Shown here piece by piece: positions 1 to 64,000 of a DNA stretch of 64,000 nt (the first letter of the stretch is position 1; each line of letters opens with the position of its first letter). A program made the translations under genes and the position numbers. Below the pieces are notes generated by a model, which was given only the letters and a program-made list of their open reading frames with translations, searched no databases and was not told the origin of the DNA. Origin of the DNA: Pseudochryseolinea flava (GTDB lineage: Bacteria; Bacteroidota; Bacteroidia; Cytophagales; Cyclobacteriaceae); assembly GCF_003286915.1 (NCBI RefSeq), contig NZ_QMFY01000003.1, positions 248,001-312,000 on the forward strand. Reading direction: 5' to 3'.

Positions 1-3000
1 ACGCTGGACTTGATTTTAATCCACGTCCACCGAACCCAGTATTGCCAATATCCAATCCCGTCATGGATGCTCCCGAAGGAACTGCAACGGTATCGGATCG
101 CAACGGTAAAGTGGTAATCTTCACCGACGGACAAAAACTGTGGGGACCTGGTCCTGCATTCCAAGAAATAACCACCACGGCAGGTACTCCTGTAGACCTT
201 GGTGGAGATCCCGGCTCATCACAGTCAGCATTGATTGTTCCCGTGCGCGGAGATGAAACCCTTTACTACATCTTTACAACACGGCAAGTTTACGACGTTA
301 CAGGTGCTTACGAATTGCGATATGCATTGTTCGATCGTAAGAAAGGCACCATCGGCCAGGTTGTATCCCAAGGTGTTCTTTTCCGTCGCAGCACAGAGCG
401 TATTACTGCCTCTGCATCGGGCTGGCTAATTGCGCACGAATTTGGAAACAATGCATTCCGTGCTTATCCGATCTCAACACAAGGTATCGGAAATCCCGTA
501 ACCTCTGGCATCGGTTCCGATCACACTACAGCAGTGGCACAAGCAGGTCAAGGCTACATGAAGTTATCACCGAACAATATTTTAGCGGTAGCACTTTCTA
601 CGCCACCAACGCATCACATCGAGATGTTTGACTTCGCGGACAGCACAGGTATTATTAGCAACTTCCGTCAGGTAGCACTCAAGAATGAAATGAATGCGCA
701 AGTATATGGCATCGAGTTCGCCGGTGATCGCATGTTCGCGTCGTTGAGTTCGACAGCGCCCGGAACACCTTCGTTTCTGTATGAGTTTGCGATCGATGCA
801 ACAACCAGAATAGCAACGGAAGTTGTTCCTGTTGTTCCTCCTGCACCCAATACAGATAAACAATCCGACAAGCCTTTAAATGGCGTCAAACTTGGCGCGC
901 TGCAAGTCGGTCCCAATGGACAAATATATGTCGCCTATGAAACACCTGGTACACCCAACGGCTTCGTGGGTACCATTCAATTGAGTGGAGACATCAGAGT
1001 GATATCGACATTGAACCTGAATGGTCAGCCATTGGCTGGGGGAACATTCAGTAAACTAGGACTCCCTAATTTTGTACAGAACCTGATGGATCAGCCATCT
1101 ACACCATCGATGAATGTTGCCGGATTCTGTTTCGGCGAAGAAACTATTTTCACAGGAACCGGTGGAGATAATATCGATGAGCTAGAATGGTTCATCGACG
1201 GTGTCGTCTACGGAACTAAGAGTTCTAGAAATACAGAAATCAGGCGGGAACTTTCTCTCGGCCCACATACTGTGCGCTTGGAAATTACCAATCGTTGTAA
1301 AGGCGTTGTTGCTGTATTCACACAAAACTTCACGATCGTAGAACCACCACAAGCGCCTACTACGCCACAGACCCTGTGTACACCACCGCTGGTGTTGAAT
1401 GCCAATCCTCGACCTGAACCTGGTCTCACATATCTATGGTCAACAGGGCAAACCACAAGTTTACTTTCTGTAAGCCGCATTGGTAGGTACTCAGTAAATA
1501 TTACCAGTACCATTACAGGGTGTAGCACCAATGCAGAAATTGAAGTATTACCCGGAACCCGCCAGGTTGATTTTGGGCCCGATGTAACGACATGTTCAGG
1601 AACAGTAAACACAACATTAAATACATTCTACGCTCCTTCCGTATCACACCAATGGTATGTCAACGGAGGCATTACGGCAAACACGTCGCCAACACAAAAT
1701 GTGGATATCAGTTCTCCAGGAACGAATACCTACATCGTAGTCATCAATGAACCAAATTCCGGATGTACGACTTCAGATACAATATCGTATACCGTTAACA
1801 GAACGCCACAAGCGGTGTTAACCACTCCAGGACCAATCGCGTGTCTTTCTAATGCCGGACAAATTGACTTGAGTATTACACCGCCTCCAGCCGGCACGTC
1901 GACTTTGCAATACATCATCACCGATGGTACCGGCGCCATTGTTGGAAGCGGCACGAACGTTACTGTACCGCCGGTGTTCAACACATCCGTCACTGGTCTC
2001 GCGGCGGGCACATATACTGTTACGCTTACAGATCAATTGACAACCTGCGTCGGTGGTGCAGCCGTTACAATCAGTACAAGTGCATTCATGGTCACACCTG
2101 TGAACCAATTGATTTGCGATCCAGAAATTGTAGACGTAGCATTAACGCAATCCGATGGTGTCACACCGCTTCCGGGGCCGTTTGATGCAACGTATATTAT
2201 TACAAACACCCTTACAGGGCAAGCAACGCCAGGACAAGCCAATGGCGCTTCAACGCCGTTGCCAATTCAACTCGCTCCAGGTAATTATACAATCAATATT
2301 AATATTAATGGATGTTCTGCCGGAGCGCCACTGACCCTAGGACAAAAACCGCTTGTAGCAAATGCCGCGTTGGTGCCTGATGTTTGTAGTACGCCAGCAA
2401 CCGCCACGGCGAATCCGGGCGGCATGACGTATGAATGGACTGGGCCTACATCAGCAACGACTGGCCAAACCGTAAACATAACGGCAGCGGGAACCATTGG
2501 CGTTAAGATTTCCGATCCAACCAACGCACAATGTCCTGTAACGATCACGCAAATCGTAAATCCGACGCCAATCAATGCCGATTTTGATTTCAACGTTTGT
2601 GATAACCCGGTCGTATTAAATTCAACAACAACGCCAGCAAGTACAAACTACTCATATGTATGGCGCGACGGTGGTAGTAATATCGGCAACGGTGCACAAC
2701 TCGCGTTGCCGCCATCAATCACCAATGGCAATATTGAACTGTTCGTATTTGATGTGACAACTGGTTGCGACGACACGTCACCTGTGCGCAGTGTAGTCCC
2801 TTCAATTCCATTCACGGTCACGATCACCTATCCTTCGAATCCACCGTGCGAAAACAGCTTATTCATCTTAGAAGCACAAACAAGTATTGCAGATCCTGGA
2901 TTTACATACCGCTGGTTCTTGAACAACAACAATGGCACACCGATTAGCACGACAGATCAAGCCGTAGGTTCCCAAGCTGGACTTTACATTGTAGAAGTGA

Positions 3001-3635
3001 CCGATTCGCGTGGTTGCAAGCGTTCTGATGAAGACGCGCCGTCGTTGATTCCTACAAACGCTGGAGATCTTAGCGATCGCGGCTATATCTGTCCTTTCCC
3101 GCAGGCACCTGCCAACGTAAGAACAATTCTTCTCGACCCAGGCACTGGATACACAGATTACACTTGGTATACTGTTGTTGATGACGTACGCACACCAATA
3201 CCGGGAACGACCGGTAGCCAGACTTATCAAGCCACGGCCACTGGAACGTATCTCGTCGAATTGTTGGACTCTCGAAATTGTAATATCGTGGACCAAATTG
3301 AAATCATTGAAGAATGTGAACCCCTCGTGACAGGACCTACCGCATTCAGACCTAGTAGTACGGTTCAAGAAGGCGGCGACTTCGTGAACCAGTCGTTTAG
3401 ATTATACTCACTCTTTATTGAGGATGAAGACTTCTCGATTTACATTTTCAATCGCTGGGGCGAAATGATCTATGCATCGACAGATCGTGACTTCAGATGG
3501 AATGGTGGATATAAAAACAATATCGCACAACTTGTCCCCGCAGGCACCTATGCGTATGTGGTACGATACAAGAGTAGATATCGTCCCGAACAAGGCGTTC
3601 AAGAACAACGAGGCAGCGTTGTACTTGTTCGATAA
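1..3635 (+). CDS. T9SS-exported gliding-motility-associated C-terminal (type B sorting) protein, 5' end outside window
   Basis: The frame is open from the first bases of the window, so the true start lies upstream; about 1210 residues are visible. The N-terminal visible part (EGTATVSDRNGKVVIFTDG, SDHTTAVAQ, residues about 1-350) resembles the beta-propeller-like opening of large Bacteroidota surface proteins. The middle carries successive Ig/PKD-like units with paired cysteines (for example LTYLWSTGQT). The last ~95 residues (FNRWGEMIYAS, FRWNGGYK, VPAGTYAYVVRYK) match the CHU_C/type B T9SS sorting domain, which is normally cleaved during export through the type IX system. The expected role is a cell-surface or secreted adhesin; the ligand is unknown. 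It is followed directly by a strong terminator. Confidence 0.88.
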   Translation, partial: AGLDFNPRPPNPVLPISNPVMDAPEGTATVSDRNGKVVIFTDGQKLWGPGPAFQEITTTAGTPVDLGGDPGSSQSALIVPVRGDETLYYIFTTRQVYDVTGAYELRYALFDRKKGTIGQVVSQGVLFRRSTERITASASGWLIAHEFGNNAFRAYPISTQGIGNPVTSGIGSDHTTAVAQAGQGYMKLSPNNILAVALSTPPTHHIEMFDFADSTGIISNFRQVALKNEMNAQVYGIEFAGDRMFASLSSTAPGTPSFLYEFAIDATTRIATEVVPVVPPAPNTDKQSDKPLNGVKLGALQVGPNGQIYVAYETPGTPNGFVGTIQLSGDIRVISTLNLNGQPLAGGTFSKLGLPNFVQNLMDQPSTPSMNVAGFCFGEETIFTGTGGDNIDELEWFIDGVVYGTKSSRNTEIRRELSLGPHTVRLEITNRCKGVVAVFTQNFTIVEPPQAPTTPQTLCTPPLVLNANPRPEPGLTYLWSTGQTTSLLSVSRIGRYSVNITSTITGCSTNAEIEVLPGTRQVDFGPDVTTCSGTVNTTLNTFYAPSVSHQWYVNGGITANTSPTQNVDISSPGTNTYIVVINEPNSGCTTSDTISYTVNRTPQAVLTTPGPIACLSNAGQIDLSITPPPAGTSTLQYIITDGTGAIVGSGTNVTVPPVFNTSVTGLAAGTYTVTLTDQLTTCVGGAAVTISTSAFMVTPVNQLICDPEIVDVALTQSDGVTPLPGPFDATYIITNTLTGQATPGQANGASTPLPIQLAPGNYTINININGCSAGAPLTLGQKPLVANAALVPDVCSTPATATANPGGMTYEWTGPTSATTGQTVNITAAGTIGVKISDPTNAQCPVTITQIVNPTPINADFDFNVCDNPVVLNSTTTPASTNYSYVWRDGGSNIGNGAQLALPPSITNGNIELFVFDVTTGCDDTSPVRSVVPSIPFTVTITYPSNPPCENSLFILEAQTSIADPGFTYRWFLNNNNGTPISTTDQAVGSQAGLYIVEVTDSRGCKRSDEDAPSLIPTNAGDLSDRGYICPFPQAPANVRTILLDPGTGYTDYTWYTVVDDVRTPIPGTTGSQTYQATATGTYLVELLDSRNCNIVDQIEIIEECEPLVTGPTAFRPSSTVQEGGDFVNQSFRLYSLFIEDEDFSIYIFNRWGEMIYASTDRDFRWNGGYKNNIAQLVPAGTYAYVVRYKSRYRPEQGVQEQRGSVVLVR

Positions 3636-3659
3636 TAAGCCAAACGAATTTAGATTGCA

Positions 3660-3693
3660 GACGGTCTCAACTTTTGAGGCCGTCTTTTTTTTT
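3660..3693 (+). terminator. Rho-independent terminator of the T9SS protein gene
   Basis: A 9-bp stem (GACGGTCTC paired with GAGGCCGTC, one G-T pair), a 7-nt loop and a run of nine T follow the stop codon at 3635 by 24 bases. Confidence 0.85.
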
Positions 3694-4004
3694 GCATCAC
3701 GTGATCACGATTTTAATTTATCTGCACACCATCACCTTCCGTTTGCTTCGCTCTGAATAGAAAAGTAACAAACAGAGAGCTACAACGACGATCGTTACAT
3801 ACGGTTACCTTGCCTTGGTAAAAGCTTGTGTGGATGCAGCCTGGACGTAGGGTGGAGTTAGACTGGACAACGGGCCGAGAAATAAGCGGATTTGAGTCAG
3901 GTGATGGTGTGTACAACGCGCGTGTCAGCCGTTGTCATTGCCGTCGTGCAAATTGTCTTTATCAATTCGGTTAGGAAAGTATAATTATAATTAATTACAG
4001 CGTT
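3694..4004. other. Intergenic stretch with a dispersed-repeat fragment
   Basis: No convincing gene is visible. The segment 3756-3772 (AATAGAAAAGTAACAAA) recurs in inverted orientation at 10136-10152, which suggests a dispersed repeat family rather than unique regulatory DNA. The last ~40 bases before 4005 are A/T-rich (TATAATTATAATTAATTA) and are the likely promoter and leader of the next gene. Confidence 0.45.
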
Positions 4005-4544
4005 ATGGCAACAGTATTACCATCAAGTTTTTTAGATGGACTCAGCGGCAAGTTCGGGAGTAATTTTGTTTTTAGAACGATGCGTGGCAAAACTTTTATC
4101 AGCGCTTTACCACAGCAGATCAATTCAAACAAGAGTGAGGCACAACGAAATACACGCCTTCAATTTAAACGCGCGTCCGCATGGGCTCGTTCTATCCTAC
4201 TCGATCCCGAAAAGAAAGCTTACTATATCCAGCGCGCAAAAGCATTAAAACTTCCCAATGCGTATACCGCTGCCGTGACAGACTTCATGCGTAAACCAAA
4301 GGTTGAGAAAACGATATATCGCAATACAGTTTTATACACGGTAAGAAAAAAAGGATTTGCCATCGATAACGTAATGGTGAAAAATGGCATGACCGATGAA
4401 CCAACAAATTCAATCACAACAAACAAACATCATCGCGAATGGCTTATCGAACATCGTAAAGACATCCCACTACCACCTTCGCTACGGCTGATCATCACCG
4501 ATGGAACAGGAAGTGTAATCGACTATCCGTTGCCTCTTTCATGA
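4005..4544 (+). CDS. Bacteroidota-type conserved hypothetical protein
   Basis: A 179-residue protein starting MATVLPSSFLDGLSGKFG. The N-terminal pattern GKFGSNFVFRTMRGKTFIS, then SEAQRNTRLQFKRASAWAR and DPEKKAYYIQRAK followed by NAYTAAVTDFMRK, resembles a group of short hypothetical proteins common in Bacteroidota (DUF6266-like in its opening, by memory). There is no signal peptide, membrane segment or catalytic motif. It is preceded by an A/T-rich leader and followed within six bases by the 110-bp tandem repeat array. The function is unknown. Confidence 0.7.
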   Translation: MATVLPSSFLDGLSGKFGSNFVFRTMRGKTFISALPQQINSNKSEAQRNTRLQFKRASAWARSILLDPEKKAYYIQRAKALKLPNAYTAAVTDFMRKPKVEKTIYRNTVLYTVRKKGFAIDNVMVKNGMTDEPTNSITTNKHHREWLIEHRKDIPLPPSLRLIITDGTGSVIDYPLPLS

Positions 4545-4549
4545 GGGAT

Positions 4550-5092
4550 GCCACGAACACAACGTTCACAAGGGAATGCCGAAGTACCGCCTTGTGTTCC
4601 TAGTGCTCCTTGTGGCAAAAAGAATTCTGCTATCTACTTAGCATGCACAAGTTAAGCCACGAAGAACACAATGTTCACAAGGGAATGCCGACGTGCCCGC
4701 CTTGTGTTCCTCGTGCTCCTTGTGGCGAAATGAATTCTGCTATCTACTTAGCGTGCATAAGTTTAGCCACGAAGAACACAATGTTCACAAGGGAATGCCG
4801 AAGTTTCGCCCTCGTGTTCCTCGTGCGCTTTGTGGCGAAATGAATTCTGCTATCTACTTAGCGTGCATAAGTTTAGCCACGAAGAACACAACGTTCACAA
4901 GGGAATGCCGAAGTACCGCCCTCGTGTTCCTCGTGCGCTTTGTGGCGAAATGAATTCTGGTTCTATTTAGCGTGCACAAGTTTAGCCACGAAGAACACAA
5001 CGTTCACAAGGGAATGCCGAAGTACCGCCTTGTGTTCCTCGTGCCCTTTGTGGCGAAATGAATTCTGCTATCTACTTAGCCTGCACAAGTGC
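4550..5092. repeat. Five tandem copies of a ~110-bp hairpin-forming repeat
   Basis: Copies begin (GCCACGAA) at 4550, 4656, 4766, 4876 and 4985, giving spacings of 106, 110, 110 and 109 bases. The landmark GAATTCTG recurs at 4622, 4732, 4842, 4952 and 5060. Each unit contains near-complementary arms (CACGAAGAACACAA with TTGTGTTCCTCGTG, 13 of 14 positions; outer GCCAC with GTGGC), so each can fold into a long stem with a ~30-nt loop. The period is not a multiple of three and the reading frames crossing it drift, so the array is not coding. Confidence 0.93.
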
Positions 5093-5356
5093 GAGTTAGT
5101 TTATCCCCAACGAATTACTAACGTTATTGCCTTTCCAGAAAGGCATTCACACGATTAACGATTAACGATTCAAGAATAAGGACTAAAACCCGTTCATCGA
5201 AAAAACACACGCACATTATTAATGCTACCATGAATCAGTCTCGAATTTCGAAGCACACACGAACACATCATTTTTTCTACAAGTATTCTTCAGAAGTAAA
5301 TTGAATTTTGGATTTCATTTCTCTAACTATACGTAGCATTAATCCAAATCTATCCC

Positions 5357-6991
5357 ATGCGTAAAATACTTTGTACACTCCTACTTTGCTCAATCGCACT
5401 CGTAGGCTTCGCACAACAAAAGAAAGAAACGCGGCTGGCCATCATTCCGCAGCCCTCATCCGTAACAGTCACCGACGCTAAACCTTTATTGCTTGGCAAG
5501 GAAATTATCCTTCAGGCAAACACGGACGAATGCAAAGAGATCGCTGCATTCATCAAAGAATACTTTGCTTCTACAGATACTAAGAAAGCTGTTACGATTA
5601 TTGACAACAACACATCAACGGTAAAAAATCAAACCGTCATTAAATTATCACTCCAACGAACGGCGGACTTAGCGACAGAAGGCGCATACGCACTTAACGT
5701 ATCCGCTAACGGCGTTGAGATTTCAGCGCCGACAAGTGCCGGTGTTTTCTACGGTACACAAACACTCTTACAAATCCTGTCGCAATATCCGACGAGTATT
5801 CCGGCGTTAGCCATCACCGACGCACCGCGTTTTAGCTATCGTGGTATTCACCTTGACGTAGGCCGTCATATGTATCCGGTCGCGTTCATAAAAAAATTTA
5901 TTGACTTGATGGCATTTCATAAATTCAATCGCTTCCACTGGCACCTTACCGAAGATCAGGGATGGCGAATAGAAATCAAGCAGTATCCAAAGCTTCAAGA
6001 AATTGCTGCCTATCGTAAGGAGACGGTGATCGGAAAGGCAAGCAGTAAAAATCCGGGCAAGAATTTCGATGGCCAACGTTATGGCGGTTATTACACTCAG
6101 GAAGAAATTAAAGATGTAGTGGCATACGCTAAACAACGTTATGTAACCGTTGTTCCCGAAATTGAATTACCAGGGCATGCACAAGCAGCGTTATCAGCCT
6201 ATAGTGAACTTGGTTGTACAGGTGGACCTTATGCGGCTGCAACTACATGGGGTGTATTTCCAGAAGTATTTTGTGCAGGAAAAGAAGAAACATTTACGTT
6301 TCTCCAAAATGTTCTTGACGAAACACTCGCGTTATTTCCAAGTGAATACATACACATTGGTGGCGACGAATGTCCGAAGACGAGATGGCAAGCTTGCCCG
6401 CATTGCCAGAAGCGAATGAAAGATGAAGGACTAAAAGATGAACACGAATTGCAAAGCTATTTCATCCAACGCATCGAAAAATATTTAAACAGCAAAGGTC
6501 GTCGCATCATCGGATGGGATGAAATCTTGGAAGGTGGATTGGCACCGGATGCAACTGTGATGAGCTGGCGTGGCGAAGAAGGTGGCATTGCCGCAGCGAA
6601 ACAAAAACACGATGTGATTATGACACCAGGCGATTGGTGCTACTTCGATAAATTCCAAGCAGATCCAAAAAATGAACCATTGGCAATTGGCGGATTTCTT
6701 CCCGTAAAAAAAGTGTATGAATACGAACCTGTTCCTCCACAACTTTCCGCTGATGAGGCCAAGCATGTTCTCGGTGCGCAAGCCAACGTGTGGACAGAGT
6801 ACATCAAGACAAGTGACCATGTAGAGTATATGGTTTATCCCCGCGCAGTTGCTATGGCGGAAGTCGTTTGGTCTGCAAAAGAAGTTAGAAATTACGACGA
6901 CTTCTTAAAACGTCTGGAAATTCACCTAAAGCGTTTGGACGTTAAAAAGGTAAATTACGCGAAGCATGTAAAGGAGGAGTTCAAAAAATAA
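5357..6991 (+). CDS. Secreted beta-N-acetylhexosaminidase, GH20 family
   Basis: A 544-residue protein. A signal peptide (MRKILCTLLLCSIALVGFAQ) targets it to the periplasm or surface. Residues ~28-150 form the GH20b-like N-terminal domain (IIPQPSSVTV). The TIM-barrel follows, with YRGIHLDVGRHMYP, FNRFHWHLTEDQGWRIE and the catalytic pair D337-E338 in HIGGDECPKTRW, the acid/base Glu plus the Asp that supports substrate-assisted catalysis by the N-acetyl group. Late motifs MSWRGEEGG and GAQANVWTEYI complete the active site. It should remove terminal beta-GlcNAc/GalNAc from chitin fragments, glycoproteins or peptidoglycan-derived sugars. The length is typical. It is monocistronic, with the repeat array upstream. 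Confidence 0.95.
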   Translation: MRKILCTLLLCSIALVGFAQQKKETRLAIIPQPSSVTVTDAKPLLLGKEIILQANTDECKEIAAFIKEYFASTDTKKAVTIIDNNTSTVKNQTVIKLSLQRTADLATEGAYALNVSANGVEISAPTSAGVFYGTQTLLQILSQYPTSIPALAITDAPRFSYRGIHLDVGRHMYPVAFIKKFIDLMAFHKFNRFHWHLTEDQGWRIEIKQYPKLQEIAAYRKETVIGKASSKNPGKNFDGQRYGGYYTQEEIKDVVAYAKQRYVTVVPEIELPGHAQAALSAYSELGCTGGPYAAATTWGVFPEVFCAGKEETFTFLQNVLDETLALFPSEYIHIGGDECPKTRWQACPHCQKRMKDEGLKDEHELQSYFIQRIEKYLNSKGRRIIGWDEILEGGLAPDATVMSWRGEEGGIAAAKQKHDVIMTPGDWCYFDKFQADPKNEPLAIGGFLPVKKVYEYEPVPPQLSADEAKHVLGAQANVWTEYIKTSDHVEYMVYPRAVAMAEVVWSAKEVRNYDDFLKRLEIHLKRLDVKKVNYAKHVKEEFKK

Positions 6992-7104
6992 GATCTGCAT
7001 AAAAGGTGGTTATCCGTTGTTCGGCAGTCCTGGGCGACGGATAACCAACACCAATTGCAAAATGGCACGGCGTTCGCTACTTTTGATTGGTTTAATTAAC
7101 TACT

Positions 7105-7461
7105 ATGAAAACGACATCCAGAATATTTCTTGCCGCTACATTTGTAATGCTTCTTTGCATGGCTTCTGCTTTTCAATTAATCAAAACGCAGATCAGCATC
7201 ACGATCAGAAACGACCTTGGCAATACGGAAGAGGGCGCGACAGTAAAACTTTATGCTACCGAAGATGACTACAAGACTGAAAAAAATCCGGTTGCGGAAG
7301 GAACAACAGATGCAAAGGGTATTGTAAAATTTAAAGAACTGAAAGCGATCTCTTATTTCGTTCTTGCACAAAAAGACGACAAAGACAATTTTGGCGGCGG
7401 TGAGCAGACCGGTAAGCTTGAAGCAAACCGTGTTAATAAAGTAACCATTGTTATTCAGTAG
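7105..7461 (+). CDS. Secreted protein with a carboxypeptidase-regulatory-like fold
   Basis: A 118-residue protein with a signal peptide (MKTTSRIFLAATFVMLLCMASAF), then a single beta-sandwich-like domain: ISITIRNDLGNTEEGATVKLY, AEGTTDAKGIVKFKEL, YFVLAQ, VNKVTIVIQ. The order is that of a SpaA/CarboxypepD_reg fold with a transthyretin-like topology. Such small stand-alone domains are common and uncharacterised in Cytophagales. It has no catalytic residues. The next gene starts two bases after its stop, so the two are probably co-transcribed. Confidence 0.72.
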   Translation: MKTTSRIFLAATFVMLLCMASAFQLIKTQISITIRNDLGNTEEGATVKLYATEDDYKTEKNPVAEGTTDAKGIVKFKELKAISYFVLAQKDDKDNFGGGEQTGKLEANRVNKVTIVIQ

Positions 7462-7463
7462 CT

Positions 7464-7871
7464 GTGTGGCTTTGCCCTGCATGTAAACGTTCATTCAGGA
7501 ACGCCGGCCAAAAACACCATTGCGAACTCACCACTACACAAGCCCAGCTTGAAGGCCAGCCGGAGGCTGTAGTTAAGATGTTCAACAAAATTATACGAAT
7601 AGTCAAAAAGATCGGGCCTTATCAAGAAAGCCCGATCAAAGACTATATTATGCTCAAACATCGAAGCACTTTCTTAACCATCAAACCAAGAAAGAAATAT
7701 CTTGACATCACGTTTTTTCTGCCAGACACCTCCATAGACTTCCCCATCTTCAACTCACGACGGACTTCAAGACATCGTGTTACACATGTTGCGCGGTTTG
7801 AATCCGCCGATGATATTTCAGACCTTGTAGCCGATTGGATTTCTCAGTCTTATAGCATTACCGGATCATGA
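7464..7871 (+). CDS. DUF5655-like protein with an N-terminal zinc-finger-like motif
   Basis: A 135-residue protein that starts at a GTG two bases after the previous stop. The opening WLCPACKRSFRNAGQKHHCE is a C-x2-C...H-x-C metal-binding motif, followed by a compact domain (VVKMFNKIIRIVKKIGPYQ, IMLKHRSTFLTIKPRKKYLDITFFL) that matches my memory of DUF5655 proteins. No enzymatic role is known. Its stop overlaps the NUDIX start by four bases (ATGA), indicating translational coupling. GTG is chosen because no ATG lies near the conserved CPAC motif. Confidence 0.72.
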   Translation: MWLCPACKRSFRNAGQKHHCELTTTQAQLEGQPEAVVKMFNKIIRIVKKIGPYQESPIKDYIMLKHRSTFLTIKPRKKYLDITFFLPDTSIDFPIFNSRRTSRHRVTHVARFESADDISDLVADWISQSYSITGS

Positions 7872-8416
7872 AAACCAGACCAGCTTTAATTGCAGCAATT
7901 CAACAATATGAAAGTCTCTATTCTACAGAGCAGAATTACAAGCAACAATTCCTCGACCTTCTAAAACACAATCGTTGCTATCATCGCGACTTTCTGCCTG
8001 GACACATGACTGGGTCGGCGTGGATACTCGACGATTCCATGCAGTATGTTTTACTTACGCTGCATGCAAAACTTAATCGTTGGCTTCAACCAGGAGGTCA
8101 TGCTGATGGTGATGAGAATATCTTTCAAGTTGCCCTGCGCGAAGCAACGGAAGAAACTGGTTTGAAGACACTAACCCCGTTAAGCCCGGACTTACTCTTC
8201 GATATTGATGTTCATCTCATTCCTGCGCGAAGTCAATTTCAGGCACATGATCATTATGATGTTAGATTTGTTTTCGTTGCCGACAAAAACGAAAAGCTGG
8301 ACATTACCGATGAAAGTCATGATCTCCAATGGGTTCCACTGAAAAAACTAGAGTCATTCACCGACAACAATTCGCTTTTTAGGATGCGTGAAAAAACCAG
8401 TCACTTGCGAAGTTGA
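7868..8416 (+). CDS. NUDIX hydrolase
   Basis: A 182-residue protein with a complete Nudix box, G-x5-E-x7-REATEETGL, in GGHADGDENIFQVALREA, preceded by LNRWLQPGGH. These residues coordinate Mg2+ and the diphosphate substrate, so it should hydrolyse nucleoside-diphosphate-X compounds; the specific substrate cannot be read. The N-terminal ~35 residues form a helical extension seen in ADP-ribose/phosphohydrolase-like members. It overlaps the DUF5655 gene by four bases. Confidence 0.88.
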   Translation: MKTRPALIAAIQQYESLYSTEQNYKQQFLDLLKHNRCYHRDFLPGHMTGSAWILDDSMQYVLLTLHAKLNRWLQPGGHADGDENIFQVALREATEETGLKTLTPLSPDLLFDIDVHLIPARSQFQAHDHYDVRFVFVADKNEKLDITDESHDLQWVPLKKLESFTDNNSLFRMREKTSHLRS

Positions 8417-8550
8417 ATATGAACATGATCCGCTGCAAAAAGTAACGATGTACACAACTAAAACCGATTAGGTAGATTATACACCGAATTGCTAAAAGTG
8501 TTCGTATTACAAAAAGAAAACGATCCTTAAGAACCGTATCTTAAGAGGTG

Positions 8551-8712
8551 TTACTTACTGGCCAATAGCATCAGACCAAATGCTATAACAGCAAGCCAGA
8601 ATTTATAGTATGAAAGAAAGTAAATTGAAATAAACCCAAGGTGCATCAATACCGCAACAAGCACGAGTATTACTGCGATGGCTTTAATGATGTTTCTTGT
8701 CTTGTTACTCAT
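8551..8712 (-). CDS. Small two-helix membrane protein
   Basis: A 53-residue reading frame on the minus strand (start MSNKTRNIIKAIAVILVLVA, end ASK). Residues ~9-30 and ~38-51 are strongly hydrophobic, giving two predicted membrane helices with a positively charged N-terminus. The A-rich leader before the ATG fits Bacteroidota starts. I do not recognise a family. It lies in the otherwise empty 8417-8927 gap. A 7-bp inverted repeat (CTTAAGA/TCTTAAG, 8527-8546) sits just past its stop and past the convergent NUDIX gene and may end transcription. Confidence 0.6.
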   Translation of the reverse strand: MSNKTRNIIKAIAVILVLVAVLMHLGFISIYFLSYYKFWLAVIAFGLMLLASK

Positions 8713-8893
8713 AGTAAGTTTTTTTTATGATGAGACGTCCTCATGCTTGAAAAAAGAGCTCTAAAGAAATCTTCAGCCCTCAAATATCAACATACTTCAT
8801 ACAAAAAAAAATAAGCGAACTCAGAATCAAGGGCTAAGAAAGGGAACGGATTAGACCACGGAAGCCCACGGGGACAACCTTTCTTTAAAAACT

Positions 8894-8930
8894 TTGAGCT
8901 TTCCGCTTTAAGCTTTAAGCTCTAACTTTG
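8894..8930 (+). promoter_or_regulatory. Possible Bacteroidota-type promoter of sua5
   Basis: TAACTTTG at 8923-8930 fits the -7 consensus TAnnTTTG. TTG at 8894-8896 could serve as the -33 element, but the spacing of 26 bases is longer than the usual ~19-23. Transcription would begin very near the ATG at 8937. Confidence 0.3.
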
Positions 8931-8936
8931 CCGACT

Positions 8937-9884
8937 ATGGCCATGATTGGAAGCGACATCGATTTTGCAAAAGAAGTCTTATTGAAAGGCGACCTCGTAG
9001 CTGTTCCAACAGAGACGGTGTATGGACTTGCTGGTAATGCATTAGATCCGGCAGCGGCGGCCAAAATCTTTCAAGTGAAAGAACGCCCCTCCTTCGATCC
9101 TTTGATCGTGCACGTGCCATCGTTCGATCATGTTTCCAAGTATGCTGACGAAATCCCTAAACAAGCACACCTACTCGCTGAAAAGTTTTGGCCTGGTCCG
9201 CTTACCATTCTTTTTAAGAAAAAATCATTCGTGCCTGACCTCGTAACATCAGGCCTTGATACTGTAGGACTTCGATGTCCAGATCACCCGCTAACCCGAA
9301 GACTCTTAGAAGTACTGCCCTTCCCGCTGGCAGCACCGAGCGCAAATCCGTTTGGTTATGTGAGCCCCACAACTGCACAACATGTTGCTGAACAATTGGG
9401 TGAAAAGATCCCTTATATCCTTGACGGCGGTGCTTGTCCTGTTGGATTAGAATCTACTATTGTCGGCTTTGAAAATGAACGTCCTGTCATCTATCGATTT
9501 GGCGGTTTGAGTTTAGAGAAAATCGAAAGCGTAATCGGCAAAGTCGATGTTCAAGCTTTCTCTACATCTAACCCGAAGGCACCAGGACAACTGAAGAGTC
9601 ACTATGCGCCGCGAAAAAAAGTGATCATCGGAGATATCGCCGCACTACGACAGTCATATCCTATTGACCGCGTCGCATTGCTGACATTTCAAAAAAATTA
9701 CAACACAAAATTTCAATACATACTTTCACCCGAAGGTAGCCTCGAACAAGCTGCTCAACATTTATTTACAGCGCTTCGAGAGCTTGATAAATTACCGATC
9801 GATTGCATCCTGACAGAATTTGTTGCTGACGTCGGGCTTGGTCGCGCTATCAACGACAGATTGCGCAGAGCGGCAGCAAACTAG
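8937..9884 (+). CDS. L-threonylcarbamoyladenylate synthase (Sua5/YwlC type)
   Basis: The protein makes threonylcarbamoyl-AMP from threonine, bicarbonate and ATP, the first step of the tRNA t6A37 modification, in the cytoplasm. The YrdC domain (residues ~1-200) shows VAVPTETVYGLAGNA, the K-x-R motif in KERPSFDPLIVHV and the S-x-N motif in APSANPFG. The linker PGQLKSHYAPR and a ~110-residue C-terminal Sua5 domain separate it from the shorter TsaC form. The ATG at 8937 (MAMIGSD) is preferred over the in-frame TTG at 8928; an ATG at 8943 is also possible. Confidence 0.93.
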   Translation: MAMIGSDIDFAKEVLLKGDLVAVPTETVYGLAGNALDPAAAAKIFQVKERPSFDPLIVHVPSFDHVSKYADEIPKQAHLLAEKFWPGPLTILFKKKSFVPDLVTSGLDTVGLRCPDHPLTRRLLEVLPFPLAAPSANPFGYVSPTTAQHVAEQLGEKIPYILDGGACPVGLESTIVGFENERPVIYRFGGLSLEKIESVIGKVDVQAFSTSNPKAPGQLKSHYAPRKKVIIGDIAALRQSYPIDRVALLTFQKNYNTKFQYILSPEGSLEQAAQHLFTALRELDKLPIDCILTEFVADVGLGRAINDRLRRAAAN

Positions 9885-10100
9885 AGAAGAAGTTCGAAGT
9901 AAAAAGTTTAAGGTTAAAAGATTGCATACTACTAACCGCTACTAGTGTCCGGGGAATTTTTCGTTTTGGAAATAACCCGCACTTCTAGTCGATCGTTTTT
10001 GATAGGCAAAAAGGGCTGTTAAAAAATCAATTTTAATAGAGCGTGCGCGCGGTGGCACAACTTAAACGCGGGGGAGTTCCGGCATGTGCGATGGGCAGCT

Positions 10101-10116
10101 CCCGATAGCTATCGGG
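10101..10116. repeat. Perfect 16-bp palindrome
   Basis: CCCGATAGCTATCGGG is fully self-complementary. It sits inside the MITE-like element. Confidence 0.8.
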
Positions 10117-10135
10117 ATAAGTTTCCCCTTTTTCT

Positions 10136-10175
10136 TTTGTTACTTTTCTATTTGGGGAAGCAAAAAGAAAAGTAA
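10136..10175. repeat. Dispersed hairpin repeat
   Basis: TTACTTTTCT (10140-10149) and AGAAAAGTAA (10166-10175) are perfect 10-bp inverted arms. The left side, 10136-10152, is the exact reverse complement of 3756-3772, so at least two copies occur in this window. Confidence 0.7.
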
Positions 10176-10495
10176 GAAGAGGACGATGCACGGACTAATC
10201 AGACGGCTCAGTAGAACATTCAAAAAGCTGATAAGAGTAAAGCGCGATCCGGTTTTGGGATCGTTTAAAAAAAATTTTCTCCGGACATCAGTAACTCAGC
10301 TTTTTTGCTTTCTGCCTTGTTGCCATCTTATCAATTATTTCTCATATTGAATTCATTACAACCAACGATGTATTGAGATGTTGGCGTACTAGGACACCGA
10401 ACTGTTGTTGAAAGATGTATCTCTCCGAATGCAATCCCTCATCAACAAACAAGTGCCCAATACCTGACACCCAATGCCCAACACCCAAATAGACT

Positions 10496-11590
10496 ATGAC
10501 AAAAAAAATATTGATACTCACTGGCGGTGGCGATTGCCCTGGATTAAACGCAGTGATTCGTGGCGTCGCTAAACGTGCGCGAAAAGAAAAAGATTGGGAA
10601 GTCTTTGGCACAGTTGAAGCATTCAACGGCGTTTTAAATTCACCACAAGAAATCATCAAACTTACAAGTCGAAAAACTGCCGGTATTCATGTTAAGGGCG
10701 GCACCATACTTAAAACAACCAATAAGTCTAATCCACTTAAGTTTCCCGTTACGCAAAAGGATGGCACCGTAAAATTTATTGACCGTACGGATGAACTCGT
10801 CAAAAAATTAAAGGCATTAAAGTTTGATGCAATTGTCAATATCGGCGGCGATGGTTCACAAAAAATATCGCAAGCACTTTTTGAAAAAGGTGTTCCAATC
10901 ATTGGCGTTCCAAAAACAATTGACAACGACCTTTCTGCTACCGATGTTACTTTCGGTTTTCAGACCGCCGTTCAAATTGCTACCGATAGTTTTGATAAAC
11001 TCGTGACAACAGCCGAGAGTCATCATCGCGTGATGATCATGGAAGTGATGGGACGCGATGCCGGATGGATTGCGTTGCATACTGCTATTGCAGGCGGTGC
11101 CGAGATTTGTCTTATTCCAGAAATCCCCTACAACATTGAAAAGCTCGTCAGGCGCATTAATCTCCGATACAAGAAAGGTAGAGGTTTTGTAAACATCGTG
11201 GTGGCGGAAGGTGCAAAACCACAGGCCGGTAGTATTACGAGTGCTGCAGGAGAAAAGGGATCAGAACATGTACGACTTGGCGGTGTAGCTTATCAACTCT
11301 CGAAACAATTGAAAGATGCTGGGTGCAACGCCGAAATTCGCGAGACTGTTCTTGGGCATGTTCAACGCGGCGGAACACCGGTTGCATTCGATCGCGTACT
11401 CGCTACGCTATTCGGCGTGAAAGCTTTTGAACTTGCGCTGGAGAAAAAATTTGGACAGATGGTCTCGTTTCGAAACAACAGCATTACAAGTGTTTCACTC
11501 GAAGAGGCCACACGCGACTATCACTTCGTTGACAAAGATGCATATCTGGTGAAAGCCGCACGAGGACTAAACATTAGCTTTGGCGATTAA
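10496..11590 (+). CDS. pfkA: 6-phosphofructokinase
   Basis: A 364-residue cytoplasmic enzyme converting fructose 6-phosphate to fructose 1,6-bisphosphate. Motifs are LTGGGDCPGLNAVIRG (phosphoryl-donor loop), IGGDGS (G117-S121), PKTIDND (P139-D145, catalytic Asp), TAESHHRVMIMEVMGRDAGW and GHVQRGG. In ATP enzymes the second signature is normally PGTIDND, whereas pyrophosphate enzymes carry GGDD and PKTIDND. Here G120 (ATP-like) is combined with K140 (PPi-like), the pattern of the mixed-substrate PFK group III, so ATP is the likely donor but is not certain. The phosphoglycerate kinase gene lies 120 bases downstream on the same strand. Confidence 0.93.
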   Translation: MTKKILILTGGGDCPGLNAVIRGVAKRARKEKDWEVFGTVEAFNGVLNSPQEIIKLTSRKTAGIHVKGGTILKTTNKSNPLKFPVTQKDGTVKFIDRTDELVKKLKALKFDAIVNIGGDGSQKISQALFEKGVPIIGVPKTIDNDLSATDVTFGFQTAVQIATDSFDKLVTTAESHHRVMIMEVMGRDAGWIALHTAIAGGAEICLIPEIPYNIEKLVRRINLRYKKGRGFVNIVVAEGAKPQAGSITSAAGEKGSEHVRLGGVAYQLSKQLKDAGCNAEIRETVLGHVQRGGTPVAFDRVLATLFGVKAFELALEKKFGQMVSFRNNSITSVSLEEATRDYHFVDKDAYLVKAARGLNISFGD

Positions 11591-11710
11591 TTCCGCACTA
11601 ACAGTTGTTGGATCAATCGTTTTCTGAAAAATTCGACAGCCCAACGAGGGTGGACTGTGGAAGGTTTTATAAATTCGTCCCCGATCTAAATAAACCAGAC
11701 TAGATAAGCT

Positions 11711-12895
11711 ATGAAAACTATCAACGACATTAATTTCAGCGGTAAGCGTGCCTTGATTCGCGTTGACTTTAACGTTCCACTCGACAAAAGTTTTAATGTT
11801 ACTGACGACAACAGAATCCGTGCAACGATCCCAACACTCAACAAAATCTTGAAAGATGGTGGGAGCTGTATCCTAATGTCGCACCTTGGTCGTCCAAAAG
11901 AAGGACCAGAAGAAAAATACTCACTGAAGCATACTCTTAAAACAACAGAACAACTCCTTGGTCGTCCTGTAAAATTTGCCAGCGACTGTATCGGAGAAGA
12001 TGCATACAAACTTTCTGCAGCGCTTAAACCTGGAGAAATTCTGATCCTTGAAAACTTACGTTTCTATAAGCAAGAAGAAAAGGGCGATGTTGAATTTGCA
12101 GAGAAGCTCAGCAAACATGGTGATGTGTATGTGAACGATGCCTTCGGAACGGCACACCGCGCGCATGCGTCCACAACAATTGTAGCACAGTTCTTCAAAG
12201 AAAAAGCAGCAGGTTACGTAATGGCTGCTGAACTCGAGAATGCTGATAAAGTGATGCAGAAAGCTGCAAGACCTTTCACGGCCATCATGGGTGGCGCAAA
12301 AATTTCCGACAAGATCTTGATCATTGAAAACCTCCTCGACAAAGTAAATAATCTTGTTATCGGCGGAGGCATGGCTTATACTTTCTTCAAAGCAATGGGT
12401 GGTAACATCGGAAACTCTCTCGTGGAAGCCGATAAACTTGATCTCGCAAAAGAACTTATTCAGAAAGCAAAAGCGAAAGGTGTCGATCTTCTACTGCCTA
12501 TCGACTCAATCGTAGCAGACAAGTTTGCCGCTGATGCCAATACCGATATTGCAAATAACACTTCCATCAAAGATGGCTGGATGGGACTTGATATCGGACC
12601 ACAAGCATCACAAGTTTTTTCTAAAGCAATTGAAGACTCTAAGACTATTTTGTGGAATGGTCCAATGGGTGTATTCGAAATGGAAAAATTTGCAGCAGGC
12701 ACAAAAGCGGTTGCTAATGCCGTTGTAAAAGCTACTGAAAAAGGAGGCTTCTCATTAATCGGTGGCGGTGACTCTGCAGCTGCTGTGAACCAATTCGGCT
12801 ACAATGAAAAAGTTAGCTATGTATCAACCGGTGGTGGTGCCTTGCTCGAATACTTCGAAGGCAAAGTTCTTCCTGGCGTGAAGGCGTTGGATTAA
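11711..12895 (+). CDS. pgk: Phosphoglycerate kinase
   Basis: A 394-residue glycolytic enzyme that transfers the acyl phosphate of 1,3-bisphosphoglycerate to ADP. The N-domain shows [24 protein letters not shown] and LMSHLGRPK; the hinge and C-domain show [20 protein letters not shown] and the nucleotide-binding region GPMGVFE with GGGDSAAA. The length is standard. It is followed by a strong terminator and sits next to pfkA, so two glycolytic kinase genes are adjacent. Confidence 0.97.
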
Positions 12896-12974
12896 TGTGT
12901 TGAAGTGCCGACGTGCTGATGTGTTGACGTTAAATGCATCTTTAATTCGGCGTCCGACTTCGTCATATTCAACG

Positions 12975-13008
12975 AAGCCGTCTCAAAATCCTGAGACGGC
13001 TTCCTTTT
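12975..13008 (+). terminator. Rho-independent terminator of pgk
   Basis: The 11-bp stem AAGCCGTCTCA / TGAGACGGCTT with a six-base loop is followed by CCTTTTT, 80 bases after the pgk stop. Confidence 0.85.
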
Positions 13009-13086
13009 TAGCGACGATCTCCTCATCACTCACGCAGGCCAGCGAAAAAATCTTCGACTTTAAACTTTTAACTTTTAACTTTAAAC

Positions 13087-13094
13087 TATATTTG
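13087..13094 (+). promoter_or_regulatory. Possible -7 promoter element of the RRM gene
   Basis: TATATTTG is an exact TAnnTTTG match 48 bases before the ATG at 13142, giving a plausible ~40-base leader. No clear -33 TTG lies at the right distance; the preceding DNA is a TTTAAAC/TTTTAAC simple-sequence tract. Confidence 0.4.
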
Positions 13095-13141
13095 ATAAGG
13101 TACCCCGCGATACCCAGTTTGTTTTACCTAAACAGTGTATT

Positions 13142-13393
13142 ATGAACATCTTCGTCGCAAAGCTAAATTTCAAAAGCAAAAAAGAAGAGCTCGAAGCAGC
13201 CTTCGCTAAGTACGGTCAGGTTACATCTTGTAAAATCGTTCGCGATAAAGAGACTGGTCGCTCCAAAGGATTTGGTTTTGTTGAGATGCCTAATGATGAA
13301 GAAGCCACCGCTGCCATCGCTGCACTGAATGAAAAAGAATTCGATGGCAGAGTGATCGTTGTGAAGATCGCGAACCCAAAGCAGCAAGACTAA
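13142..13393 (+). CDS. RRM-domain RNA-binding protein
   Basis: An 83-residue single RNA recognition motif. RNP2 is MNIFVAKLNF at the N-terminus and RNP1 is SKGFGFVEM (residues ~41-49), carrying the aromatic residues that stack on RNA bases; the fold is completed by AIAALNEKEFDGRVIVVKIA. Stand-alone RRM proteins of this type are common in Bacteroidota and are thought to act in post-transcriptional control or cold response. There is no C-terminal glycine-rich tail. It has its own leader and probably its own promoter. Confidence 0.93.
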   Translation: MNIFVAKLNFKSKKEELEAAFAKYGQVTSCKIVRDKETGRSKGFGFVEMPNDEEATAAIAALNEKEFDGRVIVVKIANPKQQD

Positions 13394-13409
13394 ATATTCC
13401 CTTCACACA

Positions 13410-13973
13410 ATGCTCAAAATCTTCAAGAAGGTCGCATTCTATCTTGTCCTCGCAGTATTCTTTTTAGGCGTTCTCCTCATTTGGGGAACGTTACGCGCTC
13501 AGGTATTCCAATTGACATTATTTTTAACCGGCGTACTTCTCCTACTTACATCCGGAGCGATCATTTTTCTGACCATTGCCAGAGAATCAGGAGATGGTGT
13601 CGACACACACGCAAGCATCATACAACACCTGAAAAAAGATGGGCTGCAAATTGACGTCGATCTGACACAATGTAAAGTTTTCTCCAACGGATGGACAGAA
13701 CGCGAAGAAAAATATGATAACATGCCTCGCGTTGCTTTTATGAACGCCGTAAGCGGAAATAGTGAAAGCAATTTTCAAGAAATCAACGTAAACCAATCTG
13801 TGATTGTATATGCCACATCTATCCAGGGAAAAACAACAACTTTTGTAAGTCCAGCGATTGCCAAGGATAAAGCCACGTTAATGATGCTCCTGGAAATGCA
13901 GCGCAACACTTTACTTTACGTAGATCCTGCAAATCATAACATCTTCTATTTCGACCTGGCGTTTCTTCAATGA
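13410..13973 (+). CDS. Hypothetical membrane protein with two N-terminal helices
   Basis: A 187-residue protein. Two hydrophobic segments (residues ~8-28 and ~33-57) are followed by a ~125-residue soluble domain (LQIDVDLTQCKVFSNGWTE, MPRVAFMNAVSG, VIVYATSIQGKTTTFVSPAI, YVDPANHNIFYFDLAFL). I do not recognise the soluble domain. The gene begins 17 bases after the RRM gene, so the two may be co-transcribed, and it ends 11 bases from the convergent DNA ligase gene. Confidence 0.7.
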   Translation: MLKIFKKVAFYLVLAVFFLGVLLIWGTLRAQVFQLTLFLTGVLLLLTSGAIIFLTIARESGDGVDTHASIIQHLKKDGLQIDVDLTQCKVFSNGWTEREEKYDNMPRVAFMNAVSGNSESNFQEINVNQSVIVYATSIQGKTTTFVSPAIAKDKATLMMLLEMQRNTLLYVDPANHNIFYFDLAFLQ

Positions 13974-13984
13974 TAACCAACCTG

Positions 13985-15556
13985 TTAAAGTAGCTGTAAC
14001 AAATCATCAAGTGTGTTCGCTTCCGTCATTGGTTTATCTTTGCGCCACCGTTTAATGCGCGGAAAGCGTAGCGCAATTCCTGATTTATGACGCGATGACT
14101 TCGCAATCCCTTCAAAAGCCAGCTCAAACACCAGCTCCGGTTTCACGCTTCTCACAGGGCCAAATTTTTCTATCGTATTTTGTTTCACCCAACGATCTAC
14201 AGCGCGAATTTCTTCATCGGTTAAGCCACTGTATGCTTTGGTAAATGGAACGAGTTGTCCTTTATCCCAAACAGCAAAGGTATAGTCCGTGTAAAGATTA
14301 GCCCGCCTCCCAGATCCGCCCATCGCATAAATCATCACAGCATCAACTGTAAAAGGATCTATCTTCCATTTCCACCAATCACCACGACGACGGCCATTTC
14401 TGTAGATGGAATCCTTCCGCTTCAACATAATTCCTTCACTCAAAAAATCCCTCGACCGCTCACGTTCCGCCGCAAGTTGTTCCCAATTATCAAAAATTAC
14501 CAGCGACGACAAGCGCAGCACTTCGTGTGGCGTATGACAAACTCGTTCAAGCAACTTTCTCCTCTCCGTCATGGTCCACCCCCGGATATCTTTTCCTTCC
14601 CACTCAAGCACATCATAGGCAATAAACGCCACCGGAACTTCATTCAACAATTTCTGATTCAATACTTTTCTACCAATGCGTGTCTGAAGTTTGTTGAACG
14701 ACAGCGGAAGATCATCTTTGAAAGGCATGATCTCACCGTCAAGCACAGTACCATCAGCAAGAAGATCGAGCATGACGTTGAACTCCGGATATTTATCAGT
14801 CACCAATTCTTCTCCGCGAGACCACACAAACAACTCGCGGCCTCTAACGATAATCTGGCCGCGAATGCCATCCCATTTTCGCTCGGCAAACCATTCATGA
14901 GGTTCTCCAAGCGCAGATACTTCTTCTTCTAATGCATACGCAAGGTAAAACGGATAAGGCTGCGAGATATCGTGCGATTCTTCAGAAAATAAAATCTCAC
15001 GAATAGAATTTATTTCCGGCGACCAATTCCCCATCAACTTATGCGCAATCACATTCTCCTTTGCATTTGCATGCTTCGCCAACGCTTTCACCATGAGCTG
15101 TTGTGATACACCGACACGAAAACCTCCGGTGATTAGTTTATTAAAAACAAATCGTTGCACCTGATCGAGTTGCTCCCAGGCCCATAATATCTTTTCACGT
15201 TTCTCTTCAACAGACAATGGTGCCAGTGACTTGATAAAGTTAATCCAGTACGTAAGCGATTCCTCTGATGACGATGTTGGTTTCGGCAATACCAGCGTGA
15301 TGGTTTCCGCAAGGTCTCCAACAACGTGATAAGATTCTTCGAACAACCACGTCGGTAATCCTGACAACGCAGATGCCCATAGCGACAACATTCCTGTACT
15401 CACACTTCGTTTAGGGCGACGATGCGACAACAAAGCAACGGCCCACAACTTATCCTGATCGGATGCATTGTTAAAATAATTCACCAGTGCATCGATCTTA
15501 CCCGTAGTTTTCGTTGTTTGATCCAGGTCTGTAAACAGTGCTGCGAAGTTTTTCAT
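13985..15556 (-). CDS. ATP-dependent DNA ligase, ligase-associated DNA damage response type (LigB-like)
   Basis: A 523-residue protein that seals nicked DNA with ATP. The N-terminal ~210 residues form the DNA-binding domain. The adenylation domain follows with K227 as the AMP-accepting lysine in ERKWDGIRG. Later motifs are LDGEIM, FIAYDVLEWEGKDIRG, EGIMLKRKDSIYRNGRR and WWKWKIDPFTVDAVMIYA, then an OB-fold C-terminus (FELAFEGIAKSSRHKSGIALRFPRIKRWRKDK). The upstream partner seven bases away is the ligase-associated exonuclease, which identifies the cassette (cisplatin damage response ligase). There is no LigD polymerase or nuclease domain. Confidence 0.94.
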   Translation of the reverse strand: MKNFAALFTDLDQTTKTTGKIDALVNYFNNASDQDKLWAVALLSHRRPKRSVSTGMLSLWASALSGLPTWLFEESYHVVGDLAETITLVLPKPTSSSEESLTYWINFIKSLAPLSVEEKREKILWAWEQLDQVQRFVFNKLITGGFRVGVSQQLMVKALAKHANAKENVIAHKLMGNWSPEINSIREILFSEESHDISQPYPFYLAYALEEEVSALGEPHEWFAERKWDGIRGQIIVRGRELFVWSRGEELVTDKYPEFNVMLDLLADGTVLDGEIMPFKDDLPLSFNKLQTRIGRKVLNQKLLNEVPVAFIAYDVLEWEGKDIRGWTMTERRKLLERVCHTPHEVLRLSSLVIFDNWEQLAAERERSRDFLSEGIMLKRKDSIYRNGRRRGDWWKWKIDPFTVDAVMIYAMGGSGRRANLYTDYTFAVWDKGQLVPFTKAYSGLTDEEIRAVDRWVKQNTIEKFGPVRSVKPELVFELAFEGIAKSSRHKSGIALRFPRIKRWRKDKPMTEANTLDDLLQLL

Positions 15557-15563
15557 AGCGTCA

Positions 15564-16601
15564 TCATTGAGATTCTGTTTTCACACCCTCTTCACTGGCA
15601 GCTTCTACAATTTCGCCGAGTTCTCCTTCAAATTGTGTTTTTACTTCGTGCGCATCGAGGCCCTTCTCTCGAAGCCATTGTGCAAACACCGCCGCATACC
15701 CATGCGTTACGAATACACGTTCCGCTCCCGTTTCATGCACCGTCGTATTGAGCTCGTTCCAATCGGCATGATCCGACAACACAAATCCGCGATCGGCACC
15801 TCTCCTTCTTCTCGCACCGCGTAACAACATCCAGCCGGAAGCAATCCCCAAGGAGAAAGGCATAAATTTTCTGATCCACGATGAACCGACAGCAGAAGGC
15901 GGACAAAGAATCAATGCGCCTTCAAAATCTTGCTTCTTCATTTCTGCAGTAACGCGCGTTGTTTCAGGCAAAACCATTCCCGCACGCATCAGCACATCAT
16001 TCATGACATGAATCGCGCCATGTGTGAAAATTTTTCCAATAGAAGAATCTATATTTTTCAGAACGCGCTGACTTTTTCCAAGTGCGTAGCCGGCCATCAC
16101 AGAGACTTTTCCTTCCGATTGATTTTTCCGCCACCATAGGTTTACGTCGTTCATTATATCTTGCTGTGATTGCCAGCGGTAAAACGGTAGCCCAAACGTT
16201 GACTCTGTAATAAATGTATGACAACGTGCCGGCTCAAAGGGCTCTGAAACATGATCAGGGGCGCGTTTATAGTCACCCGAGAACACCCACACTTCACCTT
16301 GATGTTCAACCCGAATTTGTGCCGACCCTGGGATGTGACCAGCAGGATGAAAGGAAAATTTCACACCGTGTATATCAACCTGCTCGCCATAAGGTAAAGC
16401 TTGTACATTGTCAGTTAAGGATAAACGATGCTTGATGATAGGGGCAGTACCGGTCGTGCACATATATGCACCGTGGCCAAAACTTGCATGATCAGAATGC
16501 CCGTGAGAGATGATTGCTCGCTTTACGGGCTTCCATGGATCAAGAAAGACGTCAGCCTTCGCACAATAAATGCCGCGGTCGGTAAATGTAAGTAAGCTCA
16601 T
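15564..16601 (-). CDS. Ligase-associated DNA damage response exonuclease (metallo-beta-lactamase fold)
   Basis: A 345-residue protein. The HxHxDH metal motif is complete (ISHGHSDHASFGHG, H33, H35, D37, H38). Further metal-site segments are HPAGHIPGSAQI, FSGDYKR and the C-terminal SDHADWNEL. This is the SNM1/Pso2-like MBL nuclease that accompanies LigB-type ligases and is predicted to trim DNA ends before sealing. It is followed after seven bases by the ligase. The helicase and metallophosphoesterase that often complete this cassette are not next to it. Confidence 0.92.
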   Translation of the reverse strand: MSLLTFTDRGIYCAKADVFLDPWKPVKRAIISHGHSDHASFGHGAYMCTTGTAPIIKHRLSLTDNVQALPYGEQVDIHGVKFSFHPAGHIPGSAQIRVEHQGEVWVFSGDYKRAPDHVSEPFEPARCHTFITESTFGLPFYRWQSQQDIMNDVNLWWRKNQSEGKVSVMAGYALGKSQRVLKNIDSSIGKIFTHGAIHVMNDVLMRAGMVLPETTRVTAEMKKQDFEGALILCPPSAVGSSWIRKFMPFSLGIASGWMLLRGARRRRGADRGFVLSDHADWNELNTTVHETGAERVFVTHGYAAVFAQWLREKGLDAHEVKTQFEGELGEIVEAASEEGVKTESQ

Positions 16602-16644
16602 GTGCTGTCATCGTGGATAATGTCATGCCATGAATAATGTTCGA

Positions 16645-17157
16645 CTACTGTGTATCGTGCTTCTTTTGGATAGGTTTGGGAATATCGCAGCCCTCTTTAC
16701 GTCTTGTATCAGCAAGGTGTACAATCTTCCAGCCGTCGCTGCCTTTGAAAAAGTGAAAAGCATCAATCCCGCAGTGACTGAATTTATTTCCAGCATAAAA
16801 TGCATAGTCGCACCAAGCTTGTGCAAAGTCTCCATCAATCTGAATTACCAGCCCCCAGATTTCTTCATACCAAACATCCGCATGAGGGGTTCCTACGGCT
16901 TTTAAAAAGTCATCGATTGATGACTCACGAACGAGCTTGGGATTATTGTTTTTATCGCGCAAGGCTGTGAGCAATGAAACTTCCTTCGCAAAAGTACTGC
17001 GCACCATGGCACTGTCGCCTTTCTCCATCCCCCGGAACAACCGTGTTATGACTTCTTTGATGGCAGTTTCTTCAGGGTTGTTCTTGCTTTGTTTTTGCGC
17101 CTGCAGTGTTGTGTAAAATACCATGATCAGGGGTATCAAAAAGATCAGCTTTTTCAT
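16645..17157 (-). CDS. Secreted NTF2-like (SnoaL/DUF4440-type) protein
   Basis: The start is taken at the ATG at 17157 because it opens a clean signal peptide (MKKLIFLIPLIMVFYTTLQAQ); an upstream in-frame ATG at 17193 would bury it. The mature domain (EETAIKEVITRLFRGMEKGDSAMVRSTFA, DVWYEEIWGLVIQIDGDFAQAWCDYAFY, FHFFKGSDGWKIVHLADTRRKEGC) has the cone-shaped NTF2 pattern. Members bind small ligands or act as isomerase-like enzymes; the ligand here is unknown. It is a single gene, divergent from the TPR gene. Confidence 0.82.
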   Translation of the reverse strand: MKKLIFLIPLIMVFYTTLQAQKQSKNNPEETAIKEVITRLFRGMEKGDSAMVRSTFAKEVSLLTALRDKNNNPKLVRESSIDDFLKAVGTPHADVWYEEIWGLVIQIDGDFAQAWCDYAFYAGNKFSHCGIDAFHFFKGSDGWKIVHLADTRRKEGCDIPKPIQKKHDTQ

Positions 17158-17298
17158 AAAGATAAAATGATAGTTATTGAGGAAGATGAACAAACATTAA
17201 CGTCGGTCGAAGCACATTTACGCAGGCGGCGGTTTTAGGCATACCATGCGCTTATTCCAAGAATACTTCTTATTTTTATCACCGGTTTACCCCTATCT

Positions 17299-18483
17299 AT
17301 GAGTTTGAAACAAACATTTTTAATACTTCTTCTGTCAATTTCAGTATCCCCTATCGTGGGTCAGAATATCGACAGTCTACAGGCTGTGTTGGATACAGCG
17401 AAGAACGATCGAAAAGTAAAAACGCTTAATGAATTATTCAGAGCGCACCTTAAAACAGAACCGGTGAAAGCAGTAGGCTACACGAAAGAAGCTTATACAC
17501 TTGCGAATGAAATCGGTGACAAAAAAGGACAGGCTGCGTCGTTAAACAATTTAGGTATTGCCTACCGCAACCAAGGCGCGCTTGATAAATCGCTGGAGTA
17601 CTATATCAATTCATTAAAGATCTACACCGAACTCGACAACAAAGAAGGTATCGCTACTACCAAGAATAACATTTCAAACATCTACTCGATCAAGAAAGAT
17701 TATTCACAGGCCATGAAATACCTCGAAGAGTCATACAACTTGTTGCTTGAGTTAGATGACAAGAAACGGATCATTGGCTCGATGAATAACCTGGGAAATC
17801 TGTACAGCGAAATACAGTTATATGATAAAGCGATGAAGTTCTTTTCACAAGCTTCCGAACTCAGCGAGAAGCAAGATGTTAAATTCGCTGATCCACTTAC
17901 CAACATCGGTAACATCTACTTCAAACAGAACAACTATGAGCGCGCCGTTGAAAATTATGAGAAAGCGCTTGCCCTTGAGCGCAACAACGACAACAAGCTT
18001 GGTATTTTGAATATACTCACCAACTTAGGCATCACGTATGCTCGTGCAAAACAACCGGCACAAGCGCAGAAATACTTGGATGAAGCTTTAGCGCTGTGCG
18101 GCGACGTGCAGGCCTACTCATTCTTGCCCTCTATCTACAAGGCTATTGGCGAGAATTATGCTACACAAAACAAGTGGAAGGAAGCATATGAGTCGCAGGT
18201 AAGGTACGATGAGGCCAGGGAGAAAATCTACGGAGAAGAAAGCAGCCGGAATATTGCGCAGATGGAAATGATCATGGACTTCCAAGAGAAGGAGAAAGAG
18301 CTTGACATGTACAAACAAAAGTCAGAGATCAGCAGTTTAGAGCTTCGTAACAGCAGGCTTTTTATTGTTTTAATCATCCTGTCAGGCCTAATCGTGCTCG
18401 GTGGATTCAATTTCTACTACATGAACAAACGCCGTGTTTTAAAGAAGAAAGTAGACCAGAAGCCCGGGCTTGGCCGAACATAG
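17299..18483 (+). CDS. TPR-repeat membrane sensor lacking an output domain
   Basis: A 394-residue protein. A signal peptide (ending SPIVGQ) is followed by about six tetratricopeptide repeats (residues ~60-300; for example ASLNNLGIAYRNQGALDKSLEYY, SMNNLGNLYSEIQLYDKAMKFF, LTNIGNIYFKQNNYERAVENYEKAL). A coiled-coil (FQEKEKELDMYKQKSEISSL) then leads into one transmembrane helix (LFIVLIILSGLIVLGGFNFYY) and a short basic tail. This is the sensor half of the TPR histidine kinases and TPR-LytTR/LuxR proteins of Bacteroidota, but it stops 20 residues after the helix. No kinase or DNA-binding remnant follows within 130 bases. Confidence 0.88.
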   Translation: MSLKQTFLILLLSISVSPIVGQNIDSLQAVLDTAKNDRKVKTLNELFRAHLKTEPVKAVGYTKEAYTLANEIGDKKGQAASLNNLGIAYRNQGALDKSLEYYINSLKIYTELDNKEGIATTKNNISNIYSIKKDYSQAMKYLEESYNLLLELDDKKRIIGSMNNLGNLYSEIQLYDKAMKFFSQASELSEKQDVKFADPLTNIGNIYFKQNNYERAVENYEKALALERNNDNKLGILNILTNLGITYARAKQPAQAQKYLDEALALCGDVQAYSFLPSIYKAIGENYATQNKWKEAYESQVRYDEAREKIYGEESSRNIAQMEMIMDFQEKEKELDMYKQKSEISSLELRNSRLFIVLIILSGLIVLGGFNFYYMNKRRVLKKKVDQKPGLGRT

Positions 18484-18610
18484 CATGACCCCGTGTGTGC
18501 GTTGCTATCGTTTGCAATCGGGACATGGTGTATTAACTAATATTTAACAGTAATTCCTTTTAAGGTACATCCCTGAAATATAAATTTGTTCTCGAAAACC
18601 ACTTACAACC

Positions 18611-18745
18611 ATGTTTCAACAGTTTATAGGAGACGGAGCTAACATTTTTATCGCGATTGTCGCTGTGCTGGTAGGTTTTGCCACAGCACTAGGCTACTTA
18701 GATTTCGTGAAAACGAAAAAGCAACAGGAAAAGAAGGATCACTAA
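18611..18745 (+). CDS. Small single-helix membrane protein
   Basis: A 44-residue reading frame (MFQQFIGDGANIFIAIVAVL...KKQQEKKDH). One hydrophobic helix (residues ~11-30) is followed by a lysine-rich tail, so the C-terminus is probably cytoplasmic. It has an A-rich leader (CACTTACAACC before the ATG) and a strong terminator 23 bases after the stop, which supports a real transcript. I do not recognise a family. Confidence 0.6.
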   Translation: MFQQFIGDGANIFIAIVAVLVGFATALGYLDFVKTKKQQEKKDH

Positions 18746-18768
18746 TCATGATCTTTAGCAATACAACG

Positions 18769-18801
18769 AAAAAGCCCTGATGCATTCCATCGGGGCTTTT
18801 T
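18769..18801. terminator. Bidirectional Rho-independent terminator
   Basis: The 14-bp stem AAAAAGCCCTGATG / CATCGGGGCTTTTT (one G-T pair) has A and T runs on either side. It serves the small membrane protein on the plus strand and the thioredoxin-like gene on the minus strand. Confidence 0.88.
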
Positions 18802-18829
18802 GTTTATCAGCTCAATATCAATCGCACCC

Positions 18830-19369
18830 TTAGTACGGTGATTTATAGTCTTTTTTCCAATCCTCGAGTGAAGCTGATTTGTAGTGACCGCCGCTAACGT
18901 ATTGGGCGATCATGTGAAATTCGGGCGCTTGGCGATACCCTGGCACCGGCGATATCATTCCGAAATTTTCATCTAAGAATACAACCGTCGGATAGCTAAG
19001 CTTGTTGTTTAACAACGCTGCCGCCAATTGATGATAACCACTCCTACCGCTTTCAACAAATTTGAACGTCTGGCCATTAAATACAACATCTTCACGTTGC
19101 TCAGCGTCGAACTTTACAGCATAAAACTTCTCGTTAAGCAAATCGGCCACTTTCGGATCGCTGAAAGTATTTTTGTCCATTACTTTACACCATCCGCACC
19201 AGTCGGTATAAACGTCAATGAAAATTGGTCTTTTGGAGGTCTTGGATTTTTCCACCGCCTCGCTGAAGGTTAACCACACAACTTTAGCGCTAGGCGCAGG
19301 TGCTTTATCCTGCGCATAAGACAAGTTGCCAAATCCCAACCCCACGATCATTGCAATTATTAATCTCAT
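18830..19369 (-). CDS. Exported thioredoxin-like protein (CGWC)
   Basis: The start is placed at the ATG at 19369, giving a signal peptide MRLIIAMIVGLGFGNLSYAQ; the in-frame ATG at 19402 would precede it. The thioredoxin fold (RPIFIDVYTDWCGWCKVMD, redox cysteines C58 and C61) continues with FYAVKFDAEQ and cis-Pro segment LSYPTVVFLDENF. The WCGWC type with a long insertion resembles the periplasmic Thioredoxin_7/DUF255-like reductases used to reduce protein disulfides. It is a single gene ending at the shared terminator. Confidence 0.88.
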   Translation of the reverse strand: MRLIIAMIVGLGFGNLSYAQDKAPAPSAKVVWLTFSEAVEKSKTSKRPIFIDVYTDWCGWCKVMDKNTFSDPKVADLLNEKFYAVKFDAEQREDVVFNGQTFKFVESGRSGYHQLAAALLNNKLSYPTVVFLDENFGMISPVPGYRQAPEFHMIAQYVSGGHYKSASLEDWKKDYKSPY

Positions 19370-19574
19370 CGGTTTGTAATTAAAGAATTGAACTACCAAC
19401 AAATCTACTCAATAAAGAAGTTCAATATTGATCATTTCCATGAACGCATGGTAACCTGGTGTACACTGCGTTAAATGATCGTTCAAAAGTGAACATCCTT
19501 TATTTGAAAAGTCATCAAAAAAGACGGATTAAGGCCCAATTCTAGCCTGGCACACCATTGGCTAAAGACCAAGC

Positions 19575-19760
19575 ATGAAAAAGCAGATTGATTTAAAAGC
19601 CCTGACCCTAATCTTTGGAATCATCATCGCGCTGATAGTCTTCTTTACGGTTTGGTTTATTAACCCGGAAAATTCTCAGGCAATAGATCTAACCCTTGAC
19701 GCCCCAAAGCCTTTCGATTTGAAGCAATTTGCTTCACTCGTTATCCAATCACTTTTTTAG
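19575..19760 (+). CDS. Small hypothetical membrane protein
   Basis: A 61-residue frame (MKKQIDLKALTLIFGIIIAL...) with a basic N-terminus, one hydrophobic helix (residues ~10-29) and a short extracytoplasmic tail. Its end overlaps the convergent outer-membrane protein gene by four bases. There is no family recognition. The support is composition only, so it is moderately uncertain. Confidence 0.45.
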   Translation: MKKQIDLKALTLIFGIIIALIVFFTVWFINPENSQAIDLTLDAPKPFDLKQFASLVIQSLF

Positions 19761-20323
19761 CGTCTCGGGGCCTCTTTTAGATTAAAGTAGTCGCGATTAA
19801 GATTGATTGTCATCGAGAAGCGGTTTCGCGAAATGGTAGAAATACGCTCATCGGAAATAGGTATCTCGTACCCGTAAAAAATATTCGCAAAACCGAGTAT
19901 TGATAAACCAATCTTCGGCGTGAAAGCCCAAGCCTTTCGGTCATCTCCAGCTTCATTGTAGTTGTTGTCGATAAAATAGGTTACATCGCCACCGATACCC
20001 AAAAAACCGGCTGTAAATTCATAACCGGCCTTAGGTCCAAGCAACAAATTCTTGTCGTCGATAAACACGTCGACAGAAAAGTAGCCCCCACGAGATGCCA
20101 GACTTAGCGGATGTTTATAAATCGATTGGTAAATAAGACCTACCTCTACAAAAGCGCGATCCTGGATGCCTGCGCCAAACTTAGGAACGGTTCTTGAACG
20201 CGTCCAAAATTTCTCAAATGGCTGGGTACGTCGGGTGGAATCGATCGTTTGCCCATCCACCGTATGGGATAAAATGCCTACTACCAGCATCATCACTCCC
20301 TGTAAAATTCTACCGGTACGCAT
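19757..20323 (-). CDS. Hypothetical outer-membrane beta-barrel-type protein
   Basis: A 188-residue protein with a signal peptide (MRTGRILQGVMMLVVGILSHTVDGQ). The remainder alternates hydrophobic and polar residues with aromatic strand ends (AFVEVGLIYQSIYKHPL, LLLGPKAGYEFTAGFLGIGGDVTYFID, AWAFTPKIGLSILGFANIFYGYEIP), as in small barrels of 8 strands. It begins 14 bases inside the end of the upstream cysteine-cluster gene, so the two form one transcription unit. The function is unknown. Confidence 0.75.
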   Translation of the reverse strand: MRTGRILQGVMMLVVGILSHTVDGQTIDSTRRTQPFEKFWTRSRTVPKFGAGIQDRAFVEVGLIYQSIYKHPLSLASRGGYFSVDVFIDDKNLLLGPKAGYEFTAGFLGIGGDVTYFIDNNYNEAGDDRKAWAFTPKIGLSILGFANIFYGYEIPISDERISTISRNRFSMTINLNRDYFNLKEAPRR

Positions 20324-20882
20324 AATAGTGCAAGATAACCTCTATGGCTCTTTTTATTGCCTTATTGATTGGGAAAAATTCGCGTGCCATGTCAGGATCG
20401 ATCGCATGTAACTGCATATAATACTCGCTCATAATCGGCACTTCTCCCTTTTGCGATGCGATCTTCTCCACAGCAACTTCAAACGCGGCTTGTTGTTCTG
20501 TTTTGATGACCTGGCAAGTCACTAATTCGCGACTACCATACTTATTAGTTCTAGCCGAGTATCCAAACAATCGACAAATCAATCCGCGATGTTTATACTC
20601 AGAGCACAGCCCTACGCCATTGATCGTGGGATCTAAGATCAGACACAAAGGTGATGTCGATTCCCGAAGGTTCTCATACCACGCATCAGCCTTGCCTTCG
20701 CGAAAAAGGTGATGTGCAAAGGGTAGAAACTCAAGTGCCGACGCCTCTATATCGGGTTTAAAACAGCACTTGCCGCACCCATTTTTACAGTGAAGTGTTG
20801 ACCATTGTTGAAAACTTGCAATCTCACGGTCTAACTTCTCCATCACCTGCTCGACGGCATATACCTTATCTTCAATAGTCAT
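20310..20882 (-). CDS. YkgJ-family cysteine cluster protein
   Basis: A 190-residue protein. The N-terminal cluster CKNGCGKCC (C32, C36, C39, C40) and the later cysteines in PLCLILDP, GLCSEYKHRGLICRLFG and TCQVI form the zinc or iron-sulfur binding set of the YkgJ/UPF0153 family. The biochemical role is not established. It is upstream of and overlapping the outer-membrane protein gene. Confidence 0.87.
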   Translation of the reverse strand: MTIEDKVYAVEQVMEKLDREIASFQQWSTLHCKNGCGKCCFKPDIEASALEFLPFAHHLFREGKADAWYENLRESTSPLCLILDPTINGVGLCSEYKHRGLICRLFGYSARTNKYGSRELVTCQVIKTEQQAAFEVAVEKIASQKGEVPIMSEYYMQLHAIDPDMAREFFPINKAIKRAIEVILHYYAYR

Positions 20883-20973
20883 GCCGTAAAGTTACGAAAC
20901 GTTCAAGGTTTAAAATGGAAAGTTTAAGGTTTTAGCTAGCGCCCGCGCATCGACTCAGAAATGACTCGCTAAG

Positions 20974-21441
20974 CTATTGTCCTGCCGCAATAAACTTGTC
21001 TAACGAGCCCTTAGCGGTTGCACGGACCTTGCCTTGGACAATATCACTCCATCCCAACAACAATCCTGACGTACCCAGCGCTTGTCGCGACCAGCGCCAT
21101 AGATCGAATTGATCTTCATGCCGGATGATCAGACCGTGTTCGAATTGGAATTTGGCGTGGATGATATTGTGGACTTTCCGACCGGTTTTTGAAAATGTGT
21201 ACCAGGCATCCCAGCGACAGCTACCCGATGCGTTGTTGGAGTGGACATTGGAGCACTCCACACGCAAATCTTTCGAAGCGGTGAGCAGCATTTGCCACAT
21301 CGCCTTTACTTTTTGCGCATTCAGTTCCTGAAATACCGGATCAAAAAATGTTGCTTTCGGATGATAGGCCTGTTGCATAAACGCATAATCGCGTTGATTG
21401 CAAGCACTATAAAAATCTTTGATGAGCTGATCGTGTGTCAT
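20974..21441 (-). CDS. NTF2-like SnoaL-type protein
   Basis: A 155-residue cytoplasmic protein with the family pattern: LIKDFYSACNQRDYAFMQQAYHPKATFFDPVF (helix plus first strand), AKAMWQMLLTAS-like helix, then antiparallel strands (CRWDAWYTFSKTGRKVHNIIHAKFQFEHGLIIRHEDQFDLWRW). The ending WRWSRQALGTSGLLLGWS is typical of the nuclear transport factor 2 family in Bacteroidota. The ligand is unknown. An 11-bp inverted repeat lies directly upstream of the start. Confidence 0.85.
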   Translation of the reverse strand: MTHDQLIKDFYSACNQRDYAFMQQAYHPKATFFDPVFQELNAQKVKAMWQMLLTASKDLRVECSNVHSNNASGSCRWDAWYTFSKTGRKVHNIIHAKFQFEHGLIIRHEDQFDLWRWSRQALGTSGLLLGWSDIVQGKVRATAKGSLDKFIAAGQ

Positions 21442-21452
21442 TTGGGAATTCG

Positions 21453-21501
21453 TTAGTTCATCGCCGTATCAACATCATCGTCGATATCATCGATGAACTA
21501 A
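21453..21501. promoter_or_regulatory. Inverted repeat upstream of the SnoaL-type gene
   Basis: TTAGTTCATCG (21453-21463) and CGATGAACTAA (21491-21501) are perfect 11-bp arms separated by 27 bases, 12 bases before the start codon at 21441. It may be an operator or a leader hairpin. Confidence 0.45.
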
Positions 21502-21554
21502 TTTACCGAATTAAACCCAATCGTAAACATACATCATAACAATAGCGAGAGATG

Positions 21555-21656
21555 CTAAGCGAAAGTCACGATCATTGCGGCGATCCCGATGAGGATCCCC
21601 ACAATGACTACCAAATATTTGATGAGCGTTGATGCGTTGTATTTCAAATTAAACAT
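21555..21656 (-). CDS. 33-residue single-helix peptide
   Basis: The frame MFNLKYNASTLIKYLVVIVG...AMIVTFA has one hydrophobic helix filling its C-terminal two thirds. The ATG lies inside the last codons of the preceding membrane protein gene (8-base overlap), the arrangement of a translationally coupled gene. There is no family recognition, and its small size leaves doubt. Confidence 0.42.
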   Translation of the reverse strand: MFNLKYNASTLIKYLVVIVGILIGIAAMIVTFA

Positions 21657-22065
21657 GATTTCTAGTTTTCATATAACATGACTTCGACCTGAGTTCGAAC
21701 AGTACTCCCATCACAATGCAGAGTATCGGAATTTGCAAATGTGAAACGCCAACAGATTCAAAATAGCTGCGCATAGACATTCCAGACAAAGGGGCAAAAA
21801 TCGCGATGTCAAGAAACCAATTGATCAAAAGCCAAACAACCGCTGTGGCAACGCCGTGAATAAAATAGTCGCGTACCACCTGTTTGAAATATTGGTGAAG
21901 CATAAAGCATCCTGCTAAAGTTGATATCGCGATTACCACCGACTTGAGCATTGTCTTTGTGATGGTGAATTTACCTTCACCATCAATGAACCCGAGCGAT
22001 ACCACAAATGGCACAAGCCAGATCACGGCGCCCATCCATGCAATACGAAATATCTTTTTAAGCAT
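21649..22065 (-). CDS. Conserved four-helix membrane protein
   Basis: The ATG at 22065 (MLKKIFRIAWMGAVIWLVPF) is preferred because it opens at the first helix and does not overlap the upstream gene; an ATG at 22116 would add a polar, non-membrane extension. About four helices are visible: GAVIWLVPFVVSLGF, VVIAISTLAGCFMLH, VATAVVWLLINWFLDIAIFAPL and IPILCIVMGVLFEL. The pattern W.VPF..S plus NW.LDI...P is one I associate with a widespread unnamed membrane family. It follows the GyrI-like gene after 20 bases. Confidence 0.72.
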   Translation of the reverse strand: MLKKIFRIAWMGAVIWLVPFVVSLGFIDGEGKFTITKTMLKSVVIAISTLAGCFMLHQYFKQVVRDYFIHGVATAVVWLLINWFLDIAIFAPLSGMSMRSYFESVGVSHLQIPILCIVMGVLFELRSKSCYMKTRNHV

Positions 22066-22085
22066 ACGCGAGTTATGGTTAGGTA

Positions 22086-22538
22086 CTACTGCACGCCGAT
22101 TTGCACTTCGGTCCAATTTGCCTCTGGGTGCTGGAAATCGGTATTGATGTAGAGCTCACGATTTGCAGCTAACGGACTCAATCCGTTTGTCGAAATGAAC
22201 GACAATAACGCGGCATAGGCATTGGGCAGTGACAGCCAATCTCCCGGATGAACGAGGGAGGCACATTTAAAAGGCTCCGTTCGTTTAAAATGAAATGGAC
22301 CGTCATATTCTTGCGCGATTTTGTCGACGGGCAGTGCGATTTCAAGTGTAAAGGGCTTCGAAAAATCACCCGTAAACCCGAAGTAGTGCCAATGCACCGG
22401 GCCACATACCCATAGATCAAGCTTCACGGCTTCGCGATAAAGGTCTTTCGCAACCGTAAGAAAGTTTGCAAGCTCCGTTACTTTTGCTTCGGTGCGGAAG
22501 AAGAGAAAATTGATCGGTTTAATTTCTTTGATTTCCAT
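22086..22538 (-). CDS. GyrI-like/effector-binding domain protein
   Basis: A 150-residue single-domain protein resembling the C-terminal ligand-binding domain of AraC/MerR-type multidrug regulators: EIKPINFLFFRTEAKVTELANFL, VWHYFGF-like GPVHWHYFGFTGD, FTLEIALPVDKIAQEYDG, FKCASLVHPGDWLSLPNAY and a final strand LYINTDFQHPEANWTEVQIGV. Stand-alone members bind or hydrolyse small hydrophobic compounds. It is part of a minus-strand group with the SRPBCC, DoxX and OYE genes. Confidence 0.8.
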   Translation of the reverse strand: MEIKEIKPINFLFFRTEAKVTELANFLTVAKDLYREAVKLDLWVCGPVHWHYFGFTGDFSKPFTLEIALPVDKIAQEYDGPFHFKRTEPFKCASLVHPGDWLSLPNAYAALLSFISTNGLSPLAANRELYINTDFQHPEANWTEVQIGVQ

Positions 22539-22600
22539 AGTGTTTTTTTTGTAAAGGTGATTGTGACGAATGACAGCAGTATGTCAGTAGAAATTTGAGA

Positions 22601-23035
22601 CTATGAATTTTCCAGAATATTTTTTAGCCGTGATAGATTCTCATAACCTTCTCGCATAGCGTGTTTTAACACTGCAGGCTTTAAGGAACGTACACTCCCC
22701 TTCAAATCGAAGTCTATGGTAAGCTTGAGTAAGGTCTTTTCACCACGAGGCTCGAACTCCAACGCCAGTTCTTGTCGAAGACGGTCGTGTAGAATAATCC
22801 AGGAACGCTTTTGAAACCGTTGATAGGATGTCATCTGCATCAATGCTGGAACTTGCTTGCCGAGGATGCTTCGGGTTTGGAGAAACGCGGAACCTACCTC
22901 ATGCCTGTTCTCTCCGATCCAAGTGGCGTCGACAACCTGACGCTGCCACGCGTGATTGTTTGAAAGATCGGATACATAGTTAAAGAGAGCTTCCACTGGC
23001 CACTCTATTTCAATCTGCTGCTGGATCGAGGTCAT
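22601..23035 (-). CDS. SRPBCC (START-like) family protein
   Basis: A 144-residue protein with the helix-grip pattern of polyketide cyclase/dehydrase-like proteins: the opening strand QQQIEIEWPVEALFNYVSDLSNNHAWQ, a central set of strands (GSAFLQTRSILGKQVPALMQMTSYQ) and a long C-terminal helix (LKPAVLKHAMREGYENLSRLKNIL). It probably binds a hydrophobic ligand in the cytoplasm. There is a gap of 62 bases to the GyrI-like gene. Confidence 0.85.
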   Translation of the reverse strand: MTSIQQQIEIEWPVEALFNYVSDLSNNHAWQRQVVDATWIGENRHEVGSAFLQTRSILGKQVPALMQMTSYQRFQKRSWIILHDRLRQELALEFEPRGEKTLLKLTIDFDLKGSVRSLKPAVLKHAMREGYENLSRLKNILENS

Positions 23036-23110
23036 ATCTTTTTCTTTTAAAGGTCACGGGGTGATATGACAACCTTATGTCAGTAGTGACAAAAAAAATA
23101 AGTGATACCT

Positions 23111-23142
23111 AAAAAAATATAGCCAGTGGAATCTCCACTGGC
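23111..23142 (-). terminator. Rho-independent terminator of nemA-doxX
   Basis: On the minus strand a perfect 9-bp stem (GCCAGTGGA / TCCACTGGC) with a 3-base loop is followed by TATATTTTTTT, 27 bases past the doxX stop. Confidence 0.85.
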
Positions 23143-23168
23143 CGATCTATACGCTGATTGAAATTAGT

Positions 23169-23579
23169 TTACGCAGCAACGGATGACTTTGCGCGGAACA
23201 AAGGGCTAAAGCTATCGCGATATGCCCATACCAAATACAGGTTCAGAAGCAGCATCAATACCGATAGCGCCATTGCACCGGGCTCAAGAAATGCGTGAAA
23301 GAGAAAAATATTCAATGTGATTGGAAAAAGTGCCGCAACGGAAAGCGGAACAAACAATCGGATTATTAAAAACAACCCAAGAATAACTTCAGCTCCTTTC
23401 AGAAACGGGAAGAAATATCCCGAGCCAAAAAGACCTCCGACAAAATTGCTCGCGGCTTCACTTTGCTTAGCATCCATCGGTATAAAGTGTAAGAAAAAAT
23501 TAAGTCCGAAAACAAAATAGATAAGTCCGAGTAAAACCCTAGCGATAAGCGCTGCTACAGATTTCGTTGTTGTGGCCAT
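23169..23579 (-). CDS. DoxX-family membrane protein
   Basis: A 136-residue protein with four hydrophobic segments: ALIARVLLGLIYFVFGLNFFLHF, FFPFLKGAEVILGLFLIIR, VPLSVAALFPITLNIFLFHAF and LSVLMLLLNLYLVWAY. The R-x-L-LGL-x-FxxxGxxxF opening and the central Lys-Gly-x-Glu (KGAEVILG) are DoxX hallmarks. DoxX-like proteins are linked to redox and thiol-stress tolerance in some bacteria. It begins 40 bases after nemA, so the two are probably co-transcribed and share an electrophile or oxidant-related role. Confidence 0.9.
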   Translation of the reverse strand: MATTTKSVAALIARVLLGLIYFVFGLNFFLHFIPMDAKQSEAASNFVGGLFGSGYFFPFLKGAEVILGLFLIIRLFVPLSVAALFPITLNIFLFHAFLEPGAMALSVLMLLLNLYLVWAYRDSFSPLFRAKSSVAA

Positions 23580-23619
23580 ACAGTAATAATTTAGTTTTAA
23601 GGTTTATGTGTTTAAAGCG

Positions 23620-24723
23620 TTAGATAGTGACAGCAGCTTCTTCAAATACAGGGTAGTCGGTGTAGCCTTTTGCTCCCGATGTATAAAAAGTGCTCGCGTC
23701 TAAAATGAGATTCAGCGGTTTACCGTTTCGTAAACGGTCGACGAGATCAGGATTGTTAATAAAGGTTTTTCCGAACGCTACTAAGTCGGCGTGCCCCGAT
23801 GTAACATCAGCCTCTGCACGGTGCACATCGTATCCTCCAGCCTGGATAATCACATTGCTAAATTCGCGACGGATTGCCGCTTTCACTTGTGATGGTACCG
23901 CTGGCGCACCACTCGCACTATGGTCAGCGATATGGATGTAAAGTAAACCTACCTCGTTTAGCGCAGCGGCAAGTTTCGTGTACGTCTCATCGATCTCGTC
24001 GTAAGCGTGCATATCACTTGCTACACCATAAGGCGACAAGCGAATTCCTGTTTTTTCTTTTCCGATGGCATCCGCCACAACCGAGGCTACTTCGAGAACA
24101 AATCGAATCCTATTTTCGACCGATCCGCCATAGTCATCGCTACGCTGGTTGGTATGTGGTGATAAAAATTGTTCAAGCAAGTATCCATTGGCGCCATGAA
24201 GTTCTACGCCGTCGAAGCCTGCAGCAATGGCGTTCTTTGCCGCTTGCACATATTCTTCTTTCGTATTCTGTATTCCCTCAATGGTAAGTTCGCGGGGAAC
24301 GCCGTAAGCTTTTTTACCTTCTTGATCTGTAGAGAGAAAACCCTTTGCTTGAACAACAGAAGGCGCTACGAGATGTGCTCCTTTTGGAAGATTAAGTTGA
24401 TGCCCAATGCGGCCACTATGCATGAGTTGCACAAAGATTTTTCCACCTTTTGCATGAACAGCTTGCGTTACAAGTTTCCACCCGTCGATCTGTGCTTGGG
24501 TGAATATCCCGGGCATTCTCGGATAACCGAGGCCATTGGGTGATGGTGAAGTTCCTTCACTGATGATCAGACCGGCTTCGGCGCGTTGCGCGTAATAACT
24601 CGCCATCAATAGATTGGGTTTATTTTCAATAGCTCTACTGCGCGTGAGGGGTGCCATTACGATTCTGTTGGAAAAAATATGTGAACCGGTATGGAGGGAA
24701 GAAAAAAGGGCTTTGGCTGTCAT
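23620..24723 (-). CDS. nemA: Old-yellow-enzyme-family alkene (N-ethylmaleimide-type) reductase
   Basis: A 367-residue FMN-dependent TIM-barrel enzyme that reduces activated C=C bonds, nitro compounds and electrophiles with NAD(P)H. Visible motifs are SNRIVMAPLTRSRAIENKPNLL (FMN-binding opening), GLIISEGTSPSPNGLGYPRMPGI, VQLMHSGRIGH, FDGVELHGANGYLLEQFLSP-type substrate/FMN segment, TNQRSDDYGGSVENRIRF and GIRLSPYG. The length and motifs match NemA. An ArsR-type gene lies directly upstream on the same strand, and two copies of an A/T-rich site flank its promoter region. Confidence 0.93.
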   Translation of the reverse strand: MTAKALFSSLHTGSHIFSNRIVMAPLTRSRAIENKPNLLMASYYAQRAEAGLIISEGTSPSPNGLGYPRMPGIFTQAQIDGWKLVTQAVHAKGGKIFVQLMHSGRIGHQLNLPKGAHLVAPSVVQAKGFLSTDQEGKKAYGVPRELTIEGIQNTKEEYVQAAKNAIAAGFDGVELHGANGYLLEQFLSPHTNQRSDDYGGSVENRIRFVLEVASVVADAIGKEKTGIRLSPYGVASDMHAYDEIDETYTKLAAALNEVGLLYIHIADHSASGAPAVPSQVKAAIRREFSNVIIQAGGYDVHRAEADVTSGHADLVAFGKTFINNPDLVDRLRNGKPLNLILDASTFYTSGAKGYTDYPVFEEAAVTI

Positions 24724-24743
24724 AACGTAAGAATTGAATTAGT

Positions 24744-24770
24744 TATATATTTAAATATTTCAATATGTTT
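24744..24770. promoter_or_regulatory. Candidate ArsR operator, nemA-proximal copy
   Basis: This 27-bp A/T-rich site contains the palindrome ATATTTAAATAT and matches the copy at 24838-24864 at 24 of 27 positions. It lies 21 bases upstream of the nemA start codon. Confidence 0.5.
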
Positions 24771-24837
24771 ATCTTAAAAAAAACCGAGATACACCCGGCT
24801 GTTGTTATTAACGGCATCTGCCTTCAATTTGTTCATT

Positions 24838-24864
24838 TATATATTTAAATTCTTCAATATATTT
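24838..24864. promoter_or_regulatory. Candidate ArsR operator, distal copy
   Basis: This is the second copy of the 27-bp site, 94 bases (about nine helical turns) from the first, between the arsR stop and nemA. The spacing would suit cooperative binding on one face of the DNA. Confidence 0.45.
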
Positions 24865-24872
24865 TTCAAAAT

Positions 24873-24898
24873 AAAAACCGGCATGTAAACCGGCTTTT
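24873..24898 (-). terminator. Probable terminator of the arsR gene
   Basis: Directly after the arsR stop on the minus strand, AAAGCCGG and CCGGTTTTTA form a short stem around an 8-base loop, ending in a T-rich run. The stem has one bulge, so it is weaker than the others in this window. Confidence 0.4.
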
Positions 24899-24899
24899 C

Positions 24900-25181
24900 C
24901 TAGAACTTTAGTTGCGTGACCGACGCAGTATAATCTTTAAAGAGTCGTTCGTTAAGGGTATACTTTAAGTTTCTCCCCTCTTTCTCTGGCTCAATCAGAC
25001 CGGATTCGATCAAAATCTTTATGTGATGGCTTATGGAGGGCTGCGTTAAATCAATGAGCCCCTGGATTTCAGAGCATTGCCCGCACCCGCCTTTTTTACT
25101 AATGTGCTGCAAAATCCGCAAACGATTGGCGTCACCCAATGCCTTCGAGATTTTTTCGATTTGTTTCAGACTAAGTGCCAT
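24900..25181 (-). CDS. ArsR-family transcriptional regulator
   Basis: A 93-residue winged-helix repressor. The opening (MALSLKQIEKISKALGDANRLRILQHIS), recognition helix region (DLTQPSISHHIKILIESGLIEP) and wing (KEGRNLKYTLNERLFKDY) are canonical. The C33-G-Q-C36 motif lies before the recognition helix, so inducer sensing may involve metal, arsenical or thiol-reactive compounds. It sits directly upstream of nemA-doxX, which it probably represses. A perfect 9-bp inverted repeat overlaps its own leader, suggesting autoregulation. Confidence 0.92.
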   Translation of the reverse strand: MALSLKQIEKISKALGDANRLRILQHISKKGGCGQCSEIQGLIDLTQPSISHHIKILIESGLIEPEKEGRNLKYTLNERLFKDYTASVTQLKF

Positions 25182-25183
25182 GA

Positions 25184-25219
25184 TATTGTTCCGTAAAGAT
25201 ATTCAGACTGGGAACAATA
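25184..25219. promoter_or_regulatory. Inverted repeat in the arsR promoter/leader
   Basis: TATTGTTCC (25184-25192) and GGAACAATA (25211-25219) are perfect 9-bp arms 18 bases apart, beginning three bases before the arsR start codon. It differs in sequence from the A/T-rich sites upstream of nemA. Confidence 0.5.
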
Positions 25220-25264
25220 CGCGCGTTCGGAGCGAAAAGTTTCAACATCTCAAGATAGCGATGT

Positions 25265-26179
25265 CTAACAGCTGATAAACAGCAAGCTTTTCGTAATCAC
25301 ATCTTCATCCTTTAGAATGCGAACGTGTCCCAACCTTTCTGTAATTAATATCGAGGCGTCGGGATAGCTGTCCTTTAACGACAAAGCGTTCTCGACAGGA
25401 GCCTCGCGATCGTGCGTGTCGTGGACAATGAGCCAGCGCAATCCTGGATTTAGCTGTTGAACAAAGTGAGACGCCATAAATTCATCAAAGGGCTTATGCA
25501 AACGACTTTTAATGTATCGTTGTAAAGCTTCGCTCAATGATGACGACGCACCCAACCGCGTTGAAAACTCTTTAATGATTTGATCACCACTGGTAGGTGT
25601 CGACAACGTCACGAGTCTCGAAACATCCATTCCTTCCGTGATAGCATAAAGACAAGCGGCACCATCCAATGAATGGGCAATCACGGCATGCGGCTTGCCA
25701 AACACCTGGCGCAGCGCCAATAACGTGTTCTTAAAATCAATAATTGTAGTCTTTTTGCCTTTTGTTAAACCATGAGCAGGTGCATCGAAAGCTACTACTT
25801 GATAACCCGCATTCGTAAAAAAAGGAATAAAGGTTTTGAATTGCGCGCTGCGCCCAGCCCAACCGTGCACAAAAAATACAACTGGACCTTGCGTTCCCCA
25901 TTTGTAGCACCTAACCCTGTTGTCCCATACCGAGAGTTCAAAGCGTTCTGCTTCCTCAATGAACTTTAATTCATTTGCTGGTATCGGGAAACGCGGCGGA
26001 GAGAAAAATAAATTGATAAACCACTTTTCTGCAATGCGTGGCGCCAGCTTTTCAACACGCGGAAATATCCACTGAATCGTACGCAGTGCTAATGGTATGT
26101 TCGGTTTTTTTGACTTCTTGAGTACCGAATTCTCATGTGCAACGTCAACTGACTTCAATACGGTTTCCGATTCCATCAC
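25265..26179 (-). CDS. Alpha/beta-hydrolase-fold protein with an altered nucleophile elbow
   Basis: A 304-residue protein. The core shows GPVVFFVHGWAGRSAQFKTFIPFF (oxyanion segment), GYQVVAFDAPAHGLTKG, the nucleophile region VIAHSLDGAACLYA, the acid region LIVHDTHDREAP and the histidine region ITERLGHVRIL. The nucleophile elbow is normally G-x-S-x-G; here it reads A-H-S-L-D, so both glycines are replaced, although the Ser-Asp-His set is still present. A ~75-residue N-terminal extension precedes the fold. It overlaps the upstream secreted-protein gene by four bases, so the two form an operon probably controlled by the divergent MerR. Confidence 0.88.
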   Translation of the reverse strand: MMESETVLKSVDVAHENSVLKKSKKPNIPLALRTIQWIFPRVEKLAPRIAEKWFINLFFSPPRFPIPANELKFIEEAERFELSVWDNRVRCYKWGTQGPVVFFVHGWAGRSAQFKTFIPFFTNAGYQVVAFDAPAHGLTKGKKTTIIDFKNTLLALRQVFGKPHAVIAHSLDGAACLYAITEGMDVSRLVTLSTPTSGDQIIKEFSTRLGASSSLSEALQRYIKSRLHKPFDEFMASHFVQQLNPGLRWLIVHDTHDREAPVENALSLKDSYPDASILITERLGHVRILKDEDVITKSLLFISC

Positions 26180-26550
26180 TCAAGCACGATTAGTTTCACA
26201 ATGATTCCCTTTGTTCTGTTATTGATTGTACAATTCAATACGAGATTGTACGTACCAGGTGTGGCACCCTCAGATACTACAATGGCCGCTGTCGCGCTGT
26301 TCACATCACCCATAGTTGGATTGAACGAAACGACAACTCCAGCTGGCAATCCAGACCCGACGGTAAGTTTCATTTCACTATGCTCATACTTTTTTGATCG
26401 CGCGATGCTCAGATCAAGATTACTTGATCCTCCCCTGTTAAGTTCTGCACGTGAACTCTTGGCTTGAAAAACAAATTCATTCTTTGACGACTGTGCTGAT
26501 ACATTCATGGCAGTCATGAAAACGAACAACATCATAAGGAGATTTTTCAT
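26176..26550 (-). CDS. Secreted Ig-like-domain protein
   Basis: The ATG at 26550 opens a signal peptide (MKNLLMMLFVFMTAMNVSAQ), so it is preferred over the in-frame ATG at 26598, which would lie inside the MerR-type operator. The ~105-residue mature part is all-beta: LDLSIARSKKYEHSEMKLTVG, LPAGVVVSFNPTMGDVNSATAAIVVSEGATPGTYNLVLNCTINN, GIIVKLIVLE, resembling NEW3/BACON-type Ig folds. The function is unknown. Its stop overlaps the start of the hydrolase gene (ATGA). A 14-bp palindrome lies 28 bases upstream. Confidence 0.78.
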   Translation of the reverse strand: MKNLLMMLFVFMTAMNVSAQSSKNEFVFQAKSSRAELNRGGSSNLDLSIARSKKYEHSEMKLTVGSGLPAGVVVSFNPTMGDVNSATAAIVVSEGATPGTYNLVLNCTINNRTKGIIVKLIVLE

Positions 26551-26577
26551 AAGTTTTTTTTCCACCAATGTAGGGCG

Positions 26578-26591
26578 TAGAGTATAGTCTA
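26578..26591. promoter_or_regulatory. MerR-type operator, copy at the secreted-protein promoter
   Basis: TAGAGTATAGTCTA differs at one position from the perfect palindrome at 26708-26721. It sits 28 bases upstream of the divergent secreted-protein start. Confidence 0.65.
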
Positions 26592-26707
26592 CTGTCAAGT
26601 AGAAATTGAGACAATCTTTTCGATGTTGTACCAGTAATCATGCTGAGGCAAAAAATACTTGGCTTTAGAAAGAAAGAGGGTTAATTTTATTCAAGAAAAC
26701 CAACCGT

Positions 26708-26721
26708 AGAGTATACTCTAT
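26708..26721. promoter_or_regulatory. MerR-type operator, copy at the merR promoter
   Basis: TAGAGTATACTCTA is a perfect 14-bp palindrome 20 bases upstream of the MerR start codon, where an autoregulatory site is expected. Confidence 0.7.
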
Positions 26722-26741
26722 GGTCGTTAAATGATACCACT

Positions 26742-27146
26742 ATGTTAATCGGAGAGCTTTCAGAAAAAACAAAATTGTCGCGGCACACCATCCGGTTCTA
26801 CGAGAAATTAGGATTGATCGAGGTTCCGGAGGATTCACGCAGGGGTAACAATTACAAAGAATATCCGGACGACATTTTGCGAAAAATTGCCGCCATTCAA
26901 GAGATCAAGTCTCGTGGGTTTACACTGAAAGAAGCGAAACGTATTCTAGAATTAATCACGTCCGGCACACTCGACCCTAGCCGAAGTAAGAAATACATAG
27001 AACATAAAGTGTCCTTGATTGATAAGCAAATTCGTGAACTGGAGCAGACGAAAGCAAATTTAATTGAACTCGCTGAAATATGTGGATCAACGTATTGCCC
27101 CGTGAACGAAATTCTTAATGGACCACGGCCTACGATAAAAGACTAA
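26742..27146 (+). CDS. MerR-family transcriptional regulator
   Basis: A 134-residue protein. The winged-helix DNA-binding domain occupies residues 1-70 (MLIGELSEKTKLSRHTIRFYEKLGLI, RRGNNYKEYPDDILRKIAAIQEIKSRGFTLKEAKRIL), then the dimerisation coiled-coil (residues ~80-110). The short C-terminal tail holds C114 and C119 in EICGSTYCPVNE, which could bind a metal or respond to thiol-reactive compounds. It is divergent from the secreted protein-hydrolase operon, with a palindromic site at each promoter. MerR proteins usually twist the promoter spacer to activate the target and regulate themselves. Its 3' end overlaps the convergent M48 gene by 17 bases. Confidence 0.93.
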   Translation: MLIGELSEKTKLSRHTIRFYEKLGLIEVPEDSRRGNNYKEYPDDILRKIAAIQEIKSRGFTLKEAKRILELITSGTLDPSRSKKYIEHKVSLIDKQIRELEQTKANLIELAEICGSTYCPVNEILNGPRPTIKD

Positions 27147-29211
27147 CTTGAACTTGTAGCAAATCTTTCTTGAACTTGAAGCACGATTCCGCTGCTGTTG
27201 TTCTTAATATTTCCAACGCTTCAAAAAGGAGATTTAATGTATACTGATTAAAGTTTGTGCCGTCAAAGTACACATGCTTATTCTCAATATATTTCTTCAC
27301 TGACTCTTGCTCCGCAGCATCGAGGCCTCCCATCAATAGCTCCAATCTCGGTTTTACTTTCTGTTCTGCTATCCGAACTTGATTCATAATAGCATGGGCT
27401 GTTTCAATAGATAGCTGAGAAGTAAATATCGGTGCTATGATCGAAGACAAATCGTCAAACATGGCCACGTCGTTCTTTACTTCATCAGTCATGCGAAAGA
27501 GCGTTTGATAGTCTTGTTTAAATCGCTCATCACTACCGTTCCGTTTTGCACGTGAGAGTGCTAGCGTAAATATTTTTTCATCAGCGCAAACTATCGCCGC
27601 CTCACTTTCCTTCAATTCTTTCCGAACGCGATCAACAATACTTCCCACATCATCCCAAGAATAGCGCATACCTTCAAAGTCGAATGATTTAATTTTTCCG
27701 TTCGACTTCATCACCATGTCAAGGCCTTCTAGGTCACGCGTAATTGACGACACTTTCAAGGGCAACGCGATCACTTCTTTGGTAAGCACGTTGTCGATTG
27801 ATTCCGATTCGATATTAAGATATTTTTTATCAACCAACTCGACATCGAATGAAGCGATGTTCCGTCCATTGTAGTATCCTTGGTAAAACTTATCAAGGCT
27901 ATACTTTTCGGTTATGTCGTCATAGTGCGCAACAAAAGACTTCAGATCTAACGGCTGGGGAGCCGATGAAAAATTTACAGTTTCATAAATTTTGGCAGTC
28001 ATCTCTTGTTGAAGCGCCTCCACGTTTTTGAAGACAACCCACGCGGAATCGTGAACAAACGGAGTTTTAATATTGAGTCGATTAAGATGTTCTTCACGGT
28101 CGTCGGTGCTAGGGTGCGATGCCCACTGATCTTTGATCATCAATCGCTGTTGATTAAAATGCGCGAATGTATTGGCATCAACCTGGGGTAGTCCGTGTAC
28201 CAACGGAATGTTGTGTTCTGTCGAGAATCGTTGCATCACAGCGTGATGTTGCGTGTACATGTTGTCCGCCTTTAAGTTGTCTTTAATCCGGCTGTTATAC
28301 ATTTGCAACAACGTGTTATAGCATGAGTCCGCTACTTCCATTCGACGCAATGATGTAACGAGGTGATCAGATCCGCTTACATACGCGGCAACAGCATCGG
28401 CATGGAATTCCATTTGTCGGGAGAGACTCATATAACGTTTATTCATGAATTCATATACACCTCTCAAAATCCATTGGATGCCACGCACGATCGCTCCGGT
28501 GATGCTTGCAAAAATGGCAAAGTAGTCGCTGACGTTCGCCCATCCTTCTAATGTCTTTCCGTAGCTCTCGTTGTCGTAAAGTAGGTTGTAAATTACCCGG
28601 TTCACATTGTACACATAACTTCCGAGCTTCATGCTTCGCTGAGAGAAGTGCCCAAATTCGTGTGCAAGTATTGCTTTGAACTCACCGACATTAACCGAAT
28701 TGACCAGGCCAAGACCGATTTGCAAATTCTTTCGAACCGGTAAGAACATACTCCAGAATCCGGAGTCATAAAACACGCATGCGTTTACTTCCGGTGAAAG
28801 GTAAATTCGTTTTGGAAACGGGGCTTGTGTATCCTCTGTAAGCTTTCGTATAAAAGCAAACAGCACGGGCTGATCTTGCTCTGTAATTTCGATGAGTCCA
28901 GAGCGATCTACTTTATTGGTTTTAAAGATAAATTTCACAAGAAAGTATATCACCATGATACCCAGGCCGCAAAGTCCAAGGCCAAGCATGAGCGTAATAA
29001 ATTTCGGAAACGCGGTGACCAACATAATGCCACCATAGCCACACAGCAAGGCTAGTAGTGTAGCACCGACAACCAATAAAAAGTAAACGATGATAAAGAG
29101 GAAGATGGCGCCAGTAACATTAAAGACTTCTTTTTTAAATTCTGGAGATGGTCGAATCGCAGAATCGTCGTTGATAACTGGGCTCGCAGGATAGTGTAGC
29201 AATTGTGACAT
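27130..29211 (-). CDS. M48-family membrane metalloprotease
   Basis: The start is placed at the ATG at 29211 (MSQLLHYP); an in-frame ATG at 29232 is less likely. The protein is 693 residues. Two or three helices near the N-terminus (VTGAIFLFIIVYFLLVVGATLLALLC, LMLGLGLCGLGIMVIYFLVKFIF) anchor it. The zinc site is HEFGH (about residues 184-188) in LAHEFGHFSQRSMKLG, with the downstream glutamate in QMEFHADAVAAYV. A ~420-residue C-terminal domain has no obvious catalytic motif. It is related to HtpX/Ste24-type proteases in the active-site region but is much longer. It probably cleaves membrane or envelope proteins. Confidence 0.9.
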   Translation of the reverse strand: MSQLLHYPASPVINDDSAIRPSPEFKKEVFNVTGAIFLFIIVYFLLVVGATLLALLCGYGGIMLVTAFPKFITLMLGLGLCGLGIMVIYFLVKFIFKTNKVDRSGLIEITEQDQPVLFAFIRKLTEDTQAPFPKRIYLSPEVNACVFYDSGFWSMFLPVRKNLQIGLGLVNSVNVGEFKAILAHEFGHFSQRSMKLGSYVYNVNRVIYNLLYDNESYGKTLEGWANVSDYFAIFASITGAIVRGIQWILRGVYEFMNKRYMSLSRQMEFHADAVAAYVSGSDHLVTSLRRMEVADSCYNTLLQMYNSRIKDNLKADNMYTQHHAVMQRFSTEHNIPLVHGLPQVDANTFAHFNQQRLMIKDQWASHPSTDDREEHLNRLNIKTPFVHDSAWVVFKNVEALQQEMTAKIYETVNFSSAPQPLDLKSFVAHYDDITEKYSLDKFYQGYYNGRNIASFDVELVDKKYLNIESESIDNVLTKEVIALPLKVSSITRDLEGLDMVMKSNGKIKSFDFEGMRYSWDDVGSIVDRVRKELKESEAAIVCADEKIFTLALSRAKRNGSDERFKQDYQTLFRMTDEVKNDVAMFDDLSSIIAPIFTSQLSIETAHAIMNQVRIAEQKVKPRLELLMGGLDAAEQESVKKYIENKHVYFDGTNFNQYTLNLLFEALEILRTTAAESCFKFKKDLLQVQVSLLS

Positions 29212-29491
29212 CCGGGTTGGGGCAAGCTGCAAGATAATTAAATTTCAAAATGAGCAGCCAGCAGCTTTTATCTATTTTATCGATGGTCGATCGTTATGCT
29301 AATTCTATTGAAAGCCTACAGGGTATTCAAAGCCGCGCAATCCATACGTTCATCGACCATAACATGCGATGGACTTCCGTTCTTTGTACTTTAAATTTGG
29401 AACCTCACTACCTAAAATCAAGTTAATGATTGAACATACATTGTAGATTATACATCAAACAACAGCGTTAACGAAACAAAGAAAACGACGG

Positions 29492-32005
29492 ATGATGCGA
29501 AAGATATTATGTTACGCCCTCCTGATGAGTTGGTATAGTGTCGTTGGGCAGGAGATTCAACGTGGCGATACAGCGAGATTACAATCCAAAGACACAGCTA
29601 TTCAAGTTGTGCCTCAGAAGAAATACATTGCCTCCTATCGGCCGGATACGACGAAGCGTGAGGCGCCCAGTTCAGTGCCCGCTGGTAATGATCAATTGTC
29701 GGCACCAAGCACTTATGCCAAACTGATCAAGCCGCACGCATTGACAAGAAAAGGTTTGTTTACCGTTCATCGCGTAGATGACAACTATTATTTTGAGATC
29801 CCTGACAGTCTGCTCGGCCGTGATTTGCTTGTGGTTACGCGGATTGCACAAGGCGCTGCAGGTGTTCGACCTGAATATACCGGATATGCTGGCGATCAGG
29901 TGGGCAGCACAATTATCCGCTTCGAGCGTGGTCCGAATCATAAATTGTTTTTGAGACGAATCACATATGAGGAAAATCCTGGCGACAGTACGAATGCCAT
30001 GTTCCACGCTGTTGTTCGCTCCAATCTTCAACCACTTGTCGCCGCGTTCGGTGTAGGGGCATACGCGCTCAATCTTCGTGGCAGTGTAATCGATATCACC
30101 GACTACATCAATGGCGACAACGACATCTTGTTCTTCAACTCAACAGCAAGAAAAACGATGCGGGTCGGCAGCATGCAATCGAACATGTGTTATATCAAAG
30201 ACATCAATTCCTTCCCGCTTAATTTAGAAATCAGAACAATTAAAACGTATACACAAACATCGAGTGATAATAACTTTACGCTTGAGTTGAATACCTCGAT
30301 CGTTCTGCTTCCGAAGAAACCGATGCGCAAGAGATTTGCAGATCGACGCGTGGGATATTTTACGGAACGCTACGTCGATTACGACGCAAATCCACAAGGT
30401 GTTAAGACAGTTAATTACATCAAGCGCTGGCGATTGGAGCCAAAGCCCCAAGACATGGCGAAATATAAAAGCGGCGAATTGGTGGAACCACAAAAGCCAA
30501 TCATCTATTACATCGACCCTGCAACACCTAAGAAGTGGGTTCCTTATTTAATGCAAGGTGTAATGGATTGGCAGAAGGCATTCGAGAAGGCAGGATTCAA
30601 GAACGCGATCTTGGCGAAAGAAGCACCTGACCCGCGCGAGCAACCCAACTGGAGTTTGGAAGATTCGCGACATTCTGCAATTGTGTATAAGCCTTCATCA
30701 TTTGCCAATGCCGCCGGCCCTATCATCACCGATCCGCGTAGTGGCGAAATATTGGAAAGCCATATAAACTGGTATCATAACCTGATGTCTATTCTCCGCG
30801 AATGGTACATGGTGCAATGTGGTACGACAGATCCACGCGCACAAAAAATGAAATTCGATGATGCATTGATGGGACAACTTATCCGATCTGTCTGCGCGCA
30901 TGAAGTCGGGCATTCATTAGGACTCACGCACAATTTCGGCAGTAGTTCAACAGTGCCTGTTGAAAAACTTCGCGACCGTGAGTGGCTTGCAGTACACGGT
31001 CATACGCCGTCCATTATGGACTACTCACGCTTCAATTACGTGGCGCAGCCAGAAGACAGTGTCGGTGAAGCAGGTTTGATTTCTCGCATCGGTGACTACG
31101 ATTGTTGGGCGATCGAGTATGGTTATAGACTTCTTCCAGAAATAAAATCCGAAGAGAATGAGATACCTTTTCTCAACGGTTGGATCATGGACAAGATGAA
31201 AGACAAAAGACTTTGGTTTGGTTCTGAATTTACAATCGATGATCCACGCATTCAAACGGAAGATCTTGGAGACAATGCGATGAAGGCTGGTGATTACGGA
31301 ATAAAAAACTTACAACGCATTGTGCCGCGATTAATTCATTGGACATACGAACCAAACGAAGGTTATCGAAATTTAAAGCAACTGTATGCAGGGGTGATCA
31401 ACCAATACAATTTCTATTTAGGCCACGTCATCACATACATCGGCGGAACATTTGAAACGGTAAAAACGGCAGAGCAAGTGGGGCCAGTGTACTCGCCGGT
31501 ACCAGGTTCTCTTCAGCGCGAGGCCGTGCAATTTTTATCGAGACATGTTTTTCAAACGCCAACATGGTTATTGGATACCGCACTGCTTTCGCGCACAGGA
31601 CAATCACCGGAGCAAATCGTGACTGACGCTCATCGTATGGCATTGAATAATATTCTGAGCAATACGACCCTTAATAAACTTCAAGAGTCAGAAGCGATGT
31701 ATGGGCTAAAGGCATATCGATTTTTAGATTTGTTGGATGACGTAGACAAAGAGATATGGACAGAGCTTAACACATACGCATCCATTTCAATTTACCGGAG
31801 AAATTTACAGCGACATTACATTGAACGCCTTCTTGAGCTGGCAACGCCACGCAGCGGTTGGGACACGCGAGATGTGGGGCCAGTGGTCGCGAACAAGCTA
31901 GCCGAGATCGATCTGCGAATTGACAAGGCTTTGACCAAAACAAAAGACGCAATGACTGTATATCACCTCCGCTACATTCAAGACAAAATAAAAGCAACTA
32001 AGTAA
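29492..32005 (+). CDS. Secreted zinc-dependent metalloprotease (DUF5117/DUF5118/DUF4953 type)
   Basis: An 837-residue protein with a signal peptide (ending SVVGQ). The N-terminal DUF5118-like and DUF5117-like regions (LFTVHRVDDNYYFEIPDSLLGRDLLVVTRIAQG, GSTIIRFERGPNHKLFLR) precede the catalytic gluzincin/metzincin-type motif HEVGHSLGLTHNF, H470-E471-H474 with the third ligand in the GLTHNF segment, followed by PSIMDYSRFNYVAQPED (Met-turn-like). This is a common periplasmic/outer-membrane protease family of Bacteroidota with unknown substrates. It is divergent from the M48 gene across a 280-bp intergenic region. Confidence 0.93.
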   Translation: MMRKILCYALLMSWYSVVGQEIQRGDTARLQSKDTAIQVVPQKKYIASYRPDTTKREAPSSVPAGNDQLSAPSTYAKLIKPHALTRKGLFTVHRVDDNYYFEIPDSLLGRDLLVVTRIAQGAAGVRPEYTGYAGDQVGSTIIRFERGPNHKLFLRRITYEENPGDSTNAMFHAVVRSNLQPLVAAFGVGAYALNLRGSVIDITDYINGDNDILFFNSTARKTMRVGSMQSNMCYIKDINSFPLNLEIRTIKTYTQTSSDNNFTLELNTSIVLLPKKPMRKRFADRRVGYFTERYVDYDANPQGVKTVNYIKRWRLEPKPQDMAKYKSGELVEPQKPIIYYIDPATPKKWVPYLMQGVMDWQKAFEKAGFKNAILAKEAPDPREQPNWSLEDSRHSAIVYKPSSFANAAGPIITDPRSGEILESHINWYHNLMSILREWYMVQCGTTDPRAQKMKFDDALMGQLIRSVCAHEVGHSLGLTHNFGSSSTVPVEKLRDREWLAVHGHTPSIMDYSRFNYVAQPEDSVGEAGLISRIGDYDCWAIEYGYRLLPEIKSEENEIPFLNGWIMDKMKDKRLWFGSEFTIDDPRIQTEDLGDNAMKAGDYGIKNLQRIVPRLIHWTYEPNEGYRNLKQLYAGVINQYNFYLGHVITYIGGTFETVKTAEQVGPVYSPVPGSLQREAVQFLSRHVFQTPTWLLDTALLSRTGQSPEQIVTDAHRMALNNILSNTTLNKLQESEAMYGLKAYRFLDLLDDVDKEIWTELNTYASISIYRRNLQRHYIERLLELATPRSGWDTRDVGPVVANKLAEIDLRIDKALTKTKDAMTVYHLRYIQDKIKATK

Positions 32006-32096
32006 TTTTGCGTAGGCGGGGTAAAAAAACATTATCAACCCGGATTCTTACCCTTTGAGTGCCCCACGAATTTTACCTATTTTAATTGCCGTTACA

Positions 32097-32318
32097 ATGT
32101 TAGGCTATGTTGATTTTATATTGCGTCGACGCATGGAAAATGAAAAACTCGAGTTCTTTAATCTTGATGAAATTGATCGTAAAGTGTTTTTATGGCTTCT
32201 CGATCATGTACCTCAAAAATCCATTATGGCTTGGATTGAATACGTCTCCGAAGAATATCACCGTACACGATCCGTTCAGATTGATGGCGAACGTATGTAC
32301 TCCGAAATGAAAAATTGA
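32097..32318 (+). CDS. Small hypothetical protein
   Basis: A 73-residue frame (MLGYVDFILRRRMENEKLEFF...IDGERMYSEMKN), charged and probably helical, with no signal peptide. The start is uncertain: an ATG at 32133 (MENEKLEFFNLDE) or a TTG at 32055 would also keep the frame. There is no family recognition. It lies alone between the metalloprotease and msrB. Confidence 0.45.
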   Translation: MLGYVDFILRRRMENEKLEFFNLDEIDRKVFLWLLDHVPQKSIMAWIEYVSEEYHRTRSVQIDGERMYSEMKN

Positions 32319-32432
32319 AATCCGACACTCATCACTTTTCGTATCTACATAAACGGTGCACGAAACGCGCCAAGGGAATTTACTGGCGAATACTTTTGTT
32401 ATGCCATCGTAGCCCACAAACCAATAAAAATT

Positions 32433-32924
32433 ATGCGCTCATTTATAATCGCCCTTTTGGGTATTGTCCTCTTAAGTTGTAACCAATCAACAAGTCAAAC
32501 CCCGAACTCATCGGTTCATGTTACCGACACGGTAACAAAAATCAATCGGACGGAAGCCGAATGGAAGGCGTTACTCACCCCTACACAATACCACATTCTA
32601 CGTGAGAAGGGAACTGACCGACCGTTTACAGGCACCTTCACATATCATAAAGACAAAGGTGTATACACTTGTGCTGCATGCGGTAATGAGCTTTTCACTT
32701 CCGATATGAAATTCGATTCAGAATGTGGTTGGCCAAGCTTCGACAAAGAAATTGCAGGTGGTAAAATAAAAACTGCAGTAGACAAGAGCCATGGCATGAC
32801 ACGAATTGAGATTATGTGCGCAAAATGTGGATCTCATCTCGGTCACCTTTTCGATGATGGTCCTACATTGACCGGAAAACGCTATTGTGTAAACTCTACT
32901 TCACTCGGATTTCAAAAGCAATAG
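32433..32924 (+). CDS. msrB: Lipoprotein peptide-methionine (R)-S-oxide reductase
   Basis: A 163-residue protein that reduces methionine-R-sulfoxide in oxidised proteins. The lipobox LLSC near residue 16 predicts a periplasmic lipoprotein form. The MsrB domain has zinc cysteines CAAC and CAKC, the segment ECGWPSFDKEI, the catalytic histidine region GHLFDDGP and the catalytic cysteine C152 in RYCVNSTSLGF. A TAnnTTTG match (TACTTTTG, 32391-32398) lies 35 bases upstream. It is convergent with the outer-membrane protein gene, which ends one base after its stop. Confidence 0.95.
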   Translation: MRSFIIALLGIVLLSCNQSTSQTPNSSVHVTDTVTKINRTEAEWKALLTPTQYHILREKGTDRPFTGTFTYHKDKGVYTCAACGNELFTSDMKFDSECGWPSFDKEIAGGKIKTAVDKSHGMTRIEIMCAKCGSHLGHLFDDGPTLTGKRYCVNSTSLGFQKQ

Positions 32925-33662
32925 TTAGAAATATTTCTCGATGGTAAGTCCATAGTTCAGCAGTAAGTTTTCCCGGTTTGTAAGGGAGATTTTATTGTAC
33001 ACGAGCGAAGTAGTAAAACTTAGCCACCGTAGTAATTTCACAGACACATTGGTGTTACTCTTCACAATGTAATCCTTGCGATCGTTCAACGCGTGCTGTA
33101 AAAAATCAGAACCGTCGATTGTTACACGGTTCTTAATTACCCACCGAAATTTGATGCGAAAAGAATTACGCGCGGTTTCATAGTCATTATCAATTCCTTC
33201 GGGCGTTTGATACAAATCACTATGCTCATATAAAATACCATCGCTGACTATAAAAACTACATTAGGTCGGTCAACAATGTTGTAGCCAATACCAAGACCT
33301 GTTTGAACACGTGCATTAATTTTCAAAGAGAAACTTGACTCATACGACGCAAGTCCCCATGTATAAAATCGCGCAGGCTGGCGGCGTTCATAAATATTAA
33401 AGTCCAACGCAGCGATTATATCATTGTTGGTCCGGCTTTCATTCTGTTTACCATAGATCCACAACGCAGAAGAATTCGCTGATATCCTTTTTTTACTGAT
33501 GCTAAATCGTAGATTATTGTTAAGCACATAAGAGCGGCCGTCGTTCGTTTTGTTGACAATTCCGGTGGCCGTATAGTTCAGATAGTAGTTCGTAGAATCA
33601 TTAAACTGTGCCCTGCACGTGAAGCTTGCCAGCAGACAAAAAATAGTAAGGTATAGTTTCAT
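32925..33662 (-). CDS. DUF481-like outer-membrane protein
   Basis: The ATG at 33662 opens a signal peptide (MKLYLTIFCLLASFTCRAQ); the longer frame to 33905 is antisense to the next gene and is rejected. The 245-residue product is rich in amphipathic strands (YYLNYTATGIVNKTNDGRSYVLNNNLRFSI, GLASYESSFSLKINARVQTGLGIGYNIV, FRIKFRWVIKNRVTIDGSDFLQH, YNKISLTNRENLLLNYGLTIEKYF) with a C-terminal aromatic residue, the hallmark of an outer-membrane barrel. The order resembles DUF481 proteins, whose function is unknown. Confidence 0.82.
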   Translation of the reverse strand: MKLYLTIFCLLASFTCRAQFNDSTNYYLNYTATGIVNKTNDGRSYVLNNNLRFSISKKRISANSSALWIYGKQNESRTNNDIIAALDFNIYERRQPARFYTWGLASYESSFSLKINARVQTGLGIGYNIVDRPNVVFIVSDGILYEHSDLYQTPEGIDNDYETARNSFRIKFRWVIKNRVTIDGSDFLQHALNDRKDYIVKSNTNVSVKLLRWLSFTTSLVYNKISLTNRENLLLNYGLTIEKYF

Positions 33663-33785
33663 TATATCGATGCTCGTGCTGCATGTCGAAAATAATGTGC
33701 CGTCAACATGATGAGGCTTTTTCCGGTAGCGCTTTAACTTGAAGTGTTCGAATCTTTTGATACATTCGTTGTTTGACTGTCGCTC

Positions 33786-34367
33786 ATGAAAGGCATTAGT
33801 AAACTCATCATCATCCTCTGTGTTATTGTTGCGATTATTGCAGGTGTAGTCTGGTATGCATACTATCGCATGCTTCCTGAGATCGTCGGCAAAGCAATTG
33901 TTCAAGATTCAGAACCGGCCGTATTACCTGAAGTATATAAGGCGAAGATTTCAAAAATTAAGCGCCCCGTGAATCATGCGACAGAAAAATTGATACGCGA
34001 GATGGATTCTTTGGACATTCCGTTTGCGGCAATCATTCGATTGATTGATGAGACAGAAAATCGCGATGTAGTGAAAACGATTGAGGCCCTTAAAGAAAAA
34101 AATCCCCAATCTCCTAATGCCATTTTCAACATTGTAAAATCAAACATTCCATCCACAGAATTCGATTTAGAGATTCTCAGGAAGCCTTTTTTAAAGTATG
34201 CAACAATGGAGCGATACCAATATGGTATGCGCTACATTGAAAAGAATCAAGTGATCGAGCAAATCGACGAAATGCCCTACCGCGAAATTGTTAAAGAAGT
34301 ATTAATCCAAAAGCGTGCAGACCTCGATCGCAAGCTCAAGGATGCAGGTGGCCCTCGACTTGATTGA
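33786..34367 (+). CDS. Hypothetical membrane-anchored protein
   Basis: A 193-residue protein. One N-terminal helix (LIIILCVIVAIIAGVVWYAYY) is followed by a charged, helical extracytoplasmic domain (ISKIKRPVNHATEKLIREMDSLDIPFAAIIRLID, VVKTIEALKEKNPQSPNAIFNIVKSNIPSTEFDLEILRKPFLKYATMERYQYGMRYIEKN). I do not recognise a family. Its end overlaps the convergent receiver-kinase gene by 32 bases. Confidence 0.65.
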   Translation: MKGISKLIIILCVIVAIIAGVVWYAYYRMLPEIVGKAIVQDSEPAVLPEVYKAKISKIKRPVNHATEKLIREMDSLDIPFAAIIRLIDETENRDVVKTIEALKEKNPQSPNAIFNIVKSNIPSTEFDLEILRKPFLKYATMERYQYGMRYIEKNQVIEQIDEMPYREIVKEVLIQKRADLDRKLKDAGGPRLD

Positions 34368-35511
34368 TTGTTGTATTTTCACCCATCACAGTCGGTAAAG
34401 CGCTGCATGGAATTTCAATAGAGAACGTTGTCCCCTGTCCTACTTTCGACACCACTTGAATTTGTCCATTCAACTTATCGATAGCTTCTTTCACAATGTA
34501 AAGTCCTAAGCCTGCACCATCGTTCTTTTGAGTTGCTCTGAAAAACATGTCGAATACACGGCTTAGATGTTTATCGCTTATGCCAATACCGTTATCCTTG
34601 AATTCAAGAATTGCCTTATCAGCTTTCGTTAACACCGTTATTTGTAGAAACGGCTCGGCTTTATCCGGATCGTGATATTTGATCGCGTTACTGATTAGAT
34701 TATTCACCACGAAAGAGAATCGATATCGGTCTGTATAAAACGGAAATTGATCATCGATAATCACTTCCTTTCGAATGTCTTGCGCGCCTGGCATATATTG
34801 CATTCGCTCAAGATTATCATCAACAATTTTGCGAATATCAACCCGCTCAATGTTTACCTCTTTTCGCGCGTTTCGCGAGTAGTCCAATATTTCCTTCAGC
34901 GTTTCATCCAGTTTGTGAATACTGGTTTCCATCATTTTAAAATACTGATTGAAAAAGTTATCACGATTCTGATCTTCCGATTTCGCCAGGTTGACCAGTC
35001 CAAGCACAGACATCAGTGGTGATCGCAGGTTATGAGAAACGCTATACACGAAGCTATCGAGCTCCTTGTTGATTTTCACAAGTTCCTCGTATTGCGTACG
35101 CAGTGCTTCATTTGCTTTTGCTTTCTCGGCTTCCGCTTCGCGTTGCTTGAGTGCGTTAACAATGGCAGATGGAAGTCGTGTGAGGTTTGATTTCAATATA
35201 TAATCATCGGCTCCCTGCTTTAATGTATTCACGGCGAACTCTTCGGAAATCGCGCCGGTCACCAAAATAAATGGCGTTTGAAATCCTGCTTGTCGCGTAA
35301 TGGAAAGCGCTTCAAGTGAGTTAAATGTTGGCAGAAAGTGATCAGACAGAATTACGTCGGCATTGAACTGATGCAGCGCCGTGATAAATTCCTCTTTGGT
35401 GTCGACTCGCTTCGTCTTGAATTGCATGCCGGCTTTTTCAAGCATGTATTCAATTATTTCCAGATCATCCTCCATGTCTTCCAAGACGAGTATCCGTAAA
35501 TCCTTGTTCAT
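34336..35511 (-). CDS. Receiver-histidine kinase (REC-HisKA-HATPase)
   Basis: The start is the ATG at 35511 (MNKDLRILVLEDMEDDLEIIEYML), which opens exactly at the receiver domain; the longer frame to 35631 is rejected. The 391-residue protein has an N-terminal receiver (phosphoacceptor Asp in VILSDHFLP, switch residues VTGA, lysine in DDYILKSNL), a short coiled-coil, the H-box SVSHNLRSPLMSVLGL, then the ATPase with NNLISNAIKYHD, DNGIGISD and GAGLGLYIVKEAIDKL. There is no DNA-binding domain, so it relays signal to a separate regulator. It is cytoplasmic. Confidence 0.92.
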   Translation of the reverse strand: MNKDLRILVLEDMEDDLEIIEYMLEKAGMQFKTKRVDTKEEFITALHQFNADVILSDHFLPTFNSLEALSITRQAGFQTPFILVTGAISEEFAVNTLKQGADDYILKSNLTRLPSAIVNALKQREAEAEKAKANEALRTQYEELVKINKELDSFVYSVSHNLRSPLMSVLGLVNLAKSEDQNRDNFFNQYFKMMETSIHKLDETLKEILDYSRNARKEVNIERVDIRKIVDDNLERMQYMPGAQDIRKEVIIDDQFPFYTDRYRFSFVVNNLISNAIKYHDPDKAEPFLQITVLTKADKAILEFKDNGIGISDKHLSRVFDMFFRATQKNDGAGLGLYIVKEAIDKLNGQIQVVSKVGQGTTFSIEIPCSALPTVMGENTTINQVEGHLHP

Positions 35512-35660
35512 CTGGGCTGGTTTATTGTTGCAACACCACAATTTGCATTCCATAGTAGCAACCGTCCTTTTTGCGACAATTGACGCGATCGTGAACGAGG
35601 GTATAATCATGAGGTGTGGAATTGACACCACAAAAAAATAACAAGTGGGGAGGCGATCGA

Positions 35661-36626
35661 TCAGATAGCCGTTAGCACAGATTGCTTTGTATAGTGCGTA
35701 TGGAGCTCTTCGATGAGACCTGCCATAATCTCTTTTAACTTCTCTGGTTGTTGAATTTCAACATGCGTTCCATACATCAGCAACCATTGCGCCATATAAC
35801 TGAGATATCCTGAGAGAAATGTCATCTGAATTTTATCACCCAGATCTTGTTCTGAAACTTGTCCATACACAGGTCGTTTCCGAATGAACTCTTTGTCGAA
35901 CGTGACCACCACTTTTTCGACGTCTTGATGTGCTTGTAAAAATGATTGAAAGTACTCTTGTAATGACAACAAGTTTCGTCCATCAAACTTACTCCCCGTA
36001 GTCACTAAGGTTTTAATTTGATCTGCTCTAAAATCGCGATAACCATTTCTTAATTTACACCATGCTATTAGATGCCAACCCGATCGATAGTATACCATGC
36101 CGATGGGTTCGATCTCGCGTCGTGTAAATTCCTTTTCGTACGTAGAGATGTATTCCATCATCAACGATTCCTTCTGCGTTAAGGCGCGCTGAATCGTAGT
36201 GAGAAAGTGATTGGGAAATTCTTGTTTACCCTCTGGTGGCACGTATCGTACTTCCATCGCAGATTGCAAACTTTCTAAATGATCTTTTTCAGCATCGTGA
36301 AGAACCGACTTAATTTTCATGAGCGCTGACTCATATGCTTTTCGCACAGAATGATCAGTCATTTTTTCAACAAGTTTTCCGGCCGTAAGCAATGCACTTG
36401 CTTCTTCATCCGTAAACATCACAGGCGGAAGGTTGTAACCATCAACCATAAAATATCCTTTCCCTGCTTCTGATCCGATCGGCACACCGCCTTCCATCAA
36501 TGCTTTTACATCGCGATAAACAGTGCGCAAGCTAATGCCGAAACGCTCAGAAATTTCTTCTGCTTTGACAACACGCTTGGTTTGCAATTGAATTAAAATG
36601 GCCGTGAGACGGTCGATGCGGTTCAT
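35661..36626 (-). CDS. WYL-domain HTH transcriptional regulator (YafY type)
   Basis: A 321-residue protein. The N-terminal HTH (MNRIDRLTAILIQLQTKRVVKAEEISERFGISLRTVYRDVKAL) is followed by GVPIGSEAGKGYFMVDGYNLPPVMFTDEEASAL, a WYL segment (YYRSGWHLIAWCKLRNGYRDFRADQIKTL) and a C-terminal WCX-like extension (KVVVTFDKEFIRKRPVYGQVSEQ). WYL domains are thought to bind nucleic acid or small effectors. It lies downstream of the sglT terminator, with its own promoter probably between. The target is unknown. Confidence 0.92.
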   Translation of the reverse strand: MNRIDRLTAILIQLQTKRVVKAEEISERFGISLRTVYRDVKALMEGGVPIGSEAGKGYFMVDGYNLPPVMFTDEEASALLTAGKLVEKMTDHSVRKAYESALMKIKSVLHDAEKDHLESLQSAMEVRYVPPEGKQEFPNHFLTTIQRALTQKESLMMEYISTYEKEFTRREIEPIGMVYYRSGWHLIAWCKLRNGYRDFRADQIKTLVTTGSKFDGRNLLSLQEYFQSFLQAHQDVEKVVVTFDKEFIRKRPVYGQVSEQDLGDKIQMTFLSGYLSYMAQWLLMYGTHVEIQQPEKLKEIMAGLIEELHTHYTKQSVLTAI

Positions 36627-36636
36627 AGGTTAAAAA

Positions 36637-36672
36637 TAAAAAAGCCACAGCAATTTTACTGTGGCTTTAGTT
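36637..36672 (-). terminator. Rho-independent terminator of sglT
   Basis: On the minus strand the stem AAAGCCACAGT / GCTGTGGCTTT is followed by a T-rich run (TTTTTTTATTTTTAA), 18 bases past the sglT stop. Confidence 0.82.
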
Positions 36673-36689
36673 TTAAATTCTCCGTTCTG

Positions 36690-38375
36690 CTACCAGAAAA
36701 TAGTGTAAAGCGCGGCAAGAATACCCAGGACAATCAATGATCCTGCAGCAAAGCCTGGCGACATTTTAAACATGCTCGTATCAACTTCAAGTCCATTGGT
36801 TTTAACACCACGTCTATTTTCAATATTGGTAATAATACTCATACCGATCACGCAGAAAATAAATACAAAGCCCATGCGATCTAGGAATGGAATTTCCCAA
36901 AGGCCATCGCCATTTAATACTGCGAAACCGTATGGTGCAAGTGATGACAAGTCTGCAAACTGCGGAAGCACTTTCAGCACCAATGAGAATGCAAAACCTG
37001 CAATCGTAGCAAAGAGCGCCGCGTTTGAGGTTGTTCGTTTCCAGAAGAAACCAAGAATAAACATGGCAAAAATACCAGGAGAAACAAACCCAGTGTATTC
37101 TTGAATGTACTGGAATCCTTGTTTGCCCTCACCCATCAATTTTTCACCAACAAGCAATGAGAGAATGACCGCAAGAATCATCGATACAATAACCGAAGCT
37201 TTTCCTAGCCATACCAGCTTGCTTTCAGAGGCATCTTTATTGATCGCTTTTTTGTAAATATCCAATGTAAAGATTGTGGCGATACTGTTTGCTTTTCCTG
37301 CAAGCGATGCTACAATCGCTGCCGTTAATGCGGCAAATGCAAGTCCTTTCAATCCAACAGGAAGAAGGTTAAGTAATGAAGGATATGCTTTGTTGACGTC
37401 AAGCACACCTTTTGAATCTAGCATCTCTTGTGCAAAATATCCTTTAGAGTGAAGCACATATGCGGCGATACCAGGAAGCACAACGATTACCGGCATCAAC
37501 AGTTTTAAGAACGCTGCGAAAAGAATTCCGTTTCGTGCCGTGTTAAGATCCGCACCTAAAGCACGCTGAGTGATATATTGGTTACATCCCCAATAGTTTA
37601 AGTTTGTAATCCACATACCGCCGATCAACACCGTAAGACCTGGTAAGTCGATATAATTTTTATCGCTCGGCTTGAAGATCATATGGAAGTGATCATTTGC
37701 TTCGGTCGTCAATAATTTGAAACCGTTGATCACACCAACTTGACCAGCTTCTTCAGCAACTAAGTTCAGGGCGATCCAAGTCGCCACAAGCCCACCAAGT
37801 ACCAGGAAGAACACCTGGATAACATCTGTGTAACCAATCACCTTCATACCACCGAGGGTGATAAAGATTGCAAAAATTGCAAGCGCGAAAATGCACAAGT
37901 AAATATCGAAGCCAGTGATGCCGCTGATGGCAAGCGCGCCGAGATAAAGGATCGACATCAAGTTTACAACGATGTAGAGCAATAGCCAAAATACAGCCAT
38001 GATCATCGCTACTGTTCCGTTGTAGCGTTGATTCAAGAATTGTGGCATCGTGTAGATCTTGTTTTTCAAGTAAACCGGTATGAAGAACACAGCCACAACG
38101 ATAAGAGTAGCCGCCGCCATCCACTCGTATGTTGAAATCGCGAGGCCCATCTTGAACCCAGATCCAGACATACCGATGAATTGTTCGGCCGAAATGTTTG
38201 ATGCAATCAACGATGCGCCAATCGCCCACCACGTGAGTGATCCCTCTGCGAGGAAGAAGTCTTTCGAATCTGCTGTTGCTTTTTTCTTGCGATGATAAAT
38301 CCAGTAGCCATAACCGGCCACGATGACGAAGTAAATTAGAAAGACTATGTAGTCTTTCACATCTAATGATTGCAT
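36690..38375 (-). CDS. Sodium/galactose (sugar) symporter, SSS family
   Basis: A 561-residue inner-membrane protein with about 14 helices. Residues that contact galactose in the structurally known vSGLT are conserved with a ~4-residue offset: N60 and Q65 (SNISAEQFIGMSGSGF), E84 (STYEWMAA), the NLNYWGCNQYITQRALGA stretch (Asn and stacking Tyr), the lysine in AAFLKLLMPVIV and the glutamine in QYIQEYTGF. This supports galactose or glucose uptake coupled to Na+. It lies downstream of galK-galE-galM, 198 bases from galM, with its own leader and a strong terminator. Confidence 0.93.
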   Translation of the reverse strand: MQSLDVKDYIVFLIYFVIVAGYGYWIYHRKKKATADSKDFFLAEGSLTWWAIGASLIASNISAEQFIGMSGSGFKMGLAISTYEWMAAATLIVVAVFFIPVYLKNKIYTMPQFLNQRYNGTVAMIMAVFWLLLYIVVNLMSILYLGALAISGITGFDIYLCIFALAIFAIFITLGGMKVIGYTDVIQVFFLVLGGLVATWIALNLVAEEAGQVGVINGFKLLTTEANDHFHMIFKPSDKNYIDLPGLTVLIGGMWITNLNYWGCNQYITQRALGADLNTARNGILFAAFLKLLMPVIVVLPGIAAYVLHSKGYFAQEMLDSKGVLDVNKAYPSLLNLLPVGLKGLAFAALTAAIVASLAGKANSIATIFTLDIYKKAINKDASESKLVWLGKASVIVSMILAVILSLLVGEKLMGEGKQGFQYIQEYTGFVSPGIFAMFILGFFWKRTTSNAALFATIAGFAFSLVLKVLPQFADLSSLAPYGFAVLNGDGLWEIPFLDRMGFVFIFCVIGMSIITNIENRRGVKTNGLEVDTSMFKMSPGFAAGSLIVLGILAALYTIFW

Positions 38376-38466
38376 TGGTTTATTGGTTTGTAAGGTTTAT
38401 GGAAGGCAAATACTTGTTAGGTTCCTTTTATAATATGCGTTTCTATTCTATTCAATCGATAAAAAT

Positions 38467-38488
38467 GGATGCTTTCCGGGAAACATCC
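38467..38488. promoter_or_regulatory. Hairpin/palindrome with a TTTCCGGGAAA core between galM and sglT
   Basis: GGATGCTTTCC and GGAAACATCC form a near-perfect dyad around TTTCCGGGAAA. On the minus strand it is followed by ATTTTTATC, so it could terminate the gal operon. The core also resembles the GTTCCGGGAAC palindrome upstream of galK (42070-42080), so an operator role is an alternative. Confidence 0.45.
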
Positions 38489-38573
38489 AACTTAATTATT
38501 GTCTTTTTGACTATTAGGTTCAAATTCCTTTTCAAACCCAAAAAATCAAGCTTCCGGAAAAGCGTTAAGTTGT

Positions 38574-39647
38574 CTACCGTGTCGAGAACTTGTACACGGT
38601 TTCTGTGTGGAAACGCTCTCCAGGCTTTAATATTACCGTTGGGAAGTCTGCTTTATTGGGAGAATCAGGAAAATGCTGCGGCTCCAAACAGAATCCATAA
38701 CGCTTTGGGTACACAACGCCGTTTTTACCCTTCGCCCCATTCAGGAAATTGCCCGTGTAAAACTGAACACCTGGTTCCGTGGAGTATACCGTGAGTTCAC
38801 GTCCAGTAGTTGGCTCATAGGCCACCGCGATTTTCTTTTTCACGCCCACGTCGCCGGTTACCCAGGTGTGGTCGTAACCCAATCCTAGCTGAACCTGTTC
38901 ATGAGTACTATCAATACCTTCGCCAATTGTATGTGGAGTTCTAAAATCGAAAGGTGTGTTGCCAACAGACTCTAATTTTCCTGTCGGAATCAACGTGCTT
39001 GAAACGGGTACAAATTGGTCCGCGAACAGTTGAATTTGGTGATCAAGAATATCACGTTTCGCATTTCCTAACAAATTGAAGTAACTGTGCGTGGTTAGGT
39101 TCACAATTGTTTTTTTGTCGGTCGTCGCGGATATTAAAATCTTAAATTCGTTACCGTCAGTGAGAAGATAGATTACTTCGACAGACAGATTTCCGGGATA
39201 GCCTTCTTCACCATCAGGTGAAAGATACGTCAGTTTTAATGCCGCGCCTTCATCGCTATCAAACGGTTCGATGGTCCAATATACTTTATCAAATCCTTTC
39301 AACCCACCATGAAGATGCTGACCGTTGTTGTTCTGCGCAACGTGATACTCCGTTCCGTCGATCGTAAACCGACCGTTGCCAATCCTATTCCCATAACGAC
39401 CAATGATCGCGCCGAAGTATGGGCTGTAAGCTTTATAATCTTCGAGTGTATCAAACCCCAATGCAATGTCTTCAAATTTTCCGTTCCTATCGGGTACGAC
39501 AATACTGGTAATAATACCACCATAGTTAATGACGCCGACGCTGATGTTATTTTTGTTCGACAACGTGTATTGGAAGACTTCTCGACCATCCGACATTTTA
39601 CCGAAGGTCTTCTTCGTGATGGTTGCAGTTACTGGGTTCGTGGTCAT
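38574..39647 (-). CDS. galM: Aldose 1-epimerase (galactose mutarotase)
   Basis: A 357-residue cytoplasmic enzyme that interconverts alpha and beta anomers of galactose or glucose so that galactokinase receives the alpha form. Substrate-binding motifs are VINYGGIITSI, GRYGNRIGNGRF, NNGQHLHGGLKGFDK, the catalytic histidine segment TTHSYFNLLGN and the catalytic glutamate segment GFCLEPQHFPDSPN. It is third in the galK-galE-galM unit, 22 bases after galE. Confidence 0.95.
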   Translation of the reverse strand: MTTNPVTATITKKTFGKMSDGREVFQYTLSNKNNISVGVINYGGIITSIVVPDRNGKFEDIALGFDTLEDYKAYSPYFGAIIGRYGNRIGNGRFTIDGTEYHVAQNNNGQHLHGGLKGFDKVYWTIEPFDSDEGAALKLTYLSPDGEEGYPGNLSVEVIYLLTDGNEFKILISATTDKKTIVNLTTHSYFNLLGNAKRDILDHQIQLFADQFVPVSSTLIPTGKLESVGNTPFDFRTPHTIGEGIDSTHEQVQLGLGYDHTWVTGDVGVKKKIAVAYEPTTGRELTVYSTEPGVQFYTGNFLNGAKGKNGVVYPKRYGFCLEPQHFPDSPNKADFPTVILKPGERFHTETVYKFSTR

Positions 39648-39669
39648 GATTTAGATTAGCGATAACGGT

Positions 39670-40704
39670 TTATTTTTTACTTTCCCGGCTCATCAGATAT
39701 TGTTGCCATGTCCAAGCAGAGCGCATCATTTCGTCGATTGTTTCTGTTGCTTTCCAACCGAGTTCTTGATTAGCAAAAGTCGTGTCGGCATAGACTTGCT
39801 CCACATCGCCCGCACGACGTTCTACGATTTTATAGTTGAGCTTCAAATTATTGACGCGTTCGAAGGCTTTGATAATTTCTAACACCGAGAGGCCTTTTCC
39901 GGTACCGATGTTAAAGTATTCGTAGTTGCCTTTTTGCTGTTTGTTCAACATCCTTTTCACCGCTACCACGTGTGCTCTCGCTAAGTCATTGATGTGAATA
40001 TAATCTCTTACAGCAGAACCATCTACTGTGTTGTAATCATTGCCAAACACCTTAAGTTCAGATCGAATTCCCGCGGCAGTTTGTGTAATAAATGGAATTA
40101 AGTTCGCCGGAACACCTAAGGGAAGTTCACCAATCAAAGCAGAAGGATGGGCTCCCACCGGATTGAAATAGCGTAATGCAATTGCGTGAATATCTTTTTC
40201 TGCCTTGCAGGTATCGCGAAGAATTTCTTCACCTATTTGTTTCGTATTTCCATACGGCGACTCTGCAGGCTTGAAGGGTGATTGTTCCGTTACCGGAAGT
40301 TTATCGGGCTGACCATATACCGTACAAGACGATGAAAATACAATTTCTGCGACGCTGTACTGTTTCATCTTCTCAAGTAACAAAACCAATGCAGAAACAT
40401 TGTTTCGGTAATAGAGCAGTGGTTTCAGAACCGACTCTCCTACCGCTTTACTTGCCGCGAAATGAATGATTCCGTTAATCCCTGGGTTTGTCTGAAAAAA
40501 CTGATCTAGCTTTTGCTGATCACACAGGTCGAAATCGAAAAACGCTGGTCTTACGCCGGTAATTTTTTCTATTCCATCCAGCACGTCGCGCTGGGAATTT
40601 GAGAGATCGTCAATAATTAAAACTTCAAATCCTTCATTGATAAGTTCCACAACAGTGTGAGAACCAATGTAGCCAGTTCCCCCTGTTACCAAAATTTTTT
40701 TCAT
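39670..40704 (-). CDS. galE: UDP-glucose 4-epimerase
   Basis: A 344-residue SDR-type enzyme that interconverts UDP-galactose and UDP-glucose. It shows the NAD-binding GGTGYIGSHTVVEL, the catalytic SSSCTVYG serine/threonine region, YGNTKQIGEEIL (YxxxK), HFAASKAVGESV, RYFNPVGAHPSALIGE and DGSAVRDYIHINDLARAH. The length is typical. It follows galK by 10 bases. Confidence 0.96.
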   Translation of the reverse strand: MKKILVTGGTGYIGSHTVVELINEGFEVLIIDDLSNSQRDVLDGIEKITGVRPAFFDFDLCDQQKLDQFFQTNPGINGIIHFAASKAVGESVLKPLLYYRNNVSALVLLLEKMKQYSVAEIVFSSSCTVYGQPDKLPVTEQSPFKPAESPYGNTKQIGEEILRDTCKAEKDIHAIALRYFNPVGAHPSALIGELPLGVPANLIPFITQTAAGIRSELKVFGNDYNTVDGSAVRDYIHINDLARAHVVAVKRMLNKQQKGNYEYFNIGTGKGLSVLEIIKAFERVNNLKLNYKIVERRAGDVEQVYADTTFANQELGWKATETIDEMMRSAWTWQQYLMSRESKK

Positions 40705-40714
40705 CCGATACGAT

Positions 40715-41899
40715 TTAGCTTCCTACAGCAGACTTCTCCGATTTTTTTAATAAACCGGTTCCTGATTTTACGTGCACAATATAGGCAATCAAATCAAGAT
40801 TAAAGGCTTTCTTATAGGCTGCAGTCGCGGATGAAATAAAAGATTCTACCTGTTGATTAGGAACTATATTGATCGTGCATCCACCGAAGCCACCGCCCAT
40901 CATGCGGGATCCCAAAATTTGGGCATTCTTCGCTTGGCCGACCAAAAAGTCTAGCTCAGGACAGCTCACCTCATAGAGCGATGACAGTCCTTCGTGAGTT
41001 TCATACATTTTTCGTCCAAATGCTTCAAGATCATCGTTTGTTAAATCAAACGCGGCGGCTTGCACACGTTTGATTTCACTCGTAACGTAGAAACAACGCT
41101 GATAAACTTTGCCGGGCATCTCCGATTTGTGCTTGTCTACCATCTCTGGCGTTACATCCCGCAGGCTTTTCACTTCTGGATAATGACGTTGCAGTATTGC
41201 AACACCTTGTTCGCATTCTGCACGTCGCGTGTTGTACTCAGAATCCACCAGCGAGTGTTTCACACCCGTGTTACAAAGCACAATGCTGTAGTTATCAAGC
41301 TTTAAGGGTGAATATTTGTATTCCAAAGAACGGCAATCGAGCAGAATCACTTTGTTATCAGCGCCCATCATACTCGCGAATTGATCCATGATACCACACT
41401 TCACACCGACATAGTTATGCTCGGCCCATTGCGCCATGTGGATCATTTTCTGAGTAGGGATATTCAGCTTGTTGAGTTCGTTTAATGCGAACGCAAACCC
41501 TGTCTCGAGCGCCGCCGATGACGACAATCCGGAACCAGCAGGAATATTTCCACCGAATACGCAGCGGAATGGTTTCAATGTATGACCATTGTCCACCAAC
41601 TGACGCATAACCCCGAGTAGGTAATTTGCCCACTTCGGTGCCGTTACGGGTGCTGGCTCTTTAAGATTTGGATAAAAGAATTCACTGTAAGAAAGCGAAT
41701 AAATAGACGAGGTTTCATCTGGTGACGGAGCGATTGCAAACACAATTTCTTTGTCGATTGCCGCAGGCATTACAAATCCATCGTTGTAGTCAGTGTGTTC
41801 GCCGATCAAATTAATCCGCCCAGGTGCGCGAATGATCAACGGCTCTTCAGCATATAGGGCGTCGAATTTGCTGATGACATCTTGTGCTATAAAGTCCAC
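40715..41899 (-). CDS. galK: Galactokinase (GTG start)
   Basis: A GHMP kinase that phosphorylates alpha-D-galactose at C1. Motifs are RAPGRINLIGEHTDYNDGFVMPAA (sugar-binding signature), GNIPAGSGLSSSAALE (ATP loop) and GSRMMGGGFGGCT. The start is taken at the GTG at 41899 (encoding MDFIAQDVISKFDALY), which matches the usual galactokinase opening and gives 394 residues. The frame stays open 69 codons further upstream, but that extension (MFWCDKMATFPEPL...) is not galactokinase-like and covers the promoter palindromes. It is the first gene of the gal unit. Confidence 0.94.
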   Translation of the reverse strand: MDFIAQDVISKFDALYAEEPLIIRAPGRINLIGEHTDYNDGFVMPAAIDKEIVFAIAPSPDETSSIYSLSYSEFFYPNLKEPAPVTAPKWANYLLGVMRQLVDNGHTLKPFRCVFGGNIPAGSGLSSSAALETGFAFALNELNKLNIPTQKMIHMAQWAEHNYVGVKCGIMDQFASMMGADNKVILLDCRSLEYKYSPLKLDNYSIVLCNTGVKHSLVDSEYNTRRAECEQGVAILQRHYPEVKSLRDVTPEMVDKHKSEMPGKVYQRCFYVTSEIKRVQAAAFDLTNDDLEAFGRKMYETHEGLSSLYEVSCPELDFLVGQAKNAQILGSRMMGGGFGGCTINIVPNQQVESFISSATAAYKKAFNLDLIAYIVHVKSGTGLLKKSEKSAVGS

Positions 41900-42069
41900 G
41901 TCTAGTAAATTTTTAAAGTAGTAGAAAGTAAAACCGGGGACCAGAACACCTTTCCAGACCCCGGCTCTAATAACCAATCCATTTAACCCAAAATTGGTAA
42001 ATGAGCTACGAAGAACGCGATAGTTGATCACAATCAAAATACACGCAATCAAGCGCTTATGAAATAACG

Positions 42070-42119
42070 GTTCCGGGAACGTTGCCATTTTATCACACCA
42101 AAACATGCCGCGGTGTGAT
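42070..42119. promoter_or_regulatory. Two dyads upstream of galK
   Basis: GTTCCGGGAAC (42070-42080) is a palindrome around a central G. ATCACACC (42092-42099) and GGTGTGAT (42112-42119) form a perfect 8-bp inverted repeat 12 bases apart. Both lie in the galK upstream region and are candidate LacI-type operator or activator sites. The second could also end fecR transcription, but no T-run follows. Confidence 0.42.
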
Positions 42120-42147
42120 CAGTATTAATATCATTAGGATAAATGCG

Positions 42148-43251
42148 TTAGGGACAGAGTTTTCCCTTGATGACAACGTCACTACCATTAACGAGGTAGC
42201 TGGCGGGTTTGTCCTTCACAAATAAGTCGAGCGTCTCGCGAAGTGTTTTATTGTTAAGCTCGCCGGTAAAATGGCAAGTGTACGATGTAGAATCTTCCAA
42301 CTGTATGTTCACATCATACCACCGTTCGAGTGAGATGAGGATTTGAGAGAAGGGTTGTTCGCGGAAGTATAAAACACCAACCCGCCAAGCCGATGATAGC
42401 TCAGCATTTACGTTATTGTCAACGGACAGGCTATTGGTCAACAGATCCAGTGTTGCGCTTTGTTCGGGTGAGATCGTCGTTTTGATCAACGGATGATCCT
42501 TGTGTTCTATTCGCACGCGGCCTGCTAGCACAAATGCTTCTATTGTTTTTGTCGAAGGATGTGCTTTCACATCAAATGATGCAGCGTAGCCCGTGATGGT
42601 AACATCGCCGACACGTACCACGAACGGCCTCTGTAAATTCTCACTCACCTGAAAAAAAGCTTCTCCACTAAGCGTAACAATTCTGGATGTTAAACTGTCA
42701 ATGTTCTTCGGGTAAATTAATTGACTTTCTGCATTGAGCCACACTTTTGTTCCGTCGGGGAGCGCTACCACATTCCGCTTCCCCTTTCGTGCGAACACAA
42801 CTTCCTCGGATGAAGTATGCATCGGGGCTGGCGATGAAGTATGATCAGGAAGAAAAGCATAAATAATGGCGAGTACACCTGCAAGAAATACGGTTGCCAG
42901 AATAACAAGTCGCGATGTTTTTATCTTAGATACCTTCGGCGCTACGGGATTAGCCTGGGGTTGTTTCGGGAGCGGATCTTCAATCGGCTTAGGATCGTCA
43001 ACGGAATGGTTGATGCGCTTCTTCAGGTTTCCGACACGCGCCTCAAATACATCGTTCTCTTTAACATGAAAAAAAGAAAGGAATTGTCGGGCCTCATCTA
43101 CTTTCTCACGATGGTCTGGATAGTTCTGAAGAAAATCTAGCCAAAAGCGATTACTCTCCTCCGTGGGTGAAAAAACCCATTGCTGGAAGAATTCATCCTT
43201 AATAAGGTCGTCGGCAGAGTAGTCCGTGTACTTCATGGGTTCAGTGGGCAT
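42148..43251 (-). CDS. FecR-family anti-sigma / sigma-regulator protein
   Basis: A 367-residue protein. A cytoplasmic DUF4880-like N-terminus (SNRFWLDFLQNYPDHREKVDEARQFL) is followed by one transmembrane helix (LVILATVFLAGVLAIIYAFL), the periplasmic FecR domain (GKRNVVALPDGTKVWLNAESQLIYP, VTLSGEAFFQVSENLQRPFVVRVGDVTITGYAASFDVKAH) and a DUF4974 C-terminus (FREQPFSQILISLERWYDVNIQL). It should control the ECF sigma factor encoded 77 bases upstream in response to an outer-membrane transporter. No SusC/SusD gene follows; galK comes next. A second in-frame ATG at 43236 is possible. Confidence 0.93.
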   Translation of the reverse strand: MPTEPMKYTDYSADDLIKDEFFQQWVFSPTEESNRFWLDFLQNYPDHREKVDEARQFLSFFHVKENDVFEARVGNLKKRINHSVDDPKPIEDPLPKQPQANPVAPKVSKIKTSRLVILATVFLAGVLAIIYAFLPDHTSSPAPMHTSSEEVVFARKGKRNVVALPDGTKVWLNAESQLIYPKNIDSLTSRIVTLSGEAFFQVSENLQRPFVVRVGDVTITGYAASFDVKAHPSTKTIEAFVLAGRVRIEHKDHPLIKTTISPEQSATLDLLTNSLSVDNNVNAELSSAWRVGVLYFREQPFSQILISLERWYDVNIQLEDSTSYTCHFTGELNNKTLRETLDLFVKDKPASYLVNGSDVVIKGKLCP

Positions 43252-43328
43252 ACAAGTAAAGCCAATGCCACGAAGATTTTACACATTTCTATGAAAAAAT
43301 TTCGAAGATGATGTCGGCAAAAAAATGC

Positions 43329-43946
43329 CTAGATGTGATAGATATTGTGAACCGCCTTGCGTAGCGTATCGATAGCCTTTCCGATTACTTTATAAGCAGA
43401 TTTCAAATCGAGGTCCATTACGTTAGCAATTTGTTGATACGGAAGCTTCTCATAGAACTTCAGATAGATTGCCTCGCGTTGGCTTTCAGAAAGGGAAGCC
43501 AATGCTCGTCTCATTTGGGTTTGACGTTCACTGACCAGTTGTTCTTGGATGATGTTAAATTCAATGGGAAAATCTACTTCAGCTTCACGTACAATAGGTG
43601 CTTCGGCAGCTGCTGTAGAGATCTTACTAACGATTTTTTTGCGAAGTGTTTTAAAGAGATAAAATTTAACGTTTTCAGTATCGCCGAGAATCTTTCTTTT
43701 ATTCCAGAGTTCTACAAATAAATCGTGAATGCAATCCTCAACCATCGCATGATTGCGCGAAATCTTTCCGCCGTACACATACAGCAGACGAACATATTTT
43801 TCGTAGAGATAATCCAGGGCTTTTCGATTACTGCTTCTGAATTCGGCCCAAACAGCTCGCTCCATATCCGCTTGCGGTGTTCCATGCTTAAACATAAAAG
43901 TGCTATGAGCATGGGCCTGCGATTGATGATGAAGAGTGTTTGCCAT
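43329..43946 (-). CDS. ECF RNA polymerase sigma-70 factor
   Basis: The ATG at 43946 (MANTLHHQ) is chosen; an ATG at 43967 is possible. Region 2 (KALDYLYEKYVRLLYVYGGKISRNHAMVEDCIHDLFVELWNKR) and region 4 (ALASLSESQREAIYLKFYEKLPYQQIANVMDLDLKSAYKVIGKAIDTLRKAV) are both present, giving a ~205-residue Bacteroidota-type ECF factor. It is upstream of and probably co-transcribed with FecR. Such pairs normally drive nutrient-uptake loci; here the nearest metabolic genes are the gal operon. Confidence 0.93.
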   Translation of the reverse strand: MANTLHHQSQAHAHSTFMFKHGTPQADMERAVWAEFRSSNRKALDYLYEKYVRLLYVYGGKISRNHAMVEDCIHDLFVELWNKRKILGDTENVKFYLFKTLRKKIVSKISTAAAEAPIVREAEVDFPIEFNIIQEQLVSERQTQMRRALASLSESQREAIYLKFYEKLPYQQIANVMDLDLKSAYKVIGKAIDTLRKAVHNIYHI

Positions 43947-44132
43947 GGCTTCAGGTCGGATTATCAATACGAATTAGGCAAAAATCAGCAAGAACGCAGA
44001 ATAAAATTCTAAAAAAATAATAAATGCCATCGTTAGCGACGACAAATGGCTGATTATAAACGCAATAATATTTTCGGAAACGATTGTTTTTTGATAATCG
44101 CCACGGTCCTCGTATTATTGTTAGTTCCATCC

Positions 44133-45158
44133 ATGAAGAACTCCCAGGCAACCATCCGTGACCTTGCGTTAAAGTTGAATATTTCAATTTCAACCGTGTC
44201 GCGTGCACTTCGCAATGCACCTGACGTCAATCCTGAAACAAAAAAGGCGGTCCGTGAATTGGCAAAAAAACTCAATTATGAGCCCAATCGTGTGGCACAA
44301 AGTCTTCGCATCAAAAAAACGAATACGATTGGTGTTGTTGTGCCAGAGATTGCCATGCATTTTTTCTCGTCCGCGATCGGTGCTATTCAAGAGTATACCG
44401 CGAAACATCAGTATAGCATTATGATCTGCCAATCGATGGAGACATTGCGCATGGAGAAATCTAACATTCACATGTTGGTATCAAATCGTGTGGATGGCTT
44501 GCTGATATCACTCTCGACACAAACGAAAAATGTCGATCACTTGCAGCAGTTGATTGAGAAAAAAATTCCGATTGTACTATTCGATCGCATCGACAATTCG
44601 CTTGATGTTTCGAAAGTTGTGGTGGATGATCGCGCTGGTGCTTTTAAGGCGGTGGAACATCTTATTCACACGGGTTGTACTAAGATTGCCTACGTGGGCG
44701 GTCCGGACAATTTATATGTGAGCAACGAACGCATGAATGGCTATATGGATGCGCTCCGAAAACACAATTTACCGATTGATGAATCATTGATCTTGCATTG
44801 TAAGGATCTTCGTGCGGATGTTGGGGAAGCGACGCGTTCACTTCTCGATCGCAAAGACAGGCCTGATGCAATTTTTGCGATGAACGATCCGATAGCAATT
44901 GCCGTATTACAAGTGCTGCGTCAAGCGCATGTTGCCGTGCCGGATGAAATTTCATTGGTTGGTTTCACTGACGAACCGGTTTCTCAATTTATGCACCCAG
45001 CATTAACAACGGTAGCACAACCATCGTACACCATAGGGCAAGAAGCGGCAAAATTGCTGATGCAACAAATCAACAATAAAGAAGGTTTTGTTCCTGTTAC
45101 AAAAGTCCTCCACACGGAATTGATCGTTCGTGAATCCACACGCGCGTTAAAAAAATAA
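44133..45158 (+). CDS. LacI-family transcriptional regulator
   Basis: The ATG at 44133 (MKNSQATIRDLALKLNISISTVSRAL) places the HTH at the N-terminus as usual; the longer frame from 44046 adds hydrophobic residues foreign to the family. The 341-residue protein has the hinge region (RVAQSLRIKKTNTIGVVVPEI), a periplasmic-binding-protein-like effector domain (VDGLLISLS, IPIVLFDRIDNS, VVVDDRAGAFKAVEHLI, AYVGGPDN, DAIFAMNDPIAIAVLQVL, SLVGFTDEPVSQFMHPALTTV). It is divergent from the ECF sigma gene and near the gal operon, so galactose or a derivative is a plausible effector. Confidence 0.93.
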   Translation: MKNSQATIRDLALKLNISISTVSRALRNAPDVNPETKKAVRELAKKLNYEPNRVAQSLRIKKTNTIGVVVPEIAMHFFSSAIGAIQEYTAKHQYSIMICQSMETLRMEKSNIHMLVSNRVDGLLISLSTQTKNVDHLQQLIEKKIPIVLFDRIDNSLDVSKVVVDDRAGAFKAVEHLIHTGCTKIAYVGGPDNLYVSNERMNGYMDALRKHNLPIDESLILHCKDLRADVGEATRSLLDRKDRPDAIFAMNDPIAIAVLQVLRQAHVAVPDEISLVGFTDEPVSQFMHPALTTVAQPSYTIGQEAAKLLMQQINNKEGFVPVTKVLHTELIVRESTRALKK

Positions 45159-45258
45159 CGTTCTCGTTTTATCGCTCGCACAAGCGCGCACTCTTTGTTT
45201 CTTCATCTTCACTTCGTTATTTGCTTCTTGATTTTAGACCCTTAACAATTTACACCTT

Positions 45259-46044
45259 ATGGCACAAGGACTGTTAATCGACATGGATGGCGTTATCTAT
45301 GGCGGCGATACACTCATTCCCGGCGCAGATCAATTCATTGGCCGCCTCCTGAAAAACGATGTTCCATTCATGTTCATGACGAATAATAGTCAACGCACAC
45401 CGTTGGAAGTTGTTCGCAAGTTGAAGAAGCTTGGCATTGAAGTCACAGAAAAGCATGTTTATACAAGTGCGATGGCAACGGGAAAATTCCTCGCGACCCA
45501 AATACCTAATGGAACGGCCTTCGTGTTAGGCGAAGGAGGTTTGCTTACAAGTCTTCATGACAATGGCATTACACTGGTAGATACCGATCCCGAGTATGTT
45601 GTGCTTGGAGAAGGAAGAAATTTCACGCTCGAAATGGTTCAACGTGCTGTTGATATGATTCTCGCGGGTGCAAAATTCATCACGACGAATCGCGACCCAT
45701 CGCCTAAGAAAAAAGGATGGAACAATTTGGGCATAGCAGCGACTACAGCGATGATTGAAGAAGCTTCTGGGGTTAGGGCTTTTGTGATTGGCAAACCTGG
45801 ACCTGTGATGATGCGCTCCGCACGAAAAGCCCTTGGACTTGAAACTGCAGAGACCACCATTATAGGCGACACGATGGATACTGACATACAGGGCGGCGTG
45901 CAGATGGGATATAAAACGATTTTAGTACTCAGTGGTATTACGAAGCCGGAGGAATTTAAAAAGTATGCATTTAAACCCGATTTGATCGTCAATTCAATTA
46001 ACGACATCAAGCTTCCTTTACCTTGGTGGGAAAGTGCAAAGTAA
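45259..46044 (+). CDS. HAD-IIA family hydrolase (NagD-like)
   Basis: A 261-residue phosphatase-type protein. Motif I LLIDMDGVIYGG carries the nucleophile Asp, followed by TNNSQRT (motif II), a capping domain, IGKPGPVMMRSA (motif III Lys) and IGDTMDTDIQGGVQMGYKTILVLSG (motif IV Asp pair). NagD-type enzymes dephosphorylate nucleotides and sugar phosphates; the substrate is not determinable here. It lies 100 bases after lacI on the same strand and is convergent with the FAD-Rieske gene. Confidence 0.92.
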   Translation: MAQGLLIDMDGVIYGGDTLIPGADQFIGRLLKNDVPFMFMTNNSQRTPLEVVRKLKKLGIEVTEKHVYTSAMATGKFLATQIPNGTAFVLGEGGLLTSLHDNGITLVDTDPEYVVLGEGRNFTLEMVQRAVDMILAGAKFITTNRDPSPKKKGWNNLGIAATTAMIEEASGVRAFVIGKPGPVMMRSARKALGLETAETTIIGDTMDTDIQGGVQMGYKTILVLSGITKPEEFKKYAFKPDLIVNSINDIKLPLPWWESAK

Positions 46045-46062
46045 CTCAAGCGATGCCGTTGG

Positions 46063-47652
46063 TTATTTCAGTAGTTCTGCCAACGGCACCTCTACCGGTT
46101 TTAGGTCTTCAAGCGCGGGACCATTGATTACTTTTCCCATCGCTGAGAATCGCGATCCATGGCAAGGGCAATCGAAAGACTGCTCATCTTTATTCCAACG
46201 CACATTGCAACCCAAGTGTGGGCATGTGGCAGAGAACGCATGTATACGTCCTTGTACATCCTTGTAGACGGCAAGTTTTTTTACGCCCGACCTTACAATC
46301 GCTCCATCATTTGGACGAAGATCTTGTATCGATGTAATATCACCCGGCAGCAAATAGTCTAAGTATTGCGCGGCCATACTTCCAACCTCTTTCAGGTAAT
46401 CACCTGTCTTTCTTAGATTAACCCGCGCAGGGTCGTAAATTTTTTGCCATCGGTTATGTTTTCCCTTGATCAAATCACTGATTAACATACCGGCAATCGT
46501 TCCGTGTGTCATTCCATTGCCTGAATCACCGGTTACGATGTAAATATTTTCATCATTTGGATTTTTACCAATGAATCCAAGAAAGTCTAACGGCTCCATA
46601 ACTTGTCCTGACCATCGATATGCAATGGAGTGAATAAATGGGAATCGTTCACGCGCCCAGTACTCAAGTATTGTGTAGCGATCTTCTTCAGGAATATTTT
46701 CCTTCGCTGCTTGGCCTGTTTTGTGATCTTCACCACCGCATATCAGTAAATCGTAGTCGTTATCGAAAGGCTGCGTACGAATGTAATGGTAGGGTTTTGT
46801 TTGCCAAGGTGATTGTTGATCTCCTGTATCCCACCACAACGAATGTGGCAACACATCTTTTGGAATCCTTGCAGCAATCACATAGGTCCGATATGCAAAC
46901 TGCTTGGTATGCATGGTTACCATATCATTAATCGGCGTGTTCGTCGCGACAACAACGTGATCAGCCTTCACAAAAAATCCATTCGCTTCCACACCTTCCT
47001 TTACAATCCTTGTGACGTGTGTACTGGTAAATATTTTTCCTCCAAAACGCGTAATCGCTTTCGCAAGTCCTTCAATATATTTCAGTGGATGAAATTGCGC
47101 CTGACCTGTAAAGCGCAGACAAGGTCCTCCGTATTTAGGAAAACATGGCGTGTCACGCGTGAGGGATGTATCAATACCAGCACGTCGCGTCGCAGCAAGT
47201 TCATCTTCCAATGTTTTAATTTTGTCTGTCGGATGTAGAAACAAGTATCCGTTTACACGCTTGAAATCGCAGGCAATGTTCTCTTCAGTTACAGTGTCTT
47301 CGATAAATTTAATCGCAGTTGTGTGACTATCTGCAACTAGCCGTGCTGTTTCTTCCCCGAAAAGATTTTCGATTTCAAAATAGCGATCATCAAGTGCATT
47401 GGTAAGGTGCGCTGTTGTGCGACCTGTCTCTCCGCTTCCTACATTCTTATCTTCCAAGACGATTACGTCGTAACCAGCTTTGCTAAGACAATATGCCGTG
47501 GATAATCCTGCAATACCTGCGCCGACTACAACGACCTGAGTAGACGCATTTGTGCGCAGGGCATCGTACAATAGTGTTTTGACGGAATCCACCCAACATG
47601 ATGCGTGGTAGACTGTCGTAAGGGATGACTCCTCTCCTTGAGTACTTTCCAT
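46063..47652 (-). CDS. FAD-dependent oxidoreductase with C-terminal Rieske domain
   Basis: A 529-residue protein. The DAO-type flavin domain opens with VVVVGAGIAGLSTAYCLSKAGYDVIVLE after ~35 residues, with GSGETGRTTAHLT following and VTGDSGNGMTHGTIAGMLISDLI near the end of that domain. The last ~100 residues are a Rieske [2Fe-2S] module with both ligand pairs: CPHLGC and CPCHGS. Such fusions are common beside stress genes in Bacteroidota and proteobacteria but lack an assigned substrate. It begins 20 bases after the LigD-type phosphoesterase gene, so the two are probably co-transcribed. Confidence 0.92.
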   Translation of the reverse strand: MESTQGEESSLTTVYHASCWVDSVKTLLYDALRTNASTQVVVVGAGIAGLSTAYCLSKAGYDVIVLEDKNVGSGETGRTTAHLTNALDDRYFEIENLFGEETARLVADSHTTAIKFIEDTVTEENIACDFKRVNGYLFLHPTDKIKTLEDELAATRRAGIDTSLTRDTPCFPKYGGPCLRFTGQAQFHPLKYIEGLAKAITRFGGKIFTSTHVTRIVKEGVEANGFFVKADHVVVATNTPINDMVTMHTKQFAYRTYVIAARIPKDVLPHSLWWDTGDQQSPWQTKPYHYIRTQPFDNDYDLLICGGEDHKTGQAAKENIPEEDRYTILEYWARERFPFIHSIAYRWSGQVMEPLDFLGFIGKNPNDENIYIVTGDSGNGMTHGTIAGMLISDLIKGKHNRWQKIYDPARVNLRKTGDYLKEVGSMAAQYLDYLLPGDITSIQDLRPNDGAIVRSGVKKLAVYKDVQGRIHAFSATCPHLGCNVRWNKDEQSFDCPCHGSRFSAMGKVINGPALEDLKPVEVPLAELLK

Positions 47653-47672
47653 ACTTCGTCGTTTAGTAAATA

Positions 47673-48218
47673 TTATGCACTCCTCCTGTAGTCTTCGCTA
47701 TCGTATGGATAATCAACAGCGAAGGAATCATTTCCCTTGATAAGAAGCCAAAGGTTATCACCTTTTTCGCGAATGCGTAAGAGTCTAAACGTTCCTTTGA
47801 GCTTCTTGCCAACTAGAACAATCTTCAGATTGCCTTCTCGTATTTGTTTTAGCAACACTTTGTCTCTGTTATCGGATAGTGTCAGTCCAGCAGGAACGAA
47901 AGTTCCTTTATCCCAAATTTCCACGTTGCCAGACTCATAATGTCCTGCGGGAATTATTCCTTTAAACGATGCATATGAAACAGGTTGGTCTTCAACCATT
48001 ATCGCGAGACGTCTTTCATGTGCGTTTAAAGATGGACCTTTTGGTATTGCCCAGCATTTCAAGACGCCTCCTATTTCAATCCGTAAGTCATAATGTAGCA
48101 TTGCGGCGTCATGCCGTTGAACGACGAAGATAGGTTTATGATCCTTTGCAATTTTATCGCTGATTGTTTTTGCGCGCCGACTCACGAGCGCTTTTTTCTT
48201 GTAGCCTAAGAGATTCAT
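47673..48218 (-). CDS. Stand-alone LigD-type 3'-phosphoesterase domain protein
   Basis: A 181-residue protein consisting only of the DNA ligase D 3'-phosphoesterase (PE) module: FVVQRHDAAMLHYDLRIEIGGVLKCWAIPKGPS (metal-binding His/Asp), RRLAIMVEDQPVSYASFKGIIPAGHYESGNVEIWDKG, and the C-terminal KGTFRLLRIREKGDNLWLLIKGND. The usual G-E-Y-G is G-H-Y-E here. PE domains resect 3'-ribonucleotides or phosphates during end joining. No LigD polymerase or ligase domain is attached. It is co-oriented with the FAD-Rieske gene. Confidence 0.9.
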   Translation of the reverse strand: MNLLGYKKKALVSRRAKTISDKIAKDHKPIFVVQRHDAAMLHYDLRIEIGGVLKCWAIPKGPSLNAHERRLAIMVEDQPVSYASFKGIIPAGHYESGNVEIWDKGTFVPAGLTLSDNRDKVLLKQIREGNLKIVLVGKKLKGTFRLLRIREKGDNLWLLIKGNDSFAVDYPYDSEDYRRSA

Positions 48219-48285
48219 AACATTGATCTAAATGAAGACGCAAATTTCCCTGCGCCTATTGGAATCCTTTACAAGGAATATTCAA

Positions 48286-48516
48286 TTAAGCATGTCCAGG
48301 CGATGATGTATTGGCTTGATCAAATTCAGCACGTTGCCGCAGATTTGCTCCTGTAGCGCGATCGACATCCTGATTATTTTTCCCAAACAAATCGCCCGCT
48401 GCATCTCGAAGTGTATCCGCAACGTTGCCCACTTTTCCGGATGTCAAAAGCTTCCCAACGACTAGTCCTGCAGCGGCAGCCCCAAGAACACAGAGTAACA
48501 ATTTTGATGTGCTCAT
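48286..48516 (-). CDS. YtxH-like small protein (short paralogue)
   Basis: A 76-residue protein. The N-terminal glycine/alanine-rich helix (SKLLLCVLGAAAAGLVVGKLL) is nearly the same as in the paralogues at 50116-50403 and 55025-55294. The C-terminal half is a short charged helix (NVADTLRDAAGDLFGKN). The usual IAPEKGSD junction is replaced by TSGKVGN. YtxH/GvpP-type proteins are small membrane-associated stress proteins of unknown biochemical role. Confidence 0.75.
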   Translation of the reverse strand: MSTSKLLLCVLGAAAAGLVVGKLLTSGKVGNVADTLRDAAGDLFGKNNQDVDRATGANLRQRAEFDQANTSSPGHA

Positions 48517-48746
48517 ATGATTTCAATTTTTCTTTTTAGATAAAAAAGCGATGCCTTTTCTATGCATGAGCGAAGATGTGACGGAGAAGTACATCGTGCG
48601 CAGGTGCGTGAGTATATTGCTCTACAGATTTTGGGTACATTTGTTTCAATCGATTGATTAACACGCATGGAGGCTTTTTGCACAGACAGTCAACCAAGTA
48701 AGGCATGCCCTTTTAGCCTATTGAGCAAGAACAAACAATATGTGTT

Positions 48747-49112
48747 ATGAAAAATCAAAAGAATAATCCCACATCTCAATCCTCACAACGCCCAGGTCAA
48801 CAGTCTGAGGAGAATAAGCGTACAACCGGTACACAGCCTACAAACAAAGATCAAAATCAACAACGTGAGAACATGTCGCAGCAGACTGGTCAGGGCCAGC
48901 AGCGTCAGGACAAACAGCAGGGCGCACATAGTGATCAGCTTCGCGCAGGTGGTCGTGAGGAAAATCAGGGAATTCAAAACAGAGAACAATTATCACAACG
49001 GACTGATCGAAACGCAGAACAAACGTCTCGCAACGAACAACGTGAAGAAAATCTCGAAGATCTAAGTTTAAAGAATCGTGGAAATCGCGAAAATCTTTCC
49101 GACGAAAGCTAA
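48747..49112 (+). CDS. Hydrophilin-like low-complexity protein
   Basis: A 121-residue, almost wholly hydrophilic protein rich in Gln, Asn, Arg, Glu and Ser, with no cysteine and almost no aliphatic residues until DLSLKNRGNREN near the end. Repeated QQR/NREQ-type stretches suggest an intrinsically disordered chain of the kind seen in desiccation- and osmotic-stress proteins. It has its own leader and a strong terminator, and sits among YtxH and related stress genes. The coding call rests on the open frame, the terminator and the context. Confidence 0.68.
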   Translation: MKNQKNNPTSQSSQRPGQQSEENKRTTGTQPTNKDQNQQRENMSQQTGQGQQRQDKQQGAHSDQLRAGGREENQGIQNREQLSQRTDRNAEQTSRNEQREENLEDLSLKNRGNRENLSDES

Positions 49113-49143
49113 GCGATAACAAGCAATAGAAACGTTTACAAGA

Positions 49144-49177
49144 AATGGCCTCAAAAACATGAGGTCATTTTTTTTTG
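49144..49177 (+). terminator. Rho-independent terminator of the hydrophilin gene
   Basis: The 10-bp stem AATGGCCTCA / TGAGGTCATT (one G-T pair) is followed by seven T. It overlaps the 3' end of the convergent iron-permease-like gene. Confidence 0.82.
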
Positions 49178-49665
49178 TCTTTCTTTTTTGCAGTGATTTT
49201 ACTTCGATGATTATCATTCGCCTCGTCTATAGAATGTGTCACCAGTAAATTAGCCTCATGTTGAGACAGCGCCGCAAGCTTAACATAAAACTTCTTAATC
49301 ACACGCAGCTCTTCTTCCGTTAGATCTTCAATGTCAATAAGCCTGTTACTAGCGCCCTTCGTTGCAGCAATTAGCTCATTGAGTTTCAACTGCAGCGCCA
49401 TCGTATCTTTATTTTGAGATTGCTGTATAATGAAGACCATGAGAAAAGTAACGATGGTTGTTGACGTATTGATTACGAGTTGCCATGTGTCGGAATAGTT
49501 GAATAAAGGTCCTGTAATGGCCCATACAATAATTACAGCAAATGCAATGATGAATGCTGAGGAACTTCCTGTGACTTTGGTAGCCGTGGAAGAAAATCGA
49601 TCGAAATAAAAGCTAAGGCCTTGCTTACTTCTACGCTTGCGTTTGTTGTCATTTGTTTTGTTCAT
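49165..49665 (-). CDS. Low-affinity iron permease-family protein
   Basis: A 166-residue protein. A basic N-terminus leads into two membrane helices (SAFIIAFAVIIVWAITGPLF and WQLVINTSTTIVTFLMVFII), with the family signature SDTWQLVINTSTTIVTFLMVFIIQQSQNKDTMALQLKLNELI, then a helical cytoplasmic tail ending in lysines. The family is named from yeast Fet4-like proteins, but bacterial members are much shorter and transport has not been shown by this sequence. It is a single gene among envelope-stress genes. Confidence 0.9.
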   Translation of the reverse strand: MNKTNDNKRKRRSKQGLSFYFDRFSSTATKVTGSSSAFIIAFAVIIVWAITGPLFNYSDTWQLVINTSTTIVTFLMVFIIQQSQNKDTMALQLKLNELIAATKGASNRLIDIEDLTEEELRVIKKFYVKLAALSQHEANLLVTHSIDEANDNHRSKITAKKKDKKK

Positions 49666-49689
49666 GCGCGAAGGTACATAATGGAAAAT

Positions 49690-49712
49690 AAAAAAGGGCT
49701 CCGAAGAGCCCT
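49690..49712 (-). terminator. Rho-independent terminator of the DUF2383-DUF4142-ytxH operon
   Basis: On the minus strand AGGGCTC / GAGCCCT around a TTCG tetraloop is followed by a T-rich run (TTTTTATTTT). It lies 138 bases past the last gene of the operon (stop at 49850). Confidence 0.82.
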
Positions 49713-49849
49713 CGTCCTTTTCTTCTCCGAGTTCAGAACCTTTCCAGGGACCAAGTCAAAATTCCTGGAAAGCGGAAGGAAAGAACAACCTGTAAACTAG
49801 CAATAGATTTCAGCCAACTAGTAATCAACTGCAGTAGCAGGGATTTTCT

Positions 49850-50104
49850 TTATTCAGTCTCTTCCTCTTGGTACGGTCGTTTCCGCTCGCCTTTCGAACC
49901 AGGACGTTGAAGATCTCGCTTCGACGGCGCAGATTTTTGCGGGGCAGGCCCTTCCTTCTCCGCGGTGCTGTTATTCTCTATTTGCTGATTCAATGGTTCA
50001 TCGTATCCGCCTTCCTGTGTCGAAGACTGATTTACAACAACCTCTTGTTCATCAGTATTAGTGACCTTGTGCGCACCGTACTTTGGATCTTTAGACTTTC
50101 CCAT
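49850..50104 (-). CDS. Small hydrophilic protein
   Basis: An 84-residue, charged, probably disordered protein (MGKSKDPKYGAHKVTNTDEQ ... KGERKRPYQEEETE), without hydrophobic segments. It begins 11 bases after the YtxH stop and is the last gene of the five-gene unit 51761-49850, closed by the terminator at 49690-49712. I know no family for it. Composition resembles that of hydrophilins. Confidence 0.6.
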   Translation of the reverse strand: MGKSKDPKYGAHKVTNTDEQEVVVNQSSTQEGGYDEPLNQQIENNSTAEKEGPAPQKSAPSKRDLQRPGSKGERKRPYQEEETE

Positions 50105-50115
50105 AAGAAATGAAA

Positions 50116-50403
50116 CTAACCTTGATAACTTGATCTCTTACGGAGATTTCCTTTGAGTGAGTTTACGGCATCTTCACCTTCCTCACGAAGATCTTCAGCT
50201 TGGCTACTTACTTTTCCTTTAAGCTCGCTCAAATACTCTTTGCCTTTACCCATCCAGTCGTTCACATCATCAGCCCAATCGCCAGCAGTTTTCTTAATGC
50301 TCTCGCGTAGGTCAGAACCTTTTTCCGGTGCGATAAGAATACCTACGATTACACCGGCTGCAGCTGCGCCTAGAATTCCTAATAATAATTTTGAAGTAGT
50401 CAT
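50116..50403 (-). CDS. YtxH domain-containing protein
   Basis: A 95-residue protein. An N-terminal helix with the small-residue pattern LGILGAAAAGVIVGILIAPEKGSD is followed by a long amphipathic helix (RESIKKTAGDWADDVNDWMGKGKEYLSELKGKVSSQAEDLREEGEDAV). The IAPEKGS junction is the YtxH signature. Paralogues lie at 48286-48516 and 55025-55294. It is fourth in the operon, 36 bases after DUF4142. Confidence 0.9.
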   Translation of the reverse strand: MTTSKLLLGILGAAAAGVIVGILIAPEKGSDLRESIKKTAGDWADDVNDWMGKGKEYLSELKGKVSSQAEDLREEGEDAVNSLKGNLRKRSSYQG

Positions 50404-50439
50404 AATTGTTTGTTTTAAGGGTTTAAAAAAAATTGAACG

Positions 50440-51024
50440 TTACTTACTCGCGTCGGCCATTCGTTCATGGCAGGCTTTCACTTTTGCCAAGTGAGATCTT
50501 AGTTCCGGCAATGATTCATTGATGAAAGCCTTGATATCCGGATCGGCCGTGTCTTGCAATCGTTTCTCAAATTTTTCAATTGTGCTTTCATGTCTATCGA
50601 CAAGTTCTTTGCACCATTCTTTATTGAAGTCCTTGATATCGTCTTCCTTGTTCAGATTCTCGATCTTTTTACGATCATTGTCTTCACCAGCAGCTGGAAT
50701 ACTAATCGTTTTTTTCGCCGCTAGATCTTGAAGATTCTTGAGCAATTTGTTGTGTTCATTTTCAAGGGTCTTACCAATCTCTTTAATGTCGGCGTTGTCT
50801 GAACGCTGAACACCAAGTTGCGCAAGTTCTATCTCAGCAATGTTGCTAGCAACAGCTTCGGCTATGAAGTCAGCATCTTTTTCAGCTTCATTGGTTTGAA
50901 ACTTTTCATCGTTTGCTTCTGTCGCAGCTTCGTTCGAATCTTCTGTACTTTGATCTTTTTTATTTTCACATGCAGCGAACATCATCGTCGCCACAACTGG
51001 AATTACATACAATAACTTTCTCAT
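50440..51024 (-). CDS. DUF4142-domain lipoprotein
   Basis: A 194-residue protein. The lipobox MFAACEN near residue 19 predicts a lipoprotein. An acidic linker is followed by the four-helix DUF4142 domain: DADFIAEAVASNIAEIELAQLGVQRS, IKEIGKTLENEHNKLLKNLQDLAAKK, FNKEWCKELVDRHESTIEKFEKRLQDTADPDIKAFINESLPELRSHLAKVKACHERM. Proteins of this type are ferritin-like envelope proteins of unknown role. It begins 30 bases after the DUF2383 gene. Confidence 0.9.
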   Translation of the reverse strand: MRKLLYVIPVVATMMFAACENKKDQSTEDSNEAATEANDEKFQTNEAEKDADFIAEAVASNIAEIELAQLGVQRSDNADIKEIGKTLENEHNKLLKNLQDLAAKKTISIPAAGEDNDRKKIENLNKEDDIKDFNKEWCKELVDRHESTIEKFEKRLQDTADPDIKAFINESLPELRSHLAKVKACHERMADASK

Positions 51025-51054
51025 AAGATTAATTATATTTTAAACCTAGCTGCA

Positions 51055-51537
51055 CTACTTGTGAGCTGCAGCATACTCGTCACGATATCGTTTAACACGA
51101 TTATGTGATGCTTTTAATGATTCATATTGGGACTCAACCAGGGAGCGGACACCTGCGGGCATAGCAGATTTTTCATCGAGTGCCTCGCGGTAAGCCTTCA
51201 GGGCAGCATCTTCTCCAAACTCGCAAGATTGCAATGACGCTACGGTATCGTCGCCAGAAAACGTGGCCTTCACGTCCATCCAAGCACGGTAGATTGTTCC
51301 TGCGATCGTACTATTGTCAGCAGGCCTTCCTCCCAAACGTGTAACAGATTCAGTAAGGCTATCCTTAAAGCCCCTACTCTCTTCCGAGTGTTGGAAGTAC
51401 ATGCTTTTAATTTCCGCTTCCATCGTGTCCTGAATTTCGGATGCAGCTTTTTCGTACCCTGAAATTCTGTCTTGATTGATCTTGATAAGATCATTCAAAA
51501 CCCCAATTACCCGTTCTATCTCTTTCGCTTGTTCCAT
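51055..51537 (-). CDS. DUF2383 (PA2169-type) four-helix-bundle protein
   Basis: A 160-residue all-helical protein with the family opening EIERVIGVLNDLIKINQDRISGYEKAASEIQD, then SRGFKDSLTESVTRLGGRPADNSTIAGTIYRAWMDVKATFSGDDTVASLQSCEFGEDAALKAYREAL, ending with a helix YESLKASHNRVKRYRDEY. It is ferritin-like in topology, without a recognised metal site or known function. It belongs to the stress operon and is second after the lmo0937-like peptide. Confidence 0.9.
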   Translation of the reverse strand: MEQAKEIERVIGVLNDLIKINQDRISGYEKAASEIQDTMEAEIKSMYFQHSEESRGFKDSLTESVTRLGGRPADNSTIAGTIYRAWMDVKATFSGDDTVASLQSCEFGEDAALKAYREALDEKSAMPAGVRSLVESQYESLKASHNRVKRYRDEYAAAHK

Positions 51538-51614
51538 AGCACTTTATTTTTTCGGTAGCTATTAAAAAACTTATTCCACTAAGCTTTTTCCACTGGGGAC
51601 ATTTCACCTCACCG

Positions 51615-51761
51615 TCAGGCTCGGCGAATAATCCCAACAAGTAGTGAAATGATAGCCAGGACAATCAAGATATGAATAAGTCCTGTAGCACTGTAGTAAA
51701 ATACTCCAAGCAGCCATCCAATGATTAGAATTACTGCGATGAGATATAATAAGCTTCTCAT
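51615..51761 (-). CDS. lmo0937-family (DUF5670-like) small membrane protein
   Basis: A 48-residue frame with two helices separated by a polar turn (MRSLLYLIAVILIIGWLLGV, FYYSATG, then IHILIVLAIISLLVGIIRRA), matching the widespread lmo0937-type small membrane proteins. It is 77 bases upstream of the DUF2383 gene on the same strand and probably opens the operon. Confidence 0.82.
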   Translation of the reverse strand: MRSLLYLIAVILIIGWLLGVFYYSATGLIHILIVLAIISLLVGIIRRA

Positions 51762-51836
51762 AATCGTTTTATTTAGTTGTGTTATTTAAAATGTGTAACA
51801 ATAATTTTCATCTATCACATAAAATCATTTGCCAGC

Positions 51837-52850
51837 TCATTCCGCTTTCGACAACGCAGATTGCTCCGCTTCCTCTTTTTTCTTTTTGTCTTGTTTAGCC
51901 TTTTTTCTGAAGTACCCTCTGAACAGGAAATTGTGTTTTAATGCTTCCATATTCTCATCAAGCTTCGCTGAAGCCGACTGCGCATTCTCCATCGTATTCA
52001 TCATACGATTTGCGAAGAGAGAGTCTGCTAACAATAACCCGAGCGCATTGTCACCGCTATTCATCTTGGCTATGAGCGCTTGCAAATTCTCCGACATCTT
52101 TGCGGAGTTAAGACTAACCTGCTTAACATTCTTAAGTGTCTCATCAAACACAACAGGCAGTGTTGTATCAGAGGCGAGTGTGTTCACCAAACCATCTCCA
52201 TGATTAAGCTTGTAAACCATCGACGCTAATTCGTTCGAAGCTCGCGCGGTGTGTAACGATGTTGCTTTAAACCCATCAACCGCCATTCGCAATTCCTGTG
52301 CGATCTCGCCATCCTTCATTAACTCGCCGACTATTCCTTGTCCATCCACAATACGTTTCGACAAGGTTTTGAGATCATTCGTTAACGAACGTGTATTTTC
52401 TCCCACATCTTTTGCGATGTTGATCAACTCTTGTGTATCGGCAGGTGAAAAGGCACCAAGTGTATCTTCATCCTGCAAGATGTTCTGCGCAACGCCCGGC
52501 CGAATAACAACGATCTTATTACCTACCAGACCGTCGGAACCAATTGATGCGGTTGCATCCGTTTTGATGAACTCATTTTGTTTGTCCTTAAGAGAAAGCG
52601 TAACGATTACCTTTCCTTCAGACACGATCTTCACGTCGTGTACAGTTCCAATTTTTACACCGGACAACCACACATTGTCACCTTTCTTCAGACCTTCCAC
52701 ATTTTTAAATATGGCGTGCACGGTGAATGTTTTGCTGAATACATTATTTTCACTGCCAATAAAAAACACCGTCAGTAGAAATAAGACGAGTCCGATCAGC
52801 ACGAACAGGCCCAGCTTAATATTTTGTTTTGCATCTTCTGTTTTCATCAA
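51837..52850 (-). CDS. mlaD: MlaD-type lipid-binding MCE protein
   Basis: A 337-residue protein. One N-terminal helix (IKLGLFVLIGLVLFLLTVFFI) anchors the MCE domain (YTVHAIFKNVEGLKKGDNVWLSGVKIGTVHDVKI-like segment, VIVTLSLKDKQNEFIKTDATASIGSDGLVGNKIVVIRPG). A long helical C-terminal part (residues ~150-310) could form the hollow tube or coiled region that spans the periplasm. It is the substrate-binding component of an ABC phospholipid transport system. It is last in the mlaE-mlaF-mlaD operon. Confidence 0.93.
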   Translation of the reverse strand: MMKTEDAKQNIKLGLFVLIGLVLFLLTVFFIGSENNVFSKTFTVHAIFKNVEGLKKGDNVWLSGVKIGTVHDVKIVSEGKVIVTLSLKDKQNEFIKTDATASIGSDGLVGNKIVVIRPGVAQNILQDEDTLGAFSPADTQELINIAKDVGENTRSLTNDLKTLSKRIVDGQGIVGELMKDGEIAQELRMAVDGFKATSLHTARASNELASMVYKLNHGDGLVNTLASDTTLPVVFDETLKNVKQVSLNSAKMSENLQALIAKMNSGDNALGLLLADSLFANRMMNTMENAQSASAKLDENMEALKHNFLFRGYFRKKAKQDKKKKEEAEQSALSKAE

Positions 52851-52857
52851 AGTATTC

Positions 52858-53646
52858 TTAATAATTAAAAAACGCTTTTATTTCAGGATCATCTACCTGG
52901 CTCATTTCCTTAAACGATCCCTCTACTTGAATTTGTCCATTAAATAGTGCAACCAGTCTGTCTCCAGTTTGCTTTGCACAAGTAAGATCATGTGTAATGA
53001 TTATCGAGGAAGTATGATACTTTTCCCGTACGCTGTTGATGAGTTCATTAATTTCGCGTGACGTTATCGGATCAAGCCCCGCCGTTGGTTCATCGTAAAG
53101 CATGATCTTTGGTTTAAGGATCAGCGTTCGGGCTATACCGATTCTTTTTTTCATTCCACCTGAAAGTTCAGATGGGAACTGATCAACGGCGTGCGCCAGG
53201 CCCACGTCTTCGAGCGCTTCGATTATCAAATCATTCAACTTATTCCGATCAAACAATTTCATATTTCTCTTCAAAGGAAATTCTAAATTCTCACGCACCG
53301 TCATTGAGTCATAGAGGGCGCTCCCTTGAAAAGAAAAACCCACTTGAAGACGCAGCTCATTTAACTCCGCTTCATTGAGATACGGTACATCATACCCGAG
53401 AATATTGATATGTCCTGCATCGGGCTTGATAAGGCCAACCATACATTTGATAAGTACCGACTTCCCTGTTCCCGACTTACCGATGATAACTAAGTTTTCT
53501 CCTTTGAATAAATCCAGATTGACTTTCTTTAGAATGTCGCGATCGCCAAACGACTTTTCAAGATCGCGTATGGTGACGACAGATTCACGTCCGTTGTCGG
53601 CTGCAACGCGTTTTTTGGTTTGGCTATGTTCAACAATTGCGTTCAT
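52858..53646 (-). CDS. mlaF: MlaF-type ABC transporter ATP-binding protein
   Basis: A 262-residue ATPase with Walker A GKSGTGKS, Q-loop segment VGFSFQGSALYDSMTV, signature LSGGMKKRIGIARTL, Walker B IMLYDEPTAGLDP and H-loop IIITHD. It energises lipid transport through the MlaE permease. Its start overlaps the end of mlaE by four bases (ATGA), and mlaD follows after seven bases. Confidence 0.95.
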   Translation of the reverse strand: MNAIVEHSQTKKRVAADNGRESVVTIRDLEKSFGDRDILKKVNLDLFKGENLVIIGKSGTGKSVLIKCMVGLIKPDAGHINILGYDVPYLNEAELNELRLQVGFSFQGSALYDSMTVRENLEFPLKRNMKLFDRNKLNDLIIEALEDVGLAHAVDQFPSELSGGMKKRIGIARTLILKPKIMLYDEPTAGLDPITSREINELINSVREKYHTSSIIITHDLTCAKQTGDRLVALFNGQIQVEGSFKEMSQVDDPEIKAFFNY

Positions 53647-54395
53647 GTCGTTCTGAATAGATTGATGAATTGAAGGCTCACGAGATCGATTACGAAAATG
53701 AATACCATGGATACTACGACCGCTGTGTTTGCCGCTCTACCGACACCGGTGGTTCCACCTGATGTATTATAGCCTGCATAACAGCCGACGATACCGATGG
53801 CAAATCCAAAGATGGCAGACTTCACTAGAGACGAAAATATATCGAGATAGGTGACCGATACAGCAACCTCATTTACGAATAACTGAAAGCTCGACTTATT
53901 GATCATGTTCACCATCATGTACGAGCCAAGTAATGCAATCGTATCTGCATACATTACGAGAATGGGAAGCATCATGGTAGCAGCAATTACACGTGTAACA
54001 ACGAGATATGAGAAGGGTCGTGTTCCGGAAACTTCCATCGCATCGATCTGTTCCGATACACGCATGCTTCCAAGTTCAGCACCAATGTTAGACCCCAACT
54101 TACCTGCGCAAATCAACGCCGTGATCAGCGGTCCTAAAGATCTCACGACGGCTTGCGACACGAGCGAGGGCAACCACGACTCTGCACCAAATGATGCTAA
54201 TGATGGACGTGATTGACGCGTGAAAACAATGCCGGCGATAAACGATGTAAAGCCGATCAAAAAAAACGATCTGTAACCGATCAGGTAACACTGCCGAGTG
54301 AGTTCTCGAAATTCGAAAGGGCCTTTAAACACATATCTAATGGTATCACCTACGAATCGCGAGATCGCTGCCAACTGAATTAAAAACTTCTTCAT
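53643..54395 (-). CDS. mlaE: MlaE-type ABC transporter permease
   Basis: A 250-residue inner-membrane protein with five to six helices and the family segments FFLIGFTSFIAGIVFTRQSRPSLASFGAESWLPSLVSQAVVRSLGPLITALICAGKLGSNIGAELGSMRVSEQIDAMEVSG and SAIFGFAIGIVGCYAGYNTSGGTTGVGRAANTAVVVSMV. It pairs with MlaF and MlaD for retrograde or anterograde glycerophospholipid movement that maintains outer-membrane asymmetry. It is the first gene of the operon. No mlaB or mlaC lies adjacent. Confidence 0.95.
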   Translation of the reverse strand: MKKFLIQLAAISRFVGDTIRYVFKGPFEFRELTRQCYLIGYRSFFLIGFTSFIAGIVFTRQSRPSLASFGAESWLPSLVSQAVVRSLGPLITALICAGKLGSNIGAELGSMRVSEQIDAMEVSGTRPFSYLVVTRVIAATMMLPILVMYADTIALLGSYMMVNMINKSSFQLFVNEVAVSVTYLDIFSSLVKSAIFGFAIGIVGCYAGYNTSGGTTGVGRAANTAVVVSMVFIFVIDLVSLQFINLFRTT

Positions 54396-54549
54396 TGATG
54401 TTCAACTGATGTGATTTCAAAAGAGGTAGAAGAAAAACGAATGCCATTTCATAAATCACAACCTACCGTACAGGAATTCACTTAACATAGAGCAATCGAG
54501 CATTCGAAAGAGCAGCCACACGTGTCGAATGTGGACGTGTTTCTACAGT

Positions 54550-54885
54550 CTATGCGATGTACGTTTGAAGCTTCAAAAGACTCACTGGTTTTTCGAGAAT
54601 GGAAACGTCTTTGACCAGCGACGGAAACTTCGCATTAAAAGCGCTGATCAAAATAATTTTACAATTTGGAATGATGCCTCGAACAAGATTCAGATTATCC
54701 CATCCCGATCCATCTGGGAGGTTGTTATCCATAATAAGAATATCTGGAACAATATCCCTGATCATTTTCAAACCGTCAACAAGCGAATGTGCTGTGAACA
54801 CAAGAAGATCGCGTTGAAGCAAAAACGATTTTATGAGTAGACACAAATCTTGTTCATCGTCGATGATTACTACTTTACGGGCCAT
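54550..54885 (-). CDS. Single-domain response regulator
   Basis: A 111-residue receiver-only protein: VVIIDDEQDLCLLIKSFLL (acidic pocket), phosphoacceptor D53 in LIMDNNLPDGSG, the Thr/Ser switch in IILISAFNAKFP and lysine in ILEKPVSLL. The absence of an output domain suggests a phosphotransfer or protein-protein role in the relay with the nearby kinases. It is divergent from the YtxH gene at 55025 and downstream of no obvious partner. Confidence 0.9.
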   Translation of the reverse strand: MARKVVIIDDEQDLCLLIKSFLLQRDLLVFTAHSLVDGLKMIRDIVPDILIMDNNLPDGSGWDNLNLVRGIIPNCKIILISAFNAKFPSLVKDVSILEKPVSLLKLQTYIA

Positions 54886-55024
54886 AACATTTTTAGTTCA
54901 TCATCGAATAAGAAAAAGTAAAGCCCTTGTTCGTGTAGACAAAAATACTCACGATACATCCATGAGCATATTGCTGTTCGCGGCACACATTTTTACCGTA
55001 CTGCTTTAACAAAAAGATATAGCT

Positions 55025-55294
55025 ATGAATTCAACCGGTAAATTTATACTCGGCGTCCTGGGCGCAGCAGCTGCAGGCACCGTAGTAGGACTGCTCATTG
55101 CACCTGAAAAAGGAAGTGACACAAGAAAAAAACTCGTAGAGTCAATTGGTAAACTTGCTATTGATGCTGCGAATGTTTTGCAAAGTGGAAAACAACAACT
55201 TGCAGACGCGAGTGACGTTGTTTCGGAAGAAGCTGAAGGATTGAAGAACGACGCGAAGCAACGCGTTAGAAACGTTCAAGAGAGTTTCTCTTAA
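55025..55294 (+). CDS. YtxH domain-containing protein
   Basis: An 89-residue protein: N-terminal helix with LGVLGAAAAGTVVGLLIAPEKGSD (the YtxH signature) and a charged helix (SIGKLAIDAANVLQSGKQQLADASDVVSEEAEGLKNDAKQRVRNVQESF). It is closely similar to the protein at 50116-50403. It leads a plus-strand group, followed after 20 bases by a terminator and then the holin-like gene. Confidence 0.9.
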   Translation: MNSTGKFILGVLGAAAAGTVVGLLIAPEKGSDTRKKLVESIGKLAIDAANVLQSGKQQLADASDVVSEEAEGLKNDAKQRVRNVQESFS

Positions 55295-55314
55295 GTCTTA
55301 ATCAAATGTATCAC

Positions 55315-55339
55315 GGGCAGGTTACTCCTGCCCTTTTTT
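55315..55339 (+). terminator. Terminator between ytxH and the holin-like gene
   Basis: The perfect 7-bp stem GGGCAGG / CCTGCCC with a 5-base loop is followed by six T. It ends only 8 bases before the next start codon, so read-through or a separate promoter must supply the downstream genes. Confidence 0.7.
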
Positions 55340-55346
55340 AGCTGTT

Positions 55347-55709
55347 ATGGAAAATAATCTCAACGATAAAGCAAACCTGAAGGATAAAGCCGAGGATCTC
55401 ACCGAAGATATTGGCGACTATCTAGAAACGTATTATCAACTAAAAGTTCTGCAGATCACGGACAAGGCGGCGAACGTTGCGTCAATCAGTATGGCTTCTC
55501 TGGCCGTAATCGTATTGATGACTTTTATGTTTTTATTTCTTGGTATCGCACTTGGCCTTTGGATCGGTGAATCGCTAAACAATATGGTAGCAGGATTCGC
55601 TATTGTTGCCGGTGCTTATGCGCTACTTGCGTTGATCGTCATTGGTTTGAGAAAAAATGTAGTGCAACCATTCATTAGAAACTCTATTATCAAAAAAACT
55701 TATGGATAA
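55347..55709 (+). CDS. Holin-X-family membrane protein
   Basis: A 120-residue protein. An amphipathic N-terminal helix (ADLTEDIGDYLETYYQLKVLQITDKAANVASISMASL-like region) precedes two membrane helices (LAVIVLMTFMFLFLGIALGLWIG and MVAGFAIVAGAYALLALIVIGL). The domain is named after phage holins, but chromosomal copies beside YtxH genes are common in Bacteroidota and are not phage genes. It overlaps the next gene by eight bases. Confidence 0.85.
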   Translation: MENNLNDKANLKDKAEDLTEDIGDYLETYYQLKVLQITDKAANVASISMASLAVIVLMTFMFLFLGIALGLWIGESLNNMVAGFAIVAGAYALLALIVIGLRKNVVQPFIRNSIIKKTYG

Positions 55710-56094
55710 TACTATACGCGCGATCACCAATCACGACGACCTTAAAGCAGAAGAGGCTCGCTTAAAAGAATTACTTCTTGTGAAGCGTGAGAAAATTCGA
55801 GAAGATCTCCAGGCGTTGAAAGAGGAGGTGAAACCTGTTATCAAGGTGGCAAAAGTGATCGGTAAAATGATTGCACCAGAAGAACAGAAACATGTAGTTG
55901 CGAAAGTAGGTACAAACATGACTATCGACTGGATTGCGAAGAAATTATTTCCGAAGTCCGGATTTTTACTTCAAAATCTTCTTCCTCGTCTAGTCAAAAA
56001 CTATACATCACACTATGTAGATAAGGCCGTGGATTCTGCCGCGCCCGCGTTACGCAAATTTGGGAATAAGCTTACAGAGACGGCTCGCAAATAG
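55702..56094 (+). CDS. Hypothetical helical protein next to the holin-like gene
   Basis: A 130-residue, mainly helical protein: EEARLKELLLVKREKIREDLQALKEEVKPVIKVAKVIGKMI (coiled-coil-like, strongly charged), then IDWIAKKLFPKSGFLLQNLLPRLVKNYTSHYVDKAVDSAAPALRKFG. No membrane helix is certain. It overlaps the holin-like gene by eight bases, so the pair is translationally coupled. A protein of this type is often found after holin-X genes in Bacteroidota. The function is unknown. Confidence 0.75.
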   Translation: MDNTIRAITNHDDLKAEEARLKELLLVKREKIREDLQALKEEVKPVIKVAKVIGKMIAPEEQKHVVAKVGTNMTIDWIAKKLFPKSGFLLQNLLPRLVKNYTSHYVDKAVDSAAPALRKFGNKLTETARK

Positions 56095-56233
56095 GATGCG
56101 TAGCCAACTGTAGAGCGTTAGTAGTAAAGAGGGCCAGCGTGTGGCACCACTTCCACAAACGAAGCCAACAAACACCCATGCAGCGTGGCATTCGCTTTTA
56201 AAATACCATACAGAGAAAGAATGAAAAATAGGT

Positions 56234-56404
56234 ATGGAAAAAGAGTTCAATCATCAAGAGAAAAATGGACGTGGGGCAAAAGATGAGCAAACTCCTTTAG
56301 CTGAGGGGAAACGCGACACCAATAACACTACCGCACCGGATAGCGGAGCTTTACGCCCAAGAAGACGTATCCGCGCTTATCAACGTATAGACTATTGGCA
56401 GTAA
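56234..56404 (+). CDS. Small hydrophilic protein
   Basis: A 56-residue frame (MEKEFNHQEKNGRGAKDEQT ... RPRRRIRAYQRIDYWQ), charged throughout with a basic arginine-rich end and a terminal YWQ. It is preceded by GAAAAATAGGT and ends six bases before the convergent kinase gene. No family is recognised; composition resembles the hydrophilic genes at 48747 and 49850. Confidence 0.5.
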   Translation: MEKEFNHQEKNGRGAKDEQTPLAEGKRDTNNTTAPDSGALRPRRRIRAYQRIDYWQ

Positions 56405-56410
56405 ACAGCA

Positions 56411-57883
56411 CTAGTCATCTTCGCTGAATGCGTCGACAGTGGCAGTTTGCGGGAATCGTATCGTAAAGGTAGTTCCCACGTTCACTTTCGACTTCACATC
56501 TACAGTACCTTTGTGCGACTGAATAATGTTTAACGTCGTCGCGAGTCCTAAGCCCATTCCGTTGCGCTTAGAGGTAAAATAGGGCTCGAACAGTTTCGAC
56601 AGAATCTCCGGCGGGATACCGCCACCATTGTCCGTTATTTCTACCACGAAGTCTCCTTCACGTTCATCGAGCAACACCGAAATCCGACCGTCCGTTGATT
56701 GAATGGCCTCTGTTGCATTCACCAAAATATTCAAAAAAGCAATCTTCAACTTCTCTTCATCCACAGGCATAATGAATACCTTCTCCCCGTACTGCTCTTC
56801 AATAGAAATACCTTTGAGTGTAATGCGATCCTGCGCAATCTGAACGGCTTGAGCAAGAACCTGCTTCAAATCATTCGCTTTAAACGACTTCTCTGTTGGT
56901 CTGTATGAATCCAATAGCTCAGCGATGATATCATCAATGCGCTTTACATTGCGTTTGATAATGTCATAAAACACCTTGTCGTCTTCAGGAATATTTGTGG
57001 AGTCAAGATGTTCCACAGACATCTGGATATTATTAAGCGGATTTCTCACCTCATGCGCTAACATTCTCACGAGTCGTCCTGCTGCGGCGAGTTTCTCTGC
57101 ATACATAGCCGCTTTTTCTGCGCGCTTTAAATTTGTGATGTCGTGGATTAGTCCTTGAAAAGTAACGTCACCGTCATTATCTACCTGCCGCGAAGCGGAA
57201 AGAATACAAATCTTCTTTTCGTGTTGATTGTCCAACACAACGATTTCCAAATCCACAACTTCGCCCTCTTCCACAAGTCGTGTGTAGATTCTATTTTTCA
57301 GATCATCACCATCAATGAGGTCGAACAGCGTGAACGTCAGTAATTCTTCTTTGGTATAGCTAAGAATTTCCGAGGTTGCAGCATTCATATCTTTGAAGCG
57401 TAGTGCTTCATCAGTAATAAACACGGCATCTTTCGAACTCTCGAAAATGCTGCGGTATTTGCGTTCACTTTCACGCATGGCTTTCATCGTGGCCGATCTA
57501 CCCAATGAATATCGAATACAACGCTCTAGCTTCTCCGTATTGAGTTCCGATTTCACCAGATAATCCATTGCACCGATACGCATTGCTTCGCGATCAACCT
57601 CCGGATTACCCTTACCGGTCAAAAGAATAATGGGCGCATCGCATTTCATCGCCATGGCATCTCTCAACAAATCCAAGCCCGTCTTAATACCCAAACGATA
57701 ATCAACGAAATAGATGTCATGAACACGTTTGCCTAGCGTTACGACAGCGTCCTGATAATTGTAGCACCATTCAAGTACAAAATTTCCAAGCGCAATTGAT
57801 TTAATGTAATCACTGATGATAAAGAAATCGTCTTCATCGTCATCGATAACGAGAACGCGAACCGGCTGCGTCGAAGTTGGCAT
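56411..57883 (-). CDS. Receiver-PAS-histidine kinase
   Basis: A 490-residue cytoplasmic protein. The receiver (VLVIDDDEDDFFIISDYI, phosphoacceptor Asp in IYFVDYRLGIKTG, IILLTGKGNP) is followed by a PAS domain (YRSIFESSKDAVFITDEALRFKDMNAATSEILSYTKEELL), a kinase H-box MLAHEVRNPLNNIQM and the ATPase with LNILVNATEAIQ, DNGGGIPPEI and GMGLGLATTLNIIQSHKG. This REC-PAS-HK order is a typical intermediate kinase that itself receives phosphate. It is fourth in the rpoN operon and begins three bases after the PAS kinase gene. Confidence 0.93.
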   Translation of the reverse strand: MPTSTQPVRVLVIDDDEDDFFIISDYIKSIALGNFVLEWCYNYQDAVVTLGKRVHDIYFVDYRLGIKTGLDLLRDAMAMKCDAPIILLTGKGNPEVDREAMRIGAMDYLVKSELNTEKLERCIRYSLGRSATMKAMRESERKYRSIFESSKDAVFITDEALRFKDMNAATSEILSYTKEELLTFTLFDLIDGDDLKNRIYTRLVEEGEVVDLEIVVLDNQHEKKICILSASRQVDNDGDVTFQGLIHDITNLKRAEKAAMYAEKLAAAGRLVRMLAHEVRNPLNNIQMSVEHLDSTNIPEDDKVFYDIIKRNVKRIDDIIAELLDSYRPTEKSFKANDLKQVLAQAVQIAQDRITLKGISIEEQYGEKVFIMPVDEEKLKIAFLNILVNATEAIQSTDGRISVLLDEREGDFVVEITDNGGGIPPEILSKLFEPYFTSKRNGMGLGLATTLNIIQSHKGTVDVKSKVNVGTTFTIRFPQTATVDAFSEDD

Positions 57884-57886
57884 AGA

Positions 57887-59461
57887 TCAAAAATATTGTT
57901 TTTGCGGGAGAAGTATGCTAAAGGTGGAACCATTTCCATCGCTGGTGGCGTAAATGATACCTTCGTGGTTGTCAACAATTTTCTTACAAATGGACAGGCC
58001 TATGCCTGCACCAGGATATTCCGCTTTGCCATGCAAGCGCTGAAAGATTTGAAATATTTTTTCCGCGTACTCTTGCTCAAAGCCAATACCATTGTCGGAG
58101 AATTCTACACGATAAAATTTTCGATCGAGCGCGATGCCATATTTCATTTTATCGGCGTCGTTTAATACCGACCCCGTTATACGGATTATTGGCGCGACGT
58201 CTTTCCTTCGAAATTTCAGAGAGTTGCTAACGAGATTGTTGAACAATTGTCGCATCTCCAACGGCACTGCATCAATGGTTGGTAAAGATTCACGTACAAT
58301 CGTTGTATGCGTCTCTTCGATTTTAAGTTCCTGGTCTGATCCTACATCTTGTAACACGCTGTTCAGATCGCACGGCACATAAGCACGTGAACTCCTTGTC
58401 ATACGCGAGAATTCTAGTAAGCTATCGATAAGCATCCGCATGTTTTCGGTGGAAACAAGAATTCGATTTAAGTACAAAGATGCATCCTTATCGAACGATG
58501 AACCATACTGCGTTTTCAAGCGCTCACCGAAAGTGGAAATCTTTCGAAGTGGTTCCTGTAAATCGTGTGATGCGATGTATGCAAATTCTTCAAGGTCGCG
58601 ATTAGACCGATTGAGTTCCCTGATATTCCGGTCTCTTTCTTTTTCAAATCCTTTTACCTGCGTGACATCTCGCGTGATCCCAAGAATGTGAAGCGCTCTG
58701 CCGGTGGTGTCAGTAATAACCTTTCCTTTCGACGAAACCACTTTCTGCGCACCATCACGTGTACGCAAAATGTATTCGAACTCGAATTCAGAATTATCGG
58801 CTATCGCCCGGAGAATAACTTCCTTAAATTTTTCACGCTGTTCCTCGATAACATGGCTAAGGTAAATGTTCCCATTGAGCGAAACTTTATCGGCTTCTGA
58901 ATATCCTAACAGGCGCAATAGCCCGTCCGTTGCAACGATATCCCAGCTGTTCACGTCCCATCGCCAGCTGCCAAATTGAAGCAGGCTTTCGGTGCCTTCG
59001 ATTAACGCGCGTGTGGCACGAACCTCTTCCTGGCCTTTCATTTCGTCGGTCACCTCTTGCGCGATACACAACACCACCTCGGGTGCCCCCTCAGCATCAC
59101 GCTTTATTACGTTACCGGTTGTTCTGAAATACCGCCAAGATCCTTCCTTATGATTTAGGCGTGCGTCGAAAGCGTGTGATTTCCCTTCCGTTAGTGCACA
59201 GAACTTTTCCAACGCCGCTTGAACTAACGTAGCATCGTCTTGATAAACAATGTTCAGCAGCGAATCTGGAAGCCCATTGGCATCTTTTATAGAATAGCCC
59301 AACAAGTCACTAACTTTTTGATTAATGAACTTGATCTTTTGCCTTTTTACATCATAGGTGTAAACAATTGCGGGATAAAAATCTTGGATTTTATCCACAG
59401 CAGAAATTCCTACGGGGTCGGCGTCAGATATTTTTTTGAGATCGTCAATTTGACCACTCAT
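57887..59461 (-). CDS. PAS-PAS histidine kinase
   Basis: A 524-residue protein without membrane helices. Two PAS domains (IKFINQKVSDLLGYSIKDANG and TDGLLRLLGYSEADKVSL, each with a PAC segment such as WRYFRTTGNVI and ILGITRDVTQVKGF) are followed by the H-box SHDLQEPLRKISTFGERL, then NNLVSNSLKFRR, DNGIGFEQEYAEKIFQIFQRLHGKAEYPGAGIGLSICKKIVDNHEG. The SHDLQEPLRK H-box belongs to the large HWE-like/phytochrome-type kinases abundant in Cytophagales. It overlaps the sigma-54 activator gene by four bases. Confidence 0.93.
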   Translation of the reverse strand: MSGQIDDLKKISDADPVGISAVDKIQDFYPAIVYTYDVKRQKIKFINQKVSDLLGYSIKDANGLPDSLLNIVYQDDATLVQAALEKFCALTEGKSHAFDARLNHKEGSWRYFRTTGNVIKRDAEGAPEVVLCIAQEVTDEMKGQEEVRATRALIEGTESLLQFGSWRWDVNSWDIVATDGLLRLLGYSEADKVSLNGNIYLSHVIEEQREKFKEVILRAIADNSEFEFEYILRTRDGAQKVVSSKGKVITDTTGRALHILGITRDVTQVKGFEKERDRNIRELNRSNRDLEEFAYIASHDLQEPLRKISTFGERLKTQYGSSFDKDASLYLNRILVSTENMRMLIDSLLEFSRMTRSSRAYVPCDLNSVLQDVGSDQELKIEETHTTIVRESLPTIDAVPLEMRQLFNNLVSNSLKFRRKDVAPIIRITGSVLNDADKMKYGIALDRKFYRVEFSDNGIGFEQEYAEKIFQIFQRLHGKAEYPGAGIGLSICKKIVDNHEGIIYATSDGNGSTFSILLPQKQYF

Positions 59462-60951
59462 AATTCAGGCTCATAAGGTTCGCCCTTAAGCTCGTGATAT
59501 TGCTTGATTTTATTGTAAAGCGTCTTTCGATCTATTTGCAACACCTTTGCTGCTTTGCTCTTGTTGAAGTTCACTTTTTTGAGCGCCTCTAGAATTACCT
59601 CATACTCGGCGTCCAATCCAACGCTTTTTAATGAGGGTTCTTTAAACGGCATCTTTTTCACAGGCATATTCTGCTGCTGTGGTTCCTCCTGCGCTTCTCT
59701 TACAGCAACGGGCTCACTCGCAGGTTCGAATTGCAATTTGCTGAAGTTCGATAATTCGAAAGGAATGCTTTTCACATCGATAACGTCTTCGTCACACAAC
59801 AGCGTGGCACGCTTCACCACGTTTTTAAGTTCGCGCAGGTTTCCGTACCATACGTAGTTTCGGAAAGTTTTCTCAACCTCTGGATGGAAGCCTGTTATAT
59901 TCTTATTGAGTTCGTTATTGGCCAACTTCAGGAAGTGGCTCGCAAAAACCATGATATCGCCTTGACGCTCGCGCAATGGCGCAACGTTGATTGTAAATTC
60001 GTTAAAGCGATGATATAAATCTTCACGAAGTTTTCCTCTACCGGAAGTATCCCAAAGTTTTTCGTTACTCGCCACAATGATACGCACATCTAAATCAATG
60101 TCTTTTGTACCGCCCACACGTCGCATTTTTCTCTCCTGCACAACACGGAGAAGAGAAATTTGAACATCGTATGACAAGTTCGCAATTTCATCCAAGAAGA
60201 TCGTACCTTCATTGGCGATCTCGAAGCTTCCGATTTTTTGGTTAAGCGCCCCGGTAAAGGCACCTTTCTCATGACCAAACAATTCACTACCCGCCAATTC
60301 TTTCGACAACACACCGCAGTCAATTGCTACGAAAGGTTTGTTATGACGTTTGCTTCGTTTATGTATCTCCTGCGCAATCGCTTCCTTACCGCTACCACTT
60401 TCGCCGTAGATAATCACACTATAATTTGTCGGTGCGACGAGGTCGATCTGCTTTAAAATATTTTTAAAGTAAGGGCTGTCACCGAAAATGTATGGATCGG
60501 CTTTTCCTGCTACGCGCTTTGTTGTATTGTTATGTTTTACGTCGGCAGAACCATTGGTCCCATGCGTCGTTACAGCAGCGTCACCATTTTTACCACCTTC
60601 GAGAGCCCGTCTGATTGTCATTAAAATTTCATCTGGGATAAGTGGTTTTGTAACATAATCGACCGCACCCAAACGCATTACTTCTACTGCAGTTTTAATA
60701 TTACTGTAACCCGTGATGATAATGACGGGGATCGACGGATTGACTTCCTTGATAGCCTTCAACACAGAGGTACCATCCATGTCATCAAGTTTAAAGTCGC
60801 AAAGGATCAAGTCTGGAGCATCTTCACTCAAGAGCTCCAGTGCTTTTTTTCCCTTGTTAGCTTCAATTACTTGGAAGCCATGTTTAGAGAGAAAACGATT
60901 GAGGACAAGGCACAGGTCTTTCTCGTCATCAACAATCAGAATTTTTGCCAT
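59458..60951 (-). CDS. NtrC-family sigma-54-dependent response regulator
   Basis: A 497-residue regulator. The receiver has phosphoacceptor D52 (LILCDFKLDDMDG). The AAA+ domain has Walker A GESGSGKE, the sigma-54 contact loop GAFTGA, Walker B GTIFLDEI and the arginine-finger region LYHRFNEF. A linker leads to a Fis-type HTH (VILEALKKVNFNKSKAAKVLQIDRKTLYNKIKQYHEL). It activates promoters used by RpoN, whose gene lies directly upstream (27-base gap). The histidine kinase follows with a four-base overlap, so a cognate pair is likely. Confidence 0.96.
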   Translation of the reverse strand: MAKILIVDDEKDLCLVLNRFLSKHGFQVIEANKGKKALELLSEDAPDLILCDFKLDDMDGTSVLKAIKEVNPSIPVIIITGYSNIKTAVEVMRLGAVDYVTKPLIPDEILMTIRRALEGGKNGDAAVTTHGTNGSADVKHNNTTKRVAGKADPYIFGDSPYFKNILKQIDLVAPTNYSVIIYGESGSGKEAIAQEIHKRSKRHNKPFVAIDCGVLSKELAGSELFGHEKGAFTGALNQKIGSFEIANEGTIFLDEIANLSYDVQISLLRVVQERKMRRVGGTKDIDLDVRIIVASNEKLWDTSGRGKLREDLYHRFNEFTINVAPLRERQGDIMVFASHFLKLANNELNKNITGFHPEVEKTFRNYVWYGNLRELKNVVKRATLLCDEDVIDVKSIPFELSNFSKLQFEPASEPVAVREAQEEPQQQNMPVKKMPFKEPSLKSVGLDAEYEVILEALKKVNFNKSKAAKVLQIDRKTLYNKIKQYHELKGEPYEPEL

Positions 60952-60978
60952 ATTGGAATGTTAGTCGGATTACGTAAG

Positions 60979-62415
60979 TTATGCCGCAGCGCTGCGGTGG
61001 TGAATTGTGTTCCATCTCATTTGTGCCGCAGGAATGCGAAGTTCATCGCGATATTTTGCCACGGTACGTCTCGCGATCTTGAAGCCTTTGCGTGCTAAAA
61101 GTTCTGCAATCTGCTGATCGGAATATGGTGACGTCTTATCTTCTTCCTGGATCACCTGCTGAATGGTCTCCTGCACTTTTCTCACACTCACCGCCACACC
61201 TTCTTGGTTGGCAATACCTTCATTGAAGAGATTTTTTATAAGCACATTCCCTGATGGCGTTTGAACATATTTATTGCAGGTAATGCGCGATACTGTTGAG
61301 ATATCTACACCAACCATGTCAGCAATATTTTTCAGAATCATTGGTTTGATTTGCAGCTCGTCACCGGTGTTGAAATAATCAAACTGAACTTTCACGATTG
61401 CTTTCATTACTTTCAACATGGTCGATTCGCGTTGTTTGATCGCATTCACGAACCATTCTGCTGCGTTCAATTTATTGGAAAGATATTTTGATGTTGCTTG
61501 ATCACCTGTTCCCTGACCTTTCTCCATGTTTTTAACCTTCGCTTTCCAGGAATTGCTGATTTTAAGCGAAGAAGCTTTTTCCTTATACAAGGAAACATGA
61601 AGCGTCTCATCCTCTTGCGTTACAATAAAATCAGGGATGATTGTATCGTACTGTACAGGCGTACTATCACCTTTTGGAACAGGCTTTAACTTCAATGTAC
61701 CAAGTAGGTCAAGAATTATTTTAATATCTTCTTCATCGATGTTCAACACATCCATGATGCGATTGAAATTACGGGCTTTAAGATCTTGATAGAACTCTTC
61801 CATAAAACGTATCGCGTACTTTACGTCTGGACGTTTCGTGTCCATACGCTTCAATTGAATCGCTAAACATTCTTGGATAGAAGTAGCGGCGAGTCCCACC
61901 GGTTCGAATGATTGTACCAGCTTGATAACCTTATCGACCATCACGGCGTCGACAATCTTGAGACGCTTCATCGAATAATCATCGGCGACCGTCTCTGCAT
62001 TACCCTCGAGGAAACCTTCTTCGTTCAAGCTATGAATGATGAACTCTGCCAGCTCTGCTTCATCGACGGGGAGTTGCAGCCAGCTCAACTGCGTTAAAGC
62101 TTCCGTTCTAAAGTCGATAGATTCAACAATAGGTTTCTCAGGCATCTGCTCTTGCTGCGAATACTTTGCGTGATAGCTTGGAGAATCGTCGTAAGCGAAT
62201 TCATCCCAATCCTGATAATCTTGAATATCTTCTTTGTCGTTTTTCGACGTCGCTAAATCTGGATCAGTATTTTGCTCGATAAGCGGATTATCTTCTAGCT
62301 CGTTTTGTATTCTTTGTTCAAGTTCTATCGTATTTAGATGGAACAAATGAAGCATCTGTAATTGCTGTGGATGAATCTTCAGTTGTTGCTTCTGGGTAAT
62401 ATTTTGGTATAGCAT
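60979..62415 (-). CDS. rpoN: RNA polymerase sigma-54 factor
   Basis: The ATG at 62415 (MLYQNITQKQQLKIHPQQLQMLHL) matches the family start; the 18-residue upstream extension is rejected. The 478-residue protein has the activator-interacting N-terminus (QLKIHPQQLQMLHLFHLNTIELEQRIQNELEDNPLIE), a Gln/acid-rich linker, the core-binding region (SFEPVGLAATSIQECLAIQLKR), the HTH and the RpoN box (ARRTVAKYRDELRIPAAQ), which contacts the -24 GG element. Here it opens an operon with its activator and two kinases. Confidence 0.96.
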   Translation of the reverse strand: MLYQNITQKQQLKIHPQQLQMLHLFHLNTIELEQRIQNELEDNPLIEQNTDPDLATSKNDKEDIQDYQDWDEFAYDDSPSYHAKYSQQEQMPEKPIVESIDFRTEALTQLSWLQLPVDEAELAEFIIHSLNEEGFLEGNAETVADDYSMKRLKIVDAVMVDKVIKLVQSFEPVGLAATSIQECLAIQLKRMDTKRPDVKYAIRFMEEFYQDLKARNFNRIMDVLNIDEEDIKIILDLLGTLKLKPVPKGDSTPVQYDTIIPDFIVTQEDETLHVSLYKEKASSLKISNSWKAKVKNMEKGQGTGDQATSKYLSNKLNAAEWFVNAIKQRESTMLKVMKAIVKVQFDYFNTGDELQIKPMILKNIADMVGVDISTVSRITCNKYVQTPSGNVLIKNLFNEGIANQEGVAVSVRKVQETIQQVIQEEDKTSPYSDQQIAELLARKGFKIARRTVAKYRDELRIPAAQMRWNTIHHRSAAA

Positions 62416-62590
62416 AAATAGGCTGGTTTTGAGGTTTATGCACCAGCCATACAACAACCTAAGAACCAAAAATTTCGGATGTATGTAACAAACTGATAAT
62501 TAACACATTGACAAATTTCACTGAAATTTTCCACACATTAAAATTAGATCTTTTGAGCAACATTTTCCCCACTTTGAGGAATTAAAACAC

Positions 62591-63970
62591 ATGCGGATTT
62601 CCATAGCATACATTGTTTTCATCGCATCGTTGGCCATTCTGGTCGGCTTATCGATCATTTACACTCAGCGTTTTCGAGCCTTGATTAAGTACACCGATCA
62701 AGTCGAAAACACCCATAAAGTCATCATCGAACTGAACACCTTAATGAGTTATCTGAAAGACGCTGAGACTGGATCACGCGGCTTTCTACTGTCTGGTGAC
62801 AGCGCATATCTTGGCCCATACAACCTAGCCATGGATAGCTTGCGTCCAAGCTATAAACGTATTGCCGCCTTGGTACCAAATGATTCTCCACTACAAACCA
62901 GATTACAACAGCTCAATATTTTGTTCAATGAAAGGTTAACCATGATCAGCCACAGTATGCTGTTGTATAATTTAGATCGCGATGATTTCGAAGCAATTCT
63001 ACTGCGTGGCAAAAAGAAAATGAATGAATGCCGTGAGTTAATTCTTGAGATGAATGCCTATGCGAATTTTAATTTGCAGGCTAGTGAGAGAAATCAAAAT
63101 TTTTACCAAGTAGTAACACCGGGACTATTTTTAATCTTGATGGGTGTAACAGCCATCGCATTTGTAATTTCATTTTATGTGATTCTACGTGAATACACGG
63201 GGCGCCTCAAATACCAAAAAGACCTTGAGCAAAAAATTGTCGCATTGAATCAATCGTATCAGGAGCTCGAGCAAATCGCTCACATCTCGTCGCATGACCT
63301 TCAAGAACCTCTTCGTAAAATGGCCATCTTCTGCGAACGTCTTATGATCAAACACAGTAACACTATCGACGACGATGGAAAACAATTGGTGTCAAAGATT
63401 GGAAATCTTTCGATCCGCGCACGCGATCTTGTCGGAACTGTATCGGCTTATACATCGCTCATCACTGCGAAGAAGGAAAAGTCGCTCGTAGATATCAATT
63501 CAATTGTCGATGAAGTGAGGACAGATTTTCAAACGAACCTTCGCGCTAAGCAAACCACGATTCAATTGGAAAGTCTACCCAAAATTATTGGATACGACAC
63601 ACAAGTAAAATTGTTGTTTTCTTGTTTGATTGAAAACAGTATCAAATACAGCCAACACGGTGTGCCGCTACAAATTAGTATCTCAAAGTCTGACATTGAT
63701 CGTGAAGAGTTTGAAACCATAAAATCAAAAACAGCGCACAACGGATTTGTGAAAATTCTATATCGCGATAATGGAATAGGATTCGACAACCAATTTTCAG
63801 AGCAAATATTTTCCATCTTTCAACGGCTGCATCGCGACGAGGAGATAGAAGGAAAAGGCGTTGGCCTAGCCATCGTGAAACGGGTGATGAGCAACCACAA
63901 TGGTTTTGTGTCGGCGCATGGTGTGCCCGAACATGGCTCGGCCTTCGCGCTGTATTTTCCTAACGATTAG
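62591..63970 (+). CDS. CHASE3-domain sensor histidine kinase
   Basis: A 459-residue membrane kinase. Helix 1 (ISIAYIVFIASLAILVGLSIIYTQ) and helix 2 (VVTPGLFLILMGVTAIAFVISFYVIL) flank a periplasmic CHASE3 domain (VENTHKVIIELNTLMSYLKDAETGSRGFLLSGDSAYLGPY, the signature being KDAETGxRGFLLSGD). The cytoplasmic kinase has H-box SHDLQEPLRKMAIFCERL, SCLIENSIKYS, DNGIGFDNQFSEQIFSIFQRLHRDEEIEGKGVGLAIVKRVMSNHNG. It is divergent from rpoN. A conserved extracellular sensor without a PAS domain suggests it reads envelope or small-molecule signals. Confidence 0.94.
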   Translation: MRISIAYIVFIASLAILVGLSIIYTQRFRALIKYTDQVENTHKVIIELNTLMSYLKDAETGSRGFLLSGDSAYLGPYNLAMDSLRPSYKRIAALVPNDSPLQTRLQQLNILFNERLTMISHSMLLYNLDRDDFEAILLRGKKKMNECRELILEMNAYANFNLQASERNQNFYQVVTPGLFLILMGVTAIAFVISFYVILREYTGRLKYQKDLEQKIVALNQSYQELEQIAHISSHDLQEPLRKMAIFCERLMIKHSNTIDDDGKQLVSKIGNLSIRARDLVGTVSAYTSLITAKKEKSLVDINSIVDEVRTDFQTNLRAKQTTIQLESLPKIIGYDTQVKLLFSCLIENSIKYSQHGVPLQISISKSDIDREEFETIKSKTAHNGFVKILYRDNGIGFDNQFSEQIFSIFQRLHRDEEIEGKGVGLAIVKRVMSNHNGFVSAHGVPEHGSAFALYFPND

Positions 63971-64000
63971 TTTTGATCGCGTCCACCAGGCGGAAGTTCG

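Follow-up and report, generated by a model that had tools for sequence, protein, structure and literature searches.

A conserved two-site arrangement between a divergent merR gene and a secreted protein-hydrolase operon suggests a self-contained MerR-type switch in Bacteroidota

Does one MerR-family regulator govern both its own gene and a small neighboring operon through two separate sites? The question arises at a locus within a 64,000-nucleotide stretch of DNA (the window, by which we mean that whole stretch) from the genome of a bacterium related to Ohtaekwangia (6,542,746 bases, 48 contigs). There, merR is divergent from two genes, sec and hyd, and the intergenic DNA of this cassette holds two 14-bp sites, TAGAGTATAGTCTA and TAGAGTATACTCTA, exactly where a first-pass annotation had placed them (Table 1). 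We refer to them as the target-proximal and merR-proximal sites. Their centers are 129 bp apart, and the merR-proximal palindrome lies 35 bases before the merR start. A mechanically listed sec open reading frame begins with a TTG at 26598, beyond the target-proximal site; the likely start, however, is the ATG at 26550, and hence the site is non-coding promoter DNA.

Table 1. Positions in the window of the cassette genes and of the observed and predicted control elements.
Feature	Position	Strand	Basis
Target-proximal operator (predicted), TAGAGTATAGTCTA	26578..26591		One symmetric mismatch; in the sec-hyd promoter spacer; conserved
merR-proximal operator (predicted), TAGAGTATACTCTA	26707..26720		Perfect palindrome; probably autoregulatory
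-35 box of the sec-hyd promoter, TTGACA	26593..26598	-	Sequence; TTGAC there in 6/6 cassette loci
-10 box of the sec-hyd promoter, TACATT (TAnnTT)	26567..26572	-	Sequence; 20-bp spacer in 6/6 cassette loci
Possible -10 box for merR, TAATTTTA, upstream of its proximal operator	26682..26689	+	TTAATTTTA kept in 5/5 genus loci
sec: 124 aa, signal peptide (by inspection), one Ig-like beta-sandwich domain	26176..26550	-	Orthologues in 4/4 other genus cassette loci
hyd: 303-aa alpha/beta hydrolase; start codon overlaps the sec stop by one base	25265..26176	-	Pfam
merR: 134-aa MerR-family regulator, C114-x4-C119, Pro79	26742..27146	+	Pfam; cysteines invariant in 5 genus orthologues; alignments

Perhaps the two sites merely resemble each other by chance? 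A genome search for the 14-mer, which the first-pass annotation had proposed, found TAGAGTATASTCTA with at most one mismatch nowhere else in the genome. Allowing two mismatches, there were 12 forward and 14 reverse matches genome-wide, versus 38 and 35 for the reversed-pattern control. Within the window alone, matches with up to three mismatches were mildly more frequent than expected by chance (10 versus a shuffle mean of 4.27; 2 of 100 shuffles reached as high a count). This excess is weak alone, and therefore conservation had to decide.

Our search for the regulator took in the window's genome and 38 relatives, 39 genomes in all. Four further genus members (G001, G004, G005 and G006), one of which is Ohtaekwangia koreensis, yielded orthologues with 58-59% identity. 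The remaining genus members, G002 and G003, yielded only more distant MerR proteins and no orthologue. All four orthologues are divergent from sec-hyd, with identities to the window's proteins of 34-36% for Sec and 47-48% for Hyd. The cassette also occurs beyond the genus, in Catalimonadaceae bacterium JC749 (L087, which appears to be one locus with G223 and L060), where a regulator with 58% identity is directly divergent from hyd and sec is absent. The first-pass annotation had named orthologous loci as the place where its prediction could fail, and both sites are present at all six cassette loci. By intergenic alignment, the merR-proximal palindrome is kept letter for letter in all five genus loci, and the target-proximal site reads TAGAGTATAGTC[TGA]A across them; JC749 keeps both sites, with TAGACTATAGTCTA as its merR-proximal version. 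Among the seven genus genomes, TAGAGTATASTC is at the cassette in each of the five that have it and is absent entirely from the two that lack a regulator orthologue, so that site and regulator are present or absent together in 7/7. Off-locus matches to TAGAGTATASTC were rejected as a regulon: there were three in the genus (G005, G001 and G006) versus four for the reversed-pattern control in the same seven genomes.

The intergenic DNA of four lineages (the window, O. koreensis, G005 and JC749) also has 8- to 14-mers in common, all of which map to the target-proximal site together with its -35 box. Dinucleotide shuffles gave no shared k-mer in 500 trials for k of 8, 9 or 10. We conclude that the two-site arrangement is real and conserved.

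What kind of promoter does the target-proximal site occupy? At all six cassette loci, it fills the spacer of a TTGACA-N20-TAnnTT promoter whose -10 box is TACATT or TACCTT; in JC749 the gene downstream is hyd. MerR-regulated promoters are described in a review (PMC9909328) as having spacers of 19-20 bp against an optimum of 17 bp. Here, the dyad lies within a 20-bp spacer of the target promoter, as in the MerR family, and this match to the spacers given in that source supports MerR-type activation. The full promoter signature occurs once in the window's genome at 0 or 1 mismatch, at the cassette, and the best match elsewhere has two mismatches; a wider regulon is not supported. The TAnnTT box resembles the Bacteroidota -7 element, TAnnTTTG.

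The merR-proximal site has a different setting. Towards sec, TTGAC is found at the -35 place in none of the six cassette loci; towards merR, the window has CCAACC at that place, and no TTGAC was seen in the contexts examined. The conserved TTAATTTTA upstream may hold the merR -10 box; the operator would then lie within the first transcribed stretch and act as a roadblock. The TAnnTTT box of this guessed promoter is a weak signal in AT-rich DNA. The two sites are probably not equivalent: the target-proximal one has the features of a MerR-type activation operator in its 20-bp spacer, and the merR-proximal one appears autoregulatory.

We wondered how other MerR loci are arranged. Of 54 loci scanned, 48 were distinct after six that repeated a genome were left out; six of these are the cassette and 42 are others. 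Twenty-eight of the 42 have one site of this type (at most one mismatch) near merR, and 14 have none. A separate second site within 200 bases, at the same threshold, was found at none of the 42, although in L091 a further one-mismatch match lies 484 bases upstream, and at two mismatches a second match overlaps the first in L103 and L127. TTGAC stands at the same place in 12 of the 28 single-site loci, nine of which also have TAnnTT at a 20-bp spacer; the other 16 lack TTGAC. Hence, this kind of operator is shared by a broad set of MerR proteins in Bacteroidota, and the GTATAG center common in it is a normal form at promoters and not a decayed copy. Single-site Bacteroidota loci share the consensus T[AG]GA[GC]TATA[GC]TC[CT]A near merR, 40-53 bases before the gene.

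One group of MerR proteins, 120 aa long and without the cysteine pair (L048, L103, L107, L110, L111, L114-L117, L119 and L120), is encoded 49-52 bases beyond a site of the TAGAGTATAGTCTA type, and the divergent targets include short-chain dehydrogenases. In L121 and L123, merR is divergent from a haloalkane-dehalogenase-like alpha/beta hydrolase gene, with a site at two mismatches only; this is a second MerR-hydrolase pairing, unrelated to the cassette. In Paraflavitalea pollutisoli (L091:4578-4913), a YnfA/UPF0060 membrane protein is divergent from the MerR gene with one operator between them.

Given sites, conservation, promoter geometry and confinement to one locus, we consider it likely that the cassette is a self-contained MerR-type switch, in which MerR binds both sites, activates sec-hyd and limits its own synthesis. 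A MerR dimer would bind each palindrome. At the target-proximal site it would sit between the -35 and -10 boxes, whose 20-bp spacer would be too long for RNA polymerase, and on meeting its inducer MerR would distort the DNA and turn sec-hyd on. At the merR-proximal site, MerR would keep its own production in check, probably repressing its gene by obstructing transcription that starts at a promoter immediately upstream. The first-pass annotation had predicted a single regulator with two sites and a small operon, and comparative genomics lends that prediction support. Counting against the switch are the 14 of 42 other MerR loci that have no site, the 16 of 28 single-site loci without TTGAC and the guesswork in the merR promoter.

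Could the merR-proximal site instead be a second activation operator, through which MerR positively controls its own gene? Its perfect symmetry and its place 35 bases before merR, close to the 40-53 bases seen in single-site relatives, would suit such a role, but the missing TTGAC at the -35 place towards sec in all six loci, and the CCAACC found in its stead towards merR in the window, make it unlikely. Dimers at the two sites might also interact, loop the intergenic DNA and silence both promoters until the inducer arrives. Two sites conserved as a pair in one intergenic region are what looping would use; however, their centers are 129 (window), 77, 77, 81, 81 and 66 bp apart, with no single helical phase. 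Since the distances vary this much, fixed-phase looping is not required, and we regard looping as quite unlikely. That the palindromes are chance or another factor's sites is highly improbable: the 14-mer is short and its in-window excess at three mismatches small, but within the genus the site is present where the regulator is and missing where it is missing, the same site type precedes merR at 28 of the 42 other loci, with differing neighbors, and no shuffle reproduced the k-mer sharing among four lineages. The MerR-type switch remains our preferred reading.

To what might such a switch respond? The regulator scores above cut-off with three MerR-family Pfam profiles (PF13411, MerR_1, 58.4 bits; PF00376, MerR, 42.2; PF09278, MerR-DNA-bind, 33.1) and falls below every cut-off among the curated subfamily models, including those for CueR (67.1 bits versus 147.4) and SoxR (32.5 versus 116.9); it has only two cysteines. 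These are the C-x4-C pair noted in the first-pass annotation, which proved real: C114 and C119 stand unchanged in all five orthologues of the genus, and JC749 has the pair too. The third cysteine of divalent-metal sensors (Cys79) is Pro or Ala in all six cassette regulators; several MerR relatives keep it (e.g., L091, L092 and L096). The cysteine pattern is nearest that of CueR, with a loop of four residues instead of seven; Pro79 stands where the Ser/Cys residue falls. Because the operon has no metal-efflux gene, the targets give a metal-sensor reading of the cysteines no support. Our guess is that C114 and C119 would see either a thiophilic metal ion or an electrophile, the two being about equally likely.

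The target genes share a base between the sec stop and the hyd start (TGATG), and for this reason they look like one operon. Sec has no Pfam match and fits no other family; its assignment goes no further than an Ig-like fold. Its structure model is confident and all-beta (pLDDT 85.1), and the best PDB matches, at modest scores, are mostly Ig-like domains or proteins holding one. The same genome encodes a second secreted Ig-like copy (G000:C45:289919-290293, L050), adjoining a gene that resembles the LytTR regulator found beside a homologue in L052; sec homologues elsewhere adjoin a LytTR regulator.

Hyd matches Abhydrolase_1, Abhydrolase_6 and Hydrolase_4 above the Pfam cut-offs. The first-pass annotation had called it atypical, and this holds for the nucleophile elbow, which departs from GxSxG: the window's protein has A-H-S-L-D and the orthologues from the other four genus genomes have A-H-S-I-G. 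The candidate Ser, Asp and His residues are intact, with S169, D253, D256 and H284 invariant in the five orthologues, so Hyd is not very atypical. No substrate could be named: PDB profile matches are generic (esterases, lipases and epoxide hydrolases), and the Hyd model (pLDDT 76.7) resembles many esterases at a TM score of about 0.5-0.6. Among 25 hydrolase loci examined (L060-L084), 24 are without such sites. Neighbors of hyd homologues elsewhere include genes for TetR, 4HBT thioesterase, TANGO2 and ABC-ATPase; the TetR and 4HBT genes offer a lead, and only a lead, to the hydrolase substrate. We would guess that the outcome of the switch is hydrolysis of a harmful or lipid-like ester, along with a secreted Ig-like envelope protein.

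How did the two-site form arise? On a tree of 45 sequences, from which nine loci were left out as repeats or as poor or distant rows, the six cassette regulators form one group (support 99/89; 99% of 200 bootstrap trees). Among the loci scanned, only this group showed two separate sites. An ancestral shared operator may have doubled, with the merR-proximal copy then losing its promoter role. A broader history is possible, though doubtful: a MerR-type sensor that had lost the third metal cysteine would have turned to sensing an organic or electrophilic signal and would have taken over additional copies of the genes for a hydrolase and a secreted Ig-like protein, relatives of which stand elsewhere beside TetR and LytTR genes, as the ancestral shared operator split in two. 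If this were true, target activation and regulator control would evolve apart.

The surroundings of the cassette recur in part. Five of the six loci (L085:2900-3520, L086, L087, L088 and L089) have a gene for a GyrI-like protein at a distance of up to about 3 kb; the GyrI-like gene of those loci is not in the window, and a search of the window's genome gave no match to it. Some GyrI-like proteins, a subfamily described in PMC5684135, hydrolyze DNA-alkylating compounds, and such a neighbor fits a detoxification role weakly. Downstream on the same strand, window positions 22086-25181 encode an ArsR regulator that contains a CGQC motif, a flavoenzyme resembling N-ethylmaleimide reductase, an SRPBCC protein, a GyrI-like protein and a membrane protein that we read as DoxX-like, although it matched no family. 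ArsR and flavoenzyme genes are also near the cassette in L085, L086 and L088. On the other side, a gene for a large M48 peptidase (27130-29208) converges on merR and is followed by one for a DUF4953/DUF5117 met-zincin (29492-32005); we saw no sign that either is linked to the switch.

For those who study regulation in Bacteroidota, the cassette offers a precise, cheaply testable circuit. The family-wide operator consensus, together with the promoter geometry, could make MerR targets readable from sequence, and the two-site form may show a shared divergent operator splitting into two specialized ones. Once its inducer is known, the circuit could serve as a one-promoter biosensor.

We found no description of the cassette in the literature covered, which comprised titles and the starts of abstracts, with most subscription papers outside its scope; a search for GAGTATACTC with MerR matched only an unrelated human-genetics paper. 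MliR of Bizionia argentinensis is likewise a MerR-superfamily regulator of a Bacteroidota member, but is described in PMC9478572 as having neither the effector region nor any cysteine. The Cu(I)/Ag(I) sensor CueR shares the MerR fold, two loop cysteines, the lack of Cys at the Cys77/79 position and an operator inside a long promoter spacer. It differs in its C-x7-C loop (Cys112, Cys120) and Ser77, where cassette regulators have C-x4-C and Pro or Ala, and in its target, a copper exporter rather than a hydrolase operon. The divalent-metal sensors MerR, CadR and ZntR have family, operator type and promoter geometry in common with the cassette, and those relatives in Bacteroidota that have the third cysteine show the TTGACNG-site layout as well; that cysteine (Cys77/79/82, from the partner subunit) is missing in all six cassette regulators. 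Single-site Bacteroidota MerR loci (e.g., L092, L096, L048 and L091) have the operator consensus near merR and mostly divergent targets, but only one site, and their targets are of other kinds, such as YnfA/UPF0060 proteins, short-chain dehydrogenases or small Cys-rich membrane proteins. Two separate sites in place of one make the cassette a conserved variant of the familiar MerR switch and not a new kind of system.
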